From: an uncultured Lacinutrix sp.
GTDB lineage: Bacteria > Bacteroidota > Bacteroidia > Flavobacteriales > Flavobacteriaceae
Assembly (NCBI RefSeq): GCF_947500325.1
Contig: NZ_CANMRQ010000013.1
Location: 1 to 64,000, forward strand
Reading direction: 5' to 3'
Length of the DNA: 64,000 nucleotides
Shown: positions 1 through 64,000 of the stretch, piece after piece
How the letters are laid out: the number at the start of each line of letters is the position of its first letter
Numbering within the stretch: the first letter of the stretch is position 1
Position numbers and translations under genes: made by a program
Notes under the pieces: model-generated
Told to the model about the DNA's origin: nothing
Databases searched by the model: none
The model's input: only the letters and a program-made list of their open reading frames with translations

Positions 1-94
1 CAATCGACAAGGTTAGAAACTAATTTAGTGTAAACACATAAGCTTTAACTTGTGTAAACTATGTATCTTAACGAACAGTTAAAAACCAAACAGA
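1..94 (+). other. Possible degenerate right arm of an upstream cassette repeat
   Basis: No gene is seen here. The stretch contains actaatttagtg followed by taaacacata, which resembles the segment ctaactttagtgcttaaacac in the right half of the repeat at 7160-7289, and it ends with cagttaaaa about 15 nt before the first gene. It sits where the right arm of a preceding repeat would be expected, but the core is not convincing. The left part of any repeat would lie outside the window. Confidence 0.3.
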
Positions 95-1087
95 ATGAGT
101 AACTTACTTTACTATCCTTACATAGATGTTCCTCGCACAGATTGGACCTTAAGGACTCTTTTGTATTATGACAATATTGGTTCAATTGTTCCGCAAGAAT
201 ACTTTTACGAACCTGAACAAAACTATGATGAATTTATGCTTGAAATGGTTCGTAGTGGACTTGTTACACCAATAAACCCAATTGATGTTTTAGACAATCC
301 TTGGGAATCTACTCGACCCTTTATTGAATTAATACACGACAATAGAAAAAAGCTGAAAAAGGCACAAAAAAGATTTATTAGTGGACATCGAGGAAATATT
401 CACCAAGATAAGTTCCCTAAAGCAAACATACACGCTGATAAATTTGACGGAGAAATATTCTATCAATTAGAACAACTTGGTTTAGCCGAAAGAAGTGAAG
501 GAAATTGGTATTCGGTGGAAAAAAAGACAGCTAACAACCTAATGAATTTTTTAGCTACACTGATAAGTGCTAAAACCGATAGATTACCAGCAACGGATTA
601 TGTAAAACCATTTTATTACCGAAATTCTTTTAAAAAAATACAGGAAAAAAGAGAAACAATTCTAACGAGTTTAATCCCATTTCCTCAAGAAATTGATTTA
701 AATCGCCTAATAAAATTTAAAGAAAAACACACTGACTTATTGCAAGCATTTAGAACTCAAGTGGAATTAATTGCTCTTGACCCAAACATTATAGAAGGAA
801 CACCATTATTCTACACACGATTGGCAGAATTAACTCAGCGCAAAGATGAATTGTCTGCTAAAATGAATGAAAGCAAGTTCAATGGAATTTTGTTCGGTAC
901 CGTTTGTGGTTTAATTGGTGCTTATCAAGGAATCGCATCAGCATCTACAACAGGAACTATTTTAGGAGCACTTCCTGGATTTGCAAATGCGGTTTATTCT
1001 GCTCTACAAATTGAAAGAGCGGAAAATATATTTGACCAAAGTGGATTGAAATATTTGGCTTTAGCCGATAAAAGATTAAGAAAATAA
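95..1087 (+). CDS. DUF6236-like hypothetical protein (first cassette-type gene)
   Basis: A 330-residue protein of unknown function. The N-terminus, with YYPYIDVP at residues 6-13 followed by LRTLLYYDNIGSIVP, matches my memory of the DUF6236 family, which begins with a tyrosine-rich YYPYI..P..W segment and a LYWD..SIVP motif; this is recall, not a search result. The middle is charged and helical (RKKLKKAQKR; a Lys/Glu-rich stretch near 185-260). Near 275-310 a Gly/Ala-rich hydrophobic stretch (FGTVCGLIGAYQGIASAS...GTILGALPGF) could be a membrane hairpin. No catalytic motif is evident. The gene stands alone, with a cassette-type repeat starting 9 nt after the stop. The ATG at 95 is used because the conserved start follows immediately. 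Confidence 0.75.
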   Translation: MSNLLYYPYIDVPRTDWTLRTLLYYDNIGSIVPQEYFYEPEQNYDEFMLEMVRSGLVTPINPIDVLDNPWESTRPFIELIHDNRKKLKKAQKRFISGHRGNIHQDKFPKANIHADKFDGEIFYQLEQLGLAERSEGNWYSVEKKTANNLMNFLATLISAKTDRLPATDYVKPFYYRNSFKKIQEKRETILTSLIPFPQEIDLNRLIKFKEKHTDLLQAFRTQVELIALDPNIIEGTPLFYTRLAELTQRKDELSAKMNESKFNGILFGTVCGLIGAYQGIASASTTGTILGALPGFANAVYSALQIERAENIFDQSGLKYLALADKRLRK

Positions 1088-1095
1088 AACCAGTT

Positions 1096-1224
1096 GCCAA
1101 CAATGACTATTAGTAATTGCTTGTTCTCGCCTACTTCTGAAAATCCTCGCAGATTTTCAGTTTGGTGTGTACTTGCAAAGTTAACCGCTAAACCACGCAA
1201 CTACTCATAGCCGAGACCGTTGGC
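1096..1224 (+). repeat. Cassette-type inverted repeat 1 (attC-like)
   Basis: Left core GCCAAC (1096-1101) pairs with right core GTTGGC (1219-1224). Inner arms TAATTGC on the left and GCAACTA on the right also pair imperfectly. A central hairpin with arms CTGAAAATC and GATTTTCAG lies at 1137-1160. It starts 9 nt after the preceding stop and ends 24 nt before the next ATG. The same layout recurs six more times downstream. Confidence 0.85.
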
Positions 1225-1247
1225 CACAATACAAACGAACGATCCAA

Positions 1248-2264
1248 ATGAGTGAAATACATTACTTTCAAAGATATTCCCAAAAAGAAAATGTAATAAC
1301 AAATAATACGTTATTATTATTTTCTCGTCTTTATAATCAATCTCCTTATAAATTCAACCTGTTCTTGAATGAATTAACGAATGATTTAGATATTAATGTA
1401 GGAATTTCGTTTAAACAACAGACTAAAGCAAAAAACTCTATTCCTGACGGTTCAATAACTCAAGAAAGTTTTAAAATAGCAATCGAAACAAAACTATCTG
1501 AAAAATTTTCAATTAACCAATTGGTTAATCATTTAGATAGTTTTAAAAATGAAAAATATTCTATTCTTTTAGGTTTAAGTCCTAAAAAACCTTCGAATAA
1601 TAAAATTAAAGAAATCGAGCAGCAAGTAGTTAATTACAATGCAGAAAATAACACGAAAATTAGTTTCATATCTGTAACTTTTAAAGACATTGTATTTAAG
1701 TTTAATGAGGTAATTAATGACTACGATTTTGAATTACAACAAATTATAGACGATTTTGAAAGTTTCTGTTATTCAGTTGGAATGATTAAAGATGATGAAT
1801 ACAGAATGTTAACCATTGCTTGCGGAAAAACCTTAAATGATAATTTTAAGAACAATGTTTATTACGACCCATCAGATAGAGGATATTCAAGTTGTACTTA
1901 TTTAGGAATATACAAAAACAAGAGTGTTAGAGGAATTGGAAAAATAGAAAATATTATTACTGCAAATCTTAATGAAAAAGGTAAATTAGATATTATAAAT
2001 GCAACCAACGGAAGTGTAACCGAAACTCAAAAAAGTAACATTATCGAAATGATTAATGATGCAAACGTGAATTTAGGTTGGAATATAAGAGAAAATCATA
2101 AATTCTTTTGTGTTACTAACTTTGAAAAAACAGATTTCAAAAAAACATCAAAAAATGGATTGTTTGGGAAAAAGTATTTTAATTTGAGTTATTTAATTGA
2201 AAATATTAAAGAAAAAAACACAATAGAAATTGCTGAATTATTGAAAGAAAAAGATTGGAAATAA
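1248..2264 (+). CDS. PD-(D/E)XK nuclease-like protein
   Basis: A 338-residue protein whose first half looks like a PD-(D/E)XK nuclease fold. IHYFQRYSQKENVITNNTL (residues 4-22) precedes PDG at about 66-68, and E-T-K sits about 15 residues later in IAIETKL, followed by a helix NQLVNHL. That spacing of Pro-Asp and Glu-x-Lys is the classical metal-binding and catalytic set of the superfamily. The second half (from about 175) has no motif I recognise and may be a target-recognition or regulatory domain. Substrate is unknown; stand-alone nucleases of this kind occur in defence and mobile contexts, but nothing here proves that. It is a solitary gene between repeats 1 and 2. ATG 1248 lies 24 nt after the repeat core. 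Confidence 0.75.
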   Translation: MSEIHYFQRYSQKENVITNNTLLLFSRLYNQSPYKFNLFLNELTNDLDINVGISFKQQTKAKNSIPDGSITQESFKIAIETKLSEKFSINQLVNHLDSFKNEKYSILLGLSPKKPSNNKIKEIEQQVVNYNAENNTKISFISVTFKDIVFKFNEVINDYDFELQQIIDDFESFCYSVGMIKDDEYRMLTIACGKTLNDNFKNNVYYDPSDRGYSSCTYLGIYKNKSVRGIGKIENIITANLNEKGKLDIINATNGSVTETQKSNIIEMINDANVNLGWNIRENHKFFCVTNFEKTDFKKTSKNGLFGKKYFNLSYLIENIKEKNTIEIAELLKEKDWK

Positions 2265-2272
2265 ATAAAGTG

Positions 2273-2458
2273 GCTAACAAAGTGTAAAAAAATAAGGGTT
2301 TTGGTTCTTAAATCAAAGTTCAGTGCATTTTACAAAGTCCGCAAAATTTACAATTTTGCGTGTCTATTAAAAAAAAGAAAAATTGTAAATTTGGCTAAGT
2401 GATAAACCGAAAGTTCAGTCCTTCAAAATCCCTTACTATTCTTACACAAACCGTTGGC
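2273..2458 (+). repeat. Cassette-type inverted repeat 2 (attC-like, longest)
   Basis: Left core GCTAAC (2273-2278), right core GTTGGC (2453-2458). Inner arms differ from the other copies: AGTGTAA..AATAAGGG.TTTTG on the left and CAAAATCCCTTACTATTCTTACAC on the right (read in parts) pair with each other. A perfect 9-bp hairpin with a 3-nt loop lies at 2340-2360 (CGCAAAATT / AATTTTGCG). At 186 bp it is the longest copy. It begins 9 nt after the preceding stop and ends 20 nt before the next start. Confidence 0.8.
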
Positions 2459-2477
2459 TGTAATTTAAACAAACCTT

Positions 2478-3008
2478 ATGGTAGGATACTTAATGCGAAA
2501 GTTTCTTTTCAAAAAGTTGTCGAATGTGATAACTGACATTGAGTTGACTAAAAATGGTTTTATAATAAATGAACCTTTTGGTGCAAAACCTAAAAATATT
2601 AAATGGAATCAGATAAAATCAATAAGGTTTTCGAGTTATGACAAAGTCCTTATTGTAAAAACAGCTGAAAACGAAATCGCTCTGAATGACGACCAAATTG
2701 GCTGGTATGAATTTATCCAAAATATTCCTAAATCATTTAGGCAGTTTGACTTTAAAAAAGCTGATTTGATTATTGATTCTCTGAAATCTTGCGAAGTTTG
2801 TGGAATCATAGCTGTAAGAAGCAATATTTGTAAAGTTTGTGACTCTAAACCTTGGAATCTAAATAGTGAAAAAAGTAAAGTGGAATATTTAAAACAAAAA
2901 CAACTTGAACATTTCGAATATGAAATGAAAAACAAAATAGAAATTAAGGAATTTTCAGAACCTGAACACGGATTTAAAGCTGACAGTAACTGGAAATTGT
3001 ATATATGA
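2478..3008 (+). CDS. Hypothetical protein with paired Cys motif
   Basis: A 176-residue protein with no family I can name. The first two thirds are a beta-rich, positively charged region reminiscent of small PH-like or YcxB-like domains (INEPFGAKPKNIKWNQIKSI). CEVCG at about residues 107-111 and CKVCD at about 118-122 form a CxxC-x7-CxxC pair typical of a zinc knuckle. The C-terminus is a Lys/Glu-rich helix. There is no signal peptide, so it is probably cytoplasmic. A second in-frame ATG at 2493 (MRKFLFKKL) would remove five residues and is equally plausible. The gene stands alone between repeats 2 and 3. Confidence 0.65.
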   Translation: MVGYLMRKFLFKKLSNVITDIELTKNGFIINEPFGAKPKNIKWNQIKSIRFSSYDKVLIVKTAENEIALNDDQIGWYEFIQNIPKSFRQFDFKKADLIIDSLKSCEVCGIIAVRSNICKVCDSKPWNLNSEKSKVEYLKQKQLEHFEYEMKNKIEIKEFSEPEHGFKADSNWKLYI

Positions 3009-3020
3009 AAAAAAACTACA

Positions 3021-3151
3021 GCTAACACTATGTATAATTAATTGCTTGGTTCACTGCCGACTTACGAACATTCCTGCGAAATATTCTATCTGTGATTTAT
3101 TTACTAAATTAGTTGCTTAATCACGCAACTATCCTTACACCAAACGTTGAC
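3021..3151 (+). repeat. Cassette-type inverted repeat 3 (attC-like)
   Basis: Left core GCTAAC (3021-3026), right core GTTGAC (3146-3151). Inner arms TATGTATAATTAATTGC and GCAACTATCCTTACAC pair imperfectly. It shares CTATCTGTGATTTATTT exactly with repeat 7 and TTTACTAAATTAGTTGCT exactly with repeat 5. It starts 13 nt after the preceding stop and ends 38 nt before the next ATG. Confidence 0.85.
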
Positions 3152-3188
3152 ATTCATTATGAAATCATCTCTATAGAATATTACAAAT

Positions 3189-4412
3189 ATGAAAATATCA
3201 ATTTATTTGAGTCTTCTAATTCTGTTTTCAATTTCTTGTAATCAAATCGATAATAGAACAATTAATTATACTGACAATTCGGGAAAATCAGTTAATAAAA
3301 ATAATGATGAAGCTTCTTTATTAATAGGTTATTATGATATCTACAAACGTAAAAGTTCATTATTAAGATATAAATTAGTAAATGGAATTTTGCAAAGTGT
3401 AGATACATTAAATACCTTTTCAAGTGATAGTGTTTATTATTCTAAAATAAATCGAATTCTAAAAAACAGATATATAATAACTGGAGTTGGAGATATAATA
3501 GACATAAAAACAAACTCTATTTTAAAAACTGAAAATAGCACATTTTCATATTCAAAAGGAGACTCACTAATATTTTATCTGGATAAGCCAAACGAATATG
3601 GTTTATATAACCTAAAAAATAGAACATATAAAAAAGTCTCAGATTCTTTTTTTTCTTCTAATAGAAAGTACTATTCCAGTAATAATAACTACAAATTATC
3701 AGTTGAGAATCATACGAATAAAAAGGATTTTGCACATGTGATAGAAATAGAATCTACTGAATTGAATAAAACTAGCTTCATAAATCAAAATAACCTTTTT
3801 CAAAAAAAAATTTTTATAGAAAACAGGAATGGTACAAAAGAAATAGTAGTAAAAAATGCTGGCGTAGGAACTTTACTAAAAAGATTCGCAAATGCAAAAT
3901 TAGATGTTCCAATGCTTTGGATTGATAATACTAATTTTTTATATAGCCATATAAATAAAAATAAAGCAACAATAAAATTAGTTAATATTGAGAATAGTGA
4001 TGAAGCTACAATATGCTCTATTAATGACATTGAGCAATCTATTAGAAATGCATACTTTTTTAAAGATATTGATAAAAACATTATTTATTCTTGTGAAAAA
4101 GGAAAGTTTAAAATCAATATTTCTAAAATGACATGTTCGGAATACGAATACGAAAATCTAGGTCACAACTTTTATAGGCAAACACAAGGTGGAAAATTAT
4201 TTTATAGAGACACACAAATAGGAGAACTACCTTATAATCAAAAATCTAACCAAAGAATTTATACGAGAAACAGCTATTTAGCAATGTATGACGGAACAAT
4301 TACTGGAAAAATTAATGGTTTAAAAATATGGCATTCAAAAAATAACAAATGGCTGGAAATAAAAACTCCGCATAATATAAATATATCAATAATTGGATGG
4401 TTAACTATTTAA
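3189..4412 (+). CDS. Secreted lipoprotein of unknown function
   Basis: A 407-residue protein starting with a lipoprotein signal peptide: MKISIYLSLLILFSIS then Cys17 in a lipobox-like ISCN. The mature part is rich in Tyr, Ser, Asn and Lys, with short alternating hydrophobic stretches (RYIITGVGDIIDIKTNSIL, YGLYNLKNRTY, LWIDNTNFLYSH). This would fit a beta-propeller-like outer-membrane or periplasmic protein, but no repeat is regular enough to claim one. There is no catalytic motif. It is a solitary cassette-type gene between repeats 3 and 4; ATG 3189 lies 38 nt after the repeat core. Very low GC makes it resemble the flanking cassettes more than the chromosomal genes. Confidence 0.7.
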   Translation: MKISIYLSLLILFSISCNQIDNRTINYTDNSGKSVNKNNDEASLLIGYYDIYKRKSSLLRYKLVNGILQSVDTLNTFSSDSVYYSKINRILKNRYIITGVGDIIDIKTNSILKTENSTFSYSKGDSLIFYLDKPNEYGLYNLKNRTYKKVSDSFFSSNRKYYSSNNNYKLSVENHTNKKDFAHVIEIESTELNKTSFINQNNLFQKKIFIENRNGTKEIVVKNAGVGTLLKRFANAKLDVPMLWIDNTNFLYSHINKNKATIKLVNIENSDEATICSINDIEQSIRNAYFFKDIDKNIIYSCEKGKFKINISKMTCSEYEYENLGHNFYRQTQGGKLFYRDTQIGELPYNQKSNQRIYTRNSYLAMYDGTITGKINGLKIWHSKNNKWLEIKTPHNINISIIGWLTI

Positions 4413-4423
4413 AATAACTAAAT

Positions 4424-4551
4424 ACCAACAACGTGTATAGCTCATTGCGGTTGAATTCCTTAATCAGAATTCATTGCAATTTGCTACCTTCGAATTACGG
4501 TGGAAAATCATAGCTAATTTTCCGCAACGAGCCATACATAAAAACGTTGAC
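4424..4551 (+). repeat. Cassette-type inverted repeat 4 (attC-like, two hairpins)
   Basis: Left core ACCAAC (4424-4429), right core GTTGAC (4546-4551). Inner arms GTGTATAGCTCATTGC and GCAACGAGCCATACA pair imperfectly. Two private hairpins are present: TGAATTC/GAATTCA at 4452-4473 and GGAAAAT/ATTTTCC at 4502-4523. It starts 12 nt after the preceding stop. The longest frame of the next gene opens inside this repeat, at 4474. Confidence 0.85.
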
Positions 4552-4584
4552 AGTAATGTGAGCAAAGAACTCCGAATTAAACAA

Positions 4585-5472
4585 ATGAACTTTTTGAAAC
4601 TACCAAATTTATTATTTATAACATTTTATTTTTTGATTTTTTGCAACCCTTTATTTAGCCAAAAATTAGACCCAAAAGGACGAATTTTTTTTAAACCAGA
4701 CCATATCATTAAATCTGAAATTACAAATAAAGATTATTTAATTCATATGTCTTTTCCAAAGAATTATTCTATTCAGGACAGTATAACATATCCTGTGCTT
4801 TATGTTTTGGATGGCAAAAGTACATTTGGATATTTCGAATCATCTTACATTGATTTTGAGAAAATCGAAGATGTGATTCTCGTTGGAATCAGTCATAAGG
4901 TAAATGGAATAGAATCAAAAATTAATCGATTTAATGACTACACACCACATCGCGATACAATAAGTGAAAGAAAATTTGAGAAGAATTTTGGTGTGGAAAA
5001 AGGAACTATCAAAACTGGCGGAGCTGATAAATTTTTAGAATGCTTAAAAAAAGAAATAATCCCATTTATCGAGGAACACTATAAAACTAATTCTGACAAA
5101 GGAATTTCAGGTCATTCTCTTGGTGGTTTATTTACAGCATACTGCTTTTTGAATTCTGACAATTACTTCACTCGATTTGGAATAAATAGTCCTTCATTTC
5201 AACTTAATGAAGAAATATTTTTAGATCCAGCAATTATTAAATTCACGAATAATAAAATTTGGGAAATTAAACCAACCAAAGTATTTATTTCGACCGGAGA
5301 AAATGAAAGCCCAATGATGGTATCAAATATGATTAAATTTAGCATGTTCCTTAAAAAAAGAAACTATGACAATATTGATATGGATTGGCACATATATAGA
5401 AATGAAACACATACGTCTGTAATTCCATTTTGCTTTAAAGGAACACTGACAACATTATATGGAAAAAAATAA
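4585..5472 (+). CDS. Secreted alpha/beta-hydrolase esterase (esterase D / Fes-like)
   Basis: A 295-residue hydrolase resembling the putative-esterase family that includes enterobactin esterase-like and acyl-transferring enzymes. After a signal peptide (MNFLKLPNLLFITFYFLIFCNPLFSQ) come YPVLYVLDG, a typical early strand motif, then the nucleophile elbow GHSLGG near residues 176-181 (Ser178) and a late His near residue 276 in ETHTSV; a Glu/Asp in STGENES is the likely acid. The substrate is probably an ester outside the cytoplasm, identity unknown. The frame runs back to 4474, inside the preceding repeat; ATG 4585 was chosen because it lies 34 nt after the repeat core and begins a proper signal peptide. 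It is a solitary cassette-type gene. Confidence 0.85.
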   Translation: MNFLKLPNLLFITFYFLIFCNPLFSQKLDPKGRIFFKPDHIIKSEITNKDYLIHMSFPKNYSIQDSITYPVLYVLDGKSTFGYFESSYIDFEKIEDVILVGISHKVNGIESKINRFNDYTPHRDTISERKFEKNFGVEKGTIKTGGADKFLECLKKEIIPFIEEHYKTNSDKGISGHSLGGLFTAYCFLNSDNYFTRFGINSPSFQLNEEIFLDPAIIKFTNNKIWEIKPTKVFISTGENESPMMVSNMIKFSMFLKKRNYDNIDMDWHIYRNETHTSVIPFCFKGTLTTLYGKK

Positions 5473-5480
5473 ACACTACA

Positions 5481-5613
5481 GCCGACAACGTGTATATTTA
5501 ATTGCTTTGGCAATTGCCTATTTGGAAAATTCCTTCAGAATTTTCTCGCGTTCGTTTTTGTTTACTAAATTAGTTGCTGAAACACGCAACTAACCATACA
5601 CAAAACCGTTGGC
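5481..5613 (+). repeat. Cassette-type inverted repeat 5 (attC-like)
   Basis: Left core GCCGAC (5481-5486), right core GTTGGC (5608-5613). Inner arms ACGTGTATATTTAATTGC and GCAACTAACCATACAC pair imperfectly. Central hairpin GAAAATTC/GAATTTTC at 5525-5545. It begins 9 nt after the preceding stop and ends 36 nt before the next ATG. Confidence 0.85.
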
Positions 5614-5648
5614 TACAATATCTAATCAAATCTAGTCACCATTCATAA

Positions 5649-6236
5649 ATGAATCCAAAAGAAGAAAACAAAATACTATTGGTACTTGATATTGATGAAA
5701 CTCTAGTTCATGCTACTCCAACGGAATTAAATAGAAAAGCTGATTTTAAAGTGTTTAACTATTACGTATATCTTAGACCATATTTGAATCACTTTCTAAA
5801 TGAAATTAAGAATGATTTTTCAGTGGCTGTTTGGTCATCTGCATCAGATGATTATGTGGAAGAAGTAGTTAAAATTATTTTTCCTGAAGAAATGAAATTA
5901 GAGTTTGTTTGGGGAAGAAGCAGATGTAAACCTAAAAGGTTTTTGAACGTAGACAATTTTGGTAATTATGAAAGTCGATATTTAGATCATTATAATTTTA
6001 TTAAGCCTTTAAAAAAGGTTAAGAAAAAAGGATTTAGTCTTGATAAGATCCTTATTATTGATGATACTCCGCACAAATCAAGTGATAATTTTGGAAACGC
6101 CATTTATCCAAAAGAATATTTAGGTGAACTAGATGATGATGAATTAAAAGCGCTATCCGAATACTTGAAAACTCTGAAAGACAAAACAAACGTTAGAAAA
6201 ATTGAAAAAAGAGGTTGGAGAAACAATCTTAAATAA
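5649..6236 (+). CDS. HAD-superfamily FCP1/SCP-like phosphatase
   Basis: A 195-residue protein with the DxDET nucleophile motif of the FCP1/NIF branch of HAD phosphatases: LLVLDIDETLVHA, with Asp14 and Asp16. Motif II is in VAVWSSAS, and the late acidic pair appears in ILIIDDTP about 120 residues further. Length and motif order fit the minimal catalytic domain, which in eukaryotes dephosphorylates phosphoserine on RNA polymerase or other proteins. Bacterial versions are mostly uncharacterised, and a nucleotide or protein substrate is equally possible. There is no signal peptide, so it acts in the cytoplasm. It stands alone between repeats 5 and 6 and is unrelated in sequence outside the motifs to the next gene, also HAD-like. 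Confidence 0.8.
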   Translation: MNPKEENKILLVLDIDETLVHATPTELNRKADFKVFNYYVYLRPYLNHFLNEIKNDFSVAVWSSASDDYVEEVVKIIFPEEMKLEFVWGRSRCKPKRFLNVDNFGNYESRYLDHYNFIKPLKKVKKKGFSLDKILIIDDTPHKSSDNFGNAIYPKEYLGELDDDELKALSEYLKTLKDKTNVRKIEKRGWRNNLK

Positions 6237-6243
6237 TACAGTA

Positions 6244-6374
6244 GCCAACAACGTGTATAGTCAATTGCTTGAATTTCTCTGTGCCAATCGGAAAACTCTC
6301 CGAATTTCCCTCAGACTCGCCCCCTTTTGTTATCTTTAGTCACAAAGCAACTAACCATACACAAACTCATTAGA
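6244..6374 (+). repeat. Cassette-type inverted repeat 6 (attC-like, right core decayed)
   Basis: Left core GCCAAC (6244-6249) and inner arms ACGTGTATAGTCAATTGC / GCAACTAACCATACAC are intact. The expected right core GTTGGC is replaced by ATTAGA (6369-6374), although the flanking TACAAT is still the same as in repeat 5. A central hairpin GGAAA/TTTCC lies near 6290-6310. The next coding frame runs into this repeat from the right. It begins 8 nt after the preceding stop. Confidence 0.8.
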
Positions 6375-7160
6375 TACAATTTGAGAAACAAGAAACTTTT
6401 GATATTAGATTTAGATGGAGTACTAATAACAAATCCATCGTGGAAAGCTGACCAAATTCACTCGGATGGATATTCTGAATTTAATAAATCTTGTGTTGAG
6501 AATTTTAACCAACTTCTATCTCTTTCGGATTTTGATATCTGGTTAAGTTCGACAAGGAGAACAGTAAAAACCTTGGCGGAATTTAATGTGATTTTTGAAA
6601 ATCGTGGAATAAAAAACGATATCGTTGGATTTTTGCCTGAATACGTTAATTGTAAAAACAGAAAAGAAGAAATATTAAAATTTATTGCGGAATTTAAAAT
6701 ATCTAATTTTCTAATTATCGATGATGATAAATCATTAAACGGATTGAATAATGAGATAAAAGAAAACTTAATTTTAACCGAATTAACAAAAGGGTTTAAT
6801 TCTGAAAAACTAAAAGAAGCATCTCAAAAAATAACTGAATTAATCGGAATTGATAAATACAGAATTTATACCAAATACAACGGACAATACGATGTAATGA
6901 CTGATTTTAGGACTGGTACGAAAAGTGATTTAAAAAAAATTTCAGAACGTGAATGGAGTATTATTGAGGAAATTGAAGATAGTTTATGTGTATTAAATAC
7001 GGGAAAATACTCAAAAAATATACAAGCCGAAATGCAAGCGAAAATTGACAAACTAAAACCTATGATTACGGATGAAATATGGCAGTTGATTAAAACTAAT
7101 AAAAAGTCAGTTCAACTAGAAAAAGAATCTTGGCTGAATAGAATGTTAAAAAAACTGTAG
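6327..7160 (+). CDS. HAD-like protein with C-terminal extension
   Basis: A protein of up to 277 residues with a HAD-type motif I (LLILDLDGVLI), a motif-II-like LSSTRRT, and a late acidic motif FLIIDDDKSL near residue 135. The C-terminal 120 residues are Lys/Glu-rich and match nothing I recognise. The function is probably a cytoplasmic phosphatase or related hydrolase acting on an unknown substrate. The start is uncertain. ATG 6327 lies inside repeat 6; TTG 6381 lies only 6 nt after the decayed core, and no ATG exists between them. The domain proper begins near residue 24, so either start would give a working fold. It is the last gene of the cassette-type run. Confidence 0.65.
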   Translation: MLSLVTKQLTIHKLIRYNLRNKKLLILDLDGVLITNPSWKADQIHSDGYSEFNKSCVENFNQLLSLSDFDIWLSSTRRTVKTLAEFNVIFENRGIKNDIVGFLPEYVNCKNRKEEILKFIAEFKISNFLIIDDDKSLNGLNNEIKENLILTELTKGFNSEKLKEASQKITELIGIDKYRIYTKYNGQYDVMTDFRTGTKSDLKKISEREWSIIEEIEDSLCVLNTGKYSKNIQAEMQAKIDKLKPMITDEIWQLIKTNKKSVQLEKESWLNRMLKKL

Positions 7161-7289
7161 GTAACAATGTGTATAATTCATTGCTAGTTAGAGCCTACTT
7201 ACGAAAGTCCTCGCGGACTTTCTATCTGTGATTTATTTGCTAACTTTAGTGCTTAAACACACAACGAAATCATACACTAGACCGTTGTG
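7160..7289 (+). repeat. Cassette-type inverted repeat 7 (attC-like, end of array)
   Basis: Left core GGTAAC (7160-7165) overlaps the last base of the preceding stop codon; right core GTTGTG (7284-7289) is a variant. Inner arms ATGTGTATAATTCATTGC and ACAACGAAATCATACAC pair imperfectly. Perfect central hairpin GAAAGTCC/GGACTTTC at 7203-7222. No further copy follows: the next 219 nt lead to a chromosomal-type MFS gene and show no repeat, so this marks the right edge of the array. Confidence 0.85.
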
Positions 7290-7508
7290 TAACATTTGAA
7301 AACATAATCTTGAAAAATAAAATTCTTTTTTTTACTTCTGAATTTCGCAATTAAATGAAAAATACTAGCATTGCGACATAATATTTCACCATATTGAGAA
7401 GACGGTATATGAGCAATACAGTTGAATTCTTGATAAAAATAATATTGGAGTCAACTGTTATAATGCATTTCAAACCAAATAGGTAAGCCTACAATTTTAA
7501 AAACTATA

Positions 7509-8687
7509 GTGAAAAGATCTAAGATAATACTACCCATAATTGTAATCGCCCAATTCTGTTGCACATCACTTTGGTTTGCTGGTAATGGCGTAATGCAAAA
7601 CTTGGCAACTAATTTTCAACTTAATCAAAGCGCTTTAGGTCATCTCACATCTGCTGTGCAATTTGGGTTTATTTCTGGCACATTATTATTTGCAATTTTA
7701 ACCATTGCAGATCGATTTTCTCCATCAAAAGTATTTCTTTTAAGTGCCATTATTGGAGCTTTATTTAATTCAGGAATGCTATTAGACAATAATAATTTAA
7801 CTAGCCTATTAATATTTCGTTTTGGTACAGGTTTTTTTCTTGCAGGTATTTATCCTATAGGAATGAAAATAGCTTCAGACTATTTTGAAAAAGGTCTTGG
7901 AAAATCGCTTAGTTTTTTAGTTGGTGCATTAGTATTAGGAACAGCATTCCCCCATTTACTTAAAGGTCTAGTAACACTATCTTCATGGAAGTTTATATTA
8001 ATTTGTACGTCATGCTTAGCACTTATTGGCGGTATATTAATAATTATGTTTGTTCCTAATGGTCCTTATAGAAATCCAAGTCAAAAAATAGAATTCTCTG
8101 TTTTTTTTAAAGTATTTAAAAATAGTAATTTTAGAGCTGCAGCATTTGGGTATTTTGGACACATGTGGGAATTGTATGCTTTCTGGACATTTGTACCAAT
8201 ACTATTATCTACCTATAGTTCAATATACCCTAATACTACCCTTAACGTACCAATGCTATCTTTTTTAATAATTGGAGTTGGTGGTATTTCTTGTGTTATT
8301 GGCGGTTACCTTTCTATAAAAATAGGAACTAAAAAAACAGCCCGGATAATTTTATTATTATCATGCTTATGCTGTATAGTCTCTCCTTTAATATTCATGA
8401 TAGACTCTGTTAATATACTATTTGGTTTTTTATTTTTCTGGGGTATGGTTGTTATTGCAGATTCTCCATTGTTTTCTGCCCTAGTTGCCAATAATGCACC
8501 ATCTAAGTGGAAAGGAACTGCACTTACCATTGTAAATTGTATTGGATTTTCTATAACTATAATTAGCATTCAACTTCTTACACTTTTACATGAAGTTATG
8601 AATCCAATTTATATATATACTGTGTTAGCTTTAGGTCCTATATTAGGCTTAATAGCCTTATTAAAAAAAGAAAACATAAAACACTAA
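7509..8687 (+). CDS. Major facilitator superfamily transporter
   Basis: A 392-residue integral membrane protein with about twelve hydrophobic segments in two halves, the usual size for MFS secondary transporters. The inter-helix loop DRFSPSKVF after TM2 is in the position of the MFS signature, and the central cytoplasmic loop is near residues 185-205 (NGPYRNPSQK). TM4 carries FRFGTGFFLAGIYPIGMK. Substrate cannot be read from sequence. ATG at 7509... is a GTG at this position, preceded by 219 nt without any gene after repeat 7. It lies next to, but not coupled with, the macro-domain gene. Confidence 0.85.
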   Translation: MKRSKIILPIIVIAQFCCTSLWFAGNGVMQNLATNFQLNQSALGHLTSAVQFGFISGTLLFAILTIADRFSPSKVFLLSAIIGALFNSGMLLDNNNLTSLLIFRFGTGFFLAGIYPIGMKIASDYFEKGLGKSLSFLVGALVLGTAFPHLLKGLVTLSSWKFILICTSCLALIGGILIIMFVPNGPYRNPSQKIEFSVFFKVFKNSNFRAAAFGYFGHMWELYAFWTFVPILLSTYSSIYPNTTLNVPMLSFLIIGVGGISCVIGGYLSIKIGTKKTARIILLLSCLCCIVSPLIFMIDSVNILFGFLFFWGMVVIADSPLFSALVANNAPSKWKGTALTIVNCIGFSITIISIQLLTLLHEVMNPIYIYTVLALGPILGLIALLKKENIKH

Positions 8688-8789
8688 TAATGTTTTAATT
8701 ACACGTAAAAACACCTATTTCCCATTGTAGTAAAACTACTCTAAGACAACTCTATAAATAGCTTTAGTTTTGTGTAAAATCTATATATC

Positions 8790-9440
8790 ATGTTTAAAAA
8801 AACCATTGCTATACAAGACACCACATTAGATAAATCATTAGAAACAGCAGGAAGAGAACCTATGCTACCAAGAGGTTCTGCCTTGATAACAACATCTGGC
8901 AATTTATATTCTAAAGGCATGAAAGCTATTATAAACGCTGCTACTGGTGCTATGACAAAAAGCGGAGGTATTTTTGAACCTACAGAAACATCAATTGCTA
9001 ACTCTATAAAAAACTCATTTACCTTAATGTCTGTTAATGGCTATAATAAAATAGCCGTACCATTTATTGGTGGTAAAATATTTATATCGCGCATAGGGGT
9101 TACTGCCAATGCTCTTGCTAAATGTATTATAGATGCTTGCTTTAAAGCTAATAGCGATGGTTCGCAATTTGTTTTAGTAATTCATGGCACTCATGATTAT
9201 AACATATTTAAACAGGAAATTAATACTAACTACCCTGCTATTAATTATAGTAAAGTATTAAAAGAAGGTAGTATTCTTGATTTTAGTCTTCACCAATGCG
9301 ATACTATAATGAATGCGGCAAATATGGAAGTAAAATTTGGAGGTGGATTATCTGGCATTATTGCCAATGCTACTGGTGAACAAGTTAAAATAGATGCAGA
9401 AGCTTTGGCTGCTATAAAACAGTTTTGGAAAGCCCAATAA
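8790..9440 (+). CDS. Macro-domain protein with apparently permuted motif order
   Basis: A 216-residue protein containing both halves of a macro (ADP-ribose-binding) domain in swapped order. Residues 25-60 (LPRGSALITTSGNL then MKAIINAATG) look like the middle of a macro domain, where GxAxxT...L...vIHa is expected. Residues 85-110 (NGYNKIAVPFIGG) look like the late SIAFPxIGTG loop. The signature that normally opens the domain, GDI...D.IVNAAN..L..GGGV, appears at the C-terminal end (GSILDFSLHQCDTIMNAANMEVKFGGGLSG, in parts) near 160-190. Family members bind or hydrolyse ADP-ribose and relatives. A TAgtTTTG -7 box lies at 8765-8772. Cytoplasmic; no obvious partner gene. Confidence 0.75.
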   Translation: MFKKTIAIQDTTLDKSLETAGREPMLPRGSALITTSGNLYSKGMKAIINAATGAMTKSGGIFEPTETSIANSIKNSFTLMSVNGYNKIAVPFIGGKIFISRIGVTANALAKCIIDACFKANSDGSQFVLVIHGTHDYNIFKQEINTNYPAINYSKVLKEGSILDFSLHQCDTIMNAANMEVKFGGGLSGIIANATGEQVKIDAEALAAIKQFWKAQ

Positions 9441-9648
9441 TAAACAAGACGTTTTATATAAATTCGTAATAATGAAACTCAATATCCTTTGCACATTAAA
9501 ACCTATTATATAGTTCTAATATTACAAAAACTACTACATATTATCTAAGTGTTACTTAATTAATATTGAGTTCTTATTATTTTTCTCACTACTCTTAGTA
9601 TTTTTATTAATTATAAAGTACACAATCTGATTTAATAAAACAATACAG

Positions 9649-10047
9649 ATGAAAGACATAGCTATACAATTTGGTCAATCGCTGGACAACGATGCGTTTA
9701 ATTTAACACAGAAACTCTTGAGTCAAGACTGCAACTATTTTATTGGAGAAGATGTTCTTATTGGTCCTGAAAAAATATGCCAGTCTTATGAACAGAATAT
9801 GATTGAAGGAAGACAAAAACTAGATAACCTCGAATGGGGACAAAGTGAAATAGAACCCCTTAAAAGTAATGAATTTTATGTACATTTTACAGATTACTTA
9901 ACTCATAAGGGAATAAAACACACGCATAGATGTAAACAAAAACTCTTCATAAATGAACACGGGCTAATACAAAGAATTGAACATATCCATAATCAAGAAG
10001 AACAGGACAAATTAAATGCTTATTACAAAAGTGTTGGATTAAAATAA
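9649..10047 (+). CDS. NTF2-like / SnoaL-like small protein
   Basis: A 132-residue protein with the pattern of the NTF2-like fold: an N-terminal helix followed by a residue set around LSQDCNYFIGEDVLIGPEKICQSYEQN, in which a small molecule-binding cone is usually entered, and closing strands EFYVHFTDYL and HTHRCKQKLFIN. Such proteins are often bound-ligand or isomerase-like, but no catalytic pair can be assigned here. No signal peptide. The preceding 208 nt are AT-rich and carry no gene. It stands convergent to the UDG-fold gene. Confidence 0.6.
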   Translation: MKDIAIQFGQSLDNDAFNLTQKLLSQDCNYFIGEDVLIGPEKICQSYEQNMIEGRQKLDNLEWGQSEIEPLKSNEFYVHFTDYLTHKGIKHTHRCKQKLFINEHGLIQRIEHIHNQEEQDKLNAYYKSVGLK

Positions 10048-10085
10048 CTTGATTTGTATATACTGTTTAATTAATGAATTAAACT

Positions 10086-10760
10086 TTAAATAAACTCTTG
10101 ATATTGCATGACTCGAAAATCGAAAGTTGTAAACTCTGGATTACTAGCTTTTAATTGTTTGTATAATGGGTTACTGCCTATAGATATATTAGCCGCGCCT
10201 GATGATGATGTTAATGAGACTGTTTGTATTATTCTACTTATAGAGTCTTCATTTTCACTTTGAATGACAAATGAATGTATTTTTGGTGTTTCTTTTCTAA
10301 CTAATTCTAGTTTTAAATTATAGTCTTTTAAATGTTTTCTAAAGAAATATTCTGGACCATTTTTAGAATTCCCACCAATAAACAAAAGCGCATCTATACT
10401 TGGATATTGTTTTAAATAACCTATTAGATCTCTTAGTTTAATATTCATCATACCTAAATCTGAAGCATCAATTTTATCGCGCTCGGCAGATTCAACAATG
10501 TCGCAAACTCCTATTTTATGCTTAATAAGAAAATCTTTTCGCTGGTTAATGGCTTCTTGAGAATTATCGTAACGTAAATTAAGATTGTGAATTTTGTCTA
10601 TAAATAACCATAATGAATTATAATAACTACCATAACAAAAGTTAACATCTTTCTCTAATAGCTTACCTGTAGTAAATCTTGGCGGTGGCAATGTACCCAC
10701 AATCAACTTTTGGGTATTTTTTTTAATAAATGGTTGATATGGATGTGTATGTTTAAACAT
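10086..10760 (-). CDS. Uracil-DNA-glycosylase-fold protein
   Basis: A 224-residue protein resembling the uracil-DNA glycosylase-like superfamily. LIVGTLPPPRF near residues 19-29 occupies the place of the substrate-water loop (GxxP), and FCYGSYYNSLW near 41-51 resembles the base-stacking region found in Mug/thermophilic-type relatives. A later LLFIGGNSKNGPEYFFRKHL corresponds to the late strand and helix, where canonical enzymes carry HPS; that His is not evident, so catalysis is uncertain. Cytoplasmic DNA-repair or related base-excision role is inferred from the fold only. The TPR gene is transcribed the same way with a 9-nt gap. Confidence 0.65.
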   Translation of the reverse strand: MFKHTHPYQPFIKKNTQKLIVGTLPPPRFTTGKLLEKDVNFCYGSYYNSLWLFIDKIHNLNLRYDNSQEAINQRKDFLIKHKIGVCDIVESAERDKIDASDLGMMNIKLRDLIGYLKQYPSIDALLFIGGNSKNGPEYFFRKHLKDYNLKLELVRKETPKIHSFVIQSENEDSISRIIQTVSLTSSSGAANISIGSNPLYKQLKASNPEFTTFDFRVMQYQEFI

Positions 10761-10769
10761 GATAAAAAA

Positions 10770-11492
10770 TCACATGCTTTTTAATAATTTCTCTACCTCA
10801 GCAACTGTAGCACGATATTTTTGCCTATTTGGTTTTGTCATGTGTTTTGACTCTTCAGAAATATCTTTTAATAGTTCTATAGCGTTTTCTTTTTTATCTC
10901 TTCCTAAAAGAAATTTAGCTAATATCAAGCGTTCTTCATAATTATCGTATCGTTGGTCTATATTCTTTAATTGTGCTTCAGCTTCATCTAAACGCCCTGT
11001 TTTTTCTAAAGCTAAACCATAAGTAAATTGTGCTTTAGATTTTTTAAATTCAGCATGTAATTGTATTGTTTTGGCTAAAGCAATGGATTGTGCAAAATTT
11101 TCAGATTTATAATAGGCAATGACCAATTGCGACGTTATAAAATAATTATTCTGGCTGTCATCTTTACTTGCCTCTTCATAATATTTTATAGCATTATTAT
11201 AATCTTTCATATCAAAATAAGCATCTGCTAAATTAACTTTATTCTGATATGTGTCTGAAAACTCTAATTGCTTCTGAAGATCTTTAACACGCTTAGTAGG
11301 CACTAATATATTTGTTATACTTTCTTGAATTTTATTAGCATCGCGTTTATTAAATACCTGAGTTATTAAGTATATTAAACAACCAATAATTGGCAAAAAA
11401 ATGATTAAAAAAATCCAATAATAATCATTTCTATTTTTAATTAAATGGTAAATACAAAACGCTTGAAAAGCAACAATAAGATAATAATGCAT
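10770..11492 (-). CDS. Membrane-anchored TPR protein
   Basis: A 240-residue protein. Two hydrophobic segments at about residues 3-17 and 26-46 (YYWIFLIIFLPIIGCLIYLI) resemble the short PLDc_N-type membrane anchor. They are followed by three or four TPR-like helices from about 85 (NKVNLADAYFDMKDYNNAIKYYEEA; AQFTYGLALEKTGRLDEAEAQL). It probably scaffolds protein contacts on the cytoplasmic face; no enzymatic motif. The gene lies upstream of the UDG-fold gene and may share its transcript. Function otherwise unknown. Confidence 0.75.
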   Translation of the reverse strand: MHYYLIVAFQAFCIYHLIKNRNDYYWIFLIIFLPIIGCLIYLITQVFNKRDANKIQESITNILVPTKRVKDLQKQLEFSDTYQNKVNLADAYFDMKDYNNAIKYYEEASKDDSQNNYFITSQLVIAYYKSENFAQSIALAKTIQLHAEFKKSKAQFTYGLALEKTGRLDEAEAQLKNIDQRYDNYEERLILAKFLLGRDKKENAIELLKDISEESKHMTKPNRQKYRATVAEVEKLLKSM

Positions 11493-11534
11493 TAGGTTAG
11501 GTTATGTTTAGTGGCTAAGATAGTGAAACGGTAA

Positions 11535-12293
11535 CTACCGGGTGAATACCAAATTATTTTCTGTAGATAACGCATCACTAAACCCATAACGCTCATAATT
11601 AAATGCTTTAACATCGTCTAATGTTTTTGCATTTGTATCTATAATATAACGTGACATTAAACCTCTAGCTAACTTAGCAAAAATGGCAATATTTTTATAT
11701 TCTCCGTTTTTAAATTCTTTAAAAGCGACATTTATTACTGGCACTTTTAAAGTTTTTAAATCTATAGCTTTAAAATATTCAGCACTAGCTAGATTCAAGA
11801 ATAGCTCATCGTCTTTTAATTCTTCATTTAGAGCTTTTGTAATGTCTTTTTTCCAGAATTCGTATAAGTTTTTCTTTACACCAACAGGCATTTTAGTTCC
11901 CATTTCTAAACGATAAGCTTGTATTAAGTCTAATGGTTTTAAAACACCATATAAGCCAGATAAAATACGTACTGTATCTTGAACCTTATCTAATTTATCA
12001 TTAGGTATAGTATAAGCATCTAAACCTCTATATACATCTCCATTAAAAGCATACATTGCTGGTCTGGCATTATCTTTAGTAAAAGGCAATTGCCAATCTT
12101 GATTACGTTCGTAATTTAACTGGCCTAAATTATCACTTATATGCATTAATTTAGATAAGCTTTTTGCAGATTTCTTTTTAAGCAATTTATTTAACCTTTC
12201 AGATTGTTTTAAAAAACCAGATTCAGAGGTTTTTGTTGTTGGTAATTTACTTTCAAAGTCAAGAGATTTTGCTGGTGATATTACTAATTTCAT
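11535..12293 (-). CDS. yaaA: Peroxide stress protein YaaA (UPF0246)
   Basis: A 252-residue protein with the family start MKLVISPAKSLDF and conserved blocks PAMYAFNGDVYRGLDA and LSGLYGVLKPLDLIQAYRLEM, followed by ASAEYFKAI. Length equals the usual 250-260 residues. E. coli YaaA lowers free iron and limits Fenton damage under peroxide stress, and its fold binds DNA-like substrates; the same role here is inferred. Cytoplasmic. It is transcribed with the downstream TPR and UDG-fold genes in the same direction, with gaps of about 40 nt. Confidence 0.93.
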   Translation of the reverse strand: MKLVISPAKSLDFESKLPTTKTSESGFLKQSERLNKLLKKKSAKSLSKLMHISDNLGQLNYERNQDWQLPFTKDNARPAMYAFNGDVYRGLDAYTIPNDKLDKVQDTVRILSGLYGVLKPLDLIQAYRLEMGTKMPVGVKKNLYEFWKKDITKALNEELKDDELFLNLASAEYFKAIDLKTLKVPVINVAFKEFKNGEYKNIAIFAKLARGLMSRYIIDTNAKTLDDVKAFNYERYGFSDALSTENNLVFTR

Positions 12294-12316
12294 AGATTAA
12301 TTTTTCTGTTACTAAA

Positions 12317-12970
12317 TTACGATAATTCTTTAATTTTTCCATTTATAAAACTAAAGTTATAATCGCCTTTAATTATAAAATCTGAAGTAAATGCCTCAGT
12401 CATTGTTGGATACCATTTCTTTTTATTTTTATCAATAAGAATAAATAATCCTTCACTATTTCCTAAGGCACAAAAGCGATCAAAATTACCATCAAAAATT
12501 GAAATTGATTTAATAGCATTAATTTGATTGTATATCACTTCTATATTATCTACTGCAATTGCCATTTCACTTATAGATACAATAGAATCTGCAGTAAAAT
12601 TCTCATTATTCTTAATTGTTATGGCTTCTCTGGCAATAAACTCCATGATATTATTATCTGCATCATAAAAGTAAATAGACTTAGCGTTCCATGCTTTAAA
12701 ATCTGTAATGTCTTCGCCTTCATAATCAATAATTTTCACTCTTTTTTTTAACCAATTTAAGGCATGATAAATAGAATCACTTGGAATATTAAATGCCAGA
12801 TGAGATGGCTTTATCGTCTCATTATATTGGAAAGTTAAAATACTATTTCCTGTCTTAAATGAGACATGAGTAGCATTATCTTCAATAATTATAAAATTTA
12901 AGACTGTTTTATAAAATTGTCTTTGCGCCTGAAGATTATTTGTAAAAAGTATAATTTCTCTTATTATCAT
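12317..12970 (-). CDS. VOC-superfamily (glyoxalase-like) protein
   Basis: A 217-residue protein built of two beta-alpha-beta-beta-beta-like modules, as expected for a vicinal oxygen chelate protein. The first module reads REIILFTNNLQAQRQFYKTVL then HLAFNIP and FYDADNNIMEFIARE, whose late Glu is the usual metal ligand; the second begins at SISEMAIAVDNIEVIYNQI. Enzymes of this family include glyoxalase I and ring-cleaving dioxygenases, but a substrate cannot be assigned. Cytoplasmic. A 23-nt gap separates it from yaaA downstream. Confidence 0.75.
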   Translation of the reverse strand: MIIREIILFTNNLQAQRQFYKTVLNFIIIEDNATHVSFKTGNSILTFQYNETIKPSHLAFNIPSDSIYHALNWLKKRVKIIDYEGEDITDFKAWNAKSIYFYDADNNIMEFIAREAITIKNNENFTADSIVSISEMAIAVDNIEVIYNQINAIKSISIFDGNFDRFCALGNSEGLFILIDKNKKKWYPTMTEAFTSDFIIKGDYNFSFINGKIKELS

Positions 12971-13053
12971 ACTCTAAAAATACAAGAGAAATATAACCTA
13001 TGCTAGGCTTTAAAACTGATAGTTTTTATATAGAAATAAGCTTTTATTATAGA

Positions 13054-14091
13054 CTAGCTATCTACATGAGTAGCATAACCTCTCCATTTTTCTATGCATT
13101 GCTGCATATCTTCTGGAATCGCGGTGTTAAACTGCATCATTTCTCCTGTGTCTGGATGTTTAAAACCAAGAGTTTTTGCATGTAATGCTTGACGCGGTAA
13201 AACTTTAAAACAGTTATCTACAAACTGTTTGTATTTGGTAAATGTAGTCCCTTTTAGTATGCGTTCTCCACCATAACGTTCATCATTAAATAATGTGTGC
13301 CCAATATGTTTCATGTGCACGCGAATTTGGTGTGTACGACCAGTTTCTAATTTACAGGACACTAAAGTTACATATGTTAATCGCTCTAATACCTTAAAAT
13401 GCGTAACAGCTGGTTTCCCTTTATCCGCATCATCGTCTAAATACACTGTATTTTGTAATCTATTCTTTGGATGGCGACCTATATTACCTTCTATTGTACC
13501 TTCTTCTTCTTCCATATTACCCCAGACAATAGCTACATATTCACGCTCGCTAGTTTTATCTTTAAATTGTTTAGACAAATGCGCCATAGCGTGCTCTGTC
13601 TTTGCAACCACTAACAATCCACTAGTATCTTTATCTATTCTATGTACTAATCCTGGGCGATCACTAGAATTTATTGGTAAGTTATCAAAATGATAAATTA
13701 AAGCATTTATTAACGTTCCAGAATAATTACCATGACCAGGATGTACAACCATGCCTGCTGGTTTATTTACTACTAAAAGCGTATCATCTTCATAAACAAT
13801 ATCTAGTGGTAAATCTTCACCAACCAATAAGTTTTCAAATGGCGGATGCTCAAACAAGACTCGAATTTTATCTAATGGTTTTACTTTATAATTAGATTTT
13901 ACTTGCTTATCGTTAACGTATATATTTCCGTTTTTGGCAGCTGTTTGAATTTTATTACGAATTGCATTTTCTATACGATTCATTAAATATTTATCAATAC
14001 GTAAAGGAGCTTGCCCTTTATCTACAGTAAAAGCATGATGCTCGTATAGTTCGTTATCGCTTTCGGGTTGTTTTGGTGTATAATCTTCCAT
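13054..14091 (-). CDS. RluA-family 23S rRNA pseudouridine synthase (RluD-like)
   Basis: A 345-residue enzyme that isomerises uridines to pseudouridine, probably in 23S rRNA. An N-terminal S4 RNA-binding domain (RIDKYLMNRI...GNIYVNDKQVKSNYKV, about residues 32-75) is followed by the catalytic domain. There HRIDKDTSGLLVVAKT, near 150-165, carries the catalytic Asp, and TGRTHQIRVHM is the second family signature. Architecture and length match RluD/RluA-type synthases; the exact target site cannot be told. Its ATG overlaps the stop of the upstream PASTA gene by one base (TAATG-type), so the two are translationally coupled. Confidence 0.92.
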   Translation of the reverse strand: MEDYTPKQPESDNELYEHHAFTVDKGQAPLRIDKYLMNRIENAIRNKIQTAAKNGNIYVNDKQVKSNYKVKPLDKIRVLFEHPPFENLLVGEDLPLDIVYEDDTLLVVNKPAGMVVHPGHGNYSGTLINALIYHFDNLPINSSDRPGLVHRIDKDTSGLLVVAKTEHAMAHLSKQFKDKTSEREYVAIVWGNMEEEEGTIEGNIGRHPKNRLQNTVYLDDDADKGKPAVTHFKVLERLTYVTLVSCKLETGRTHQIRVHMKHIGHTLFNDERYGGERILKGTTFTKYKQFVDNCFKVLPRQALHAKTLGFKHPDTGEMMQFNTAIPEDMQQCIEKWRGYATHVDS

Positions 14092-14648
14092 TATTGAGGG
14101 CGATTACCATTACCTAAAACAATATCAATAGTTGATGTTTTTGGGAGTAATTCGCCTTTTTTAATATTTCTATTTTGGTAACGCATACCTCTTACTTCAT
14201 CTTTACCTAAATGATCTATATAAGTTGTCTTTCCTATTTTAAAACCTAGCGCTTCTAATGTTGGTTTAGTTTGTCTAAACGTTCTACCAACTAAATTTGG
14301 CACTGCTACTTTTTTATATCCTGAAGGATTTAGTGTAATATATATTTTACGATTTTCTTTAACATTAGCTCCTGCTTTAGGATCTTGATCGATAACAGAA
14401 TATTTTGGATAATCTGGATTAAAATTTGCCGAATCTTGAATTTCCATAACCAAATTATTTTCGTCTAATTCTATTTGAGCAATATCAATAGACTTACCTT
14501 TTAAATTAGGTACTGTTTCAAAATCACCATTATTGGTTGTTATATTTAACCATTTTAATATTAAAAAGCACAAAACAATTACAGCTATAGCAGCCAATGC
14601 TAATTGTTTAAAAAAGACTTTACTGGTTAAAAACTTAATAATACTCAT
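14091..14648 (-). CDS. PASTA-domain membrane protein
   Basis: A 185-residue single-pass protein. A short cytoplasmic N-terminus is followed by a membrane helix (FFKQLALAAIAVIVLCFLILKW) and then at least two PASTA modules (VPNLKGKSIDIAQIELDENN...; VPNLVGRTFRQTKPTLEALG...). PASTA modules bind peptidoglycan or muropeptides, so a role linked to wall synthesis is plausible; ddl is divergently transcribed next to it. The longest frame opens with a TTG at 14654; ATG 14648 (MSIIKF) is preferred. A TAtaTTTG -7 box lies at 14677-14684. Coupled to the pseudouridine synthase downstream. Confidence 0.85.
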   Translation of the reverse strand: MSIIKFLTSKVFFKQLALAAIAVIVLCFLILKWLNITTNNGDFETVPNLKGKSIDIAQIELDENNLVMEIQDSANFNPDYPKYSVIDQDPKAGANVKENRKIYITLNPSGYKKVAVPNLVGRTFRQTKPTLEALGFKIGKTTYIDHLGKDEVRGMRYQNRNIKKGELLPKTSTIDIVLGNGNRPQ

Positions 14649-14676
14649 GGACAAATTCGTGTTAAAAATGGTAGGA

Positions 14677-14684
14677 CAAATATA
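14677..14684 (-). promoter_or_regulatory. -7 box upstream of the PASTA gene
   Basis: On the minus strand the sequence reads TAtaTTTG, the Bacteroidota -7 consensus TAnnTTTG, ending 28 nt before the ATG. No clear -33 element was identified. Confidence 0.55.
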
Positions 14685-14795
14685 TAAAAACTAAAAGGTT
14701 TTTCGTTTGATATAAAATAAATGATATTTTAGCTAAACTCAATTACTCAAGAGTTATTGTATTAGTAAAAACATACCAAAATAAATTTAGTCTAA

Positions 14796-15770
14796 ATGAA
14801 AAAAAATATCGCCATTATTATGGGTGGATATTCTAGCGAATACCAAATCTCTTTAAAAAGTGGAAATGTTGTATATAATACTTTAAGCAAAGCTAAATAC
14901 AATGCCTATCGTATTCATATTTTTAAAGACAAATGGGTATTTGTAGATGCAAATAACAAAGAATATCCAATTAATAAAAATGATTTTTCGGTAGAGGTAA
15001 ATGGAACAAAAATTACTTTTGATTGTGTTTTTAATGCTATTCACGGTTCTCCTGGCGAGGATGGTTTTATGCAAGCCTATTTTAAGCTTATAAATATGCC
15101 ACAAACTAGTTGTGATATGTACCAATCTAGTTTGACTTTTAATAAAAGAGATTGCTTAAGTACTTTAAAACCTTATGGTATATTAACAGCCGAAAGTTAC
15201 TATCTAAATCTAGGGGATAAAATAAATGAAGACGAGATAATTAGCAAAGTAGGCTTACCTTGTTTTGTTAAAGCAAATAAAGCCGGTAGTAGTTTTGGCA
15301 TTACTAAAGTTCATAAAAAACAAGATCTTAAAGAAGCTATTGCTGTTGCATTTAAAGAAGATGACGAAATAATTATTGAATCCTTTTTAGATGGCACAGA
15401 AGTTTCGGTAGGTGTTATTACTTATAAAGGAAAAACAAAAGTATTACCAATTACTGAAATAGTAAGTGATAATGATTTCTTTGATTATGAAGCAAAATAC
15501 TTAGGGAAATCGCAAGAAATAACACCTGCTAGACTTACTAAAATTCAAGAAGAAAAAGTTAATACTGTGGCTAAAAAAGTGTACGACATTTTAAAAATGA
15601 AAGGTTACTCACGTAGCGAATTTATTTTTAAAGATAATGAACCGCATTTATTAGAAATGAATACTGTACCTGGATTAACAAACGAAAGTATCTTACCTCA
15701 ACAAGCTGCAGAAGCCGGTATATCTATGGAAGAATTATTTGATAGCGCCATTGAAGAAGCTTTAAAATAA
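14796..15770 (+). CDS. ddl: D-alanine--D-alanine ligase
   Basis: A 324-residue ATP-grasp enzyme that joins two D-alanines for peptidoglycan precursor synthesis in the cytoplasm. Visible signatures are the N-terminal IAIIMGGYSSEYQISL (the Ser-Glu substrate loop), HGSPGEDG near residue 85, the ATP-binding LPCFVKANKAGSSFGITKV, and the C-terminal metal-binding EMNTVPGLTNESILPQ. Length is typical. It starts a + strand run with the zinc-ribbon protein and coaD, divergent from the PASTA gene. Confidence 0.95.
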   Translation: MKKNIAIIMGGYSSEYQISLKSGNVVYNTLSKAKYNAYRIHIFKDKWVFVDANNKEYPINKNDFSVEVNGTKITFDCVFNAIHGSPGEDGFMQAYFKLINMPQTSCDMYQSSLTFNKRDCLSTLKPYGILTAESYYLNLGDKINEDEIISKVGLPCFVKANKAGSSFGITKVHKKQDLKEAIAVAFKEDDEIIIESFLDGTEVSVGVITYKGKTKVLPITEIVSDNDFFDYEAKYLGKSQEITPARLTKIQEEKVNTVAKKVYDILKMKGYSRSEFIFKDNEPHLLEMNTVPGLTNESILPQQAAEAGISMEELFDSAIEEALK

Positions 15771-15808
15771 TTATAGTACATTTATATCACTAACCTAAAA
15801 CTAACTAT

Positions 15809-16414
15809 ATGATATTTTATGGCACTAATGCTTCAAGGCTAAAAGATGGACGATTAAGTAATGTTACTTGTCCAAATTGTGACAACCAAACACATATGAC
15901 TTACAGCGTTTTTGGCAAATACGCATATATTTATTGGATTCCTTTTTTTCCTATTGGAAAAGAAAACATTTTAGAGTGTGATAGTTGTAAAAAGACATTT
16001 AAGTTAAAAGAATTACCTCAACAAATTCAAAATAAATTTGAATTAGAAAAACATACTGGTGTTCCTATTAAACATTTTGCAGGATTTGGAGTAATAGCAA
16101 TAATAATTGCTTTTGTTATGTACTCTTCGTCCCAAAACAAAGCCAACAATTTAAAATATATTAATGCTCCAGAAATTGGAGATGTTTATTCTATTGATGG
16201 GAGCGAAAAAGGTTATTATTCTACAATGCGTGTAAAAGAAGTAACTAGTGATAGTATTTACTTAATAGTTAATGATTATGAAGTGGATAAAAAAAGTGGT
16301 ATTAATGATATTGATGTAGATAAAAACTATACAAATGAAGAATATCATATTTCTAAAGCAGGAATTATTGAACTATATAATAACGAAACGATTTTTGAAA
16401 TAGATAGAGATTAA
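15809..16414 (+). CDS. Zinc-ribbon membrane protein of unknown function
   Basis: A 201-residue protein beginning with a zinc ribbon: CPNCDNQTHM near residue 21 and CDSCKKTFKL near 54, separated by a hydrophobic aromatic segment (YAYIYWIPFFPIGKE). A membrane helix follows at about 92-108 (FGVIAIIIAFVMYSS), and the C-terminal 90 residues (GDVYSIDGSEKG...MRVKEVTSDSIYLIVNDYEV) form a small beta-rich domain, probably outside the membrane. No family name is certain. It lies between ddl and coaD in the same direction, gaps of 38 and 24 nt. Confidence 0.75.
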   Translation: MIFYGTNASRLKDGRLSNVTCPNCDNQTHMTYSVFGKYAYIYWIPFFPIGKENILECDSCKKTFKLKELPQQIQNKFELEKHTGVPIKHFAGFGVIAIIIAFVMYSSSQNKANNLKYINAPEIGDVYSIDGSEKGYYSTMRVKEVTSDSIYLIVNDYEVDKKSGINDIDVDKNYTNEEYHISKAGIIELYNNETIFEIDRD

Positions 16415-16438
16415 ATATAGTAATCAAAATAAAGAAAA

Positions 16439-16897
16439 ATGAAACGTGCTATTTTCCCAGGATCTTTTGATCCCATAACATTAGGCCATTACGATATTAT
16501 AGAACGCGGTGTAACACTTTTTGATGAAGTTATAGTCGCTATTGGTGTTAACGCTTCTAAAAAATATATGTTCTCTATAGAAGAACGTATGGATTTTATA
16601 AAAGCGGCCTTTAAACATGAACCTAAAATAAAAGTAGTAAGCTATAAAGGATTAACTGTTGATTTTTGTAAAAAGAATGATGTGGAATTTATTTTAAGAG
16701 GCTTAAGAAATCCGGCAGATTTTGAATTTGAAAAAGCCATAGCGCATACAAATCGTGACTTAGCTCCTATAGAAACAGTCTTTTTACTTACTGCAGCTAG
16801 CACTTCTTATATTGCATCTTCCATAGTAAGAGATGTTATTAGAAATAATGGTGATTATACTAAACTTGTTCCAGATAGTGTACGTGTAAAACAGTAA
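16439..16897 (+). CDS. coaD: Phosphopantetheine adenylyltransferase
   Basis: A 152-residue enzyme that transfers AMP from ATP to 4'-phosphopantetheine, the penultimate step of coenzyme A synthesis. The N-terminus FPGSFDPITLGHYDII contains the (T/H)xGH nucleotidyltransferase motif, the phosphate-binding RGLRNPADFEFE is intact, and the late STSYIASSIVRD takes the place of the ISSTxxR motif. Length (150-165 usual) and start are typical. Cytoplasmic; probably in the ddl transcript. Confidence 0.95.
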   Translation: MKRAIFPGSFDPITLGHYDIIERGVTLFDEVIVAIGVNASKKYMFSIEERMDFIKAAFKHEPKIKVVSYKGLTVDFCKKNDVEFILRGLRNPADFEFEKAIAHTNRDLAPIETVFLLTAASTSYIASSIVRDVIRNNGDYTKLVPDSVRVKQ

Positions 16898-16958
16898 TAA
16901 CTTGTAACATTTACTATTTATTTCATACTAATTAGTAGAATGATTTATCTAAAGTTTC

Positions 16959-17405
16959 ATGTTTCACCAAATTACATATTTGTTATTTAAAGCTAATCTT
17001 ATTCAGCCTTCTGAAAAGGATATATTGTTTTGGATGGAAAATAATGAGCTAAATAAAATAGAATATGCATTAGAACATGGTAACTATAAAACAAGAAAAT
17101 TAGCTGCTGAAGCTATAGAAAAAATTGGAAAACCGTCTTCGATTCCTATACTGCTTAAAAGCATAAATGATAACGTTAAAAACGTTTCTATTGCGGCTTT
17201 AAATGCTTTAGAAAAAATAGGTTCTAATGATGAGCTTATAAACACTATAATAAAAAAGCGTTTCAATTGGGCTAAACATATTTGTGATAATAAAAAAAGA
17301 AATGAAGCTAATAAAGGAAAAAAAATAAAAATCTATAGATGGGAACGCACTAGCAAAAAATCTTTTGAGCGTGTAAAAGAACAATTAAAACGGTCTATGA
17401 GATAA
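16959..17405 (+). CDS. HEAT-repeat protein
   Basis: A 148-residue protein with two clear HEAT helices pairs: NYKTRKLAAEAIEKIGKPSSIPIL and DNVKNVSIAALNALEKIGSNDELI (in parts, about residues 48-100). The C-terminus is strongly basic (KKRNEANKGKKIKIYRWER). HEAT repeats serve as protein-binding scaffolds; partner unknown. It ends 68 nt before the convergent histidine kinase gene. Confidence 0.7.
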   Translation: MFHQITYLLFKANLIQPSEKDILFWMENNELNKIEYALEHGNYKTRKLAAEAIEKIGKPSSIPILLKSINDNVKNVSIAALNALEKIGSNDELINTIIKKRFNWAKHICDNKKRNEANKGKKIKIYRWERTSKKSFERVKEQLKRSMR

Positions 17406-17472
17406 CCTTTTTTATTTGAATAGTATTCTCGCCGTGCTAATAACAATTCAATAAAAGCAGGTGTTAAATAAT

Positions 17473-19614
17473 TTATTTTTTACTAACAATAGCATTACTA
17501 ATCGCTTTAACGAAATCTTCTGTTATAAAAGGTTTTAAAATATAACCATCCATTTTTGAGTTCTTAATTTTGCTTTCCACTTCGTTCGTTGATGCTGCCG
17601 TAAGTGCAACTATTGCTATATCCTCATTAAACTCTCTAATAAGATTTGTAGTTTCATAACCATCTAGTTCTGGCATATGTAAATCCATTAAAACACAATC
17701 GAATGTTTCAGTTTTAAGAATTTCTATTGCTTTTTTTCCACTATCTACTGCTATAGATTCTATGTTTAAATGCTCTAAAACTTTAGTAGTTACCATTTGG
17801 TTAATTTTATTATCATCGACTATTAGTAATTTACAATTATTAATAGCTTTTAAATGATTTTCGTACTGAGTAATTGGCAATTTCATCTTTTCTGTTTTAT
17901 TAAATATAAGGCTAAAGAAAAAAGACGCGCCTTTTCCTTCCTCGCTTTCAATTTCTATTTTTCCTCCCATAGCATCTACTATACGTTTAACAATAGACAA
18001 ACCTAAACCTGTGCCCTTATATGAGTTTTTATTTTTAGCATATTCTTGATGGAAATCTTCAAAAACATGAGATTGTTTGTTTTTCGGGATTCCTAATCCA
18101 TCATCGGTAACTTTAAAATAGATTTTAACTTGCTCTTTATAATTTTCAAGTTGTTTTATTTCAATAGTAATATTCCCGTTATTAGTAAACTTGATTGCAT
18201 TAGAAATTAGATTAATTAAAACCTGTGATAATTTTAAAGAATCACCAACTATTATACTAGGTATAGTATTATCATAATTTAAGTGAATAGTATTATTACT
18301 ATCCCTCAAAGCATATTCTAAACTTTCAATAATATTTATTGTTAAATTTTTTAAATTGAAATCGATCATTTCAATTTTCATCTTTCCAGATTCTACTTTA
18401 TTAAGTTGAAGCACATTATTTATTAAAGACAATAAATGATTTCCAGAAAATTTAAGAGATTCTAAATATTCTTTATGCTGTACATTTATATTCTCTTTTA
18501 ATAATAAATTGGATAGTTCTATTACGGCATATAATGGTGTTCTTAACTCATGACTTATTTCTGAATAAAAATCACTTTTCGCTTTAGATAAATTCTCGGC
18601 CTTGTTTCTAGCTAGTTGAAGCTGTTTATTCTTTTTAAATATCCAATATGCATTTATAAGCAACATAAGGATAAATGCTATTAAAATAAAATTATACATT
18701 TTAGATTTAGTAATAATCATTTCCTGAATAGCCTTCTCGCTTTCTATGAGTTTTAGTTTATTTTTATTCTCTTTAACAGAAAACTCAATTTCCATCTCCT
18801 TTATTTGCTCAATTTTTGCAACTTTAGTTATAGAATCGTTTATTTTAATAAGTTTATAAAGTAACGCATTAGCTTTTTCATACTGTTTTTCTTCTTCATA
18901 AAGCTCTGCTCTACTCTTATAAATTGCTTGTAAAGCTTCTAAATAGCCATTATCCTCAGACTGCTCAATAGCTTTATCATAGTACATTTTAGATTTCGCT
19001 TTATTTTTTATTTTATAATAAGCGTAACCTAAAACTTCATAAGCATCTGCTTTTATTCGTTCCGACTTAATATTGTTTGCAACACTTGCTAATTGTAAAG
19101 ACTTCTCTATAAATATAATGCCTTGATTATAATCTTCTTTTTCAAAAACTAAATTATAACCTATATTAAATGTTGGATATACTGCAGCGTCATACTTTTT
19201 ATATTTTTCAGCAATTTCCATTGCTTTTTTAAAATATAAATTCGATTCTATGTAATTACCTTTGTACCTATATAACGCGCCAATATTATTGTGTATAACT
19301 ATAATTCTAGACGTATCCTTTATCTTCTCATATAGTTTTTTAGCATTAAAAAAATATTCTAAAGATTTATCTGATTCTCCTAAAGCATAATAAGAAACTC
19401 CTAAAACATTTAATGCTTTTGCTTTTAAAAAATCACTTTTGTGATTTTTTGCATACTCTAATACTTCACTACCTACTTTAATTGCCTCACTGTGTTTACT
19501 TTGTTGGCTTAAGTCGAAAGCATTTTTTATAATAATTGTTACAGAATCTAATTGAGCTTTTGTAAGCTCTTGAGCATTAACATAACTCTGTATAGAGAAT
19601 AAATAACAAAACAA
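17473..19614 (-). CDS. TPR-linked hybrid histidine kinase (copy 1)
   Basis: A 713-residue membrane sensor kinase. After an N-terminal secretion signal come TPR-like helices from about 20 to 275 (periplasmic), a membrane helix near 305-325 (NFILIAFILMLLINAYWIF), a HisKA domain with the phospho-accepting His355 in ISHELRTP, an ATPase domain ending in GTGLGLSIVKR, and a C-terminal receiver with Asp644 in LMDLHMPELDG and Lys in GYILKPF. No DNA-binding domain. No ATG exists for the signal peptide: the frame used begins at TTG 19614, while the open frame continues upstream (NIKSPVYETLLLL), which would make a better signal peptide but offers only non-standard starts. It is closely related to the next gene. 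Confidence 0.88.
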   Translation of the reverse strand: MFCYLFSIQSYVNAQELTKAQLDSVTIIIKNAFDLSQQSKHSEAIKVGSEVLEYAKNHKSDFLKAKALNVLGVSYYALGESDKSLEYFFNAKKLYEKIKDTSRIIVIHNNIGALYRYKGNYIESNLYFKKAMEIAEKYKKYDAAVYPTFNIGYNLVFEKEDYNQGIIFIEKSLQLASVANNIKSERIKADAYEVLGYAYYKIKNKAKSKMYYDKAIEQSEDNGYLEALQAIYKSRAELYEEEKQYEKANALLYKLIKINDSITKVAKIEQIKEMEIEFSVKENKNKLKLIESEKAIQEMIITKSKMYNFILIAFILMLLINAYWIFKKNKQLQLARNKAENLSKAKSDFYSEISHELRTPLYAVIELSNLLLKENINVQHKEYLESLKFSGNHLLSLINNVLQLNKVESGKMKIEMIDFNLKNLTINIIESLEYALRDSNNTIHLNYDNTIPSIIVGDSLKLSQVLINLISNAIKFTNNGNITIEIKQLENYKEQVKIYFKVTDDGLGIPKNKQSHVFEDFHQEYAKNKNSYKGTGLGLSIVKRIVDAMGGKIEIESEEGKGASFFFSLIFNKTEKMKLPITQYENHLKAINNCKLLIVDDNKINQMVTTKVLEHLNIESIAVDSGKKAIEILKTETFDCVLMDLHMPELDGYETTNLIREFNEDIAIVALTAASTNEVESKIKNSKMDGYILKPFITEDFVKAISNAIVSKK

Positions 19615-19771
19615 TAATAGAAGTGTTTCATATACAGGGCTTTTTATATTAACAATGTAGTAAAAAAATTACAATTTAATTCACAATTTATTTAAACAGT
19701 AGAACTATAAATTATCCTCATTTATCAAGTGCCATAAACGAACAAACCATAAGCCACTAATAAAGAAATAT

Positions 19772-21937
19772 TTATCTTGTTTTTCGCATTGATTTATTTA
19801 ATACATTAACAAAATTAGCAGTGATAAAAGGTTTTAAAACATAACCATTAATTTCATAATTGTATATTTTACTTTCTACTTCTTCTGTTGTTGCTGCAGT
19901 TAATGCAACGATGGCTATATCTTTATTAAATTCTCTTATTCTTTTTGTAGTTTCATAACCGTCTAATTCTGGCATATTTAAGTCCATTAAAATACAATCG
20001 AACTGCTCAACTTTCACTAATTCTATCGCCTTGATTCCTGAGTCGACAACCATAGAATTTATTTTTAGTTGATCTAACACTCGCTTAGTTACTAGTTGAT
20101 TTATTTTATTATCATCTACAATTAAAATTTTGCTACCAACTATTTCTTTTAACTGATTAGAATACAACTCAACTGGCATACTATCTTTCTTACTTTTTTG
20201 AAAAGTTAATTCAAAGTAAAAAGTACTCCCTTTTCCTTCTTCACTATTAATTTTAACTTCACTACCCATTGCAGTGACTACCCTTTTAACAATAGACAAC
20301 CCTAAACCTGTACCTTTATATGACTTTTCTATTTTTGCTTGTTCTTGATAAAAGTTTTCAAAAACTTGATCTTGCTTCTCTTTTGCAATACCTAAACCTG
20401 TATCTGTAACTTCAAAATAAATTTTAACAGTCTTTTCTAATTCTTCAACTGTTTTTGTTTTCACTGTTATGCGACCATTATTAGTAAACTTAATGGCATT
20501 AGAAATTAAATTTATAAAAACCTGAGACAGTTTTAAGGAATCTCCAACAATTACTTTTGGAATAGAATTATCATACTCTAAGTGTATTATATTATTACTA
20601 TCTCTTAAAGCAAATTCAAGACTATCTATTATATTTGAAATAATATGTCTTAAATTAAAATCTAGTAATTCAACCTTCATAGTTCCAGATTCAACTTTGT
20701 TTAATTGTAACACATTATTAATTAAAGACAATAAATGATTCCCGGAAAACTGAAGTGACTCAAGGTATTCTTTATGTTTTATATTAACATCCTCTTTAAG
20801 CAACAAATTAGACAACTCAATAACGGCATATAATGGAGTTCTAAGTTCATGACTAATTTCTGAATAGAAATCACTTTTTACTCTTGATAAATCTTCTGCT
20901 TTTTCTTTTTCTTTTTTTAATTCTCTATTCTTTTTAAATCCCCAAAATGCAAGAAAAAATAATACACTAGTAAAAACTATTAAAATGGTATTGTAAATTC
21001 TAGACCTTGCAATATGTATATCTTGAGTATTTTTTTCTTTTTCTATAAGTTCTAATTTAATCTTATTCTCTCTTAAGAAGTTATCTGCTTCAATCTGTTT
21101 TGCCATTTCAAATTGTTTTATTGAAAAAACAGAATCTATAGCAATTGTATATTTATCTAAAGCATAAAAGGCTTCTTTAAATTTTTTCTTCTCTTCATTA
21201 ATAGTTGCTTGGGTAGAATGTGCATTAGCAATAATTTCTATATAGTTGTATTTCTTAGCAAAATCTAATGTCTTATTATAGTACTCTAATGACTCTATAT
21301 TATTTCCTAGTTTATGATGGACATAACTTAAAACTTCAAAAATCTCACCTCTGATACTTTTTTTTTGATAATGCTCTTCAGCTAGAGCTTCTGCTCTACT
21401 TAAATATTTTAGACTCTCTTTATAGTCTTTAGGCTTAACCTCTTTACCCTCAATTAAATTAACACCAATATTATATAAAGGATACACTAAAGCTGTTTTA
21501 GAATTACTCTTTTCTGCTATATCTAAAGATTTTTTAAAGTATGTATTTGATTTATTTAAATCTTTATATACTCTATAATTAACACCAATATTATTGTATG
21601 CTATAATTATTTTAGAAGTATCTTTTAATTTAACAAATAAATCTTTAGACTTGAACAAGTAATTAAAACTAAGTGAATCTTTTTCAATGTAGTAGTATGC
21701 ATTTCCTAATACATTATAAGCCTTAGCTTTAAGATAGTCATCACCAGTACTTTTAGCATGATTTAATACTTGAGTACTAAGTTCTATAGCTTCACCATAT
21801 TTATTTCTTTGGAATAGTTCAAAAGCTCTATCAACTTCTTTATACATTACATCTGAAGGTAAGTTAGGTTGCTGTTGAGCAAATACCGGAATCGCCATAC
21901 TCATAATTGCAACCAAACAAAAGCACACATACTTCAT
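19772..21937 (-). CDS. TPR-linked hybrid histidine kinase (copy 2)
   Basis: A 721-residue paralogue of the neighbouring kinase with the same order: signal peptide ending in VFAQ, periplasmic TPR-like helices, membrane helix (IYNTILIVFTSVLFFLAFWGF), HisKA with His363 in ISHELRTP, ATPase with GTGLGLSIVKR, receiver with Asp652 in LMDLNMPELDG and the conserved Lys in GYVLKPF. The two copies are nearly identical around the HisKA helix (RTPLYAVIELSNLLLKE). The longest frame begins at GTG 21943; ATG 21937 (MKYVCF) is preferred because the signal peptide follows directly. 157 nt separate it from copy 1. Tandem duplication is the simplest origin. Confidence 0.9.
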   Translation of the reverse strand: MKYVCFCLVAIMSMAIPVFAQQQPNLPSDVMYKEVDRAFELFQRNKYGEAIELSTQVLNHAKSTGDDYLKAKAYNVLGNAYYYIEKDSLSFNYLFKSKDLFVKLKDTSKIIIAYNNIGVNYRVYKDLNKSNTYFKKSLDIAEKSNSKTALVYPLYNIGVNLIEGKEVKPKDYKESLKYLSRAEALAEEHYQKKSIRGEIFEVLSYVHHKLGNNIESLEYYNKTLDFAKKYNYIEIIANAHSTQATINEEKKKFKEAFYALDKYTIAIDSVFSIKQFEMAKQIEADNFLRENKIKLELIEKEKNTQDIHIARSRIYNTILIVFTSVLFFLAFWGFKKNRELKKEKEKAEDLSRVKSDFYSEISHELRTPLYAVIELSNLLLKEDVNIKHKEYLESLQFSGNHLLSLINNVLQLNKVESGTMKVELLDFNLRHIISNIIDSLEFALRDSNNIIHLEYDNSIPKVIVGDSLKLSQVFINLISNAIKFTNNGRITVKTKTVEELEKTVKIYFEVTDTGLGIAKEKQDQVFENFYQEQAKIEKSYKGTGLGLSIVKRVVTAMGSEVKINSEEGKGSTFYFELTFQKSKKDSMPVELYSNQLKEIVGSKILIVDDNKINQLVTKRVLDQLKINSMVVDSGIKAIELVKVEQFDCILMDLNMPELDGYETTKRIREFNKDIAIVALTAATTEEVESKIYNYEINGYVLKPFITANFVNVLNKSMRKTR

Positions 21938-22022
21938 AGGCACATTTTATATTATGTAAGTTAATAAAAACTACTTACAAATACTTTAATCAACTTCAAG
22001 CGATTTGATTTGAATCTAAATC

Positions 22023-23645
22023 CTATAAATTATATTCCGATAATGGTTTGGTGAACTTCTCAGGGTCTGCCGCTAAGTGATAACGAGGATCATCAATGTC
22101 TTCAACAATAACTTCTCTAAATTTGGGGCTAGCCTTATATAATAACTCTTTACAGTCTTCGCTTAAATGCTTTAATTTAATAGACTTATTTTCTGCTTCA
22201 TATTTTTCGACTAAATTAAAAATAGCCTCTAAAGCAGAATGATCACTTACACGCGACTCTACAAAATCAATTTCAACATGATCAGGATCATTTTTAACAT
22301 CAAATTTTTCATTGAATGCTATAATACTACCAAAAAATAATGGTCCCCATATTTCATATATTTTAGTACCATCTGCTTTCATTCTCTTGCGTGCACGAAT
22401 GCGTTTTGCATTTTCCCAAGAAAAAACTAATGCACTAATAATAACACCTGCAATTACTGCTATTGCTAAATCAAATACCACAGTTAGAGCAGAAACAGCA
22501 ATTAAAACAATAACATCACTTTTAGGAATTTTGTTAAGTATTCTAAAACTACTCCATGCAAAAGTCCCAATAACTACCATAAACATCACACCTACTAATG
22601 CTGCGATTGGTACTTGCTCAATTAACCCCGAAGCAAATAAAATAAACGCCAATAAAGCTAATGCAGCTACAATACCAGATAATCTACCACGACCGCCTCC
22701 TTTTATATTAATTAAAGATTGCCCAATCATTGCACAACCTCCCATTCCACCAAATAAGCCTGTGATTATATTTGCGCCTCCTTGCGCTAAACATTCTCTG
22801 TTAGAATTCCCTCTAGTTTCTGTAATTTCATCTACTAAATTTAATGTCATTAAAGACTCAATTAAACCAATAGCTGCTAATATTAATGCATAAGGAAAAA
22901 TAAATTTTAACGTTTCTAAATTAAAAGGTACTTTATTAAATATATCTGTTTGAAACTCTGGCAAACCACCGCTTAAACCTGTTCCTCCTCCATCTCTAAT
23001 AAAACTTCCTACTGTTGCTACATCTAGATTTCCAAATATTACTATTGCAGATACTACTAAGATAGCAATTAGCGCTTCTGGTAATTTTTTAGTTAGTTTA
23101 GGTAAACCAAACATAATTCCCATTGTTAAAGCAACTAATCCTACCATAATCCAAAGTGGCTGACCTTGCATCCATACTTTTTCATCTCCAATAGTTTCTT
23201 TAAACATACCTAATTGCGATAAGAAAATAACAATTGCTAGGCCGTTTACAAACCCCATCATAACAGGATGTGGTATCAATCTTACAAACTTACCGAGTTT
23301 AAAAACTCCAGCAAGCATTTGTATAATACCCATTAAAATAACAGTTACAAATAAGTAATATAAGCCTAGATTTTCTCCAGCTGCTCCCATATCATTTCCT
23401 TCAGCGACTAAAGACACCATTACTACTGCTAGTGCTCCAGTTGCACCACTAATCATGCCTGGTCTTCCGCCAAAAATAGAAGTAATTAAACCAATCATAA
23501 ATGCGGCATACAAACCTACTAATGGATCTACTCCTGCCACAAAAGCAAAAGCTACAGCTTCTGGCACTAAGGCTAAAGCTACAGTAAGTCCGCTTAAAAT
23601 ATCATTTTTGGCATTAGCCGTTTGTTTTCTAAAAAATGCTGTCAT
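22023..23645 (-). CDS. SulP-family anion transporter with STAS domain
   Basis: A 540-residue inner-membrane protein of the SulP/SLC26 family. The opening NDILSGLTVALALVPEAVAFAFVAGVDPLVGLYAA (in parts) is the family signature, followed by about ten to twelve membrane segments and GGMGGCAMIGQSLINIKGGGRGRLSG, a conserved loop. A STAS-like domain occupies the C-terminal 130 residues (KIYEIWGPLFFGSIIAF...EIDFVESRVSDHSALEAI). Substrates in the family include sulfate, bicarbonate and chloride; the exact one is not readable. A TActTTTG -7 box lies at 23665-23672. Confidence 0.92.
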   Translation of the reverse strand: MTAFFRKQTANAKNDILSGLTVALALVPEAVAFAFVAGVDPLVGLYAAFMIGLITSIFGGRPGMISGATGALAVVMVSLVAEGNDMGAAGENLGLYYLFVTVILMGIIQMLAGVFKLGKFVRLIPHPVMMGFVNGLAIVIFLSQLGMFKETIGDEKVWMQGQPLWIMVGLVALTMGIMFGLPKLTKKLPEALIAILVVSAIVIFGNLDVATVGSFIRDGGGTGLSGGLPEFQTDIFNKVPFNLETLKFIFPYALILAAIGLIESLMTLNLVDEITETRGNSNRECLAQGGANIITGLFGGMGGCAMIGQSLINIKGGGRGRLSGIVAALALLAFILFASGLIEQVPIAALVGVMFMVVIGTFAWSSFRILNKIPKSDVIVLIAVSALTVVFDLAIAVIAGVIISALVFSWENAKRIRARKRMKADGTKIYEIWGPLFFGSIIAFNEKFDVKNDPDHVEIDFVESRVSDHSALEAIFNLVEKYEAENKSIKLKHLSEDCKELLYKASPKFREVIVEDIDDPRYHLAADPEKFTKPLSEYNL

Positions 23646-23664
23646 TATCTCTTTTTTGAAGCTG

Positions 23665-23672
23665 CAAAAGTA
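23665..23672 (-). promoter_or_regulatory. -7 box of the SulP transporter gene
   Basis: Minus-strand TActTTTG matches the Bacteroidota -7 consensus and ends 19 nt before the ATG at 23645, giving a short leader. Confidence 0.55.
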
Positions 23673-23739
23673 CGCTTAATTAAGAGATACACAAATGCTT
23701 ATTGTAATATTTGTATTGTAATGGTTTATAATCAAAGTA

Positions 23740-24105
23740 TTACCTATTGCTACTAACAATCCAACTCAAAGCGTCTTCTCTATAATCAAACAATTTTATA
23801 TTAAGAGGTTTATTTATATTAATTATTGTTTCTATTGCCATTTTACGTGCCTCTGTATATGCTACAACAGCTATACAATTCATTTCTTTTAAACTAGCAA
23901 CAATTTTTTGCGCTTCGAAAGTATAGGAGTAAGAATGCTTTTTATTAAGTAAGATTGAAAAAGGTTTTTCTAAATTAGAAAGTAAAAAATCGTGATAAAT
24001 AGCTACATTTTGTTTATCAAATTCTACTCCTTCAGAAATAATAACTTCAGCTATATTTTCTTTAAGAATATTAATTATACCAAAAGGTAAATTAAAAGTT
24101 TTCAT
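23740..24105 (-). CDS. Small SpoIIAA/STAS-like protein
   Basis: A 121-residue protein with alternating strands and helices resembling the small SpoIIAA-like (STAS-related) proteins: IAEVIISEGVEFD, KPFSILLNKKHSYSYT, CIAVVAYTEARKMAIETI, then ALSWIVSSNR. No catalytic motif. The family position beside a SulP transporter is suggestive but it may be coincidence. The longest frame starts at 24132 (MLTYLNQPL); the internal ATG 24105 (MKTFNLPFG) is preferred because the fold begins there. Function unknown. Confidence 0.6.
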   Translation of the reverse strand: MKTFNLPFGIINILKENIAEVIISEGVEFDKQNVAIYHDFLLSNLEKPFSILLNKKHSYSYTFEAQKIVASLKEMNCIAVVAYTEARKMAIETIININKPLNIKLFDYREDALSWIVSSNR

Positions 24106-24238
24106 AAGTGGTTGGTTTAGATAAGTAAGCAATCAAATATAATAAAATAAGAATTGTCTAATTATTCACTTGGTATTTATGAGTTTTTTTTGATTAAGTT
24201 TGAGTAAAATATTATTCAACTTTGTAAAGTTTATTATA

Positions 24239-25987
24239 ATGAAGCGTTATTTACTATCATCTATTTTAATTGTTTTTTTTATTGCTTGTTCTTCTAAAAA
24301 AGAAAAACCTAACGTAGACTTTACAACTGTATTTGAAAAATCTGAAGGCACGAAAACCGCTACCTATCAAGAAACCATTAGCTTTTATAAAAACTTATCT
24401 AAAACCTATGCATCAATTTCATTTGACTCTATAGGTATTACTGATTCTGGAAAACCGCTACACGTTATAACATATAATAGCGATAATGACTTTAACTTTT
24501 CTCAGATAAGAAAAACAAAACGCATTATACTTATTAATAATGGTATCCATCCAGGTGAAAGTGATGGTATTGATGCCACAATGATGTTATATAGAGACAT
24601 TGTTGAAGGGAAAATTAAAACGCCAGATAGTACTGTTATTGTAACTATTCCTATTTATAATGTTGGAGGAAGCTTAAATCGCAATTCAACGTCAAGAACC
24701 AATCAAAACGGACCAGAATCTTATGGTTTTAGAGGCAATGCTCGTAATTTCGATTTAAATAGAGATTTTATTAAATGTGACACTGAAAATGCTAAAACTT
24801 TCACTAAACTATTTCATTTAATACAACCTGATGTTTTTATAGACAACCATGTAAGTAATGGTGCAGATTACCAGTATACACTTACACATTTATTTACCCA
24901 ACATAATAAACTAGGAGGAGTTTTAGGCAATTATCTAAATAATGAAATGATGCCAGAACTGGAACAAAAACTAAAAGAAAAAGATTGGGATATTACTCCT
25001 TATGTTAACGTATACAATAAGGTTCCCGATAATGGTTTTTCTCAATTTATGGATTACCCACGTTATTCAACAGGATATGCGACTTTGTTTAATACTCTAG
25101 GAATGATGGTAGAAACACATATGTTAAAACCATATAAACAACGAGTTGAAGGTACTTATGAATTAATGAAAAGCATGATAGAAATTACGGAATCTAACGG
25201 TAATAAAATTTCGAAACTTAGAATTAAAAATAAGAAAAGCTTTATAAATAGTAAAGATTATGTTCTAGATTGGCAAGTTGATTCCGAAAAATCTTCCACA
25301 TTAAAATTTAAAGGTTATGAAGGCGAAACTATTGTAAGTAAAATTACTGGAAAAGACCGCTTAAAATATAATCGAAGTAAACCTTTTACAAAAGATGTTA
25401 TTTATCAAAATTACTTTAAATCTTCAAAAACGGTTTCTATTCCAAAGGCATATATAATTCCAAAAGGCTGGCATAATGTTATAAAATTATTACAATTGAA
25501 TAATGTAACGTTAAGAGAATTAAAAAAAGATTCAACGATTACTATTGAGCTGTATAGAATTAAGAAGTATGACACAAGAAAAACGCCATACGAAGGTCAT
25601 TATTTACATTACAATACTTCTGTAGAGTCTAACAAAACAAGTCTTAATTTTAGCAAAGGAGACTATATCGTTTCAACAAATCAAAATGCAGTACGTTATT
25701 TACTTGAAACATTAGAACCTCAAGCTCCAGACTCTTTTTTTAATTGGAATTTCTTTGATACTATATTACAACAAAAAGAAGGCTTTTCGGCATATGTATG
25801 GGAAGATAAAGCCAAAGAATTACTTCACAACAATGAAGAATTAAAAATAGAATTCGAAACTAAAAAAAATAAAGACGAAAAATTTGCAAAAAACTGGTAT
25901 GCCCAATTAGACTGGTTACATAAGCATAGTGAAAACTATGAAAAAGCACATATGCAATATCCTATTTATAGAATTCTAAAAGATTAA
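24239..25987 (+). CDS. M14-like zinc carboxypeptidase lipoprotein
   Basis: A 582-residue exported lipoprotein: MKRYLLSSILIVFFIA then Cys17. The catalytic domain resembles M14 metallopeptidases: INNGIHPGESDGIDATMML carries the HPGExxG zinc-binding His and Glu, and NVGGSLNRN...RGNARNFDLNRDFIK the substrate-binding Arg/Asn motif; DVFIDNHVSNG contains the third zinc ligand His. A Glu in MMVETHMLK would be the general base. The C-terminal half (from about 330) is beta-rich and of unknown role. The longest frame begins at 24200; ATG 24239 was chosen since the lipoprotein signal follows directly. Ends at a strong bidirectional terminator. Confidence 0.85.
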   Translation: MKRYLLSSILIVFFIACSSKKEKPNVDFTTVFEKSEGTKTATYQETISFYKNLSKTYASISFDSIGITDSGKPLHVITYNSDNDFNFSQIRKTKRIILINNGIHPGESDGIDATMMLYRDIVEGKIKTPDSTVIVTIPIYNVGGSLNRNSTSRTNQNGPESYGFRGNARNFDLNRDFIKCDTENAKTFTKLFHLIQPDVFIDNHVSNGADYQYTLTHLFTQHNKLGGVLGNYLNNEMMPELEQKLKEKDWDITPYVNVYNKVPDNGFSQFMDYPRYSTGYATLFNTLGMMVETHMLKPYKQRVEGTYELMKSMIEITESNGNKISKLRIKNKKSFINSKDYVLDWQVDSEKSSTLKFKGYEGETIVSKITGKDRLKYNRSKPFTKDVIYQNYFKSSKTVSIPKAYIIPKGWHNVIKLLQLNNVTLRELKKDSTITIELYRIKKYDTRKTPYEGHYLHYNTSVESNKTSLNFSKGDYIVSTNQNAVRYLLETLEPQAPDSFFNWNFFDTILQQKEGFSAYVWEDKAKELLHNNEELKIEFETKKNKDEKFAKNWYAQLDWLHKHSENYEKAHMQYPIYRILKD

Positions 25988-25996
25988 AGTTAAAAA

Positions 25997-26048
25997 TAGT
26001 TGAAATAAAAAAGCTGTTGCAATTGCAACAGCTTTTTTATTTCAACTA
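25997..26048. terminator. Bidirectional rho-independent terminator (perfect 52-bp palindrome)
   Basis: The sequence is a perfect inverted repeat centred between 26022 and 26023 (core GCTGTTGCAATTGCAACAGC) with A runs on the left and T runs on the right. It lies between two convergent genes and so can stop transcription from both sides. Confidence 0.9.
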
Positions 26049-26060
26049 TAAGAATAATTC

Positions 26061-27929
26061 TTATTTATTAATTTGAATTTTCTTGCTAAAAGTTCTAAAA
26101 TTAGATTTAAAACTTAATATATATAATCCAGAAGCTAATGATCTAGCATCAATTTTAGTTTTACCAAATGTTGAATTATCAAATGATCCTGAAAGTACTT
26201 GTCTTCCATTTAAATCTACCATATTATAATTCATAACCTCAGAATCTAATAATAATAGCTCCACATTTAAATCATCAACTACTGGGTTTGGATATAATTT
26301 AATATCTATATTCCCACTAATAGTTTCAGATTTCTCGTCAATAGATACTATTTGTGTATTATTTTTAATAGGATCTACTGTTACTTTAACATCATCAACA
26401 GCCATTTTTTCATCTACTCCTCCATTAATAATAGTTATAGCAACTCCTTCACTATCTAATGATGCACATAAATCATTATTAGTAATTGTATCTAGAATAT
26501 CTTGAGTTGTAGTAACTCCTAATGTAATTGTATTTATATCTAAAGTTGTTGGATCATAAACTAATAAATGTACTTTAAAACTATTTCCTGGCTGTACTAA
26601 TTCTAAAGACAATCCTGTAGCCATATATCTAATGACATTATTTTTAGATAACAATGTAGCATAACTATAGTTTTCAGGTAAAACAGTATCTGGACCGGGT
26701 ATAATTGTAACAACAGGATTATCAACTCCTGGAGCAATTAAAAACACCGTTTCATCTGTTATTGTGTTTCCTGCTGCAGCTTGACAAACTTCTTCTACTA
26801 CATCTTCTAATGTAAATGTAATAGTCTCGTCATCACATTTAGTTCCTCCACAATAATTACCGCTAAATAATGAACCTTGCACCTCAAAAGTTCCTGTTCC
26901 TAAAAACCATGCTGCATTTCCAGCTGGGAAAGTATAATCAATATAATTTTCTATAATGTTATATACCTCTCCAGTACCTAAGTTTGTTACTTTATATCCA
27001 AAGCTTTCAGAATTTCCAGAAACTAAACCATTAATATAAAAATCAGCTGGTAAATCATTAATATTATATGTTTCTCCATCTACAATTGTAATAGCATCTG
27101 TACCATTTGCAAATTGATATTCAGCTATTTCCCCACAAGTATCTTCAGTAATAGTAAATGTTATACATATATGGTCGCATTTAGTTCCTTGACAATTATT
27201 GTACTTAAAAATTTCAGAATAAAATTGAAAAGTTCCTGTTCCGAGGTTCCATGCTGCATTACCGCTTGGGTATGTATATGGCAATACATTTTCGCCATTA
27301 GTAAACACTTCTCCTGTATCTAAGTTTCTAACTCTATTAAATGCACTTTCTGTTAATCCAGAAACTTTTACATCTATATAAAAATTAGATGGTAATGATC
27401 CTAAATCATAGCTTCCTCCATTTACAATAGCAACTGTATCTGTACCATTAGAAAACTCTAACCCTTCAATTTGTCCACATGGCGGAGTATTAGTTAATGT
27501 AAAATCTACATATTCAAAATCGCAAGAAGAAGATTGACAATTATTATATTTATATATTTTAGAATATACTCTATACTTACCTGGTCCATAATTTAAAGCA
27601 CTTCCTCCATTAGGAAAAGTATATGGCAAATAATTTTCAAAAACCGTCACATATTGACCTGTATTTTTGTTTTTCACTGTAATACGAGCACTTTCTGAGT
27701 ATCCCGTCACTAGAACATCTATATAAAAATTAGAAGGCAGATCACTTATCGAATAAGTACCACCATCAACAATATCTACAGAAGAATTTCCATTAGAAAA
27801 TTGAAAGCCTGAAATATGCCCACAATCAGTTGTTGCATAAGATTGTATTGAAAAAATAAACGAAAATAAGACAGTTAGACTCGCTAATAATGTGGATTTT
27901 CGTGATGGGTAGAGTAATGTTGTTTTCAT
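26061..27929 (-). CDS. T9SS-sorted secreted protein with three tandem repeats
   Basis: A 622-residue secreted protein. A signal peptide ends near residue 32 (FIFSIQSYA). Three tandem modules of about 115 residues follow (roughly 36-150, 151-265, 266-385), each opening with CG.I..(F/Y)(Q/E)F(S/A)NG and containing DGGTY/DGETY, LP(S/A)(N/D)FYI, PYT(F/Y)P.G and a late N.C....CD pair, so each probably has its own disulfides. After a linker domain, the last 80 residues form a Por-type sorting domain (LYPNPVVDDLNVEL ... GLYILSF...KKIQINK), which sends the protein through the type IX secretion system and is removed at the surface. Function of the modules unknown. The promoter region holds no clear -7 box. 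Confidence 0.88.
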   Translation of the reverse strand: MKTTLLYPSRKSTLLASLTVLFSFIFSIQSYATTDCGHISGFQFSNGNSSVDIVDGGTYSISDLPSNFYIDVLVTGYSESARITVKNKNTGQYVTVFENYLPYTFPNGGSALNYGPGKYRVYSKIYKYNNCQSSSCDFEYVDFTLTNTPPCGQIEGLEFSNGTDTVAIVNGGSYDLGSLPSNFYIDVKVSGLTESAFNRVRNLDTGEVFTNGENVLPYTYPSGNAAWNLGTGTFQFYSEIFKYNNCQGTKCDHICITFTITEDTCGEIAEYQFANGTDAITIVDGETYNINDLPADFYINGLVSGNSESFGYKVTNLGTGEVYNIIENYIDYTFPAGNAAWFLGTGTFEVQGSLFSGNYCGGTKCDDETITFTLEDVVEEVCQAAAGNTITDETVFLIAPGVDNPVVTIIPGPDTVLPENYSYATLLSKNNVIRYMATGLSLELVQPGNSFKVHLLVYDPTTLDINTITLGVTTTQDILDTITNNDLCASLDSEGVAITIINGGVDEKMAVDDVKVTVDPIKNNTQIVSIDEKSETISGNIDIKLYPNPVVDDLNVELLLLDSEVMNYNMVDLNGRQVLSGSFDNSTFGKTKIDARSLASGLYILSFKSNFRTFSKKIQINK

Positions 27930-28168
27930 AATTTAGATTTAATTGATAATAACGCCGAAAACTAAAAAAACTATCAATCACGCTAAATTATATTAGTCTA
28001 TTTACGATAATATTCGTTTAAGTGGTTCTTTTTAAGGAAACAAAATAATGTAAGAAATTTCAATCGGAAAAATACTACCATTAAACGAATAAAAAAATAT
28101 AACTACCTAGAGTTATTGCTTTTAACACAAAAAAGATTATGAAGAAAAAAAACAATATTAACTTTAAA

Positions 28169-28750
28169 TTATATTAATAATTTAATATTTGCATAAGAAT
28201 TTTTAAGAGCTTTGGTTGCCTCTTCTTTATTTAACCAAGCTACTTTTGTAATACCTTCATTTTCTTGAGGAAATAGCTCTCCCTCAAAGTTGGTATTCAT
28301 TTCAAACCAATAAGTAATCTTTATTTTTAACTTATCATTCCTTTTAAAAATATGATATGTTGTTTCTAAAGGCTTATTTATTTTTAACCCGTTAACACCT
28401 GTCTCTTCCTCAACTTCTCTTATAGCGGTTTCTTCTATAGATTCCTTCCCTTCACTTTTCCCTTTTGGTAAATCCCATTTATTGTTTCTAAAAATAAACA
28501 AGACATCTCCTTTATTGTTAAAAACTTTTCCGCCTCCAGCAACAACATTTGGTAATTTAGCAAGAAACTTTTTTAGAATAGTATTAGGATTATGATGAAT
28601 AAGTCTTACAGATTCTATTTTTCGTTTAGATATTGTTTTTATAATTGTATCAATAGAAACATCTTTTAATAAAAAGTTTTTAAAATTTGTTTCCTTTTCA
28701 ACTTTAGTAGTTAAAATTATAGGTTTATCATTAACAAAAATGTAGTGCAT
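28169..28750 (-). CDS. NUDIX hydrolase
   Basis: A 193-residue protein with a full Nudix box GKSEGKESIEETAIREVEEETGV near residues 97-119 (G-x5-E-x7-REVxEExGV), which coordinates the divalent metal used to cleave a nucleoside-diphosphate linked to another group. An N-terminal extension of about 70 residues (FNKFLLKDVSIDTIIKTISKRK-like) is not part of the box. Substrate unknown. It is divergent from pyrE, 133 nt away. Cytoplasmic. Confidence 0.88.
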   Translation of the reverse strand: MHYIFVNDKPIILTTKVEKETNFKNFLLKDVSIDTIIKTISKRKIESVRLIHHNPNTILKKFLAKLPNVVAGGGKVFNNKGDVLFIFRNNKWDLPKGKSEGKESIEETAIREVEEETGVNGLKINKPLETTYHIFKRNDKLKIKITYWFEMNTNFEGELFPQENEGITKVAWLNKEEATKALKNSYANIKLLI

Positions 28751-28870
28751 GGTTAGATATTACAAACGTTTTAGGTTGTCGTAAAAATATCATTTTTTAA
28801 TTTAGAAAAAAGCATCTTAAAAAAAATAATTTTTCATTCATGAAGTATCATTCTAAAATTAAATATTCCT

Positions 28871-28878
28871 TATTTTTG
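28871..28878 (+). promoter_or_regulatory. -7 box of pyrE, consistent with a leaderless mRNA
   Basis: TAttTTTG lies 5 nt before the pyrE ATG. Bacteroidota transcripts usually start a few nucleotides after this box, so the mRNA would begin at or next to the start codon. No Shine-Dalgarno-like sequence is present, and the protein clearly begins at this ATG by homology. Confidence 0.6.
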
Positions 28879-28883
28879 CAACT

Positions 28884-29528
28884 ATGATAATTGACAAATT
28901 CGCCGCAAGGCAAGCTGCAAAAGTGTTATTACAAATAAACGCTATTAAACTACAACCTAACGATCCTTTCACATGGGCATCTGGATGGAAATCACCTATC
29001 TATTGTGATAATCGTATTATTCTATCATTTCCTCCTATTAGAAATTACATTAGAGAAGAAATAGGTAAATTTATTGAACAACATTACGGTAAACCAGATG
29101 CAATAGCTGGTGTGGCAACAGGAGCCATTGGTATTGGCATGTTAGTCGCTGAATATTTAGGGTTACCTTTTATATATGTTAGACCAGAGGCAAAAGGTCA
29201 TGGTAGACAAAATCAAATTGAAGGATTTATAGAAAGCGGACAAAATGTTGTTGTTGTTGAAGATCTAATTAGCACAGGAAAGAGCAGTTTAAATGCTGTT
29301 CGTGCTTTAAAAAATGCAAACGTAAATGTAAAAGGTATGGTTGCTATATTTACTTATGGATTTGACATTGCTAAAGAGAACTTTGAAAATGAAAATACAC
29401 AACTTCATACGCTTAGTAATTATGAAAATTTACTTGTTGAAGCTGCAGAAACAAATTATATAACAGAAGAGCAATTACAAACATTATCAAATTGGAATGC
29501 CAATCCTAGTGAATGGAACGCAAATTGA
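28884..29528 (+). CDS. pyrE: Orotate phosphoribosyltransferase
   Basis: A 214-residue enzyme that makes orotidine 5'-phosphate from orotate and PRPP in pyrimidine synthesis. Signatures: FTWASGWKSPIYCDNRIILS near 31-50, the substrate loop YVRPEAKGHGRQNQIEG with Lys, and the PRPP-binding VVVVEDLISTGKSSLNAV near 123-140. Length is typical. A -7 box stands only 5 nt upstream. It is followed by the SRPBCC gene, 87 nt on. Confidence 0.95.
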   Translation: MIIDKFAARQAAKVLLQINAIKLQPNDPFTWASGWKSPIYCDNRIILSFPPIRNYIREEIGKFIEQHYGKPDAIAGVATGAIGIGMLVAEYLGLPFIYVRPEAKGHGRQNQIEGFIESGQNVVVVEDLISTGKSSLNAVRALKNANVNVKGMVAIFTYGFDIAKENFENENTQLHTLSNYENLLVEAAETNYITEEQLQTLSNWNANPSEWNAN

Positions 29529-29615
29529 TATACACTAATTAGAACTTGTTTCTTAAAAAAGGATTAACCAAATTTTTAAGAATACTACTTTTTAATAAAA
29601 ACATAATACAATAAG

Positions 29616-30011
29616 ATGAAATTAGAATCCCAAAAAGTTACCATACAAAAATCTGCTCAAGACACTTTTAACTTTTTAACTGATGTTAAAAATTTCGAAA
29701 GTTTAATGCCTGAAAACATAAGTAAATTTGAAGTTTTAGATGAAGATAAATTTTTATTTGCATTAAAAGGCATGCCAGAAATTATTTTAAAAAAGAAAGA
29801 AGCTATAAAGCCAAATAAAATAGTTTTAGGTGCAGCTGGTGGTAAAATAGATTTTGCATTAGTTGGAAACATAGCGGCGATTGATGATAATACTAGTGAA
29901 GTACAATTACTTTTTGAAGGAGAATTTAATGCTATGATGGCTATGATGATAAAAGGCCCTATTAGTAAGTTTATAGACACTTTAGCCTCTAATATGCAAA
30001 GAGCTGTTTAA
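29616..30011 (+). CDS. SRPBCC-family small protein
   Basis: A 131-residue protein with the helix-grip (START/CoxG-like) pattern: ESQKVTIQKSAQDTFNFLTDVKNFESLMP followed by alternating strands and the closing helix PISKFIDTLASNMQRAV. The fold binds hydrophobic ligands or acts as a lipid or cofactor carrier; no specific role can be read. Its stop overlaps the 3' end of the convergent birA gene by 4 nt. Confidence 0.75.
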   Translation: MKLESQKVTIQKSAQDTFNFLTDVKNFESLMPENISKFEVLDEDKFLFALKGMPEIILKKKEAIKPNKIVLGAAGGKIDFALVGNIAAIDDNTSEVQLLFEGEFNAMMAMMIKGPISKFIDTLASNMQRAV

Positions 30012-30739
30012 TATAATAAAGTGATTTGATTTAGAGAAAATTCCTCTAAAATCTCATCCTCCAATAACACTATTAAATTTCCTGTTTTAGAAATACCTTT
30101 TATAAAACCTGAAAATAATTGACCTTCAATATTTTTAAATGTTGAAGGTTTATTTTTTCTAAACAAATTAGAAAGATATTCTTTTCGTATGGTTTCTATT
30201 TTGCCTGTTTCTAAAATTAAAAAATACGCTTTAAGGTGATCTATAAATTTTTGAAGCACCTCATCTAAATCAAAATTATTCCCTAATAAACTTTTCATTG
30301 ATGTAGCTCTAGGCAAATTATCAAATGTTGTTTGATTTACATTTAACCCTACTCCAATAATAGATGACACAATTTGATTTTGATTTATGACATTTTCAAT
30401 CAAAATACCGCCAATTTTTTTATCTGCTGACAAAATGTCGTTTGGCCATTTAACACTTAATCTAGGTATATTAAAAGCGTTTAAGGTTTTCTTTAATGCT
30501 AACGCAGTAACCATACTTAAGCAAAACTGATTTTCAAAAGATAGAAACGTAATGCTCTTAAACACACTAAAAGTAAGGTTTTGCCCTCTTTCTACACTCC
30601 AAATTTTCCCCATTTGTCCTTTACCATGAGTTTGATGTTTTGCTACAACAACTGTAAAATCTTCAATAACATCTGCACTACTAATTTCTTTAAGAAAAGT
30701 ATTTGTAGAATCGATGGCATCAAGTTTGATTATACGCAT
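30008..30739 (-). CDS. birA: Biotin--[acetyl-CoA carboxylase] ligase
   Basis: A 243-residue enzyme that activates biotin with ATP and attaches it to biotin carboxyl carrier protein. It has the catalytic domain IIKLDAIDSTNTFLKE, the biotinyl-AMP loop AKHQTHGKGQMGKIWSVE (replacing GRGRxGR), LSVKWPNDILSADKKIGGILIEN, and a C-terminal SH3-like segment. The N-terminal repressor HTH of E. coli BirA is absent, as usual in monofunctional ligases. Divergent from rsfS. Confidence 0.93.
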   Translation of the reverse strand: MRIIKLDAIDSTNTFLKEISSADVIEDFTVVVAKHQTHGKGQMGKIWSVERGQNLTFSVFKSITFLSFENQFCLSMVTALALKKTLNAFNIPRLSVKWPNDILSADKKIGGILIENVINQNQIVSSIIGVGLNVNQTTFDNLPRATSMKSLLGNNFDLDEVLQKFIDHLKAYFLILETGKIETIRKEYLSNLFRKNKPSTFKNIEGQLFSGFIKGISKTGNLIVLLEDEILEEFSLNQITLLY

Positions 30740-30817
30740 ATAAATTGGTTATCTTCGTATTGTTATTTATTATAATAATCTTATCCTTTTTTTAAAGTAT
30801 AAAGAACCAAAAAATAA

Positions 30818-30825
30818 TAACTTTG
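30818..30825 (+). promoter_or_regulatory. -7 box of the rsfS-ftsH transcript
   Basis: TAacTTTG fits TAnnTTTG and lies 19 nt before the rsfS ATG. Confidence 0.55.
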
Positions 30826-30844
30826 CACAAATTAAATCTAATTA

Positions 30845-31216
30845 ATGGTTAAAACACAAGCTAATGCTGATGCACTAATAACTACAATTATTAGCGGCAT
30901 AGAAGATGTAAAAGGAAAAGACATAAATATTCTTGATCTTAGAGAAATTGAAAATACAGTTTGCGATTACTTTATTATTTGTGAAGGAACTTCTAACACG
31001 CAAGTAAATGCAATTGTTAATGCCATACAAAAAAAAGTAAGTAAAGAATTAAAGGATAAACCTTGGCACATTGAAGGCGAAGATAATGCCGAATGGGTTT
31101 TAATGGACTATGTAAACGTTGTTGTACACGTATTTCAAAAACATATTCGTGAGTATTATGATATAGAAAGTCTTTGGGGTGATGCCAAAACAACAGTTAT
31201 TGAATCAAAATTTTAA
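30845..31216 (+). CDS. rsfS: Ribosome silencing factor RsfS
   Basis: A 123-residue protein that binds the large ribosomal subunit (L14) and prevents subunit joining when nutrients run low. Family blocks IVNAIQKKVSKELKDKPWHIEGEDNAEWVLMDYVNVVVHVFQ (in parts, residues 58-99) and REYYDIESLWGDA are intact. Length is typical. It lies 9 nt upstream of ftsH, so the two probably share a transcript. Confidence 0.94.
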   Translation: MVKTQANADALITTIISGIEDVKGKDINILDLREIENTVCDYFIICEGTSNTQVNAIVNAIQKKVSKELKDKPWHIEGEDNAEWVLMDYVNVVVHVFQKHIREYYDIESLWGDAKTTVIESKF

Positions 31217-31225
31217 ATCCATTTC

Positions 31226-33172
31226 ATGGCAGAAAATAAAAAGAAAGAAACTCCAAAAAAACCTAAGTTTAATACGTCTTGGTTATATGGAGGTATCGTT
31301 GCAGCACTTTTAGCTGTTCTCATTTTTGGAAACAATGATGCAGGTGATGCAAATAAAATAAATACGACACAATTTTTTAATTACCTCGAACAAGGTGACA
31401 TTAAAACATTTGATGTTATAACCAATACTAAACGGGTTAAAATTTATTTAACTAAAGAAGCTGAAGAGAAAGCTGAACATAAAAAATCTGTTCAAAAATC
31501 AATTTCTTTTATAGGTTCTAAAGTTCCAAATTATAATTACGAGTACGGAAATGATAAAATCTTTGAAGATGAATTTAGAAAAGTCATTAGAGAAAACAAG
31601 CTTACTGTAGAATACGAATTTGATAGAGAAAGCAGTCAACTAAGTGACCTGCTTTTTAGCCTATTACCTTTCGTATTATTAATTGGAGTTTGGATTTTTA
31701 TTATGAGACGTATGTCTGGCGGTGCTGGCGGCGGCGGCGGCGGTCAGATTTTCAACATTGGAAAATCTAAAGCAAAGCTTTTTGATCAAAACACAGAGGT
31801 TAAAACAACATTTAAAGATGTAGCTGGATTAGAAGGCGCTAAAGAAGAAGTGCAAGAAATTGTAGATTTCCTTAAAAATCCAGAAAAGTATACCTCTTTA
31901 GGAGGTAAAATTCCTAAAGGAGCTCTTTTAGTTGGACCTCCAGGAACAGGAAAAACATTACTTGCAAAAGCCGTAGCTGGTGAAGCTAAAGTACCTTTCT
32001 TTTCTTTATCTGGTTCAGATTTTGTAGAAATGTTTGTAGGTGTTGGAGCTTCAAGAGTTAGAGATCTATTTAAACAAGCTAAAGAGAAATCTCCAGCTAT
32101 TATATTTATTGATGAAATTGATGCTATTGGTAGAGCAAGAGGTAAAAATGCTATGTCTGGGAGTAATGACGAGCGTGAAAACACATTAAACCAATTATTA
32201 ACAGAAATGGATGGTTTTGGCACAAATACAAATGTTATTGTATTAGCTGCAACTAACAGAGCCGATATATTAGACAAAGCCTTAATGCGTGCTGGTCGTT
32301 TTGACAGGCAAATCTATGTAGATTTACCTAACTTAACAGAAAGACGCGCTATTTTTGAAGTCCATCTTAGACCACTTAAAAAAGTACAAGGTTTAGACAT
32401 TGACTTTTTAGCTAAACAAACGCCAGGATTTTCTGGAGCAGATATAGCAAATCTATGTAACGAAGCAGCACTAATTGCAGCTAGAACCAATAAGAAAGCT
32501 GTTGAAAAACAAGATTTCTTAGATGCAGTAGATCGTATTGTTGGAGGACTTGAAAAAAGAAGTAATTTATTCTCTGTAGAAGAAAAAAGAACTATTGCTT
32601 ATCACGAAGCAGGTCATGCTACTGTAAGTTGGTTTTTAGAACATGCAGATCCTTTAGTAAAGGTGACAATTGTACCACGTGGAAGATCACTTGGAGCAGC
32701 TTGGTATTTACCACAAGAAGCATATATAACTAGAACAAGTAAGTTTTTAGATGAAATTTGTGTAACTATGGGTGGACGTGCTGCCGAAAAAATAGTCTTT
32801 GATCAAATTTCTACAGGCGCACTTAGTGATTTAGAAAGCGTAACTAAAAAAGCGAAAGCTATGGTTATGATATATGGATTAAATGAAAAAGTTGGTAATG
32901 TAACATTTTATGATCCGGCTGGAGAAAATGGTTTTGTAAAACCATATAGTGAAAAAACCGCAGAGCTTATTGACAATGAAATTAAAAACATTGTAGAAAC
33001 CCAATATCAACGCGCTTTAGATTTATTAGCATCTAAACGTGATGTCATGGATAAATTAGCACAAAGATTAATTGAAAGAGAAGTGATATTTAAAGATGAT
33101 TTAGAAGAGATTTTAGGAAAGCGTCCTTTTGCAGACATTAAACCTAATGTTAAATCTGAGGAAGAAGAATAG
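31226..33172 (+). CDS. ftsH: ATP-dependent zinc metalloprotease FtsH
   Basis: A 648-residue membrane-bound AAA+ protease that degrades misfolded and regulatory membrane proteins. Two membrane helices (about residues 16-34 and 140-160) flank a periplasmic domain; a Gly-rich linker (GGAGGGGGGQ, near 165-175) precedes the AAA module, with Walker A GPPGTGKT near 237, Walker B IIFIDEIDAIG, the SRH region NRADILDKALMRAGRFDR, and the zinc site HEAGH at 460-464. The linker is encoded by a GC-rich run at about 31718-31745, unusual in this AT-rich DNA. Ends at a strong terminator. Confidence 0.97.
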   Translation: MAENKKKETPKKPKFNTSWLYGGIVAALLAVLIFGNNDAGDANKINTTQFFNYLEQGDIKTFDVITNTKRVKIYLTKEAEEKAEHKKSVQKSISFIGSKVPNYNYEYGNDKIFEDEFRKVIRENKLTVEYEFDRESSQLSDLLFSLLPFVLLIGVWIFIMRRMSGGAGGGGGGQIFNIGKSKAKLFDQNTEVKTTFKDVAGLEGAKEEVQEIVDFLKNPEKYTSLGGKIPKGALLVGPPGTGKTLLAKAVAGEAKVPFFSLSGSDFVEMFVGVGASRVRDLFKQAKEKSPAIIFIDEIDAIGRARGKNAMSGSNDERENTLNQLLTEMDGFGTNTNVIVLAATNRADILDKALMRAGRFDRQIYVDLPNLTERRAIFEVHLRPLKKVQGLDIDFLAKQTPGFSGADIANLCNEAALIAARTNKKAVEKQDFLDAVDRIVGGLEKRSNLFSVEEKRTIAYHEAGHATVSWFLEHADPLVKVTIVPRGRSLGAAWYLPQEAYITRTSKFLDEICVTMGGRAAEKIVFDQISTGALSDLESVTKKAKAMVMIYGLNEKVGNVTFYDPAGENGFVKPYSEKTAELIDNEIKNIVETQYQRALDLLASKRDVMDKLAQRLIEREVIFKDDLEEILGKRPFADIKPNVKSEEEE

Positions 33173-33196
33173 CACATAAAAAACTTAAATAAATCT

Positions 33197-33237
33197 AAAA
33201 ATCTCAAATTAACAGTATTGTTCGTTTGAGATTTTTT
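33197..33237 (+). terminator. Rho-independent terminator of ftsH
   Basis: AAAAATCTCAAA (33197-33208) pairs with TTTGAGATTTTT (33225-33236), a 12-bp stem with a 16-nt loop, ending in a T run just downstream of the ftsH stop. Confidence 0.85.
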
Positions 33238-33284
33238 ATATTTACGAAATATCCCTATGTGTTTTGATAATAGCAACAATGTAA

Positions 33285-33893
33285 ATGAGCATATTTAGAA
33301 ACATCTTTCGTTCTAAATCTAATAAAGAGAAAGAAGAAATAAAAAACGATGAAAGAGGTAAATACATGCCTCAGGTTAAACTACCAATAGATGAAAGTTT
33401 TACAATAAACTTTAAATCTAATGGTGGCAAGTTCTTGTACAGTGAAAATTTAGATGAGGTTTATGAAAATCTAAATGCAATTATAAAAGAAAATAAATGG
33501 GAAGAACAACCAGTATATTTTTATGATAAAAACCTAAAAGATCGTTTTAAAAATGCTACGCTAACGTTTGCAGATTATCCCAAAGATGCTACTTTCTTTT
33601 TTACAACATGCGAAAACTTAATTGCAGATGATGGCTCTTTATTAATTTCATCCAACCAAATTGCAGAAAAAAAGCTACCTGAATTCCCTAATAATTTTAT
33701 CGTTTTTGCTACTACAAGTCAGATTGTAACTAATATTGGCGAAGGTTTACGCCAAATAAAAACTAAAAACAAACAAAAACTCCCTACTAATATCACTACC
33801 ATTAAACATTTTAAAAACGTTGAGGAAAAAGACTTTTTAAGCTATGGTAGTGCTTCAAAAAACTTATATTTGTTGCTTTTAGAAGACCTATAA
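33285..33893 (+). CDS. LUD-domain protein (LutC/YkgG-like)
   Basis: A 202-residue protein with the lactate-utilisation domain pattern: AFFFTTCENLIADDGSLLISSNQIAEKKLPEFPNN (in parts), then FIVFATTSQIVTNIGEGLRQIK. In other bacteria such proteins belong to L-lactate oxidation complexes, but lutA and lutB are absent here. The N-terminal 25 residues are highly charged (SKSNKEKEEIKNDERG). In many flavobacteria I remember this gene in the same place between ftsH and cdsA. Cytoplasmic; 3 nt from cdsA. Confidence 0.75.
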   Translation: MSIFRNIFRSKSNKEKEEIKNDERGKYMPQVKLPIDESFTINFKSNGGKFLYSENLDEVYENLNAIIKENKWEEQPVYFYDKNLKDRFKNATLTFADYPKDATFFFTTCENLIADDGSLLISSNQIAEKKLPEFPNNFIVFATTSQIVTNIGEGLRQIKTKNKQKLPTNITTIKHFKNVEEKDFLSYGSASKNLYLLLLEDL

Positions 33894-33896
33894 GCA

Positions 33897-34718
33897 ATGA
33901 AAGAAACTTTAACTAGATCACTATCTGGATTACTTTATGTAACACTTTTAGTAGGCTCTCTTTTTTTTCAACATGCACTTATTATTGTATTTTTTATATT
34001 CGGATTGCTTTGTTTAGCCGAGTTTAAAAAACTAATTCAACTTAAAAGTGTAGTTCCATATATTATATTTACTGTAATTTATATCATATTTGGCTATTGG
34101 AGGTTATTCATGAACTCATCAATGGGTATCGATGAGGCTACGCAAATACTTATGGTTATTTCCATTTTTGTACACTTATTACTAGTCAAGGATTTATTTT
34201 CTGAAAAGGTAATTCCAATGTTTGAATCAAAACGTTATATATTAACTACTTTTTATATTTCTAGTGCTTTCATTTTCTTAATATTAATTCCATATTATAA
34301 AAATGAATATTCACCTAAATTACTTTTAGGTTCCTTTATTATTGTATGGGTTAATGATACTTTTGCTTATTTAGTAGGTAAAAACTTTGGTAAACAAAAG
34401 TTGTTTCCAAGTATTTCACCTAAGAAAACAGTTGAGGGTTTTCTTGGAGGTTTACTTTTTGCATGTATTGCTAGTTATTTTATTTTCACTTATACCGAAA
34501 CATTGACATTTAATAACTGGTTAATTTTAAGTGTCATAATAAGTTTCATAGGTACCATAGGTGATTTAATTGAATCGAAATTTAAACGTCAAGCAGGCGT
34601 AAAAGATAGCGGTGTAATTATGCCTGGTCATGGCGGTTTGTTAGACCGCTTTGATAGTGTTATTTTTGCAGCACCATTTATTTATTTATTCTTAAGAATT
34701 TTACAGTATGTTTCATAA
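33897..34718 (+). CDS. cdsA: Phosphatidate cytidylyltransferase
   Basis: A 273-residue multi-pass membrane enzyme that makes CDP-diacylglycerol from phosphatidic acid and CTP. About seven or eight membrane segments; the CDS signature is complete near the C-terminus, SKFKRQAGVKDSG...MPGHGGLLDRFDS. Length is typical. It overlaps psd by 11 nt, and the pair puts two successive phospholipid steps in one transcript. Confidence 0.95.
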   Translation: MKETLTRSLSGLLYVTLLVGSLFFQHALIIVFFIFGLLCLAEFKKLIQLKSVVPYIIFTVIYIIFGYWRLFMNSSMGIDEATQILMVISIFVHLLLVKDLFSEKVIPMFESKRYILTTFYISSAFIFLILIPYYKNEYSPKLLLGSFIIVWVNDTFAYLVGKNFGKQKLFPSISPKKTVEGFLGGLLFACIASYFIFTYTETLTFNNWLILSVIISFIGTIGDLIESKFKRQAGVKDSGVIMPGHGGLLDRFDSVIFAAPFIYLFLRILQYVS

Positions 34719-35358
34719 AGAAGGACATAAAATTATTTTAATCACTTTTATTATTGTTATCGGCCTATTTATGGTTGTAGACCGCTTTGTAAGTATTAAT
34801 TGGTTACAATACCTTTTATTTGCTACACTTGCTGTTTTCTTATATCTAATACTTCAGTTTTTTAGAAACCCGAAACGTAATACAAATGCGGATGATAAGA
34901 CTGTGGTTTCTCCTGTAGATGGGAAAGTTGTGGTTATAGAGGAAGTTTTTGAACCAGAGTTTTTTAAAGAAAAACGATTACAGGTTAGTGTATTTATGTC
35001 TCCATTAAATGTGCATGTAACACGTTATCCTATTGCTGGCAAAGTAGAATACAGTAAATATCATCCTGGAAAATACCTTGTTGCTTGGCATCCAAAAGCT
35101 AGTGAAGAAAATGAACGCACAACTGTTGTTGTAGAGAACAAAAGCTACGGTAAAGTATTATATCGTCAAATTGCTGGAGCTTTAGCTAAGCGAATAGTAA
35201 ATTACGCTAAAGCGGGACAAGATGTTACTCAAGGTAGTGACTCTGGATTTATAAAATTTGGTTCAAGAGTAGATTTATTTTTACCTTTAGATACCAACAT
35301 TAAAGTAGAATTAAACCAAAAAGTTCGTGGTGGTGAAAGTATCATTGCCGAAATGTAA
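34708..35358 (+). CDS. psd: Phosphatidylserine decarboxylase (short form)
   Basis: A 216-residue proenzyme that decarboxylates phosphatidylserine to phosphatidylethanolamine. An N-terminal membrane segment pair precedes SPVDGKVVVIEEV and VFMSPLNVHVTRYPIAG; the self-cleavage site is the Gly-Ser in FGSRVDLFLP near residue 184, giving the pyruvoyl cofactor on the small chain. Length fits the short Psd class. Starts inside the cdsA end and is followed 5 nt later by an acyl-CoA-binding protein gene. Confidence 0.95.
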   Translation: MFHKEGHKIILITFIIVIGLFMVVDRFVSINWLQYLLFATLAVFLYLILQFFRNPKRNTNADDKTVVSPVDGKVVVIEEVFEPEFFKEKRLQVSVFMSPLNVHVTRYPIAGKVEYSKYHPGKYLVAWHPKASEENERTTVVVENKSYGKVLYRQIAGALAKRIVNYAKAGQDVTQGSDSGFIKFGSRVDLFLPLDTNIKVELNQKVRGGESIIAEM

Positions 35359-35363
35359 TAGAC

Positions 35364-35630
35364 ATGACTTCTGAAGAAATAGATATTGCCTTTAAAGATG
35401 CTGTAGAGCGTATAAATGCGCATACAGAACCTTTTCCTGCAGATTTTCTATTAAGACTTTATGCCTACTATAAAAAAGCAACTAATAATTACGAGCGACC
35501 AAGTAGTCGAACACCAATAATTAACGCCTTTAAGACTAACGCCTTATTCCAAATTCAAGATATTTCTGAAGATGAGGCCAAACAAGCTTATGTTGCGCTA
35601 GTGAATAATTACTTTTTGTATAGAAAATAA
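35364..35630 (+). CDS. Acyl-CoA-binding protein
   Basis: An 88-residue protein of the ACBP family, four helices carrying long-chain acyl-CoA. FPADFLLRLYAYYKKATNNYERP (helix 2 region, in parts) and ISEDEAKQAYVALVNNYF (helix 4) match the family; the Lys-Trp between helices 2 and 3 is replaced. ACBP is common in eukaryotes but sparse in bacteria; several Bacteroidota have it. Its place directly behind psd suggests a phospholipid-synthesis link, but that is inference. Confidence 0.85.
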   Translation: MTSEEIDIAFKDAVERINAHTEPFPADFLLRLYAYYKKATNNYERPSSRTPIINAFKTNALFQIQDISEDEAKQAYVALVNNYFLYRK

Positions 35631-35644
35631 AACAACTTCTTATC

Positions 35645-35713
35645 ATTCCTACGAAAGTAGGAATCCACAATTTAATAACATCCTTTAAAATAAATTCCTG
35701 CTTTTACAGGAAT
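35645..35713. repeat. Paired REP-like palindromes (BIME-like)
   Basis: Two palindromes of 20 bp, ATTCCTACGAAAGTAGGAAT (35645-35664) and ATTCCTGCTTTTACAGGAAT (35694-35713), are in opposite orientation and share the stem ATTCCT(a/g)c. The pair lies between convergent genes, where it may also stop transcription. Confidence 0.7.
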
Positions 35714-35723
35714 GGCAAAATAT

Positions 35724-37385
35724 TTAATCAACAACAAATTCTAAAACATCTCCTGTAGCCCCATTAGGAAAACTTATACCCAATAATGCAGATATTGTTG
35801 GTGCTATATCTATAATTTCTGTTTTAACTTGTGTACTGCCCTTTTTAATTCCTTTTCCAAAAAACAATAATGGTACGTGAGTATCATAATTTAAACCAGA
35901 ACCATGTGTAGAGCCTGTTTTACTGTAGCTAATAACTGCTGGATCTTTAACCATTATTATATCTCCAGATCGTTTTTGGTTATAACCATTTTGCAATAAT
36001 GCTTCAACTCCACTACCAAAAGAAGCAGTTTGAAAAGTCTTAGAAGCATATACTTTATCTATATTTTTATAATTAATTAATTCTTGTACTAATGCATCTT
36101 GCACTTCTTCTATAGAAATATTTAAAGCCTTTAAGCGCTTTTTATTAAAAAACAACTGATTATTACTGATATTTTCAATTAAATCTGAAGCTTTAAAACG
36201 CTCTGCCATGAAACTATCTAATTGTTTTTTAAAAGCATCTTTATCAAAATATCCAGCTGGTATGTTATGACTTTGTAAATATGATGGCACCTCAACTGCT
36301 CCGTGATCTGACGTTAAAAACACAGTATATTCGCCTGCTCCAACTTTAGAATCTAAAGTATTAAGTAAACGCTGGATATCTTTATCTAAACGTAGATAAG
36401 TATCTTCAATTTCTTTAGAATTCACTCCAAAATTATGCCCTACATAATCTGTACTAGAAAAACTAACCGTTAACACATCTGTAATAGTATCTTGTCCTAA
36501 TTGCTCACCTTCTATCGCAGCAATAGCAAAATCGGCAACAATACTATTACCATATGGTGTACCTTTAATAATATCGAAACCAGCATTTTGATCTTTAAGT
36601 TTCGCTAAATCATAAGGAAATACTGCTTGATCTTTCCCTTTAAATCCGCCTTCATATGCATTTAAATCATTTCCACTCTCGGTATATGTATTAATATCAT
36701 ACAACGTATTCCACTCTTTCAAATAGCTTTCAGACACATTAGATGTGTTAAAATCACTAACCCATTTTGGTAAGTTCTTCATATAATAAGTACTTGTAAT
36801 AAAGTTTCCTTCATTCTTTCCTCTAAACCAATAAGCCGCATTAGCAGAGTGTCCAGCAGGCAGTATTGCGCCTCTATCTTTTATTGAAATACCAATGGTT
36901 TTTCCTTTCATTTGTGTGAATAATCTATTTTCATCACTAAACGTTGTTGTTTTCATTCTATGTGGAGACATACGCTCTAGCTCAGACTCACTTCCCACCG
37001 CCAAGACATTACTATCTTCTGCACAATACACCATTTCTTTAATAAACTTATCGTACCAGTTATTTGCTATTATACCATGATACTTTGGTGTAGTCCCAGT
37101 ATAAATTGAAGCATGTCCTGGACCAGTATAGGTTGGCACATAATTATAATGATTGTTTTTACAATTAAATCCTTCATTCACCATACGTTTAAATCCACCA
37201 TCTCCATATTTATCATAAAATCGTGTCAAATAATCATAACGCATTTGATCTACAACAATCCCAATTACTAATTTAGGCTGCGTATTTATAGATACCTTAC
37301 CAGTATCTTTTGATGTTATAATATTGTTTTGTGCCTTACAATTAAAAAGTAATAGTGCAAATAATAAACTTAATTGAAATCTCAT
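35724..37385 (-). CDS. pafA: Alkaline phosphatase PafA-like lipoprotein
   Basis: A 553-residue exported phosphatase of the alkaline phosphatase superfamily. Signal: MRFQLSLLFALLLFN then Cys16. The active-site Thr lies in PTYTGPGHASIYTGTTPKYHG near 76-96, metal ligands appear in GIVVDQMRYD, FSSTDYVGHNFG, FLTSDHGAVEVP and a late STHGSGLNYDTHVP. PafA of Elizabethkingia and relatives hydrolyses many phosphomonoesters without phosphate-starvation control in some species. The longest frame begins at TTG 37412, but a TAttTTTG -7 box (37410-37417) overlaps that codon, so ATG 37385 is the true start. Confidence 0.92.
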   Translation of the reverse strand: MRFQLSLLFALLLFNCKAQNNIITSKDTGKVSINTQPKLVIGIVVDQMRYDYLTRFYDKYGDGGFKRMVNEGFNCKNNHYNYVPTYTGPGHASIYTGTTPKYHGIIANNWYDKFIKEMVYCAEDSNVLAVGSESELERMSPHRMKTTTFSDENRLFTQMKGKTIGISIKDRGAILPAGHSANAAYWFRGKNEGNFITSTYYMKNLPKWVSDFNTSNVSESYLKEWNTLYDINTYTESGNDLNAYEGGFKGKDQAVFPYDLAKLKDQNAGFDIIKGTPYGNSIVADFAIAAIEGEQLGQDTITDVLTVSFSSTDYVGHNFGVNSKEIEDTYLRLDKDIQRLLNTLDSKVGAGEYTVFLTSDHGAVEVPSYLQSHNIPAGYFDKDAFKKQLDSFMAERFKASDLIENISNNQLFFNKKRLKALNISIEEVQDALVQELINYKNIDKVYASKTFQTASFGSGVEALLQNGYNQKRSGDIIMVKDPAVISYSKTGSTHGSGLNYDTHVPLLFFGKGIKKGSTQVKTEIIDIAPTISALLGISFPNGATGDVLEFVVD

Positions 37386-37409
37386 TTTTGTTTTGTTTTG
37401 TAACGTTTT

Positions 37410-37417
37410 CAAAAATA
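37410..37417 (-). promoter_or_regulatory. -7 box of pafA
   Basis: Minus-strand TAttTTTG, ending 24 nt before ATG 37385. It overlaps the TTG that opens the longer frame and so decides the start. Confidence 0.55.
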
Positions 37418-37497
37418 CATTTTTTAGTTTATCTTAATTTAAATTAATCGTTAAATACGTCATTAGATTTTTATACTTTAGCATTATAAATATTACT

Positions 37498-38235
37498 ATG
37501 CAGTACCTACATAATATTGGCACATATTTTTTAATGGTTTTAGAGATGTTTCGTAAGCCCACGAAATGGTCTGTAATGAAACAACTTATATTAAAAGATA
37601 TAGATGATTTAATTATAGGGTCTTTAGGAATTGTAGCTTTTATTTCATTTTTTGTTGGTGGCGTAATTACTATACAAACTGCGTTAAACATCAACAATCC
37701 TTTAATACCTAAATACCTTGTTGGCTTTGCCACTAGACAATCTGTTATTTTAGAATTTGCTCCCACATTTATTTCTATTATTATGGCCGGAAAAGTAGGA
37801 TCTTTTATAACATCAAGTATTGGAACCATGAGAGTTACAGAACAAATTGATGCACTTGAAGTCATGGGTATTAATTCTATAAATTATTTAGTATTTCCAA
37901 AATTTATTGCTTTAATGTTATATCCTTTTGTGATTTCTATTGCTATGTTTTTGGGGATTTTTGGAGGTTTAACCGCTTGTGTTTTGGGAGGTTATTCTTC
38001 TGCAGATGATTATATTATTGGAATTCAAACAGAATTAATCCCTTTTCAAATAGTATATGCTTTTATTAAAACACTACTTTTTGCCTTTGTATTAGCCACA
38101 ATACCTTCTTATCATGGTTATTTTATGAAAGGTGGTGCATTAGAAGTTGGAAAAGCCAGTACCACTTCTTTTGTTTGGACTAGTGTTGCCATTATACTTT
38201 TAAACTATGTATTAACCCAAATGTTATTAAGCTAA
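37498..38235 (+). CDS. MlaE-family ABC transporter permease
   Basis: A 245-residue membrane protein with the MlaE pattern: about five or six membrane helices, FVGGVITIQTALNI, GKVGSFITSSIGTMRVTEQIDALEVMGI (the EQIDALEVMG coupling helix) and the late TTSFVWTSVAIIL. In Gram-negative bacteria this permease moves phospholipids between the membranes in the Mla complex; here the MCE-type periplasmic partner is not adjacent. The stop overlaps the ATP-binding gene's ATG by one base. Confidence 0.92.
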   Translation: MQYLHNIGTYFLMVLEMFRKPTKWSVMKQLILKDIDDLIIGSLGIVAFISFFVGGVITIQTALNINNPLIPKYLVGFATRQSVILEFAPTFISIIMAGKVGSFITSSIGTMRVTEQIDALEVMGINSINYLVFPKFIALMLYPFVISIAMFLGIFGGLTACVLGGYSSADDYIIGIQTELIPFQIVYAFIKTLLFAFVLATIPSYHGYFMKGGALEVGKASTTSFVWTSVAIILLNYVLTQMLLS

Positions 38236-38993
38236 TGATAGAAGTAAAAGATTTAGAAAAATCGTTTGGAGATGCACATATTTTAAAAGGTATTAGTGCC
38301 ACATTTGAAAAAGGTAAAACCAATCTTATTATTGGAACTAGTGGTTCTGGAAAAACCGTTTTTTTAAAGTGTCTTTTAGGTTTATTTGATTATGAGAAAG
38401 GCAGCATCTCTTATGATGGTAAAATATTCTCAGAACTATCTGAAGACAAAAAACGTGATTTAAGAGCAGACATGGGAATGGTTTTTCAAGGTAGTGCACT
38501 TTTTGATTCTATGACCATTGCAGAAAATGTTATGTTTCCTTTACGCATGTTTACAAAACAAAGTAAAAGTGAGATGATGGATCGCGTAGATTTTGTTTTA
38601 AATCGTGTAAATCTACCTGACGCTCATAAAAAAATGCCAAGCGAAGCTTCTGGTGGTATGCAAAAACGTGTTGCTATTGCAAGGGCAATTGTGAATAAAC
38701 CAAAATATCTATTTTGTGATGAACCAAACTCCGGTTTAGATCCAAAAACTGCCATTGTTATAGATAATTTAATTAAAGAAATTACGGAAGAATATGAGAT
38801 TACTACCGTAATAAACTCTCATGACATGAATTCTGTTATGGAAATAGGAGAGAAAATTGTTTTCTTACGTTATGGCTTAAAAGAATGGGAAGGTTCTAAA
38901 CACAATATATTTAAAACCGATAACGAAATTGTTACCGATTTTGTCTATTCTTCTAACCTATTTAGAAAAGTACGTGAAAGCTTAAATAAATAA
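38235..38993 (+). CDS. ABC transporter ATP-binding protein (MlaF-like)
   Basis: A 252-residue ATPase with Walker A GTSGSGKT near 35-42, Q-loop MGMVFQGSALFDSMT, signature ASGGMQKRVAIARA, Walker B YLFCDEPNSGLD and switch His in INSHDM. It is translationally coupled to the permease, so together they form the cytoplasmic-membrane part of a lipid ABC transporter. The ATP-binding gene ends 1 nt before the convergent DUF389 gene. Confidence 0.93.
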   Translation: MIEVKDLEKSFGDAHILKGISATFEKGKTNLIIGTSGSGKTVFLKCLLGLFDYEKGSISYDGKIFSELSEDKKRDLRADMGMVFQGSALFDSMTIAENVMFPLRMFTKQSKSEMMDRVDFVLNRVNLPDAHKKMPSEASGGMQKRVAIARAIVNKPKYLFCDEPNSGLDPKTAIVIDNLIKEITEEYEITTVINSHDMNSVMEIGEKIVFLRYGLKEWEGSKHNIFKTDNEIVTDFVYSSNLFRKVRESLNK

Positions 38994-38994
38994 G

Positions 38995-40503
38995 TTACTC
39001 TCTTTTTATAACAATATCCTTTTTAGTCTTTACGGTTTGTTTTAACCATTGACTTAATTCTTTTTCCTTAATTGTTTTTAAACTATCACTTAAAGCCGTA
39101 TTCCATTTTAAACGTGCTACAGATACAGTATCTACTTTTATAAAATCTTTAGATTCTAACATTTTAGCATAACTAAAGAACTCTAAATCTTTAAACCTAA
39201 TTTTAGCGTCTTTTGCAAGCGCCGTAAATGATATTCCAGTCTTAACGTTAGTTTTTTGTTCTAGTTGTTTATTTAAATTAGTAACCTCTTCCTGAAGCTC
39301 ACTTATTTCTTTTTGTAGGCCAGCAATAATATTCTTACTCTTCTTTAATTCCTCCCGAGTATCTTTATATGCATTTGAAATTAATTCATAACTCTTTGTA
39401 TCATTACCTTTTAACTTTAGAGCTACATCTCTTAAGTCTGGGTATATAGGATTATTTTTTATTTCATTTAATAAATCTTGTTTTGTTGCTTCAGTAATTT
39501 CATTTAAGAAATTTAATTCGAATATTTTATCATCATAATCTTTATCATGGTCTAACAGATTTAAAGCATCATTCCCTTCTATTTCATTTTCTATAAAACG
39601 AGCAATTTGATTTTCAAATTTACTTTGCTTATAAACATCTATAAAAGTCATAACAGCTGGAATCATTACCAATATTGCAAGTATAGAAGCCAATTGAGCG
39701 ATACGTTTACGTTTTTTAGAATTCGCATATTTAAGCATTGGAAAACGTAACACTTTCAATACAATAAATGTAGCTAGCGCAATAAATATTGTATTAATAG
39801 TAAATAGGTACATTGCTCCTGTGGCATATTTAAATCCGTATTCACCACCTTTTGCTAAACCAAAACCAACAGTACATAAAGGCGGCATTAATGCTGTCGC
39901 AATTGCAACACCAAAAATCACTGAAGCTATTGTACCTTTTTTAGTTCTCGCAATAATTAATGCTAAACCTCCAAAAAAGGCTATTAAAACGTCTCTAATA
40001 TCTGGTTTTGTTCTTGCTAATAATTCTGATGAATCTTCATGTAATGGAAAAAATTTAAAGAAAAGATAAGCCGTTAATAAACTTAAAATAATCATTACCG
40101 CTAAGTTTATTAAAGACTTTTTTAAAGTATCTATATCATTGATAGCTATAGACATACCTATACCTAAAATTGGCCCCATTAATGGTGAAATTAACATGGC
40201 TCCAATAACTACAGCTGTAGAGTTGGCATTTAAACCAACCGAAGCCACAAATATGGAACAAATTAAAATCCATGCTGTAGCACCTTTAAAAGGTATATCT
40301 GCTTTAATAGCCTCTATTGTAGCATCACGATCTGTATCATGTCTAAAATCTAAAAGCTCTTTAAAAAAGGTTTTTGTGCTTTCAATAAAACTAACGGCAT
40401 CTTTTTTTACAGTTTCTTTAGATTGTTTTACTGCTTCGTCCTTTTTTTCTGTTTGGCTTTTAGCCTGTTCTTCAGAAAAATTAAATTTACTTTCTTCACT
40501 CAT
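38995..40503 (-). CDS. DUF389-domain membrane protein
   Basis: A 502-residue membrane protein with the DUF389 core at about residues 70-280: AWILICSIFVASVGLNANSTAVVIGAMLISPLMGPILGIG (in parts), then FFGGLALIIARTKKGTIASVIFGVAIATALMPPLCTVGFGL. About six membrane helices are followed by a long coiled coil (KNIIAGLQKEISELQEEVTNLNKQLEQK, about 385-420) and a C-terminal soluble domain. Function unknown. It begins 3 nt from the end of the mannose-1-phosphate guanylyltransferase gene and is probably cotranscribed. Confidence 0.88.
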   Translation of the reverse strand: MSEESKFNFSEEQAKSQTEKKDEAVKQSKETVKKDAVSFIESTKTFFKELLDFRHDTDRDATIEAIKADIPFKGATAWILICSIFVASVGLNANSTAVVIGAMLISPLMGPILGIGMSIAINDIDTLKKSLINLAVMIILSLLTAYLFFKFFPLHEDSSELLARTKPDIRDVLIAFFGGLALIIARTKKGTIASVIFGVAIATALMPPLCTVGFGLAKGGEYGFKYATGAMYLFTINTIFIALATFIVLKVLRFPMLKYANSKKRKRIAQLASILAILVMIPAVMTFIDVYKQSKFENQIARFIENEIEGNDALNLLDHDKDYDDKIFELNFLNEITEATKQDLLNEIKNNPIYPDLRDVALKLKGNDTKSYELISNAYKDTREELKKSKNIIAGLQKEISELQEEVTNLNKQLEQKTNVKTGISFTALAKDAKIRFKDLEFFSYAKMLESKDFIKVDTVSVARLKWNTALSDSLKTIKEKELSQWLKQTVKTKKDIVIKRE

Positions 40504-40506
40504 ATT

Positions 40507-41586
40507 TTAACCATATTGCTCTCCAAACTTCTCTTTTACTTGTTGGAGTACTTTTTTAATATCTTGTTCTTTTGTTTTAGGATAGATTAATAACACCTCA
40601 TCTTTATCTACAATTATATAATCTTCTAAGCCATCAATGACAACTATTTTATCACTTTTGGTGCGTATCATATTTCCCGAAGCATCTTCAGTAAGTGTTC
40701 TTGCATTTACAACTGCATTATTATCATTATCCTTATCTAACTTATCATATAAACTACCCCAAGTACCTAGATCATTCCAGTCAAATGTCGCTGGTAGTAC
40801 ATATACATTTTGCGACTTTTCCATAATGGCATAATCCACAGAAACATTTTCTGCTTTACCATAATTATCTCTAATAAAATCGTCTTCAAAATCTGTATTA
40901 TAGACTGCAATACCATTTTCAAAAAGTAAAAATAATTCTGGCTGATTATTTTTAAATGCTTTCAAAACACTTTTTACACTCCATATAAAAATACCAGCAT
41001 TCCATAAAAAATTACCTTGCGCAATAAAATCTTTTGCAGTTTCATAATCTGGTTTTTCTCTAAATTGATTTACTGCTTTAATAGTTTCATTGGTGTTTTT
41101 ATCAAATTCAATATAACCATATCCTGTATTTGGAAAAGTAGGCTTTATACCCAAAGTCATTAATGCCTCACTTTTAGAACAAAAATTAAAAGCGTCCTGT
41201 ACATTATCGCTAAATGCTTTTTCATCTTCTATCCAATGATCGCTAGGTGCCACAATCATAACCGCATCTGGATTCTCTTTTTGTATTTTTAATGAGGCGT
41301 ATAAAATACATGGCGCCGTATTACGCATTGCTGGTTCTAAAACAACTTGTCGTTTAGTAACACCTGGCAATTGTTCAAAAACCAAATCATTATAGCGTTC
41401 GTTAGTTAAAATAAAAATGTTTTCTTGAGGAATAAGATTTGCTAAACGTTTAAATGTTTTTTGAATAAGCGTATCTCCTGTTCCTAACATATCATGAAAC
41501 TGTTTAGGAAAATCTTGAGTACTCACTGGCCAAAAACGTGATCCTACGCCTCCAGCCATTAATATTGCATAATAATTTTTATTCAT
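40507..41586 (-). CDS. manC: Mannose-1-phosphate guanylyltransferase
   Basis: A 359-residue enzyme that makes GDP-mannose from mannose 1-phosphate and GTP for surface polysaccharides. Signatures: the nucleotide-binding AILMAGGVGSRFWPVS near the N-terminus, VAPSDHWI, FREKPDYETA, WNAGIFIW and ATFDWNDLGTWGSLY. The C-terminal phosphomannose-isomerase domain of bifunctional enzymes is absent, fitting the length. Cytoplasmic. It starts the transcript that continues into DUF389. Confidence 0.92.
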   Translation of the reverse strand: MNKNYYAILMAGGVGSRFWPVSTQDFPKQFHDMLGTGDTLIQKTFKRLANLIPQENIFILTNERYNDLVFEQLPGVTKRQVVLEPAMRNTAPCILYASLKIQKENPDAVMIVAPSDHWIEDEKAFSDNVQDAFNFCSKSEALMTLGIKPTFPNTGYGYIEFDKNTNETIKAVNQFREKPDYETAKDFIAQGNFLWNAGIFIWSVKSVLKAFKNNQPELFLLFENGIAVYNTDFEDDFIRDNYGKAENVSVDYAIMEKSQNVYVLPATFDWNDLGTWGSLYDKLDKDNDNNAVVNARTLTEDASGNMIRTKSDKIVVIDGLEDYIIVDKDEVLLIYPKTKEQDIKKVLQQVKEKFGEQYG

Positions 41587-41669
41587 ATTTTTTTGTTATT
41601 GCAAGACCTTAATCTACTCAATATCTTAATTTCTATTAGTTTGACTCTCTATTGCACAAAGTGTTACAG

Positions 41670-42299
41670 CTATTTTTTGTTAACAACAATCTCGCTTTCA
41701 TGAGAACGTATTAATTCTACTTCTGCATTGGGACTAAAAAGATACACTTTTCCTGTTTTAATCTCAACACATTCGTAACGTTTTACTCGTTTTTTTACTT
41801 TTTTAAAAACTTTATTATTTCTAAACTTGAATGCTTCTTCGTATGGTATTTCAAAAATGTAGTTTTTATTGTTAGGTGCATCAAACTGTTTTAAAGCTAA
41901 AGCTAATTTCGCATCTGTATCACTACTAGCCTTAGGATTTCTAAAATGATTCGCTAAAAGGGGCAAAATAGTCGATGGAAATACTTCTGGGTTAATAAAA
42001 GGTAGCATTAAATGTTGAAATGTTCGTTTCCACTCCATCCCATGAGGCTTTATAAATTTGCCATAATGTTTATAGGCTTCAAAATGTGCTATTTCATGAA
42101 TAAGAGTAATTAAAAAACGATAGCGATTTAAGTTTTCATTTATAGTAATTTGATGTTTACCATTTGGTAAGGCTTTATAATCACCATGTCGTGTTTTACG
42201 TTCTTTTTTTACCAAAACAACTAAATTATCGTATTTTAATAATTGTAAAACTTGAGGTATTGCTGCTTCTGGAATATGCTTATGTAAGGTGTTTTGCAT
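41670..42299 (-). CDS. SprT-like zinc-metalloprotein
   Basis: A 209-residue protein of the SprT/Spartan-like family: TLIHEIAHFEAYKHYG carries the HExxH zinc and catalytic motif near residue 67-71, with a later His in PHGMEWKRTFQHLM. In eukaryotes Spartan cleaves DNA-protein crosslinks; bacterial members are little known and many lack the zinc-ribbon, as here. Cytoplasmic. A -7 box 5 nt before the ATG suggests a leaderless mRNA. Confidence 0.85.
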   Translation of the reverse strand: MQNTLHKHIPEAAIPQVLQLLKYDNLVVLVKKERKTRHGDYKALPNGKHQITINENLNRYRFLITLIHEIAHFEAYKHYGKFIKPHGMEWKRTFQHLMLPFINPEVFPSTILPLLANHFRNPKASSDTDAKLALALKQFDAPNNKNYIFEIPYEEAFKFRNNKVFKKVKKRVKRYECVEIKTGKVYLFSPNAEVELIRSHESEIVVNKK

Positions 42300-42758
42300 T
42301 GGTACAAAAATAAGAGAAAGTGATTTGTTTACAATGCTATTTCAATATTAATACGATTTTACTATTATCTGTTACGTTATTAAACAGTAAATAAAAACCA
42401 TTTGCTACCAATTAGTATTAATATAATTTCACCCCAAACAATTAAGCTAATTGAATGAGGTGAATAAGATTGATTAATAGCGTGTAAAATTTAGCGCTAA
42501 GTTTAGACTAAATAAGTCCTTATCCTATTTTTATTAGGGTAGTTTTTCCCACCCTAAATTATTGAAAGAGGTTAATAAGTAGTAAATCAATAATTTTTTA
42601 AACATAAAAACTTACTAAGAATAAGACAGCTAATAATCGGTAGTATTTAATATTTCATACTTCATTCATACTTTTTTCCTACCCTAATTATTAACTAATT
42701 CATTAAAACTCAAATTAAATTTGCTTTCAAAGTAATTATTAATATTAATTTTATCAAT
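42300..42758. other. 459-nt gene-free region with inverted repeats upstream of a three-gene operon
   Basis: No coding frame seems real here. Structure: TTAGGGT (42534-42540) pairs with ACCCTAA (42551-42557); AAATTATTGA (42556-42565) pairs perfectly with TCAATAATTT (42587-42596), so the two hairpins compete for the same bases. A third ACCCTAA lies at 42681-42687. This could be a structured leader or operator set for the operon starting at 42759. Confidence 0.45.
42305..42312 (-). promoter_or_regulatory. -7 box of the SprT-like gene, consistent with a leaderless mRNA
   Basis: Minus-strand TAttTTTG, followed by 5 nt (TACCA) and the ATG at 42299. Confidence 0.55.
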
Positions 42759-43721
42759 ATGAAAAAAAGCACATTTTTATTATTCGTTTTACTTGTAAGT
42801 AGCAGCTTTACCTTTTCTCAAGTGAAAAAAGACTCTTTAAATGACAACTATATCTATCCACCGGAATCTCAGGGTAGTTTCACACCAAAAGAGAGCTGGA
42901 AGATTCATAGAGCTGCTTACATTAAGCAGTTAAAAGCAAAAGGCTTAACAGATAATGAATTTAACATAAAACTTATTAGTTATGAAAAACAGAAAGAAGA
43001 GTTTTTAGCCAAAGTAAAAGAACAACATAGAATAGCTGAAATACAGAGAAAAAAAGCTAATAAACAAAGGGCATTAGCTGCTATAGAAAGAAAAAAAGCT
43101 GATAAACAAAGAAAACTCGCTGTTATCCAGAGAAAAAAAGCTGATGAATTAAGGAAGTTAGCAGATATTGAAAGAAAAAAAGCTGATGAACAAAGAGTAA
43201 AGAGTGGAATACAAAGACTAAAAACTATTGAGCTAATAAAGCAAGCTAACATTGAAAGAGCAAAAGCTGATAAGCAAAGAAAATTAGCTGAAATTCAAAG
43301 AATAAAGGCTGAAAAAGAAAGAAAAAAAGCTCAAGAATGGAGAAAGAATGCTGAAAATATTCTAACAAAAAATATAACACTCTCAAAGCAATCTAACAAT
43401 AGTAGCAAACCTATACTTTTTAAAGTCACTTCTAAAACAACATTACGCATTGGCATAAGAGCAAATATTAGCTCGGGAACTGCTTTAATTGAAATCTATA
43501 ACCCTGAAGGAACCAAAGAAGGAGAACTATCATTAAAGTTCAATTCACAATCGATTTCAAACCAAGAGAAAGAAGCGTTAGAATATACCTCGGGAGCTTT
43601 TGATAAAACAATTCCAGATGCTAAAGTTGGAGATTGGAAAATAAAAATTTCTTCCTATGAATCTGAAGGTAATGTGGCTATGTCTGTTTCTAAATATATA
43701 AAACCAACTATGAATGAATAA
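42759..43721 (+). CDS. Exported coiled-coil protein with 14-residue repeats
   Basis: A 320-residue exported protein: signal peptide (MKKSTFLLFVLLVSSSFTFSQ). From residue 93 to about 200 the chain consists of seven to eight 14-residue repeats of the form A.I.RKKAD.QRKL, a continuous charged helix that would form a coiled coil. The C-terminal 110 residues (LFKVTSKTTLRIGIRANISSGTALIEIYNPEG, in parts) are a beta-rich domain of the kind that closes many flavobacterial exported proteins. Function unknown. It overlaps the membrane LuxR-type regulator gene by 8 nt, so the two are coupled; the DNA stretch 43035-43352 is a degenerate 42-bp repeat. Confidence 0.8.
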   Translation: MKKSTFLLFVLLVSSSFTFSQVKKDSLNDNYIYPPESQGSFTPKESWKIHRAAYIKQLKAKGLTDNEFNIKLISYEKQKEEFLAKVKEQHRIAEIQRKKANKQRALAAIERKKADKQRKLAVIQRKKADELRKLADIERKKADEQRVKSGIQRLKTIELIKQANIERAKADKQRKLAEIQRIKAEKERKKAQEWRKNAENILTKNITLSKQSNNSSKPILFKVTSKTTLRIGIRANISSGTALIEIYNPEGTKEGELSLKFNSQSISNQEKEALEYTSGAFDKTIPDAKVGDWKIKISSYESEGNVAMSVSKYIKPTMNE

Positions 43722-44721
43722 AATATTAAAAAACACTTTAGTCATTCTAGTTCTAATATTATGTAGTCAAACTAAAGTGTTTTCTAAAAATACTGGTCAA
43801 ATATCAGGCAAATTGATATTAGATGATACTTGGGAAAGAAAAATATATGTATCATACATTAAAACATTTGAGAAAGAATACGCTGTTTCTAATGATATTA
43901 TAATTACAAGCGCAATTATTGACAGTCTTGGTTACTTCAAAATTGATTTAACCAAGGTTCCAGATAAATGGTCATTATTACGCTTACACGTTGTTAAAAA
44001 AGATGTTTCGCCAAACTCTTTAATTATTGGTAGTAGCGACGAAAACTTTATATTCTTAATAGCGCAACGAGATTCTAAAATAGAACTATTCAATACAGAA
44101 GGCATACCAATATTCTTAAATACAAGAATTGAAGGAGCTAACTATATGAAAACCTTTAACCACATTAAAAACTTATCTAATTACCCAAACTCCATAGACT
44201 ATGAAAACTCTATAATAGAAAAAGAATTTATAAAGGAGGTCGTTTCAGAAAAACTGAAAGTGGTAGCAGATACGAGCTCAAATTCTTTGGTTTCGCTTTA
44301 TGCTATATACCATATTGATTTTCAAACAGATTACTTAAAAAACCCAGAATTTTACAAAACTTATTTATCTAAATGGAAAAACGAAAACAGTTCTTATTTT
44401 AAATCTTTTCGACAACAACTTCCGTTTAATAATGGCTCTACAAATAATAAAAATATAAACTACATTATTATTTTAATCATTACAATTAGTATCCTTTTTA
44501 TAAGCCTCTTAATTTATTTTAAAAAGAAGAATCAAAACATTAAAAAATTAAGTGTTCAAGAACGAAAAATATTCAATTTAATACGAAATGGGTTGACTAA
44601 TAAAGAAATATCTGCTGAATGTAATATTGAATTATCTACAGTAAAATCGCATGTTGGTAGTATTTATTCTAAATTAAAAATAAAATCTAGAAAAGAGGCA
44701 ATACATTTAAAAACCAAATAA
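43714..44721 (+). CDS. Membrane-anchored LuxR-type regulator with periplasmic domain
   Basis: A 335-residue protein with an unusual order: signal peptide (residues 1-25), a periplasmic domain starting with GQISGKLILDDTWERK (resembling the DUF4369-type domain that precedes thioredoxins), a membrane helix at about 248-268 (YIIILIITISILFISLLIY), and a C-terminal cytoplasmic LuxR/GerE helix-turn-helix (LSVQERKIFNLIRNGLTNKEISAECNIELSTVKSHVGSIYSKL, in parts). Signal peptide cleavage plus one helix put the HTH inside the cell, as needed. It could sense a periplasmic state and act on DNA directly. Coupled on both sides to exported proteins. Confidence 0.82.
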   Translation: MNKILKNTLVILVLILCSQTKVFSKNTGQISGKLILDDTWERKIYVSYIKTFEKEYAVSNDIIITSAIIDSLGYFKIDLTKVPDKWSLLRLHVVKKDVSPNSLIIGSSDENFIFLIAQRDSKIELFNTEGIPIFLNTRIEGANYMKTFNHIKNLSNYPNSIDYENSIIEKEFIKEVVSEKLKVVADTSSNSLVSLYAIYHIDFQTDYLKNPEFYKTYLSKWKNENSSYFKSFRQQLPFNNGSTNNKNINYIIILIITISILFISLLIYFKKKNQNIKKLSVQERKIFNLIRNGLTNKEISAECNIELSTVKSHVGSIYSKLKIKSRKEAIHLKTK

Positions 44722-44723
44722 TT

Positions 44724-45935
44724 TTGAAAACTATAAAATTAATCGTTTTAACCTTATTATTACTCGGTTGTAAAAACGAAAAAGGACCATCTAAAAACAA
44801 CTTGAGCTCTATTGAGCAAGGTTTAATAATTATTGACCAAGACTACAATAAAGCCATAGAAGTAGCATCACTACAAGATAAATTAATTTTTATCGACTTT
44901 TATACAACATGGTGTGCTCCGTGTAAGAAATTGGACAAATTAATCTTTCAAAACGATTCTATTAAGCAGGTTCTTGGAAAGGATTTTATTCTTTTAAAAT
45001 ACAATGCAGAAAATGACAGTATTTTTCATCTGTCCAAAAAACATCATGTAAGTAGTTATCCAACAGGGCTTATTATTAATAAAAAAGGATATGTTTTAAA
45101 TAGGAAATACGGTTTTCCAGGAGTAGACTTTCAATCGTTAAATAAAAACGTATTAGAGTTCACAAATAATGGTATTGAATTAAATAGAAAAAATAAAATA
45201 TTAAAAGGATATTCTAATAAGATTGAGGTATCTAAATACCCGAAGTTTTATGTTGATTATATAGATCGAACTAATACTAGAATCAATCCTCTAGAGATTA
45301 ATGAATATTTAAAAACTGAAAAAGATATTTTTTCAGAAGAATATTTTTCAACTTTAATATACTTCGCTAAGGAATCTACAAATGATATCGCAGAAACTAT
45401 TCTAAAAAACAGAGATAAATATTTAACCCTTTACGGCAAAACCGATGTTGAAATAATGATGTATTTTTTAACGTCAAGTAAATTTGACCAAGCAATATCA
45501 GAAAAAAGTCAAAGTAAATATGACGCTGCTGTTATCTATGCGAAAGCTGGATTAAGCAAAAAATGGACAGACGATATTCTACCTTCTTTTGAAAAAGACT
45601 TTTTAAAGGCTCAAAACAAATGGGACAAGGTTTTTGAAATTAATAAAAATTTAAAAAGCAAAGGTGAGTTTAATAACGAATATGTTAACCATTTTTGTTG
45701 GCAAGTTTATGAAGATTGCGAGAATCAAGAGATTATAAAAGAATGTCTTAAATGGATGAAAGTGGTTATAAAAGAAGAACCTACCTATTCCTATTTAGAC
45801 ACTTATGCTTATTTAATGTACAAATCTGGAGATAAAAAAGAAGCAAAAAAAATTGCTCTATTGGCGATAGAAACTGCCAAAAAGAAAGAAGAGAATACTG
45901 AAAGCATGGAAAAACTGATTAAAATGATTAGTTAA
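44724..45935 (+). CDS. Thioredoxin-fold lipoprotein
   Basis: A 403-residue lipoprotein starting at TTG 44724, 2 nt after the regulator stop: MKTIKLIVLTLLLLG then Cys16. A thioredoxin domain with the WCAPC active site (DFYTTWCAPCKKLD, near residue 63-67) and the cis-Pro loop VSSYPTG is followed by about 250 helical residues with TPR-like spacing (SYLDTYAYLMYKSGDKKEAKKIALLAIETA). The CxxC suggests thiol-disulfide chemistry in the periplasm. It is probably the effector or partner of the upstream regulator; that is inference. Confidence 0.85.
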   Translation: MKTIKLIVLTLLLLGCKNEKGPSKNNLSSIEQGLIIIDQDYNKAIEVASLQDKLIFIDFYTTWCAPCKKLDKLIFQNDSIKQVLGKDFILLKYNAENDSIFHLSKKHHVSSYPTGLIINKKGYVLNRKYGFPGVDFQSLNKNVLEFTNNGIELNRKNKILKGYSNKIEVSKYPKFYVDYIDRTNTRINPLEINEYLKTEKDIFSEEYFSTLIYFAKESTNDIAETILKNRDKYLTLYGKTDVEIMMYFLTSSKFDQAISEKSQSKYDAAVIYAKAGLSKKWTDDILPSFEKDFLKAQNKWDKVFEINKNLKSKGEFNNEYVNHFCWQVYEDCENQEIIKECLKWMKVVIKEEPTYSYLDTYAYLMYKSGDKKEAKKIALLAIETAKKKEENTESMEKLIKMIS

Positions 45936-46079
45936 CTAGGTGATTAAATTCATTTATTCAATCTAGAACAAACAAACTAAATTCATAGTATTCTTTTTTA
46001 TTTAATATTTGATTAGACTAATCCAACCACTAATTAAATAAAACTATATATTACATAATTGAGTAAAAACAATTAAAAA

Positions 46080-46658
46080 ATCGAAACATTAAAATACATA
46101 CTAAACAAGTTTCTTCCTATAGAAGAAAATGATTGGGAGGCAATAAAACCTTATTTAAGAATTGTTCAATTTAATGAAAATGAGCAATTACTAAATCCTC
46201 CCAATATATGCGATTTCATTGCCTTTATTAAATCTGGTTCAATAAGATCTTATCATAGAGACGATAATCTTATTGAAACCAATCTTTTACTAAAATCTGA
46301 AAACGAATTTATTACAGATTACGAAAGTTTTATAAGCCAAAAGCCATCAACATTATGGATTCAATCTATTGAAAAAGCTGAGGTCATTTTATTAGACAGA
46401 ACTGGACTACATTCACTTTACGAAACTTCTTTCTATTGGAATACATTTGGTAGAATTATGAGTGAACAAATTTTTATAAACAGTAAACGTAGAACAGAAC
46501 AACTGTTATTTTTAGCGCCTAAAGACAGGTATTTATTACTCTTAAAAGAGCAACCTAACTTTTTTCAAAAATACGCATTGAAACACATTGCTAGCTATTT
46601 AGGTATAACACCACAATCTTTAAGTAGGATTAGAAATCAACTTTCTAAAAAACATTAA
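46080..46658 (+). CDS. Crp/Fnr-type regulator, complete frame without a standard start codon
   Basis: An open frame of 192 codons runs from the stop at 46074-46076 to 46658. Read from codon ATC at 46080 it gives IETLKYILNKFLPIEENDWEA, an N-terminus of the kind Crp/Fnr-type regulators of flavobacteria usually have (as M-[I/K]-x-TL), then a cAMP-like pocket region (FIAFIKSGSIRSYHRDDN; ENEFITDYESFISQKPS) and a C-terminal HTH (LKHIASYLGITPQSLSRIRNQLSKK). No ATG, GTG or TTG occurs in frame before 46458, which would leave only 66 residues and no sensor domain. Either a rare start (ATC, or ATT-like) is used or the start was lost. The adjacent DUF3995 gene is the likely target. Confidence 0.6.
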   Translation: METLKYILNKFLPIEENDWEAIKPYLRIVQFNENEQLLNPPNICDFIAFIKSGSIRSYHRDDNLIETNLLLKSENEFITDYESFISQKPSTLWIQSIEKAEVILLDRTGLHSLYETSFYWNTFGRIMSEQIFINSKRRTEQLLFLAPKDRYLLLLKEQPNFFQKYALKHIASYLGITPQSLSRIRNQLSKKH

Positions 46659-46695
46659 TTACCCAAAGTTAAGTGGTAGCTATAATACATAACTC

Positions 46696-46703
46696 TAAAT
46701 TTG
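46696..46703 (+). promoter_or_regulatory. -7 box upstream of the DUF3995 gene
   Basis: TAaaTTTG, ending 48 nt before the ATG at 46752. Confidence 0.45.
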
Positions 46704-46751
46704 TTTGAATTAAAACTAATATATAGAACACTTTTTTAAAATTTCAATCTT

Positions 46752-47183
46752 ATGGTTATTGTAGCCCTATCTATATTTCTATTCTTAATTTTTACAGTAC
46801 TTGGTGGATTTCATTTCTATTGGCTTTTTGGAGGTGTTTGGGGTTTAAAAAGTGTTATTCCCACAAAAGAAAATGAGTTAAGTAATTTATCTATTCCTAA
46901 ATTAGCGACCTTAATAGTAGGACTCACATTAACTCTATTTGGGTTACTATATCTCGTAAAATCTGGACTCATTAATGTTCAAATTCCGAATTGGATAATA
47001 AACTACGGATATTGGTTTATACCTTCTATTTTTATTTTGCGTGCTATTGGCGAATTCAATTATGTTGGGTTTTTCAAAAAAATAAAAAACACTAAATTCT
47101 CGAAAGCAGATACAGAAGTATTTTCTCCACTTTGTTTAATTATTGGAATCATTGGAATACTCATTCAATTAATACATATATAA
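46752..47183 (+). CDS. DUF3995-like membrane protein
   Basis: A 143-residue protein with four membrane helices; the opening SIFLFLIFTVLGGFHFYWLFGGVWG followed by VIPTK matches my memory of the DUF3995 family, which starts with a helix rich in Phe and Trp and a G(G/S)xWG motif. Function unknown. It follows the Crp/Fnr-type frame by 93 nt in the same direction, an arrangement common for a regulator and its target. Confidence 0.75.
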   Translation: MVIVALSIFLFLIFTVLGGFHFYWLFGGVWGLKSVIPTKENELSNLSIPKLATLIVGLTLTLFGLLYLVKSGLINVQIPNWIINYGYWFIPSIFILRAIGEFNYVGFFKKIKNTKFSKADTEVFSPLCLIIGIIGILIQLIHI

Positions 47184-47361
47184 CTCTCTAGTTGACATAA
47201 AACTTATATCAATAAAAGCAATATATAAGTTACTCCTTTTCTATTTATAAGATACAACAGAAGTAATGGCTAAATTCACTAATTAATACCTCAATAATTT
47301 TATTTTTTTATTATAACTACAAAAAGAACTCAACCTAGTTGTATTAATAAAAGCTCTTACC

Positions 47362-47382
47362 TATATTTGCAACTCAGTTGCA
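47362..47382 (+). promoter_or_regulatory. Promoter and overlapping Fur-type operator of the MerC gene
   Basis: The -7 box TAtaTTTG (47362-47369) overlaps the perfect 7-1-7 palindrome TGCAACTCAGTTGCA (47368-47382). A protein bound there would block the start of transcription. The next gene starts at 47398. The same palindrome occurs upstream of the Fur gene. Confidence 0.75.
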
Positions 47383-47397
47383 TTAACTAGAAATTAA

Positions 47398-47802
47398 ATG
47401 GTATTTATAACGCGTAAATCAGATATGTTGGGAGCTATTGCAAGTACTTTGTGTCTAATACATTGTATTGCTACTCCTTTTCTTTTTATAGTACAAACTT
47501 GTTCGGTAACCTGTTGTAGTGCAGCTCCAACTTGGTGGCAGTTTATTGATTATTTTTTCTTAATTATTTCCTTTTTTGCGATTTACAAGTCAACACAAAC
47601 AAGTTCAAATAGTTGGATAAAGCCTTTATTGTGGCTAAGTTGGTTTCTACTGTTCTTAGTAATAGTAAACGAAAAATTGGAGTGGTTGGTTTTAAATGAT
47701 AATCTTATTTATGTTCCCGCAATAGCGTTAGTGATTCTGCATTTATATAATCTAAAATATTGTAAATGTAATACAAATAGATGCTGTATAAGCGACGAAT
47801 AA
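47398..47802 (+). CDS. MerC-domain membrane protein
   Basis: A 134-residue inner-membrane protein. SDMLGAIASTLCLIHCIATPFL has the paired Cys of MerC (TLCLIHC), with QTCSVTCCSAAP next and several membrane helices after it; the C-terminus is Cys-rich (LKYCKCNTNRCCISDE). MerC-type proteins carry metal ions, originally mercury; in flavobacteria similar genes sit beside Fur-type regulators and probably move zinc or another metal. The start overlaps no other feature; an operator lies 15 nt upstream. Convergent with the Fur gene. Confidence 0.82.
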   Translation: MVFITRKSDMLGAIASTLCLIHCIATPFLFIVQTCSVTCCSAAPTWWQFIDYFFLIISFFAIYKSTQTSSNSWIKPLLWLSWFLLFLVIVNEKLEWLVLNDNLIYVPAIALVILHLYNLKYCKCNTNRCCISDE

Positions 47803-47820
47803 ATCATGACACATGATGCA

Positions 47821-48201
47821 CTAAACATAACATTCTTCACATTTACCTTGAAGCAAAACTTGAGATACATCTACTTTACGGTTAGGTATTTTTGGAATAA
47901 GAACATCTGTAGATAAACAATCTACTTTACCACAATCTGAACATTGAAAATGAGGATGAGAATCTTGATGACCAGATACAGAACAACCATTACATTTGGC
48001 ATACCATTTATGCCCATTTTTTCCTAAAAAAGAATGTAAAACTTTATCTTCTTCAAGTTTATCTAAAACACGATAAACTGTCGTCTTATTTAACTCTGAA
48101 GCAAGACGTTCTACTAAAGTTATAGCTGAAATAGCGCTTGATTTCTTATCAAATTCCTCAAGTAATATTTTTACAGATTTTGTTTTTCTTAATATCCCCA
48201 T
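47821..48201 (-). CDS. Fur-family metalloregulator
   Basis: A 126-residue DNA-binding protein of the Fur family. The N-terminal winged helix (ILLEEFDKKSSAISAITLVERLASELNKTTVYRVLDKLEEDKVLH, in parts) is followed by the metal-binding domain with GHKWYAKCNGC, DSHPHFQCSDCGKVDC and a C-terminal CEEC; two CxxC pairs make a structural zinc site. The longest frame begins at 48219, but that codon lies in the operator and promoter region. ATG 48201 (MGILRKTKSV) is preferred and the -7 box ends 4 nt before it. It probably controls MerC and itself through TGCAACT-n-AGTTGCA sites; the metal is unknown (zinc likely). Confidence 0.85.
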   Translation of the reverse strand: MGILRKTKSVKILLEEFDKKSSAISAITLVERLASELNKTTVYRVLDKLEEDKVLHSFLGKNGHKWYAKCNGCSVSGHQDSHPHFQCSDCGKVDCLSTDVLIPKIPNRKVDVSQVLLQGKCEECYV

Positions 48202-48214
48202 AAAACAAATATAA

Positions 48215-48229
48215 TGCAACTGAGTTGCT
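48215..48229 (-). promoter_or_regulatory. Fur-type operator upstream of the Fur gene
   Basis: TGCAACTGAGTTGCT (read on +), one base from the perfect 7-1-7 palindrome found before the MerC gene. The adjoining minus-strand TAtaTTTG -7 box (48206-48213) ends 4 nt from the ATG at 48201, so the mRNA is probably leaderless and autorepressed. Confidence 0.7.
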
Positions 48230-48246
48230 AAACAAAATATTTTATT

Positions 48247-48267
48247 TATATTTGCAACTCAGTTGCA
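48247..48267 (+). promoter_or_regulatory. Orphan promoter-operator copy facing right
   Basis: TAtaTTTG (48247-48254) overlaps TGCAACTCAGTTGCA (48253-48267), the same arrangement as before the MerC gene. It points to the right, but the next gene (at 48559) starts 291 nt further on. It looks like a duplicated or leftover regulated promoter, or drives the non-coding region 48270-48558. Confidence 0.65.
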
Positions 48268-48293
48268 TTAGTATTACATTAATTAAACTGATT

Positions 48294-48354
48294 TGTACAT
48301 TTTTTGGATTATGTACATTTTCAGATTGTGTACATTTTGGATTATGTACATTTT
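48294..48354 (+). repeat. Four direct repeats of TGTACATTTT
   Basis: Copies at 48294, 48312, 48329 and 48345, spaced 18, 17 and 16 nt. Each contains the palindrome TGTACA; the spacers share GGATTA or similar. They look like clustered binding sites (iterons or a cooperative operator). Confidence 0.75.
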
Positions 48355-48376
48355 TTGAATTTTATTAGAAATTGAA

Positions 48377-48443
48377 CCTTTTGAATCTTTCCACATTTTT
48401 TTTAAGTTTCATGAAAGGTATTGAAAAAAACAGATTCAAAAGG
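48377..48443. repeat. Perfect 12-bp inverted repeat
   Basis: CCTTTTGAATCT (48377-48388) and AGATTCAAAAGG (48432-48443) are reverse complements, 43 nt apart, with extra partial matches outside. Within the loop lies TTTCATGAAA. The DNA between 48270 and 48558 has no convincing gene; this could be a structured RNA or a transposon-remnant end. Confidence 0.6.
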
Positions 48444-48558
48444 CCAATTTCTTTATACTAATTTTGCATAAAGTTAGATAAAAAAGCATAAAAACATTTT
48501 TAAAATAGTAGTTTTTAAACCCAACTCCCAATTCTAAATTCACTATCTTTAAATAGTA

Positions 48559-48921
48559 ATGTTCTACTTAAAACTACATAAATGGCTTTATAGTTTAACG
48601 GTATTAGCATCGCTAATCTCTTATTCTGGAAATGCTAGTACAACAACTTTTGTTAGCAACACTACAGAATGGATACAAATTAAAGAGACGAGGAAACAAC
48701 TTGCTTATTATGTAAATTATAATAAGATACTACAAACAAAAGACGACTCGTTTTCGTTCTATAAACTACAATACTTTAGCTTTAAAAAGAAAACTGAAGA
48801 TTACAATCATATACTTTTTATTAAGCAGAATAATCTTTATAATCATTTTAAGACTGGGCGTCTCTATTCTATACTAAAAGCTCAACTTCTAATAAACACT
48901 GTGAATTCTACAATTATTTAA
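48559..48921 (+). CDS. Hypothetical small protein
   Basis: A 120-residue frame with a weak signal peptide or membrane segment (LYSLTVLASLISYSG). The rest is Lys/Tyr/Phe-rich with no family I recognise. Its base composition is like that of the neighbours, and no ribosome site is clear. It could be a real small exported protein or a remnant; the downstream 59-residue frame could be in the same transcript. Confidence 0.4.
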   Translation: MFYLKLHKWLYSLTVLASLISYSGNASTTTFVSNTTEWIQIKETRKQLAYYVNYNKILQTKDDSFSFYKLQYFSFKKKTEDYNHILFIKQNNLYNHFKTGRLYSILKAQLLINTVNSTII

Positions 48922-48977
48922 ACCAGGTTATAAATAACCTTTTCTTCTCGATTTAAATAATTACAAAATTCACAATT

Positions 48978-49157
48978 ATGAATATAAAAAAACAACTACG
49001 ATTAGTAGCGTTAATAGTATTTATAGCTATTGCATGCGCTATACCTTTTCCTATGACATTTAAAAGGAAAGATAACTTACCAAAACATCTTATTGAACAA
49101 TTAGATACAAAAGACGATGCTCAGGATGAAAACTTAAAAAAAGATGCTTTTGGTTAA
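48978..49157 (+). CDS. Small single-pass membrane protein (59 aa)
   Basis: A 59-residue frame: basic start MNIKKQLRL, hydrophobic segment VALIVFIAIACAIPFPM with a Cys at residue 20 that may be a lipidation site, then a charged tail (FKRKDNLPKHLIEQLDTKDDAQDENLKKDAFG, in parts). The pattern fits small membrane-anchored flavobacterial proteins, but no family is certain. It lies 130 nt before the FG-GAP protein gene. Confidence 0.5.
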   Translation: MNIKKQLRLVALIVFIAIACAIPFPMTFKRKDNLPKHLIEQLDTKDDAQDENLKKDAFG

Positions 49158-49287
49158 ATTCAAAGATTATTTCATTTTTTAACTCATTGATTTAATTTAC
49201 TTTACTAAATTTAAGCTTCAGAAAAAGATATCCCCAACATCTTATTACTTAATCTATTTATATTTTTAATAATAAAAAAAGATTGAG

Positions 49288-50865
49288 ATGAAAACAAATT
49301 ACTTTTTTGCAGTTTTACTATGTCTATTCTGTTTTAAAACACAAGCACAATGGATAGACTTTGTTGAAGAAACTAGTACTAGAATAAATGTTGTAAATAT
49401 ATCTGACAATACAGACAATACAAAAGTTGATGATCAAGAAAAAGATTTAGCTGTTGGCGATTTTAACAATGATGGCTTTACAGATTTAGTGGTCGTTAGA
49501 AAAACACCTTTCTCATCTGCTGGAGGTAAGACAGATTTATTGTTTATGAATGAAAATGGCGTTTTAGAAGACAAAACCGATGTTTATGCGCCTGCATTTT
49601 TATCGAGTTCTACAGATGCTAGAGATATTATTTGCGTTGATGTTAATAAAGACACTTGGTTAGATCTTTTTATTATTAACACTTTTGAAGACCAGCCCAA
49701 ATTATTTATTAATCAAGGTGAAGACACTAATGGAAATTGGCTTGGTTTTATAGATGAATCTAGCACGAGATTACCAACCATTACTGTTAATCCTATTCAG
49801 TTTTGTGCCGGTTGGAGTGGTGATTTAACTGGTAACACCTATCCAGATTTATTTATGGTAAATTATGATCCTTTTGGTAATGCTTTAGATGCTTTATTAA
49901 TAAACGATGGCACAGGTGTTTTTACTGAGGAAACGCAAACACGAATGGGAGATTTAAGAAACTCCAGCTTTGGTACAGGTGTAGAATTTCATGATATAGA
50001 TAATGATAACGATCTAGACATTATAAAAAACCTAGGTTTAAATAATATCGCTCCATTTAATACTAAAGGGACTTTAGTATTATTTAATAATGGTGCAGGT
50101 ACCTTTACAAATTGGCATAGATTACCTGGTCCAGATCCATACATGTTTACTGCTGGAGATTTAAATGATAATGGGTTTTTAGATTTTTATTTAGTTGATG
50201 ATGCAGCAGATTATATAGATAAAATAACAAGTGTTACTATAGACCAAAGCGTAACAGTAACCCAACAAAGCATGGCTACCAATAGAACCGATGGCTTTGG
50301 AGGAAATGTAAAAATGGTTGACCTTGACGGTGATGGTGATTTAGATATTGGTTTGTCTAGTGTAGATACAGATTTACCTCCATGTGAAACACCTGCAAAC
50401 AGACGATTTATAATTTTTGAAAATGAAAACCTCTATAGCGGTAATATTATTCATCCTTACGGTTCGACTATTAATGCTTGGAACGTTTCAACTTACGATC
50501 ACGATTATATTGATATTAATAATGACGGCTTAATGGACATTATTTTAGGTGCCTGCGATGATTATAAAATATTCATGCAAGTAAACCCAGCATTATCTGT
50601 TGAAGAAGACACTCTAGATACTCCATTTAGTTTACATCCTAATCCAAGTAATGGAAATATAACAATTAATTTAGGAGCTATAAAAAACGATACAGTTACG
50701 TTAGATATTTATACTATAGAAGGCAGAAAAATAACCTCTATTGAAAAGCAAAATATAGATAGTAGTTTTACTCTAGATTTAAAACAGCAACTACAAACTG
50801 GAGTGTACTTTATTAAATTTAAAACAGATACTGCTACGTTTACAAAAAAGATTATAATAGAGTAA
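49288..50865 (+). CDS. FG-GAP/VCBS-repeat protein with type IX sorting domain
   Basis: A 525-residue secreted protein. After a signal peptide (MKTNYFFAVLLCLFCFKTQAQ) come about six FG-GAP-like blades with DxDxDG-type calcium loops: VGDFNNDGFTDLVVV, VDVNKDTWLDLFII, HDIDNDNDLDII, GDLNDNGFLDFYLV, VDLDGDGDLDIGL and IDINNDGLMDIIL. The C-terminal 80 residues are a Por sorting domain (LHPNPSNGNITINL ... GVYFIKF...TKKIIIE). Such proteins act at the cell surface in adhesion or polymer binding. Ends 2 nt before the convergent argS. Confidence 0.9.
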   Translation: MKTNYFFAVLLCLFCFKTQAQWIDFVEETSTRINVVNISDNTDNTKVDDQEKDLAVGDFNNDGFTDLVVVRKTPFSSAGGKTDLLFMNENGVLEDKTDVYAPAFLSSSTDARDIICVDVNKDTWLDLFIINTFEDQPKLFINQGEDTNGNWLGFIDESSTRLPTITVNPIQFCAGWSGDLTGNTYPDLFMVNYDPFGNALDALLINDGTGVFTEETQTRMGDLRNSSFGTGVEFHDIDNDNDLDIIKNLGLNNIAPFNTKGTLVLFNNGAGTFTNWHRLPGPDPYMFTAGDLNDNGFLDFYLVDDAADYIDKITSVTIDQSVTVTQQSMATNRTDGFGGNVKMVDLDGDGDLDIGLSSVDTDLPPCETPANRRFIIFENENLYSGNIIHPYGSTINAWNVSTYDHDYIDINNDGLMDIILGACDDYKIFMQVNPALSVEEDTLDTPFSLHPNPSNGNITINLGAIKNDTVTLDIYTIEGRKITSIEKQNIDSSFTLDLKQQLQTGVYFIKFKTDTATFTKKIIIE

Positions 50866-50867
50866 AC

Positions 50868-52661
50868 TTACATACGTTCAGGTACATTAATACCTAATAA
50901 GCTAAATCCGTTTTTAATAGTATTAGCAACGGTTTGCGATAATTGTACTCTAAAATTCATAGATTGCTCATCGTCATTGCCCATAACTATAGGTAAATTT
51001 TGAAAAAATGAATTATAATCTTTTACTAATTCGTATATGTAATTAGCTATTAATGCTGGACTATGATTATTTGCTGCATTTTGAATCACTTCTGGGAATA
51101 ACTGTAATTGCTTTAATAATGTTTTTTCCTTGTCATGTAGTTCTAACGACAATTCAACTAAACTAGAAGAAACAACATTATTAACTTTAGCTTTACGCAA
51201 AATAGATTGTATTCTAGCATATGTATATTGAATAAAAGGTCCAGTATTACCCTGGAAATCTATAGACTCTTTTGGATCAAATAAAATACGCTTTTTAGGA
51301 TCGACCTTTAAAAGGTAATATTTTAAAGCACCTAGACCTATGGTTTTATATAACTCTTGTTTTTCTTCTTTAGAATAACCATCTAACTTCCCTAATTCTT
51401 CAGAAATTTCTTGAGCAGTAGTTGCCATACCAGTAATTAAATCATCTGCATCTACAACAGTTCCTTCTCTACTCTTCATTTTACCGCTAGGTAAATCTAC
51501 CATACCGTAACTTAAATGAAATAGATTTTTAGCCCAATCGAATCCTAATTTTTTTATAATTAAGAATAATACTTGAAAATGATACTCTTGCTCATTACCA
51601 ACAGTATAAACCATACCACCAACATTAGGAAAATCTTTCACACGTTGTATCGCTGTACCAATATCTTGGGTCATATAAACAGCTGTACCATCACTACGTA
51701 ATACTATTTTTTCATCTAGACCATCTTCTGTTAAATCACACCATACAGATCCATCTTCTTTTTTAAAGAAAACACCTGTTTTTAAGCCTTCATCAACAAA
51801 TTCTTTTCCCAATAAATAGGTTTGACTTTCATAATATAGTTTATCAAAATCTACTCCTAAGTTTTTATAAGTTACATTAAAACCATCATAAACCCATTGG
51901 TTCATTGTTTCCCATAATGCAACGGTTTCTTTATCTCCTGACTCCCATTTTAAAAGCATATTTTGTGCTTCAACTAAAATAGGTGCTTCTTTTTTAGCTT
52001 CTTCTTCAGTCTTACCTTGCCCTTTTAAAACTTCAATCTCTTTTTTGTATTCTTGATCGAACTTCACATAATAATTCCCAACTAGCTTATCTCCTTTTAG
52101 CCCAGTTGACTCTGGTGTCTCTTCATTACCAAAACGTTGCCATGCCAACATACTTTTACAAATATGAATACCACGATCATTAATAATTTGTGTTTTGTAT
52201 ACTTCGCGACCAGAAGCTTTTAAAATTTCAGCGACACTAAACCCTAATAAATTATTTCTAATATGCCCAAGATGCAACGGTTTGTTTGTATTTGGTGAAG
52301 AATATTCAACCATAACAGCTTTATCTTCTGTATTAGTCTTTATAAATCCGTAAACGTCATTATCTTTTATAGTGTTGAAAAACGTAACGAAATAACTATC
52401 ATTAATTTCTATATTTAAAAACCCTTTAACAACATTAAAAGCTTTTACCTCTTCAACATTATCAACTAAATATTGACCTATAGTTTCACCTATTTGCACA
52501 GGGTTACCTTTAACAACTCTTAGCATTGGAAATACAACAACAGTGATATCTCCCGCAAACTCTTTACGTGTTGCTTGAAATTCTACGCTTTCTAAATCTG
52601 CTTGAAACATTAGTTTCACAGCTTGTTTTACATGATTTGATAAAGTGTCTTGCAGGCTCAT
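50868..52661 (-). CDS. argS: Arginyl-tRNA synthetase
   Basis: A 597-residue class I aminoacyl-tRNA synthetase charging tRNA-Arg. An N-terminal Add-1 domain precedes the HIGH motif HLGHIRNNLLG near residue 131, the KMSKS region appears as GKMKSREGTVVDADDLI, and the late DALRYYLL-type segment is ALKYYLLKVD. The C-terminal DALR anticodon-binding domain ends GINVPERM. Length and motifs are standard. A TAtcTTTG -7 box lies at 52684-52691, 22 nt before the ATG. Confidence 0.97.
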   Translation of the reverse strand: MSLQDTLSNHVKQAVKLMFQADLESVEFQATRKEFAGDITVVVFPMLRVVKGNPVQIGETIGQYLVDNVEEVKAFNVVKGFLNIEINDSYFVTFFNTIKDNDVYGFIKTNTEDKAVMVEYSSPNTNKPLHLGHIRNNLLGFSVAEILKASGREVYKTQIINDRGIHICKSMLAWQRFGNEETPESTGLKGDKLVGNYYVKFDQEYKKEIEVLKGQGKTEEEAKKEAPILVEAQNMLLKWESGDKETVALWETMNQWVYDGFNVTYKNLGVDFDKLYYESQTYLLGKEFVDEGLKTGVFFKKEDGSVWCDLTEDGLDEKIVLRSDGTAVYMTQDIGTAIQRVKDFPNVGGMVYTVGNEQEYHFQVLFLIIKKLGFDWAKNLFHLSYGMVDLPSGKMKSREGTVVDADDLITGMATTAQEISEELGKLDGYSKEEKQELYKTIGLGALKYYLLKVDPKKRILFDPKESIDFQGNTGPFIQYTYARIQSILRKAKVNNVVSSSLVELSLELHDKEKTLLKQLQLFPEVIQNAANNHSPALIANYIYELVKDYNSFFQNLPIVMGNDDEQSMNFRVQLSQTVANTIKNGFSLLGINVPERM

Positions 52662-52683
52662 TTACAGTTGTTTTTTAGACGGA

Positions 52684-52691
52684 CAAAGATA
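52684..52691 (-). promoter_or_regulatory. -7 box of argS
   Basis: Minus-strand TAtcTTTG ending 22 nt before the start codon. Confidence 0.5.
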
Positions 52692-52771
52692 GTATTTTTA
52701 TTTCGTGTAAATTATAGGTTTCCTATGTAATTCTATATCTTTATCTTTTTAAAAAACTAACCAATTTATTT

Positions 52772-53398
52772 ATGAAATATTTTACATTTTTATTTTTACT
52801 TACCTGCTTAACATCATGTAAAGATGACATTAAAACTAATGACGCTAAAGATGCATCTATAGACAATTTATATAGTTTAATGCAAGGTTCTTTTGACTCT
52901 GGAGCACAAGCAAAAGCAGATAGTACTTATTATAATATTTCATTACACATGTATCCTATTTGGGAAGGCAAAGGTCATTTTTTATATGTAGAACAAGCAC
53001 TTAGTAGCATGCAAAATAAACCATACAGGCAGCGTGTATATGAATTAAAAAAACTAAGTGATAGTACTATTGGTAGTTATATATATAAAATACCTAATGA
53101 CTCACTTTGGATTGGAAAATGGAAGACACCTAAGGCGTTCGATTCTATAAACTTAGATCAATTAGAACTTAAAAACGGATGTGAAGTTATTTTACAAAAA
53201 ATAGCTAAAAACACATACAAAGGAGCAACTGGTATTAATACTTGCGAAAGCACTATGAGAGGAGCAAGTTATGCAACCTCTCAAGTAGAAATAACAAAAG
53301 ATAAAATTATGTCTTGGGATAGAGGTTTTAATAAAGATAATGAATACGTTTGGGGTGCCGAAAAAAGCGGTTATATCTTTAATAAAACAGTAAAGTAA
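52772..53398 (+). CDS. CpcT/CpeT-like lipoprotein
   Basis: A 208-residue lipoprotein (MKYFTFLFLLTCLTS then Cys16) with the CpcT/CpeT fold blocks: LYSLMQGSFDSGAQAKADSTYYNISLHMYPIW, FLYVEQALSSMQNKPYRQRVYEL and GCEVILQKIAKNTYKGATG (in parts). In cyanobacteria CpcT attaches bilin chromophores to phycobiliproteins. No such pigments exist here; homologues occur in many Bacteroidota with unknown role. The Cys of the catalytic site cannot be placed. A hairpin follows the stop. Confidence 0.8.
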   Translation: MKYFTFLFLLTCLTSCKDDIKTNDAKDASIDNLYSLMQGSFDSGAQAKADSTYYNISLHMYPIWEGKGHFLYVEQALSSMQNKPYRQRVYELKKLSDSTIGSYIYKIPNDSLWIGKWKTPKAFDSINLDQLELKNGCEVILQKIAKNTYKGATGINTCESTMRGASYATSQVEITKDKIMSWDRGFNKDNEYVWGAEKSGYIFNKTVK

Positions 53399-53418
53399 AA
53401 CAGTGAAACCTACTGTTT
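53398..53418 (+). terminator. Weak hairpin at the end of the CpcT-like gene
   Basis: AAACAGT (53398-53404) and ACTGTTT (53412-53418) form a 7-bp stem but without a strong T run, so terminator function is doubtful. The remaining gene-free 310 nt up to 53728 hold no feature I could identify. Confidence 0.4.
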
Positions 53419-53728
53419 ATCGTTCTTTTAAACCTATTCCATTTAGTTAATTGCATTTTATCGAAAAACCGAGTGATTTAACACGTAAACACAAGTTTCT
53501 CGGTATATTACATGGTGAAATTTACCGTTAATCAGTTCAACTAATATATTGACTTTAAATCCTATAAATTCGTTTTTTCATCGACTTTTTTGAATTTTTG
53601 TTATTAGCTATTAACAACAAATAATTAATACTTTACCTAACCAAATGTTTGAATTCACTGTAATCCATTATTACATACTTTTCAAAAGCTTTTAGTTAAT
53701 TTTTATGTTGTAATTTTTTTAGAGTAAC

Positions 53729-55807
53729 ATGAAGAAACTATTAGTGCTTTTATGTTTAATTTTCGCTATATCTAGTTATTCACAAGATAACGAGGTAGAA
53801 AACCTTATGCTTGATTTAACCTTTCAAGATAATGATACTACGAAAGTAAATACGTCTCTAAAAATTATTAAAATTCTTTACGAATCTGAAAATTACGATC
53901 GTGCTTTAAATTTTATTAAACGAACTGAAAAAAAATCTGAAGAAATAGCTTATGAGAATGGTTTAGCTAATGTAGTTTATTATAAAGCCTTAATTTTTAA
54001 AAAGAAAGACGATTATATTAATGCATTAAGTCAATATAAAAAAGCTAAAAGTCTATTTTCAAAACTAAAGGATACTATTTCTGTATCTAAAGTAAACAGT
54101 CAATTAGGTGTTATAGAAATAGAGCGAGGCAACTATGGTAAAGGGTTGAGATATGCTCTATCTGCAATTAAAGTTTTAGAAAAAAAACAACTCAATAATG
54201 AATTAGCGTCTACATATAAAAGTTTAGCAAAAGCATATCAAAATAATGGCACTTACGAAAAAGCAATCGATTATAATTTAAAAAGCTTAGAAGTAGAAGA
54301 ACTAATAAATGACACTAAAGGCCTAATTGTATCTAATAAAAATTTAGCGCAATTATATCTTCAAAAAGAGGATTATAATAAAGCCATACGTTATTATGAA
54401 AATGCACTTAACTATGCTAATACTAATGATAATGATTTAAAAGCCGAAATTCTTCCAGAATTAGGTAGTGCTTATATTAAAATAGAAGATTATAAAATTG
54501 CAGCAGACTATTTAGTAAAAGCTATACGATTAAATAGAAAACTAAAAAACGAAAAAGGCATTCTTAACTCTCTTAACAATCTAGGAGAATTAAATTTAGT
54601 CAAAAGGAATTTTAAAATAGCAGAAAATCAACTTCTAGAAGCTGGTAATTTAGGTAGACAAAGTGATAATACATTGGGTTTATTGAAAAATTATAAACTC
54701 ATGAAATCTTTAGACTCTACTAGAGGTGATTTTGAAGGTGCTTTTGGCTGGCAAAATCAAATTATAGAGATTCAAAAAAAGGTAGATGCAGAAAAACCTA
54801 GATATGCCAAACCTTTAATTGATGATAGTGAGTTAAATGAAAGTTTTATTGAAGATGATAATGTTGTTATCCCTTTAACATCGAAAGCCGACACAGATAA
54901 AAATCTAGTAGAAAAAGAAAGATTAGATCGTTTAAAACTTATTTTTTATGCACTATTAGCTGCATTCGCAATTGTACTCGTATTCTTCGTTTTATTTTAT
55001 ATGAAACGTAATACTAGTGCAAAATACACTCGTGATTTAGAAGCTAAAAATCAAAAAATAGAATTGCAAAACGAAGCCATTTTAGAACAGAGTAAACATT
55101 TAGAAAATATAAATAAAGTAAAAGACAAATTGTTTTCTATAGTGTCTCATGATTTAAAAGATTCTTTAACATCTACTAAAGGGTTTATTGATTTATTAAA
55201 AGAAGGCCAATTGTCTCAAGAAGAGTTTCATAATCTATTACCTGAATTGAGTGAAAATGCCAATAACGCTTCTTTGTTATTATTCAATTTACTGAATTGG
55301 TCTAAGTCGCAAATGCAATCTTTAAAACCTAAACCGTCATTGTTTGATGTTCAAGAAGTGTTTTACGAAAAGATAAAATTAATTGAGCAGAAAATGCAAA
55401 CTAAAGGCGTATTACTTATTGATAATACTTTACGCGATTTTATTTATGCAGATAAAAGTATGGTTGAGATTATTATTCAAAATTTATTAGCAAATGCAGT
55501 AAAATTTTGTAAATCTGGCGACACAATAACCATAGCTAATACCATAAGTAATAGCAAAGCTATTTTTAGTGTATCAGACTCAGGAGTTGGTATTTCTACA
55601 GAAAACCAACAAAAATTATTTGGTAATAATACTTTTACTACCATTGGAACTGGTAATGAAAAAGGAACAGGTTTAGGCTTAACTATTTGTCGTGAACTTG
55701 TAGAGCTTAACGATGGTCGAATTTGGGTAGATAGTGAAATTAATAAAGGCAGCACCTTTTTCGTGGAACTGCCTAAAACTAGAGTTGAAGATCCTGTAAA
55801 CACTTGA
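53729..55807 (+). CDS. TPR-linked sensor histidine kinase
   Basis: A 692-residue membrane kinase. Signal peptide (LLCLIFAISSYSQ), TPR helices about 25-340 (periplasmic), a membrane helix near 410-430 (LIFYALLAAFAIVLVFFVLFYM), coiled coil, HisKA domain with His474 in IVSHDLKDSL, then the ATPase domain with LLANAVKF, GTGLGLTICRELVE. No receiver or DNA-binding domain, so a separate response regulator must exist; none is adjacent. The TPR order matches the two hybrid kinases, but the His motif (SHDLKD) is of a different subfamily. Confidence 0.88.
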   Translation: MKKLLVLLCLIFAISSYSQDNEVENLMLDLTFQDNDTTKVNTSLKIIKILYESENYDRALNFIKRTEKKSEEIAYENGLANVVYYKALIFKKKDDYINALSQYKKAKSLFSKLKDTISVSKVNSQLGVIEIERGNYGKGLRYALSAIKVLEKKQLNNELASTYKSLAKAYQNNGTYEKAIDYNLKSLEVEELINDTKGLIVSNKNLAQLYLQKEDYNKAIRYYENALNYANTNDNDLKAEILPELGSAYIKIEDYKIAADYLVKAIRLNRKLKNEKGILNSLNNLGELNLVKRNFKIAENQLLEAGNLGRQSDNTLGLLKNYKLMKSLDSTRGDFEGAFGWQNQIIEIQKKVDAEKPRYAKPLIDDSELNESFIEDDNVVIPLTSKADTDKNLVEKERLDRLKLIFYALLAAFAIVLVFFVLFYMKRNTSAKYTRDLEAKNQKIELQNEAILEQSKHLENINKVKDKLFSIVSHDLKDSLTSTKGFIDLLKEGQLSQEEFHNLLPELSENANNASLLLFNLLNWSKSQMQSLKPKPSLFDVQEVFYEKIKLIEQKMQTKGVLLIDNTLRDFIYADKSMVEIIIQNLLANAVKFCKSGDTITIANTISNSKAIFSVSDSGVGISTENQQKLFGNNTFTTIGTGNEKGTGLGLTICRELVELNDGRIWVDSEINKGSTFFVELPKTRVEDPVNT

Positions 55808-55808
55808 A

Positions 55809-56744
55809 CTATCCCTTCGGTAGAAATACCTCAGCCATCATACAGCGAGCACTTCCGCCACCGCAAGCCTCAATAGTATCTAAAGAGCTAGATAGTATTT
55901 CGCAGTGTTTTTCTATAATCTTTATTTGAGCTTCAGATAATGAATCGTATGCTGCTTGACTCATTATTAAATACAATTTATCATCTTTCCCTTTTACTTG
56001 CAGCATATTACCAGCAAAGTTATTTACTTGAGCTTCTGTGATTCTAATCACTTCTTTCCCATCATCTGTTAAGCTTTTTATAACTTGTTTACGCTCTTTT
56101 TTATCGTCTATACAATCCAGGCAAATTACGGCAAACGTCTCTCCCAAACACATCATAACATTGGTATGGTATATCGCTTTACGCTTTCCTTCTACTGTTT
56201 GATTTGCTGTAAAAATTACTGGTGTGTATTCAAAGTCTTCACAAAATTCTATAAATAAATCTTCATCTGCTCTTGGAGACAATGCACAATATGCTTTTCT
56301 ATTTACGCGATCTAACAATAAACTACCTGTACCTTCTAAAAAAACATCTTCATCTTCAGCCGATGTGTAGTCTACAATATCATTAATTTTAAAACCAGCA
56401 GTTTCTAATTGTTCTAAAACATCTTCACGACGTTCCAATCTTCTGTTTTCAGCAAACATAGGATATAAACCTACATTCCCATTTTCATGAAAAGAAATCC
56501 AATTGTTTGGAAAAATTGAATCTGGTGTATCAAATTCTTTTGTGTCTTCCACTACAACCACATTAATACCAACAGCACGTAATTTAGCAACATAATCATC
56601 AAATTCTTGTTGCGCTTTTGCATTAACTGTTTCGGGTAATGTATTATCTAAAACCTTTTGATAATAGTTATTTACTGCCGTTTGTTCGTTCATTCTAAAC
56701 CCGATTGGACGAATCATTAATATAGTATTTGTTGTTTGCTGCAT
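55809..56744 (-). CDS. ctlX: Citrulline utilization hydrolase CtlX
   Basis: A 311-residue enzyme of the amidinotransferase/arginine deiminase fold, belonging by its blocks to the CtlX (citrulline hydrolysing) group: MIRPIGFRMNEQTAVNNYY, TPDSIFPNNWISFHENG, VFLEGTGSLLLDR and the active-site Cys in ACGGGSARCMMAEVFLP near the C-terminus; the catalytic His is in IYHTNVMMCLG. Family members act on citrulline or related guanidines. Cytoplasmic. A TAttTTTG -7 box lies at 56765-56772. It converges with the kinase gene. Confidence 0.9.
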   Translation of the reverse strand: MQQTTNTILMIRPIGFRMNEQTAVNNYYQKVLDNTLPETVNAKAQQEFDDYVAKLRAVGINVVVVEDTKEFDTPDSIFPNNWISFHENGNVGLYPMFAENRRLERREDVLEQLETAGFKINDIVDYTSAEDEDVFLEGTGSLLLDRVNRKAYCALSPRADEDLFIEFCEDFEYTPVIFTANQTVEGKRKAIYHTNVMMCLGETFAVICLDCIDDKKERKQVIKSLTDDGKEVIRITEAQVNNFAGNMLQVKGKDDKLYLIMSQAAYDSLSEAQIKIIEKHCEILSSSLDTIEACGGGSARCMMAEVFLPKG

Positions 56745-56764
56745 TTTTAGAAAATTTTAAAATG

Positions 56765-56772
56765 CAAAAATA
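56765..56772 (-). promoter_or_regulatory. -7 box of ctlX
   Basis: Minus-strand TAttTTTG ending 20 nt before the start codon. Confidence 0.5.
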
Positions 56773-56821
56773 GAAAATATGATTTTCATATTTTCTATTT
56801 TCATTCATTATTAAATCTACT

Positions 56822-57673
56822 CTACTTTTTTAAACGCTTTCTAATTATAAAGAAAGAAAATACGCCTATAATTAATAATGGCCATATATTGATAAGAACA
56901 ATAATAAATGCTTCTATAAAAGACCAGCCATTAGAAAGGCCGTCTTTAGTTTTACTCCAAAACGTTTTAGTATAGCTCTTTGGTTCTTCTTTATAATCTA
57001 CAGACTCATACAGGTCTATTTGTATTGTACTATAAGCAACTTTATTTGTTAAATACTTTAAGCGTCCTTGAGCAGATTCTATTTCCTCTTGTATAATACG
57101 TAGTTTATCTTCGGTTTTTAAAATATCTTCTACTGTTTCTGCATTTTTTCGCAATATTAACTCGTAACGTGCTTTTACTTCTAGCTTCGTTTTTAATCGT
57201 GCTTCTATATCTAAATACTCTTCTGTAACATCTTTTGTGGTTATGTTTTCATACTCCACAAAATCTGCAATTACGTTTACAGAATCCATTACTTTATCAA
57301 AATGTTTTTGTGGTACCTTAATAGTAAATCTATTTTCTTTTCTATATAAGTCGTTTTGAAACCTTAAATCTGAAATGTACGCGCCATATTCTCGCGCTAC
57401 GATTTTAATTTTATTAGTAGCTTGTTTAACATTCTTAACCTGATACCTAGCTGTAGCAGATTTTATAATTTTTAAATCTAAAGGTACATTGGTTTGCTCT
57501 GTGGCAAATTTTGCAATCGTTTGTTCTGCAGAGATAGTCTCGAAGTTTTCTGAAATATCTACTTCATTTGCCATAACAGATTCTTTGTATGAATCATTTT
57601 TACATCCAAAGATGAATACACTTAATGTTATTACTAAAATTTTAAATACTGTTTTTAATGTTTTTGCTGTCAT
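56822..57673 (-). CDS. DUF4349-like lipoprotein with C-terminal membrane helix
   Basis: A 283-residue lipoprotein (MTAKTLKTVFKILVITLSVFIFG then Cys24). DUF4349 features: KIIKSATARYQVKNVKQATNKI near 64-85, a long helical coil (RLKTKLEVKARYELILRKNAETVEDILKTEDKLRIIQEEIE, in parts) and a C-terminal membrane helix (FIEAFIIVLINIWPLLIIGVFSFFII). Function unknown; the domain is thought to lie in the periplasm. The segment right after the lipid Cys, CKNDSYKESVMANEVDISE, strongly resembles that of the lipoprotein encoded at 58694. Confidence 0.85.
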   Translation of the reverse strand: MTAKTLKTVFKILVITLSVFIFGCKNDSYKESVMANEVDISENFETISAEQTIAKFATEQTNVPLDLKIIKSATARYQVKNVKQATNKIKIVAREYGAYISDLRFQNDLYRKENRFTIKVPQKHFDKVMDSVNVIADFVEYENITTKDVTEEYLDIEARLKTKLEVKARYELILRKNAETVEDILKTEDKLRIIQEEIESAQGRLKYLTNKVAYSTIQIDLYESVDYKEEPKSYTKTFWSKTKDGLSNGWSFIEAFIIVLINIWPLLIIGVFSFFIIRKRLKK

Positions 57674-57728
57674 AATTTTATATTTTTAAGAATTACTTTA
57701 GCAAACATATTTTGTTTACATACTTTTC

Positions 57729-57779
57729 TTTTGAAAAGCCCTTGTAAAACAATTGTAAACTGTTTTACAATTTTCAAAA
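57729..57779. promoter_or_regulatory. Large bulged palindrome in a divergent promoter region
   Basis: TTGTAAAACA (57742-57751) pairs perfectly with TGTTTTACAA (57761-57770), and outside them TTTTGAAAA (57729-57737) pairs with TTTTCAAAA (57771-57779), separated by a 4-nt bulge. TTGTAAA recurs three times. The site lies between the DUF4349-like gene and the gene at 57807 and could be an operator for both. Confidence 0.6.
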
Positions 57780-57806
57780 CACTAACAATTAAGCATTTAG
57801 TTTAAT

Positions 57807-58697
57807 TTGAATACTATTAACAAACATCTTTTCGATACATTAAAACAAGCTATAGAAACTACATTTTTGGAGAACAATAGTACTACATCTTCTATTGAAA
57901 ATTGGAAAGGAGAAGAAATTGCTGCTTTTCAAAATGATTTGTTAGATAAAGTGAAAGGAAAAATAAGTGAAAAATGGTTTTATACTTATATAAAAAATAC
58001 GCCAGAAAAATTACCTAGAATAGATGTATTAAACCTATTATGTAATTATGCAGGCTATACCAATTGGAATACTTTTAAAGCAGAAAATACAACGCAAAAA
58101 AAACTTACAAAGAAAAGATCACTACCAAAACTTTGGTTTTTAATAATTATTCCTATAGCGCTTTTAGCCATAAATCTATCTTCTAAAAACACTTTTGAAT
58201 TTTGTTTTATAGATGCTATTAAAAATGAAAACATTACTTCTATTCCTCTTGATATTAAAATACTTCAAGACAATGAATCTCCTATATATTTAAAAACAGA
58301 TAGTCTAGGTTGTTTCTCTTATAAGAGCAAAAGTGATGTTATTAAGTTTGTAGTCCAATCTCCATATCATAAAACCGACACTATTGTTAGAAACGTTAAT
58401 TCTAATTCCAATCAAGTCATTAAAATAAAACCAGACGATTATGCTTTAATGCTTCATTATTATGCTAATGGAAACATTAAAGACTGGAAAAAGCATATAA
58501 CAACATTAAACTCACTTATTGCTAATGATGCAAAAATATATAGACTATTTAAAAATAACATTGCTATAGAATTATATTCTAAAGAAGAGTTTATTAGTAT
58601 GCTTACCATTCCAACTAAAAGCTTAAAACGCATAGAAATTCTTGACAAAACTATAGAGAATGGAAAGATTGCAACTTTAAAATTTATAGTAAAATGA
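57807..58697 (+). CDS. Membrane protein with conserved cytoplasmic N-terminal domain
   Basis: A 296-residue protein starting at TTG 57807. The first 90 residues (ENWKGEEIAAFQNDLLDKVKGKISEKWFYTYIKN; LPRIDVLNLLCNYAGYTNWNTFKAE, in parts) are a helical domain I remember in front of several flavobacterial membrane proteins. A membrane helix (LPKLWFLIIIPIALLAINLS) follows, and the C-terminus is outside. Function unknown. It overlaps the next gene by 4 nt, and the DUF4349-like gene is divergent across a strong palindrome, so the three are probably one unit. Confidence 0.75.
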   Translation: MNTINKHLFDTLKQAIETTFLENNSTTSSIENWKGEEIAAFQNDLLDKVKGKISEKWFYTYIKNTPEKLPRIDVLNLLCNYAGYTNWNTFKAENTTQKKLTKKRSLPKLWFLIIIPIALLAINLSSKNTFEFCFIDAIKNENITSIPLDIKILQDNESPIYLKTDSLGCFSYKSKSDVIKFVVQSPYHKTDTIVRNVNSNSNQVIKIKPDDYALMLHYYANGNIKDWKKHITTLNSLIANDAKIYRLFKNNIAIELYSKEEFISMLTIPTKSLKRIEILDKTIENGKIATLKFIVK

Positions 58698-59197
58698 AAC
58701 AACTAACCTATATTTTTATTCTATTAATTATAATGTCTTGTAAAAATGATGCCATGAAAAGTATGGATATGGAGGCTAATGAAATAGATATCTCTGAATA
58801 CAAAGAAAGTGCTATTGAAGAATCTGAACGTATTGAAATAATAGGAAACAATAGTTTTTCTTATAAAGATATAAGTACAGAAAAGCTTCAAGAGCTATAC
58901 GATTTATTAGCACTAAAAGAAAAACACCCAGAGTTTAATGAAAAGATAGAATCTCAATTAAAAAATTATACAGATGAGAGTTTTAAAACCTTAGGTGATG
59001 TGCTTATTAAAAATGTTACTTTAAAAGGAGAAGTAATTAGTCTTTCAGATAGCGTACAAAAATTAAAAATATACTACGATGTTGTTTCAAGTAATAAAAG
59101 CCAACAAGATTCTATATGGGCAGAAATAACAACACAAAATATACATATTGATGGTAAAGCTGTAAAATCAAAAAAGATAAAATTTAAAAAAAATTAA
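58694..59197 (+). CDS. Lipoprotein with the shared CKND...ANEIDISE signature
   Basis: A 167-residue lipoprotein: MKQLTYIFILLIIMS then Cys16, followed by KNDAMKSMDMEANEIDISE, matching the start of the divergent DUF4349-like lipoprotein. The rest is helical and acidic (LQELYDLLALKEKHPEFNEKIESQL) with no family known. It overlaps the upstream gene by 4 nt and precedes a membrane protein by 10 nt, so it belongs to a three-gene transcript. Confidence 0.75.
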   Translation: MKQLTYIFILLIIMSCKNDAMKSMDMEANEIDISEYKESAIEESERIEIIGNNSFSYKDISTEKLQELYDLLALKEKHPEFNEKIESQLKNYTDESFKTLGDVLIKNVTLKGEVISLSDSVQKLKIYYDVVSSNKSQQDSIWAEITTQNIHIDGKAVKSKKIKFKKN

Positions 59198-59207
59198 ATT
59201 TAAAATC

Positions 59208-59702
59208 ATGGAATTTGTATCACACTATTTACAAAGTGAACGTTTATTAGGGTTAAGCACAGGAATTATTGGAGTACTATCTATAATTATTGGTCTTTTC
59301 TTTTTACTAACTAAACCTCAATTTAAAGCATTCGCCATAACTATGCTTATTATAGGCACTATTGAAGCAGGAGTTTTTATAACGGGCTATTTTATAGTAA
59401 ATAATGAAACAAAAGTAAATAGCAAGATTGAAGTTTATGAAAATGCACCTAAAGATTATTTAGAAAAAGACAAAATAGTAATCGAGAGAAATTTAAAGCT
59501 ATTTTTTATTCTAAAATGTATTTACGGATCACTCTTTTTAATTCTAGCAATTATATTATCTAAAGCAACACTTAAACCACAATACTTTGGAATCTTAACA
59601 GCTTTAATGATTCATTTTGCTATTGCTGTAGTTATTGATACGTTTGGTGAGCACTACACAAAAAACTACCAAAAAGAAATTAATAAACAGCTAAACATAT
59701 AA
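59208..59702 (+). CDS. Small four-helix membrane protein
   Basis: A 164-residue protein with four membrane segments at about 13-33, 40-60, 101-120 and 128-148 (GIIGVLSIIIGLFFLL; FAITMLIIGTIEAGVFITGYFI; LFFILKCIYGSLFLILAIIL; YFGILTALMIHFAIAVVIDTFG). No family recognised. Last gene of the transcript begun at 57807; converges with the thioredoxin-fold gene. Confidence 0.75.
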   Translation: MEFVSHYLQSERLLGLSTGIIGVLSIIIGLFFLLTKPQFKAFAITMLIIGTIEAGVFITGYFIVNNETKVNSKIEVYENAPKDYLEKDKIVIERNLKLFFILKCIYGSLFLILAIILSKATLKPQYFGILTALMIHFAIAVVIDTFGEHYTKNYQKEINKQLNI

Positions 59703-59705
59703 GTA

Positions 59706-60260
59706 CTATTTCCATTTAATATTGCAACCAATACTAGGTTTTTGAATTTCAATAGGCGAATTGTTATTTAAAACAGCCTCAATGGCTTGTCTCAAATCTT
59801 CCCCATTAACAGGCAAACCATTTCCTGGTCTTGAATTATCTAACTGCCCATGATATGTCGCTTTTAAATCTCCATCAAATACATAAAAATCTGGAGTACA
59901 AGCGGCATCATAAGCTTTAGCGACTTGCTGTGTTTCATCGTATAAATATGGAAATGGGTAATTTAAATTTACTGCTACTTGTTTCATTAATTCTGGTCTG
60001 TCCTGTGGATAGTTTTTAACATCATTACTACTTATAGCAATAAAGCCAATATCTTTACTCTTGTAGTCGTTAGCTAATTTCACCAATTCTTGATTTACAT
60101 GTACTACAAAAGGACAGTGATTACAAATAAACATTACTACTGTTCCTTTATTTCCTTTTAGTTCTTGTAGACTCATTGTTTTTCCACTAATTGTATCTAT
60201 TAAAGAAAAATCTGGTGCTACGGTTCCATTTTTAAAACTATTTGATTCTGTTAATGCCAT
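59706..60260 (-). CDS. Thioredoxin-fold (AhpC/TSA-like) protein
   Basis: A 184-residue protein with the peroxiredoxin-like fold: APDFSLIDTISGKTMSLQELKGNKGTVVMFICNHCPFVVHV (in parts) has the active-site CNHC, and LYDETQQVAKAYDAACTPDFYVFD contains the cis-Pro. Such proteins are common, stand-alone flavobacterial redox proteins. No signal peptide. The longest frame begins at 60290, but a TAtcTTTG -7 box at 60289-60296 covers that codon, so ATG 60260 (MALTESN) is the start. Confidence 0.88.
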   Translation of the reverse strand: MALTESNSFKNGTVAPDFSLIDTISGKTMSLQELKGNKGTVVMFICNHCPFVVHVNQELVKLANDYKSKDIGFIAISSNDVKNYPQDRPELMKQVAVNLNYPFPYLYDETQQVAKAYDAACTPDFYVFDGDLKATYHGQLDNSRPGNGLPVNGEDLRQAIEAVLNNNSPIEIQKPSIGCNIKWK

Positions 60261-60288
60261 CCAAAACTTAATTTTTAACGTATATAGC

Positions 60289-60296
60289 AAAGATAC
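60289..60296 (-). promoter_or_regulatory. -7 box of the thioredoxin-fold gene
   Basis: Minus-strand TAtcTTTG ending 28 nt before ATG 60260. It decides the start. Confidence 0.55.
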
Positions 60297-60444
60297 TAAT
60301 TATGAAACCCTTAAAAAATAACGTGACTACAAAGAAGTAAAATATACCATGGTAAACATTTTAACAAAAAACTTGTTTATTTAATATATTTTACTCAATT
60401 TAGTTATATAATTGATAGCAACCCTTAAAACACCATTCCCTTAA

Positions 60445-60867
60445 ATGAAGTATTCCCTTATACTCCTATTTTCTTTTTTCTCTTTATTTTCAATAGCTCA
60501 AAACAACAATCAAGACTCTCTTTTACAAGTAACACGCTATAGATTACATCCTGAAGAATTAAACCTTCAAAAAGATATTGATGCAGAAAAAATTAATCTT
60601 AAAATTTATTATTTAAAAGATGCTAGTATTGTAGCTGACTATCATTTTTTTAAACCAAAAAATAATGAAATTTTATTTTTCTACGGAAAAGACTCAGAGA
60701 ACAATACGTCTGAAATGTTTTTTAAATTTGATGATGAGTTAAAAAACATCTATAAAAAGAAAGACTTCCAACAACTTATTAAAATTATAGAAGTATTAGA
60801 ATACAACGTATTCCCTACAGAAGCTTTTTCTGGAGCAGATGCCTACGCAGCTTTAGAGCGTTCGTAA
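60445..60867 (+). CDS. Small exported hypothetical protein
   Basis: A 140-residue protein with a signal peptide (MKYSLILLFSFFSLFSIAQ). The rest (YRLHPEELNLQKDIDAEKINLKIYYLKDASIVADYHFFKPKNNEI, in parts) is charged and beta-rich, no family known. Probably periplasmic. Nothing about its role can be read from its neighbours. Confidence 0.65.
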   Translation: MKYSLILLFSFFSLFSIAQNNNQDSLLQVTRYRLHPEELNLQKDIDAEKINLKIYYLKDASIVADYHFFKPKNNEILFFYGKDSENNTSEMFFKFDDELKNIYKKKDFQQLIKIIEVLEYNVFPTEAFSGADAYAALERS

Positions 60868-61004
60868 AGTTTATTAAATTAAAAAAATAACTCTGGCGGG
60901 ATACTATAACAAACTACAAACAATTTAAAGTCATAATTGCTTGGGCAATATTAATTCTTCTAGTTATACTTTTAATATTTATAGTTATATAAATTAGATT
61001 TGAT

Positions 61005-61691
61005 TTAAGGTGTAGAATTAGAAACCTGCAATAATTTTCCATTATAATACTTATTCCCATTTAAAGAGAAATTGGCAATATATTCTGCCATTTCTATAGC
61101 AGTTGTTGGTGCTTGATAACCAGGAAAAGCCTCGGCTAACATCTCTGTTTGCACGGCTCCTAAGGCCAACACATTAAAACTAGGTCCCGTTTCTTTATAT
61201 TCTTCCGCCAACAATTCTGTTAAAGTAACCACTGCTCCTTTACTTGAGCTATAAGCAGACAACCCTGGGAACTTAACACTACCTTGTACGCCGCCCATCG
61301 AGCTAATGGTCACTACGTGTCCATTGCTCTTCATAAAAGGTAACACAGAACGTGTCATTTCTGCTACACCAAACACATTTGTTTTATAAACATATTCAAA
61401 ATCTTCCATTGTGGTTTCCACAAATGGTTTATTTAATAATGTCCCTGCATTATTTATTAAAACATCTACATGTTGCCACTCATTTTTTATAAAGTCTTCT
61501 ACTTTTTTATAATCTTCTTTTTTACTTAAATCGAAAGCAAAAGAAGTAATATTATCAAAATGCAAATTACTAACAGGCTGTGCATTTCTAGATAATGCTA
61601 ATACATTATGTCCTTGATCTGCAAATAAATGTACTAGCTCAAAACCAATACCTCTACTTGTTCCAGTGATGATTATGTTTTTAGTTGTCAT
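61005..61691 (-). CDS. Short-chain dehydrogenase/reductase
   Basis: A 228-residue NAD(P)-dependent oxidoreductase. The dinucleotide motif GTSRGIGFELVHLF starts at residue 9, NNAG follows near 81-84 and the catalytic Tyr-Lys in AYSSSKGAVVTL near 147-151 with the Ser in VTISSMGG upstream. Substrate unknown. Cytoplasmic. Its ATG overlaps the stop end of the M28 gene by 11 nt, so the two are coupled. Confidence 0.9.
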   Translation of the reverse strand: MTTKNIIITGTSRGIGFELVHLFADQGHNVLALSRNAQPVSNLHFDNITSFAFDLSKKEDYKKVEDFIKNEWQHVDVLINNAGTLLNKPFVETTMEDFEYVYKTNVFGVAEMTRSVLPFMKSNGHVVTISSMGGVQGSVKFPGLSAYSSSKGAVVTLTELLAEEYKETGPSFNVLALGAVQTEMLAEAFPGYQAPTTAIEMAEYIANFSLNGNKYYNGKLLQVSNSTP

Positions 61692-62670
61692 TCATTCTAA
61701 TTTCTCTAGTTGCTGTATTACTCATTGCCTCAATAACTGGTGCCATTTTATTAATTAAACTAGCCATAAATGGATAATCTAATTTATCTATTTCATCATC
61801 TACATGATGATAGAAATCAAAATTAGTTAAATCACAAGACGAAACAGTGTGAGATGGCACTTTAAATGCTTGGTAAAACGGGTAGTTATCTGAGCGTTTA
61901 AATAAGCTATATTTTTTTGAAACTTCTGAAAAACCTAACAGCTTATTACCAGCATATTCATTAGCTTTTTCTGCAAAGTTTGATAATTCATATCCAGAAA
62001 CAAATGCTTCATAATCTCTAGCTTTAAAAGGCACACCTATCATTTCGATATTAAACATAGTATAGAGATTAAAATTTTGCTCTTTTAATCTTTCTGCTAA
62101 ATGTTTTGACCCCAATAATCCTTTTTCTTCAGCAGTAAATGTAACAAACAATAAACTCCTTTTATTATTCTTTTTTGCAGCAAAGTATTTTGCTAAAGAT
62201 AAAACAGCACTTGTACCAGCTGCGTTATCATTAGCTCCATTGGCAATTGTATCGCCATTAACATCTTTCCCTATACCAATATGATCGTAATGCGCACCAA
62301 TAATAATAAATTCTTCTTTTAACTTTGAATCGCTACCTTCTAGGTATCCAACAACATTAAAAGCGTCCATCTCTCCAATTTTAAAGTTATCTCTATATGA
62401 TGTTGCATCGAAATAAGGTTTTAGCCCCATTTCTTTAAATTTATATTCAATCATTTTTGCAGAAGATTCAATTCCTGCACTTCCAGTATCTCTTCCTTCA
62501 AGATCATCTGATGCTAAAAAAGCTACAATATCTTTAACCTCATCACTTGTAATAGTTACAGTTTTTGAACTTACTCCATCTTTTCCAGGTTTCCCATCAT
62601 TACCTTTTAATTTAGCCCCACAAGAGATTAAAAGCAATGCTAATACTATAATTGAAATTGTTTTTTTCAT
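61681..62670 (-). CDS. M28-family aminopeptidase lipoprotein
   Basis: A 329-residue exported lipoprotein (MKKTISIIVLALLLIS then Cys17) with the M28 zinc-peptidase core: IIIGAHYDHIGIG (first His and Asp), IANGANDNAAGTSAVL (bridging Asp), FVTFTAEEKGLLGSKH (general-base Glu-Glu), FNIEMIG, and the last zinc His in SHTVSSCDLTNFDFYHHVDDE. It probably trims peptides at the envelope. Coupled to the SDR gene downstream; the spacing to pdhC upstream includes a terminator. Confidence 0.92.
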   Translation of the reverse strand: MKKTISIIVLALLLISCGAKLKGNDGKPGKDGVSSKTVTITSDEVKDIVAFLASDDLEGRDTGSAGIESSAKMIEYKFKEMGLKPYFDATSYRDNFKIGEMDAFNVVGYLEGSDSKLKEEFIIIGAHYDHIGIGKDVNGDTIANGANDNAAGTSAVLSLAKYFAAKKNNKRSLLFVTFTAEEKGLLGSKHLAERLKEQNFNLYTMFNIEMIGVPFKARDYEAFVSGYELSNFAEKANEYAGNKLLGFSEVSKKYSLFKRSDNYPFYQAFKVPSHTVSSCDLTNFDFYHHVDDEIDKLDYPFMASLINKMAPVIEAMSNTATREIRMNDN

Positions 62671-62694
62671 CTAAATTTTATTTGAGTTTAAAGA

Positions 62695-62731
62695 TAAAAA
62701 AAACCTACTTCATTTTATCGAAATAGGTTTT
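62695..62731 (-). terminator. Rho-independent terminator of the pyruvate dehydrogenase E2 gene
   Basis: On the minus strand AAAACCTA (62731-62724) pairs with TAGGTTTT (62707-62700), and a T run follows (A's at 62695-62703 on +). It lies 38 nt past the E2 stop. Confidence 0.8.
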
Positions 62732-62768
62732 GTATTATAAGATTCTTTTTAGTGTTTAGAACACCTTT

Positions 62769-64000
62769 TTATACTAACATAGTTACTGGGTTTTCAATAT
62801 AACCTTTTAAGGTTAATAAAAACTGAGCTCCAGTAGCTCCATCTACAGTTCTATGATCACATGCTAATGTTAATTTCATAGTATGACCAGGTACTACTTG
62901 TCCTTCTTTTACTACTGGTTTTTCTACAATAGCTCCAACCGAAAGAATTGCAGAGTTTGGCTGATTTATAATTGAAGTAAAACTTTCAATCCCAAACATA
63001 CCTAAATTAGATATAGTAAATGTACTGCCTTCCATTTCTGCTGGTGTTAACTTTTTAGCTCTTGCTCGCTTAGCAAAATCTCTAACTGAAGCCCCTATTT
63101 GAGGTAAACTTTGCTCATTAGCAAATTCTACTACAGGTACTACCAAACCTTCATCTACAGCTACTGCCACCCCAATATGAACGTGGTTATTAGTTCTAAT
63201 TTTATCACTAAACCATTGCGAATTTACTTGTGGATGCTGACGTAATGCTAAAGCACAGGCTTTAATAATCATGTCATTATAAGAAATTTTCACATCAGGA
63301 ATAGAATTGTATTGCCCACGGAAAGCTATAGCATTTTCCATATCAAACTCTACATTTAAGTAATAATGTGGCGCAGTAAATTTAGATTCACCTAAACGTT
63401 TAGCTATTACTTTACGCATTTGTGAATTTGCTTTCTCGTCAAAATCTTCTTGACCAGAAGCTACAAATTTAGCTACAGGTGTAGATGATTGTACTCCTGT
63501 ACTTGTTGGAGTATAATTTTCTATATCTTTCTTTACTATACGTCCGTTTTCACCAGATCCATTTACCTGAGATAAATTAATTCCTTTATCTTGAGCCATC
63601 TTTTTAGCTAAAGGAGAAGCAAATACTCTTCCATTAGAACCTGAATTTGAAGTTGAAATTGAGGCTTGAACATCTTGTTTAGGCGCTTCTTTTTTCTCTT
63701 CTACTTCTTTTGGGGTTTCTTCTACAACAGTAGCATCAGAACCACTATTTACTTTAAAGTTCTTAGCAAGAGAAGACACATCTGTTCCAGCTGGACCAAT
63801 AATAGCCAATAAAGCATCTACTTTTGCAGATTCTCCTTCATTTAAACCAACATGTAATAGAGTTCCTGCTTGGAATGATTCAAATTCCATTGTCGCTTTA
63901 TCTGTTTCAATCTCAGCTAAAATATCTCCTTCTTCAACAGTTTCTCCAACTTTTTTTAACCAAGTAGCTACCGTACCTTCTTCCATAGTATCACTTAAAC
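62769..64000 (-). CDS. pdhC: Dihydrolipoamide acetyltransferase, E2 of pyruvate dehydrogenase (5' end outside window)
   Basis: At least 410 residues; the frame runs off the window edge and the codons before the first ATG (63986) read LSDT, the usual lipoyl-domain opening, so the true start is beyond 64000. Order: lipoyl domain with the Lys in ETDKAT, a linker, the peripheral-subunit-binding domain (VFASPLAKKMAQDKGINLSQVNGSG...GRIVKKDIENY, in parts), and the acyltransferase domain with the catalytic HRTVDGATG near the C-terminus. It transfers acetyl groups to CoA in the pyruvate dehydrogenase complex. Whether another lipoyl domain lies upstream cannot be seen. Confidence 0.95.
   Translation of the reverse strand, partial: LSDTMEEGTVATWLKKVGETVEEGDILAEIETDKATMEFESFQAGTLLHVGLNEGESAKVDALLAIIGPAGTDVSSLAKNFKVNSGSDATVVEETPKEVEEKKEAPKQDVQASISTSNSGSNGRVFASPLAKKMAQDKGINLSQVNGSGENGRIVKKDIENYTPTSTGVQSSTPVAKFVASGQEDFDEKANSQMRKVIAKRLGESKFTAPHYYLNVEFDMENAIAFRGQYNSIPDVKISYNDMIIKACALALRQHPQVNSQWFSDKIRTNNHVHIGVAVAVDEGLVVPVVEFANEQSLPQIGASVRDFAKRARAKKLTPAEMEGSTFTISNLGMFGIESFTSIINQPNSAILSVGAIVEKPVVKEGQVVPGHTMKLTLACDHRTVDGATGAQFLLTLKGYIENPVTMLV

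What the first reader, a model, noticed from the sequence alone, without database searches (positions are those of the whole stretch)
1..7289. Cassette-array-like run: seven unrelated single genes each followed by an attC-like inverted repeat
Seven genes of unrelated families, all on +, are each followed by a 128-186 bp imperfect inverted repeat. Distances are strikingly uniform: the repeat starts 0-13 nt after the stop, and the next gene starts 20-38 nt after the right core (except where the repeat decayed). This is the layout of integron gene cassettes (gene plus recombination site), here without an integrase in view, comparable to the known CALIN arrays (clusters of attC lacking an integrase). 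Cargo is of accessory type (nuclease-like, HAD-like, esterase, lipoprotein, unknown). The array ends at 7289, where ordinary chromosomal genes begin. It may represent a Bacteroidota-type cassette system.
Basis: partly seen in the sequence, partly recalled or inferred. Interest (0 to 1): 0.88.

Follow-up and report, generated by a model that had tools for sequence, protein, structure and literature searches.

The report
Integron-like gene cassette array in Bacteroidota
The first 7.3 kb are the worn far end of a row of mobile single-gene units, each closed by a hairpin-forming recombination site, from a gene-shuffling system that works like an integron but whose likely recombinase lacks the part said to define integron integrases.

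Summary
In detail: seven + strand genes, each followed by one attC-like inverted repeat; a covariance model finds these seven and no other at E<=1e-3 on the 102-kb contig, and at least 85 in the genome. The repeats obey cassette logic. The private 6-nt word at a repeat's left end is complementary to the right end of the PREVIOUS repeat, the start of the same unit, in 535 of 629 neighbouring pairs (shuffled maximum 22; own right end 31). Near-identical units recur beside different neighbours, with identity ending at the CG^TT core. The stem covaries. In 80 named loci chosen by a ~375-aa tyrosine recombinase, 196 of 203 repeats lie behind it on its strand, with an attI-like site (29 of 39 heads) and a divergent zinc-ribbon gene (72 of 80). 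The window's genome has such a head on another contig. The recombinase lacks the ~43-residue IntI insert; no protein in 199 family genomes passed the IntI cut-off. So: integron-like, not a canonical integron. Ten paper searches found no description; preprints were not searchable. Catalysis is untested.

The parts
95..1231 (+). cassette 1 (its first bases are off the contig): ORF 95-1087 (330 aa, no Pfam over cut-off) + attC-like site 1090-1231
1219..2465 (+). cassette 2: opening core CG^TT at 1219; ORF 1248-2264 (338 aa, no Pfam); long attC-like site 2267-2465
   Evidence: junction word 5/6 with repeat 1
2453..3158 (+). cassette 3: ORF 2478-3008 (176 aa, no Pfam); site 3015-3158
   Evidence: junction 5/6
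3146..4558 (+). cassette 4: ORF 3189-4412 (407 aa, lipoprotein-like N-terminus by eye, no Pfam); site 4418-4558
   Evidence: junction 4/6
4546..5620 (+). cassette 5: ORF 4585-5472 (295 aa from that ATG, PF00756 esterase); site 5475-5620
   Evidence: junction 4/6
5608..6381 (+). cassette 6: ORF 5649-6236 (195 aa, PF03031 NIF-type phosphatase); decayed site 6238-6381, right core ATT (6369-6371) instead of GTT
   Evidence: junction 6/6 by eye
6369..7296 (+). cassette 7, last of the array: ORF to 7160 (probable start near 6380; PF18143 HAD_SAK_2); site 7154-7296
   Evidence: gene body matches G202 at 83%; junction 4/6 by eye
1099..1221 (+). example core-to-core layout of repeat 1: left AAC 1099-1101 to right GTT 1219-1221; inferred crossover G^TT
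7297..7508 (.). end of array; no further site at E<=1e-3 on this contig; next gene is an MFS transporter (PF07690) at 7509-8687

Best explanation
Window 1-7296 is the distal, partly decayed end of a chromosomal cassette array of an integron-like system. The mobile unit runs from the TT of one CG^TT core to the G of the next and holds one gene on the + strand plus its attC-like site. The site folds into a hairpin (R stem, asymmetric loop, L stem, variable tip). In the free circle the two ends of a unit meet, so its private 6-nt word pairs fully and the R stem is complete; in the array that stem is broken beyond GTT/AAC (mean 2.38 of 6 match). A tyrosine recombinase at the head of the array, related to XerA and IntI but without the IntI insert, probably inserts circles at a short dyad site (attI), 26-91 bp behind its own stop in 27 of 29 cases, and excises or shuffles cassettes. 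A divergent zinc-ribbon protein is its likely partner. SHOWN in silico: unit boundaries, junction words, stem covariation, recombinase and attI neighbourhood, duplication and relocation of units. INFERRED: catalysis by this recombinase, single-stranded substrate, circles, role of the zinc protein, and that the full R stem favours circles as substrates.
For: Junction logic 535/629 exact (pairs 150-2500 bp apart) vs at most 22 in 1000 shuffles (first set 56/74). Breakpoints at CGTT, one pair from each of 19 families of units at least 97% identical with both neighbours different; of 478 homologous pairs both neighbours differ in 255, both same in 2. Stem: 93.0% paired vs 74.6% shuffled, 80 double-sided cells vs 19.2; four of five measures 0/500, the fifth (further pair types) 26/500. 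Orientation 536 +, 22 -, 71 without ORF, of 629. Recombinase first: 196/203 repeats downstream on the same strand although twice as much upstream DNA was searched. attI word: 29/39, dyad mean 8.9 vs 4.9 shuffled. Zinc gene 72/80. Repeats in 177/199 family genomes; repeats and recombinase co-occur in a phylum sample, 65 of 91 vs 42 of 205.
Against: No experiment. The own head (C19) and the window array (C13) are on different contigs, so their joining is inferred. The window's junction words are imperfect (5,5,4,4,6,4 of 6), as in an old tail. Three sorts of recombinase head such arrays (375 aa; 305 aa in L040/L041; 394 aa in L039), so the link of recombinase to site is not one to one. 5 of 42 loci with at least 3 kb behind the recombinase show no repeat by nhmmer; 10 of 39 heads have no exact attI word, and in L040, L041 and L122 the dyad is no better than shuffled. 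42 of 205 genomes have repeats but no strong recombinase match; 26 of 91 the reverse.
Confidence: 0.88

Rival explanations
1. Canonical integron or CALIN: ordinary attC cassettes moved by an IntI integrase that is missing or elsewhere.
For: Same layout and G^TT logic; IntI4 is among the nearest solved structures; a complete integron is on record in Salinibacter ruber M1, called a Bacteroidetes genome there (PMC9024848 passage).
Against: 0 of 199 family genomes have a match over the TIGR02249 cut-off (at most 10 candidates scored per genome); array-type recombinases lack the IntI insert (58-59 residues between the KDR and HxLRH motifs in all 51 aligned rows, 100 in IntI1; 25 vs 68 residues against IntI4); GTTRRRY core in 40 of 764 sites.
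Confidence: 0.05
2. Dispersed terminator-like or MITE-like repeats that happen to lie behind genes; no cassette mechanism.
For: Hairpins behind stop codons could end transcripts; no transcript data. No Rfam family reaches its cut-off in 1-7500 (two sub-threshold matches, both inside genes).
Against: A terminator does not predict complementarity between neighbouring repeats, unit boundaries at CGTT or a recombinase at the head.
Confidence: 0.02
3. Units are shuffled by homologous recombination between similar repeats, not site-specifically.
For: Repeats are up to 97% alike, also between genera.
Against: Crossovers would fall anywhere in 140 bp; identity instead stops at CGTT on both sides and the junction words stay matched.
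Confidence: 0.03
4. The cassettes are real but are moved by another host recombinase (XerC/XerD or one of the other tyrosine recombinases); the head recombinase is only linked.
For: The own genome holds 8 further matches at 24-36% identity to the head recombinase; repeats also occur in 42 genomes without a strong match to it.
Against: Position and strand of the head recombinase, attI word directly behind its stop, conserved zinc-gene neighbour.
Confidence: 0.08

Closest known systems
Integrons with IntI integrase (class 1, Vibrio chromosomal integrons)
   Same: one-gene cassettes, one orientation, hairpin attC sites with R and L stems, G^TT crossover, attI beside the recombinase, very long arrays (112 sites in 120 kb); features of known integrons recalled except where cited
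   Different: recombinase lacks the IntI insert; core is GTTR + free word, not GTTRRRY; recombinase lies on the same strand as the array; conserved divergent zinc-ribbon gene; an A-C mismatch at the foot of the word (A in 760 of 764 right ends; C in 668 of 764 left ends)
CALIN (attC clusters without integrase)
   Same: the window on its own shows sites without an integrase
   Different: the contig starts inside the array and the genome holds a matching head on another contig
XerA-type tyrosine recombinases (NF040815; PDB 4a8e, 5hxy)
   Same: best NCBIfam model (225.8 vs cut-off 220), best PDB sequence and fold matches; these align without the IntI insert
   Different: extra N-terminal domain of ~100 aa, sits at cassette arrays; the short 305-aa head is below the NF040815 cut-off (214.5)
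Integron-like subgroup of tyrosine recombinases (PMC8138268)
   Different: the passages seen name no cassette arrays for members without the insertion

Membership tests
integron | array of single-gene cassettes, each with one attC, mostly one orientation | tested here: met
integron | attC folds to a hairpin with R and L boxes | tested here: met
   covariation; single-strandedness itself not tested
integron | crossover at G^TT, unit ends complementary | tested here: met
   (from sequence, not from an assay)
integron | attC core GTTRRRY (recalled consensus) | tested here: not met
   40 of 764 right ends
integron | integrase with the IntI-specific additional domain (PMC9668308 passage) | tested here: not met
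   0 of 199 genomes over the TIGR02249 cut-off
integron | attI beside the integrase | tested here: met
   29 of 39 exact words
integron | intI divergent from the array (usual case; recalled, exceptions known) | tested here: not met
integron | integrase catalyses attC x attC and attI x attC recombination | not testable with these tools
   needs an assay
integron | common promoter Pc | not tested
   -
CALIN | attC cluster without an integron integrase | tested here: inconclusive
   contig begins inside the array; head on another contig
XerA (NF040815) | score over the curated cut-off | tested here: met
   own 225.8 and L042 235.2 vs 220; short type L040 214.5 is below
XerA (NF040815) | dif-site chromosome dimer resolution (recalled role) | not tested
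   -

The most novel reading that the evidence does not exclude
A second form of integron, widespread in Bacteroidota: an XerA-like recombinase without the IntI domain, perhaps with a zinc-ribbon helper, evolved or kept hairpin-cassette recombination on its own path. Every cassette carries a private self-complementary word that completes the R stem only in the free circle, which would mark circles as substrates and calm the sites inside arrays.
Probability: 0.5. Interest if true: 0.93.

Novelty: new variant of a known kind. Interest (0 to 1): 0.88.

Why it matters
The IntI-specific insert is described as essential for integron function (PMC8138268 passage; PMC9668308 passage), and one earlier survey kept matches that held this additional domain or an 'intI patch' (PMC2426708 passage). 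A cassette system without the insert could be missed by such a filter, although sites of this kind occur in 177 of 199 sampled genomes of this family. It offers a natural test of which protein part reads folded sites, and a large unread pool of shuffled accessory genes; units also sit on plasmids.

Tried and rejected
Rfam: no family for the repeats. Phage collection: no match to the array. Zinc protein: no Pfam or NCBIfam match for the own protein, no PDB fold match at E<=0.001. Tree with IntI1: place of IntI1 unsure (long branch 4.07, fork 89/67), so no claim on descent. Joining contig C46 to the window start through a shared word found no overlap and is not claimed. First repeat alignments held some sites on the wrong strand and were replaced. 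A first count of the KDR-HxLRH spacing picked the motif nearest to 60 in all rows but IntI1; I replaced it by an alignment-based count. A weak model match at 8698-8781 behind the MFS gene (E 0.042) was read and rejected for lack of cores.

In one search undetected sites (such as window repeat 2) make some 'neighbours' non-adjacent, which lowers the matches.

Papers: 10 of 10 searches used; I read passages only of PMC9024848, PMC8138268, PMC8618304, PMC9668308 and PMC2426708 and saw the rest as listings with the start of abstracts; preprints and most subscription journals are not held, so 'not described' is limited to these searches.
Full report
WHAT IS THERE. The window is bases 1-64000 of contig C13 (102,256 bp) of a 4.57-Mb genome in 130 contigs. 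Its first 7.3 kb hold seven + strand genes, each followed by one repeat. A covariance model built from 43 repeats finds these seven and no other at E<=1e-3 on the whole contig, and 85 in the genome, a lower bound since 150 of 3782 candidates were scored. Sites lie, among others, on C19, C36, C37, C39, C42, C45 and C46; C39, C42, C45 and C46 are 4-7 kb long, so the assembly probably broke in the arrays.

CASSETTE LOGIC. In an integron the crossover is G^TT (recalled), so the bases after GTT at a repeat's right end belong to the NEXT cassette. The left end of repeat n should therefore be complementary to the right end of repeat n-1, not to its own. This was seen by eye in the window and then tested. 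First set: 56 of 74 pairs exact over six bases, mean 5.36, shuffled mean 2.14. Larger set: 535 of 629 exact, mean 5.58; shuffled mean 2.18, at most 22 exact in 1000 shuffles; own right end exact in 31, mean 2.38. 129 distinct words occur among the 535. Base 11 of the right end (GTT counted as 1-3) is A in 760 of 764 sites and its partner in the left end is C in 668, a fixed mismatch that closes the word. In the window itself the words match 5, 5, 4, 4, 6 and 4 of 6 (first four, the last two read by eye).

MOBILITY. Of 478 homologous cassette-gene pairs, 255 have two different neighbours and 2 have both the same; 45 share one neighbour; in 176 at least one neighbour was not visible. Sixty-two pairs of at least 97% identity have both neighbours different (60 within a genome, 2 between; 19 families, 54 members). 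Taking one pair per family, identity is 1.00 from the C/G of the opening CGTT on, and 0.95-1.00 up to the GTT of the closing one, then falls to 0.63, 0.37, 0.37. Of 60 genomes (own, 12 other congeners, 24 others of the family and 23 of the order) 35 have matches to 1-7400; in the listed matches these are repeats, up to 97% alike across genera, and one gene body (G202, 83%); the list was cut.

FOLDING. RNAalifold on 43 sites gives an R stem, an asymmetric loop (3 vs 6 nt), an L stem with a mismatch, and a further stem; 11 of 16 pairs have changes on both sides. For 12 pairs outside the R stem: 93.0% paired vs 74.6%, 80 double-sided cells vs 19.2, covariation 0.436 vs 0.117, none of 500 shuffles as high; the number of further pair types (20 vs 16.8) was reached by 26 of 500. 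Sliding by 1-3 columns drops the covariation score to at most 0.096. The middle varies: full-model matches of 63 to 228 bp, the shortest and longest among weak ones.

THE RECOMBINASE. The IntI model TIGR02249 has no match over its cut-off in 199 family genomes. I took 15 stretches round its best sub-threshold matches: in 12 of them repeats lie near the recombinase, L036 being the own head at a contig end. Eighty loci from named genomes (best 80 of 517 relatives; by title mostly Flavobacteriaceae, also Marivirga, Flammeovirgaceae, Prolixibacteraceae, Saprospiraceae and a few bins with other names) show: 196 of 203 repeats downstream on the same strand, with 341 kb downstream and 696 kb upstream searched; 37 of 42 loci with at least 3 kb behind the stop have a repeat; 26 of 80 loci end within 1 kb behind the recombinase, none within 1 kb before it. 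Seventy-two of 80 have a divergent zinc-ribbon gene within 600 bp (alignment of 30). The own genome has one such recombinase, C19:121-1245 (-), 375 aa; the next match is 33% identical; the zinc gene is beside it. Gene neighbours look shared with two other genera (L037, L042; read from ORF lists), so the platform's place seems old.

ATT I. In 39 heads with the first detected repeat within 3.5 kb, 29 hold the exact GTT-word (9 nt) of that repeat behind the recombinase stop: 27 at 26-91 bp, two at 134 and 233; 1 more has 8 of 9; 9 have none, each with its first detected repeat more than 1.1 kb away, so a nearer site may have been missed. Upstream of the word lies a dyad (mean score 8.9, shuffled 4.9; not above shuffled in L040, L041, L122). 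The own genome shows stop, dyad, ATTG^TTGTGTACAAT and then the contig end.

NOT INTI. Against IntI4 (2A3V) the own protein aligns at 114-277 and 303-373; between them it has 25 residues and IntI4 68. Aligned together, 51 array-type recombinases have 58-59 residues between the KDR and HxLRH motifs and IntI1 has 100. The best-scoring curated model is NF040815 (225.8, cut-off 220). The fold model of a close relative (L060; pLDDT 84.5) fits XerA 4a8e (Z 23.7, but 9.5 A over 255 residues) and IntI4 2a3v (Z 19.8, 3.2 A over 251 residues) and has an extra N-terminal domain. The model is weak at residues 352-363, which hold the likely catalytic tyrosine.

SPREAD. Model R1 matches 177 of 199 family genomes at E<=0.01 and 107 of 296 phylum genomes at E<=1e-4; the recombinase profile matches 91 of 296 at E<=1e-60; both in 65 (26 recombinase only, 42 repeats only, 163 neither). 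Relatedness of genomes is not corrected for. On plasmids (8 records): Persicobacter pPP2 with 16 places, Tenacibaculum, and a mobilizable Flagellimonas plasmid where a dihydrofolate-reductase-family gene forms a whole cassette (opening GTTGGCATT, left end complementary 9 of 9, read by eye). None in phages.

CARGO IN THE WINDOW. Pfam over cut-off: PF00756 esterase, PF03031 phosphatase, PF18143 HAD_SAK_2; four genes without a family over cut-off.

VERDICT. It works like an integron in layout, site structure and unit boundaries; it is not a member by two tested hallmarks of IntI integrons (insert, GTTRRRY). I therefore call it a new variant of a known kind. Whether it arose independently is open (inconclusive).

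Noticed in passing
L016, L017, L091, L126, L160, L170, L171, L174, L175, L182, L196: The string GACCCGTCCTGAA occurs 17 times in 94 array loci, each time at the same short distance behind a GTT core: either an insertion sequence that targets the start of cassettes or a cassette family with a fixed start.
   Followed up: partly
L201 3238-6150: Mobilizable Flagellimonas marinaquae plasmid with a recombinase annotated 'site-specific tyrosine recombinase/integron integrase', erm(F) and one complete dihydrofolate-reductase-family cassette side by side.
   Followed up: partly
L200 (Persicobacter psychrovividus pPP2): Long run of + strand genes, most of them hypothetical, on a 405-kb plasmid that has 16 matching places: probably a plasmid-borne array outside Flavobacteriaceae.
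   Followed up: no
L040, L041 (G159) and L039 (G068): Arrays headed by a 305-aa recombinase without the N-terminal domain (two copies in one genome) or by a 394-aa one without the zinc gene: several recombinase types serve the same kind of site.
   Followed up: partly
L127 4989-6521 (-) and 13964-20896 (+): Sites on both sides of one recombinase, in opposite directions; only 2 of 94 loci hold sites on both strands.
   Followed up: no
recombinase model residues 1-100: N-terminal alpha/beta domain of the 375-aa recombinases; not predicted or searched alone, fold unassigned.
   Followed up: no
window 7509-9440: Behind the array: MFS transporter (PF07690) and a Macro-domain protein (PF01661).
   Followed up: no
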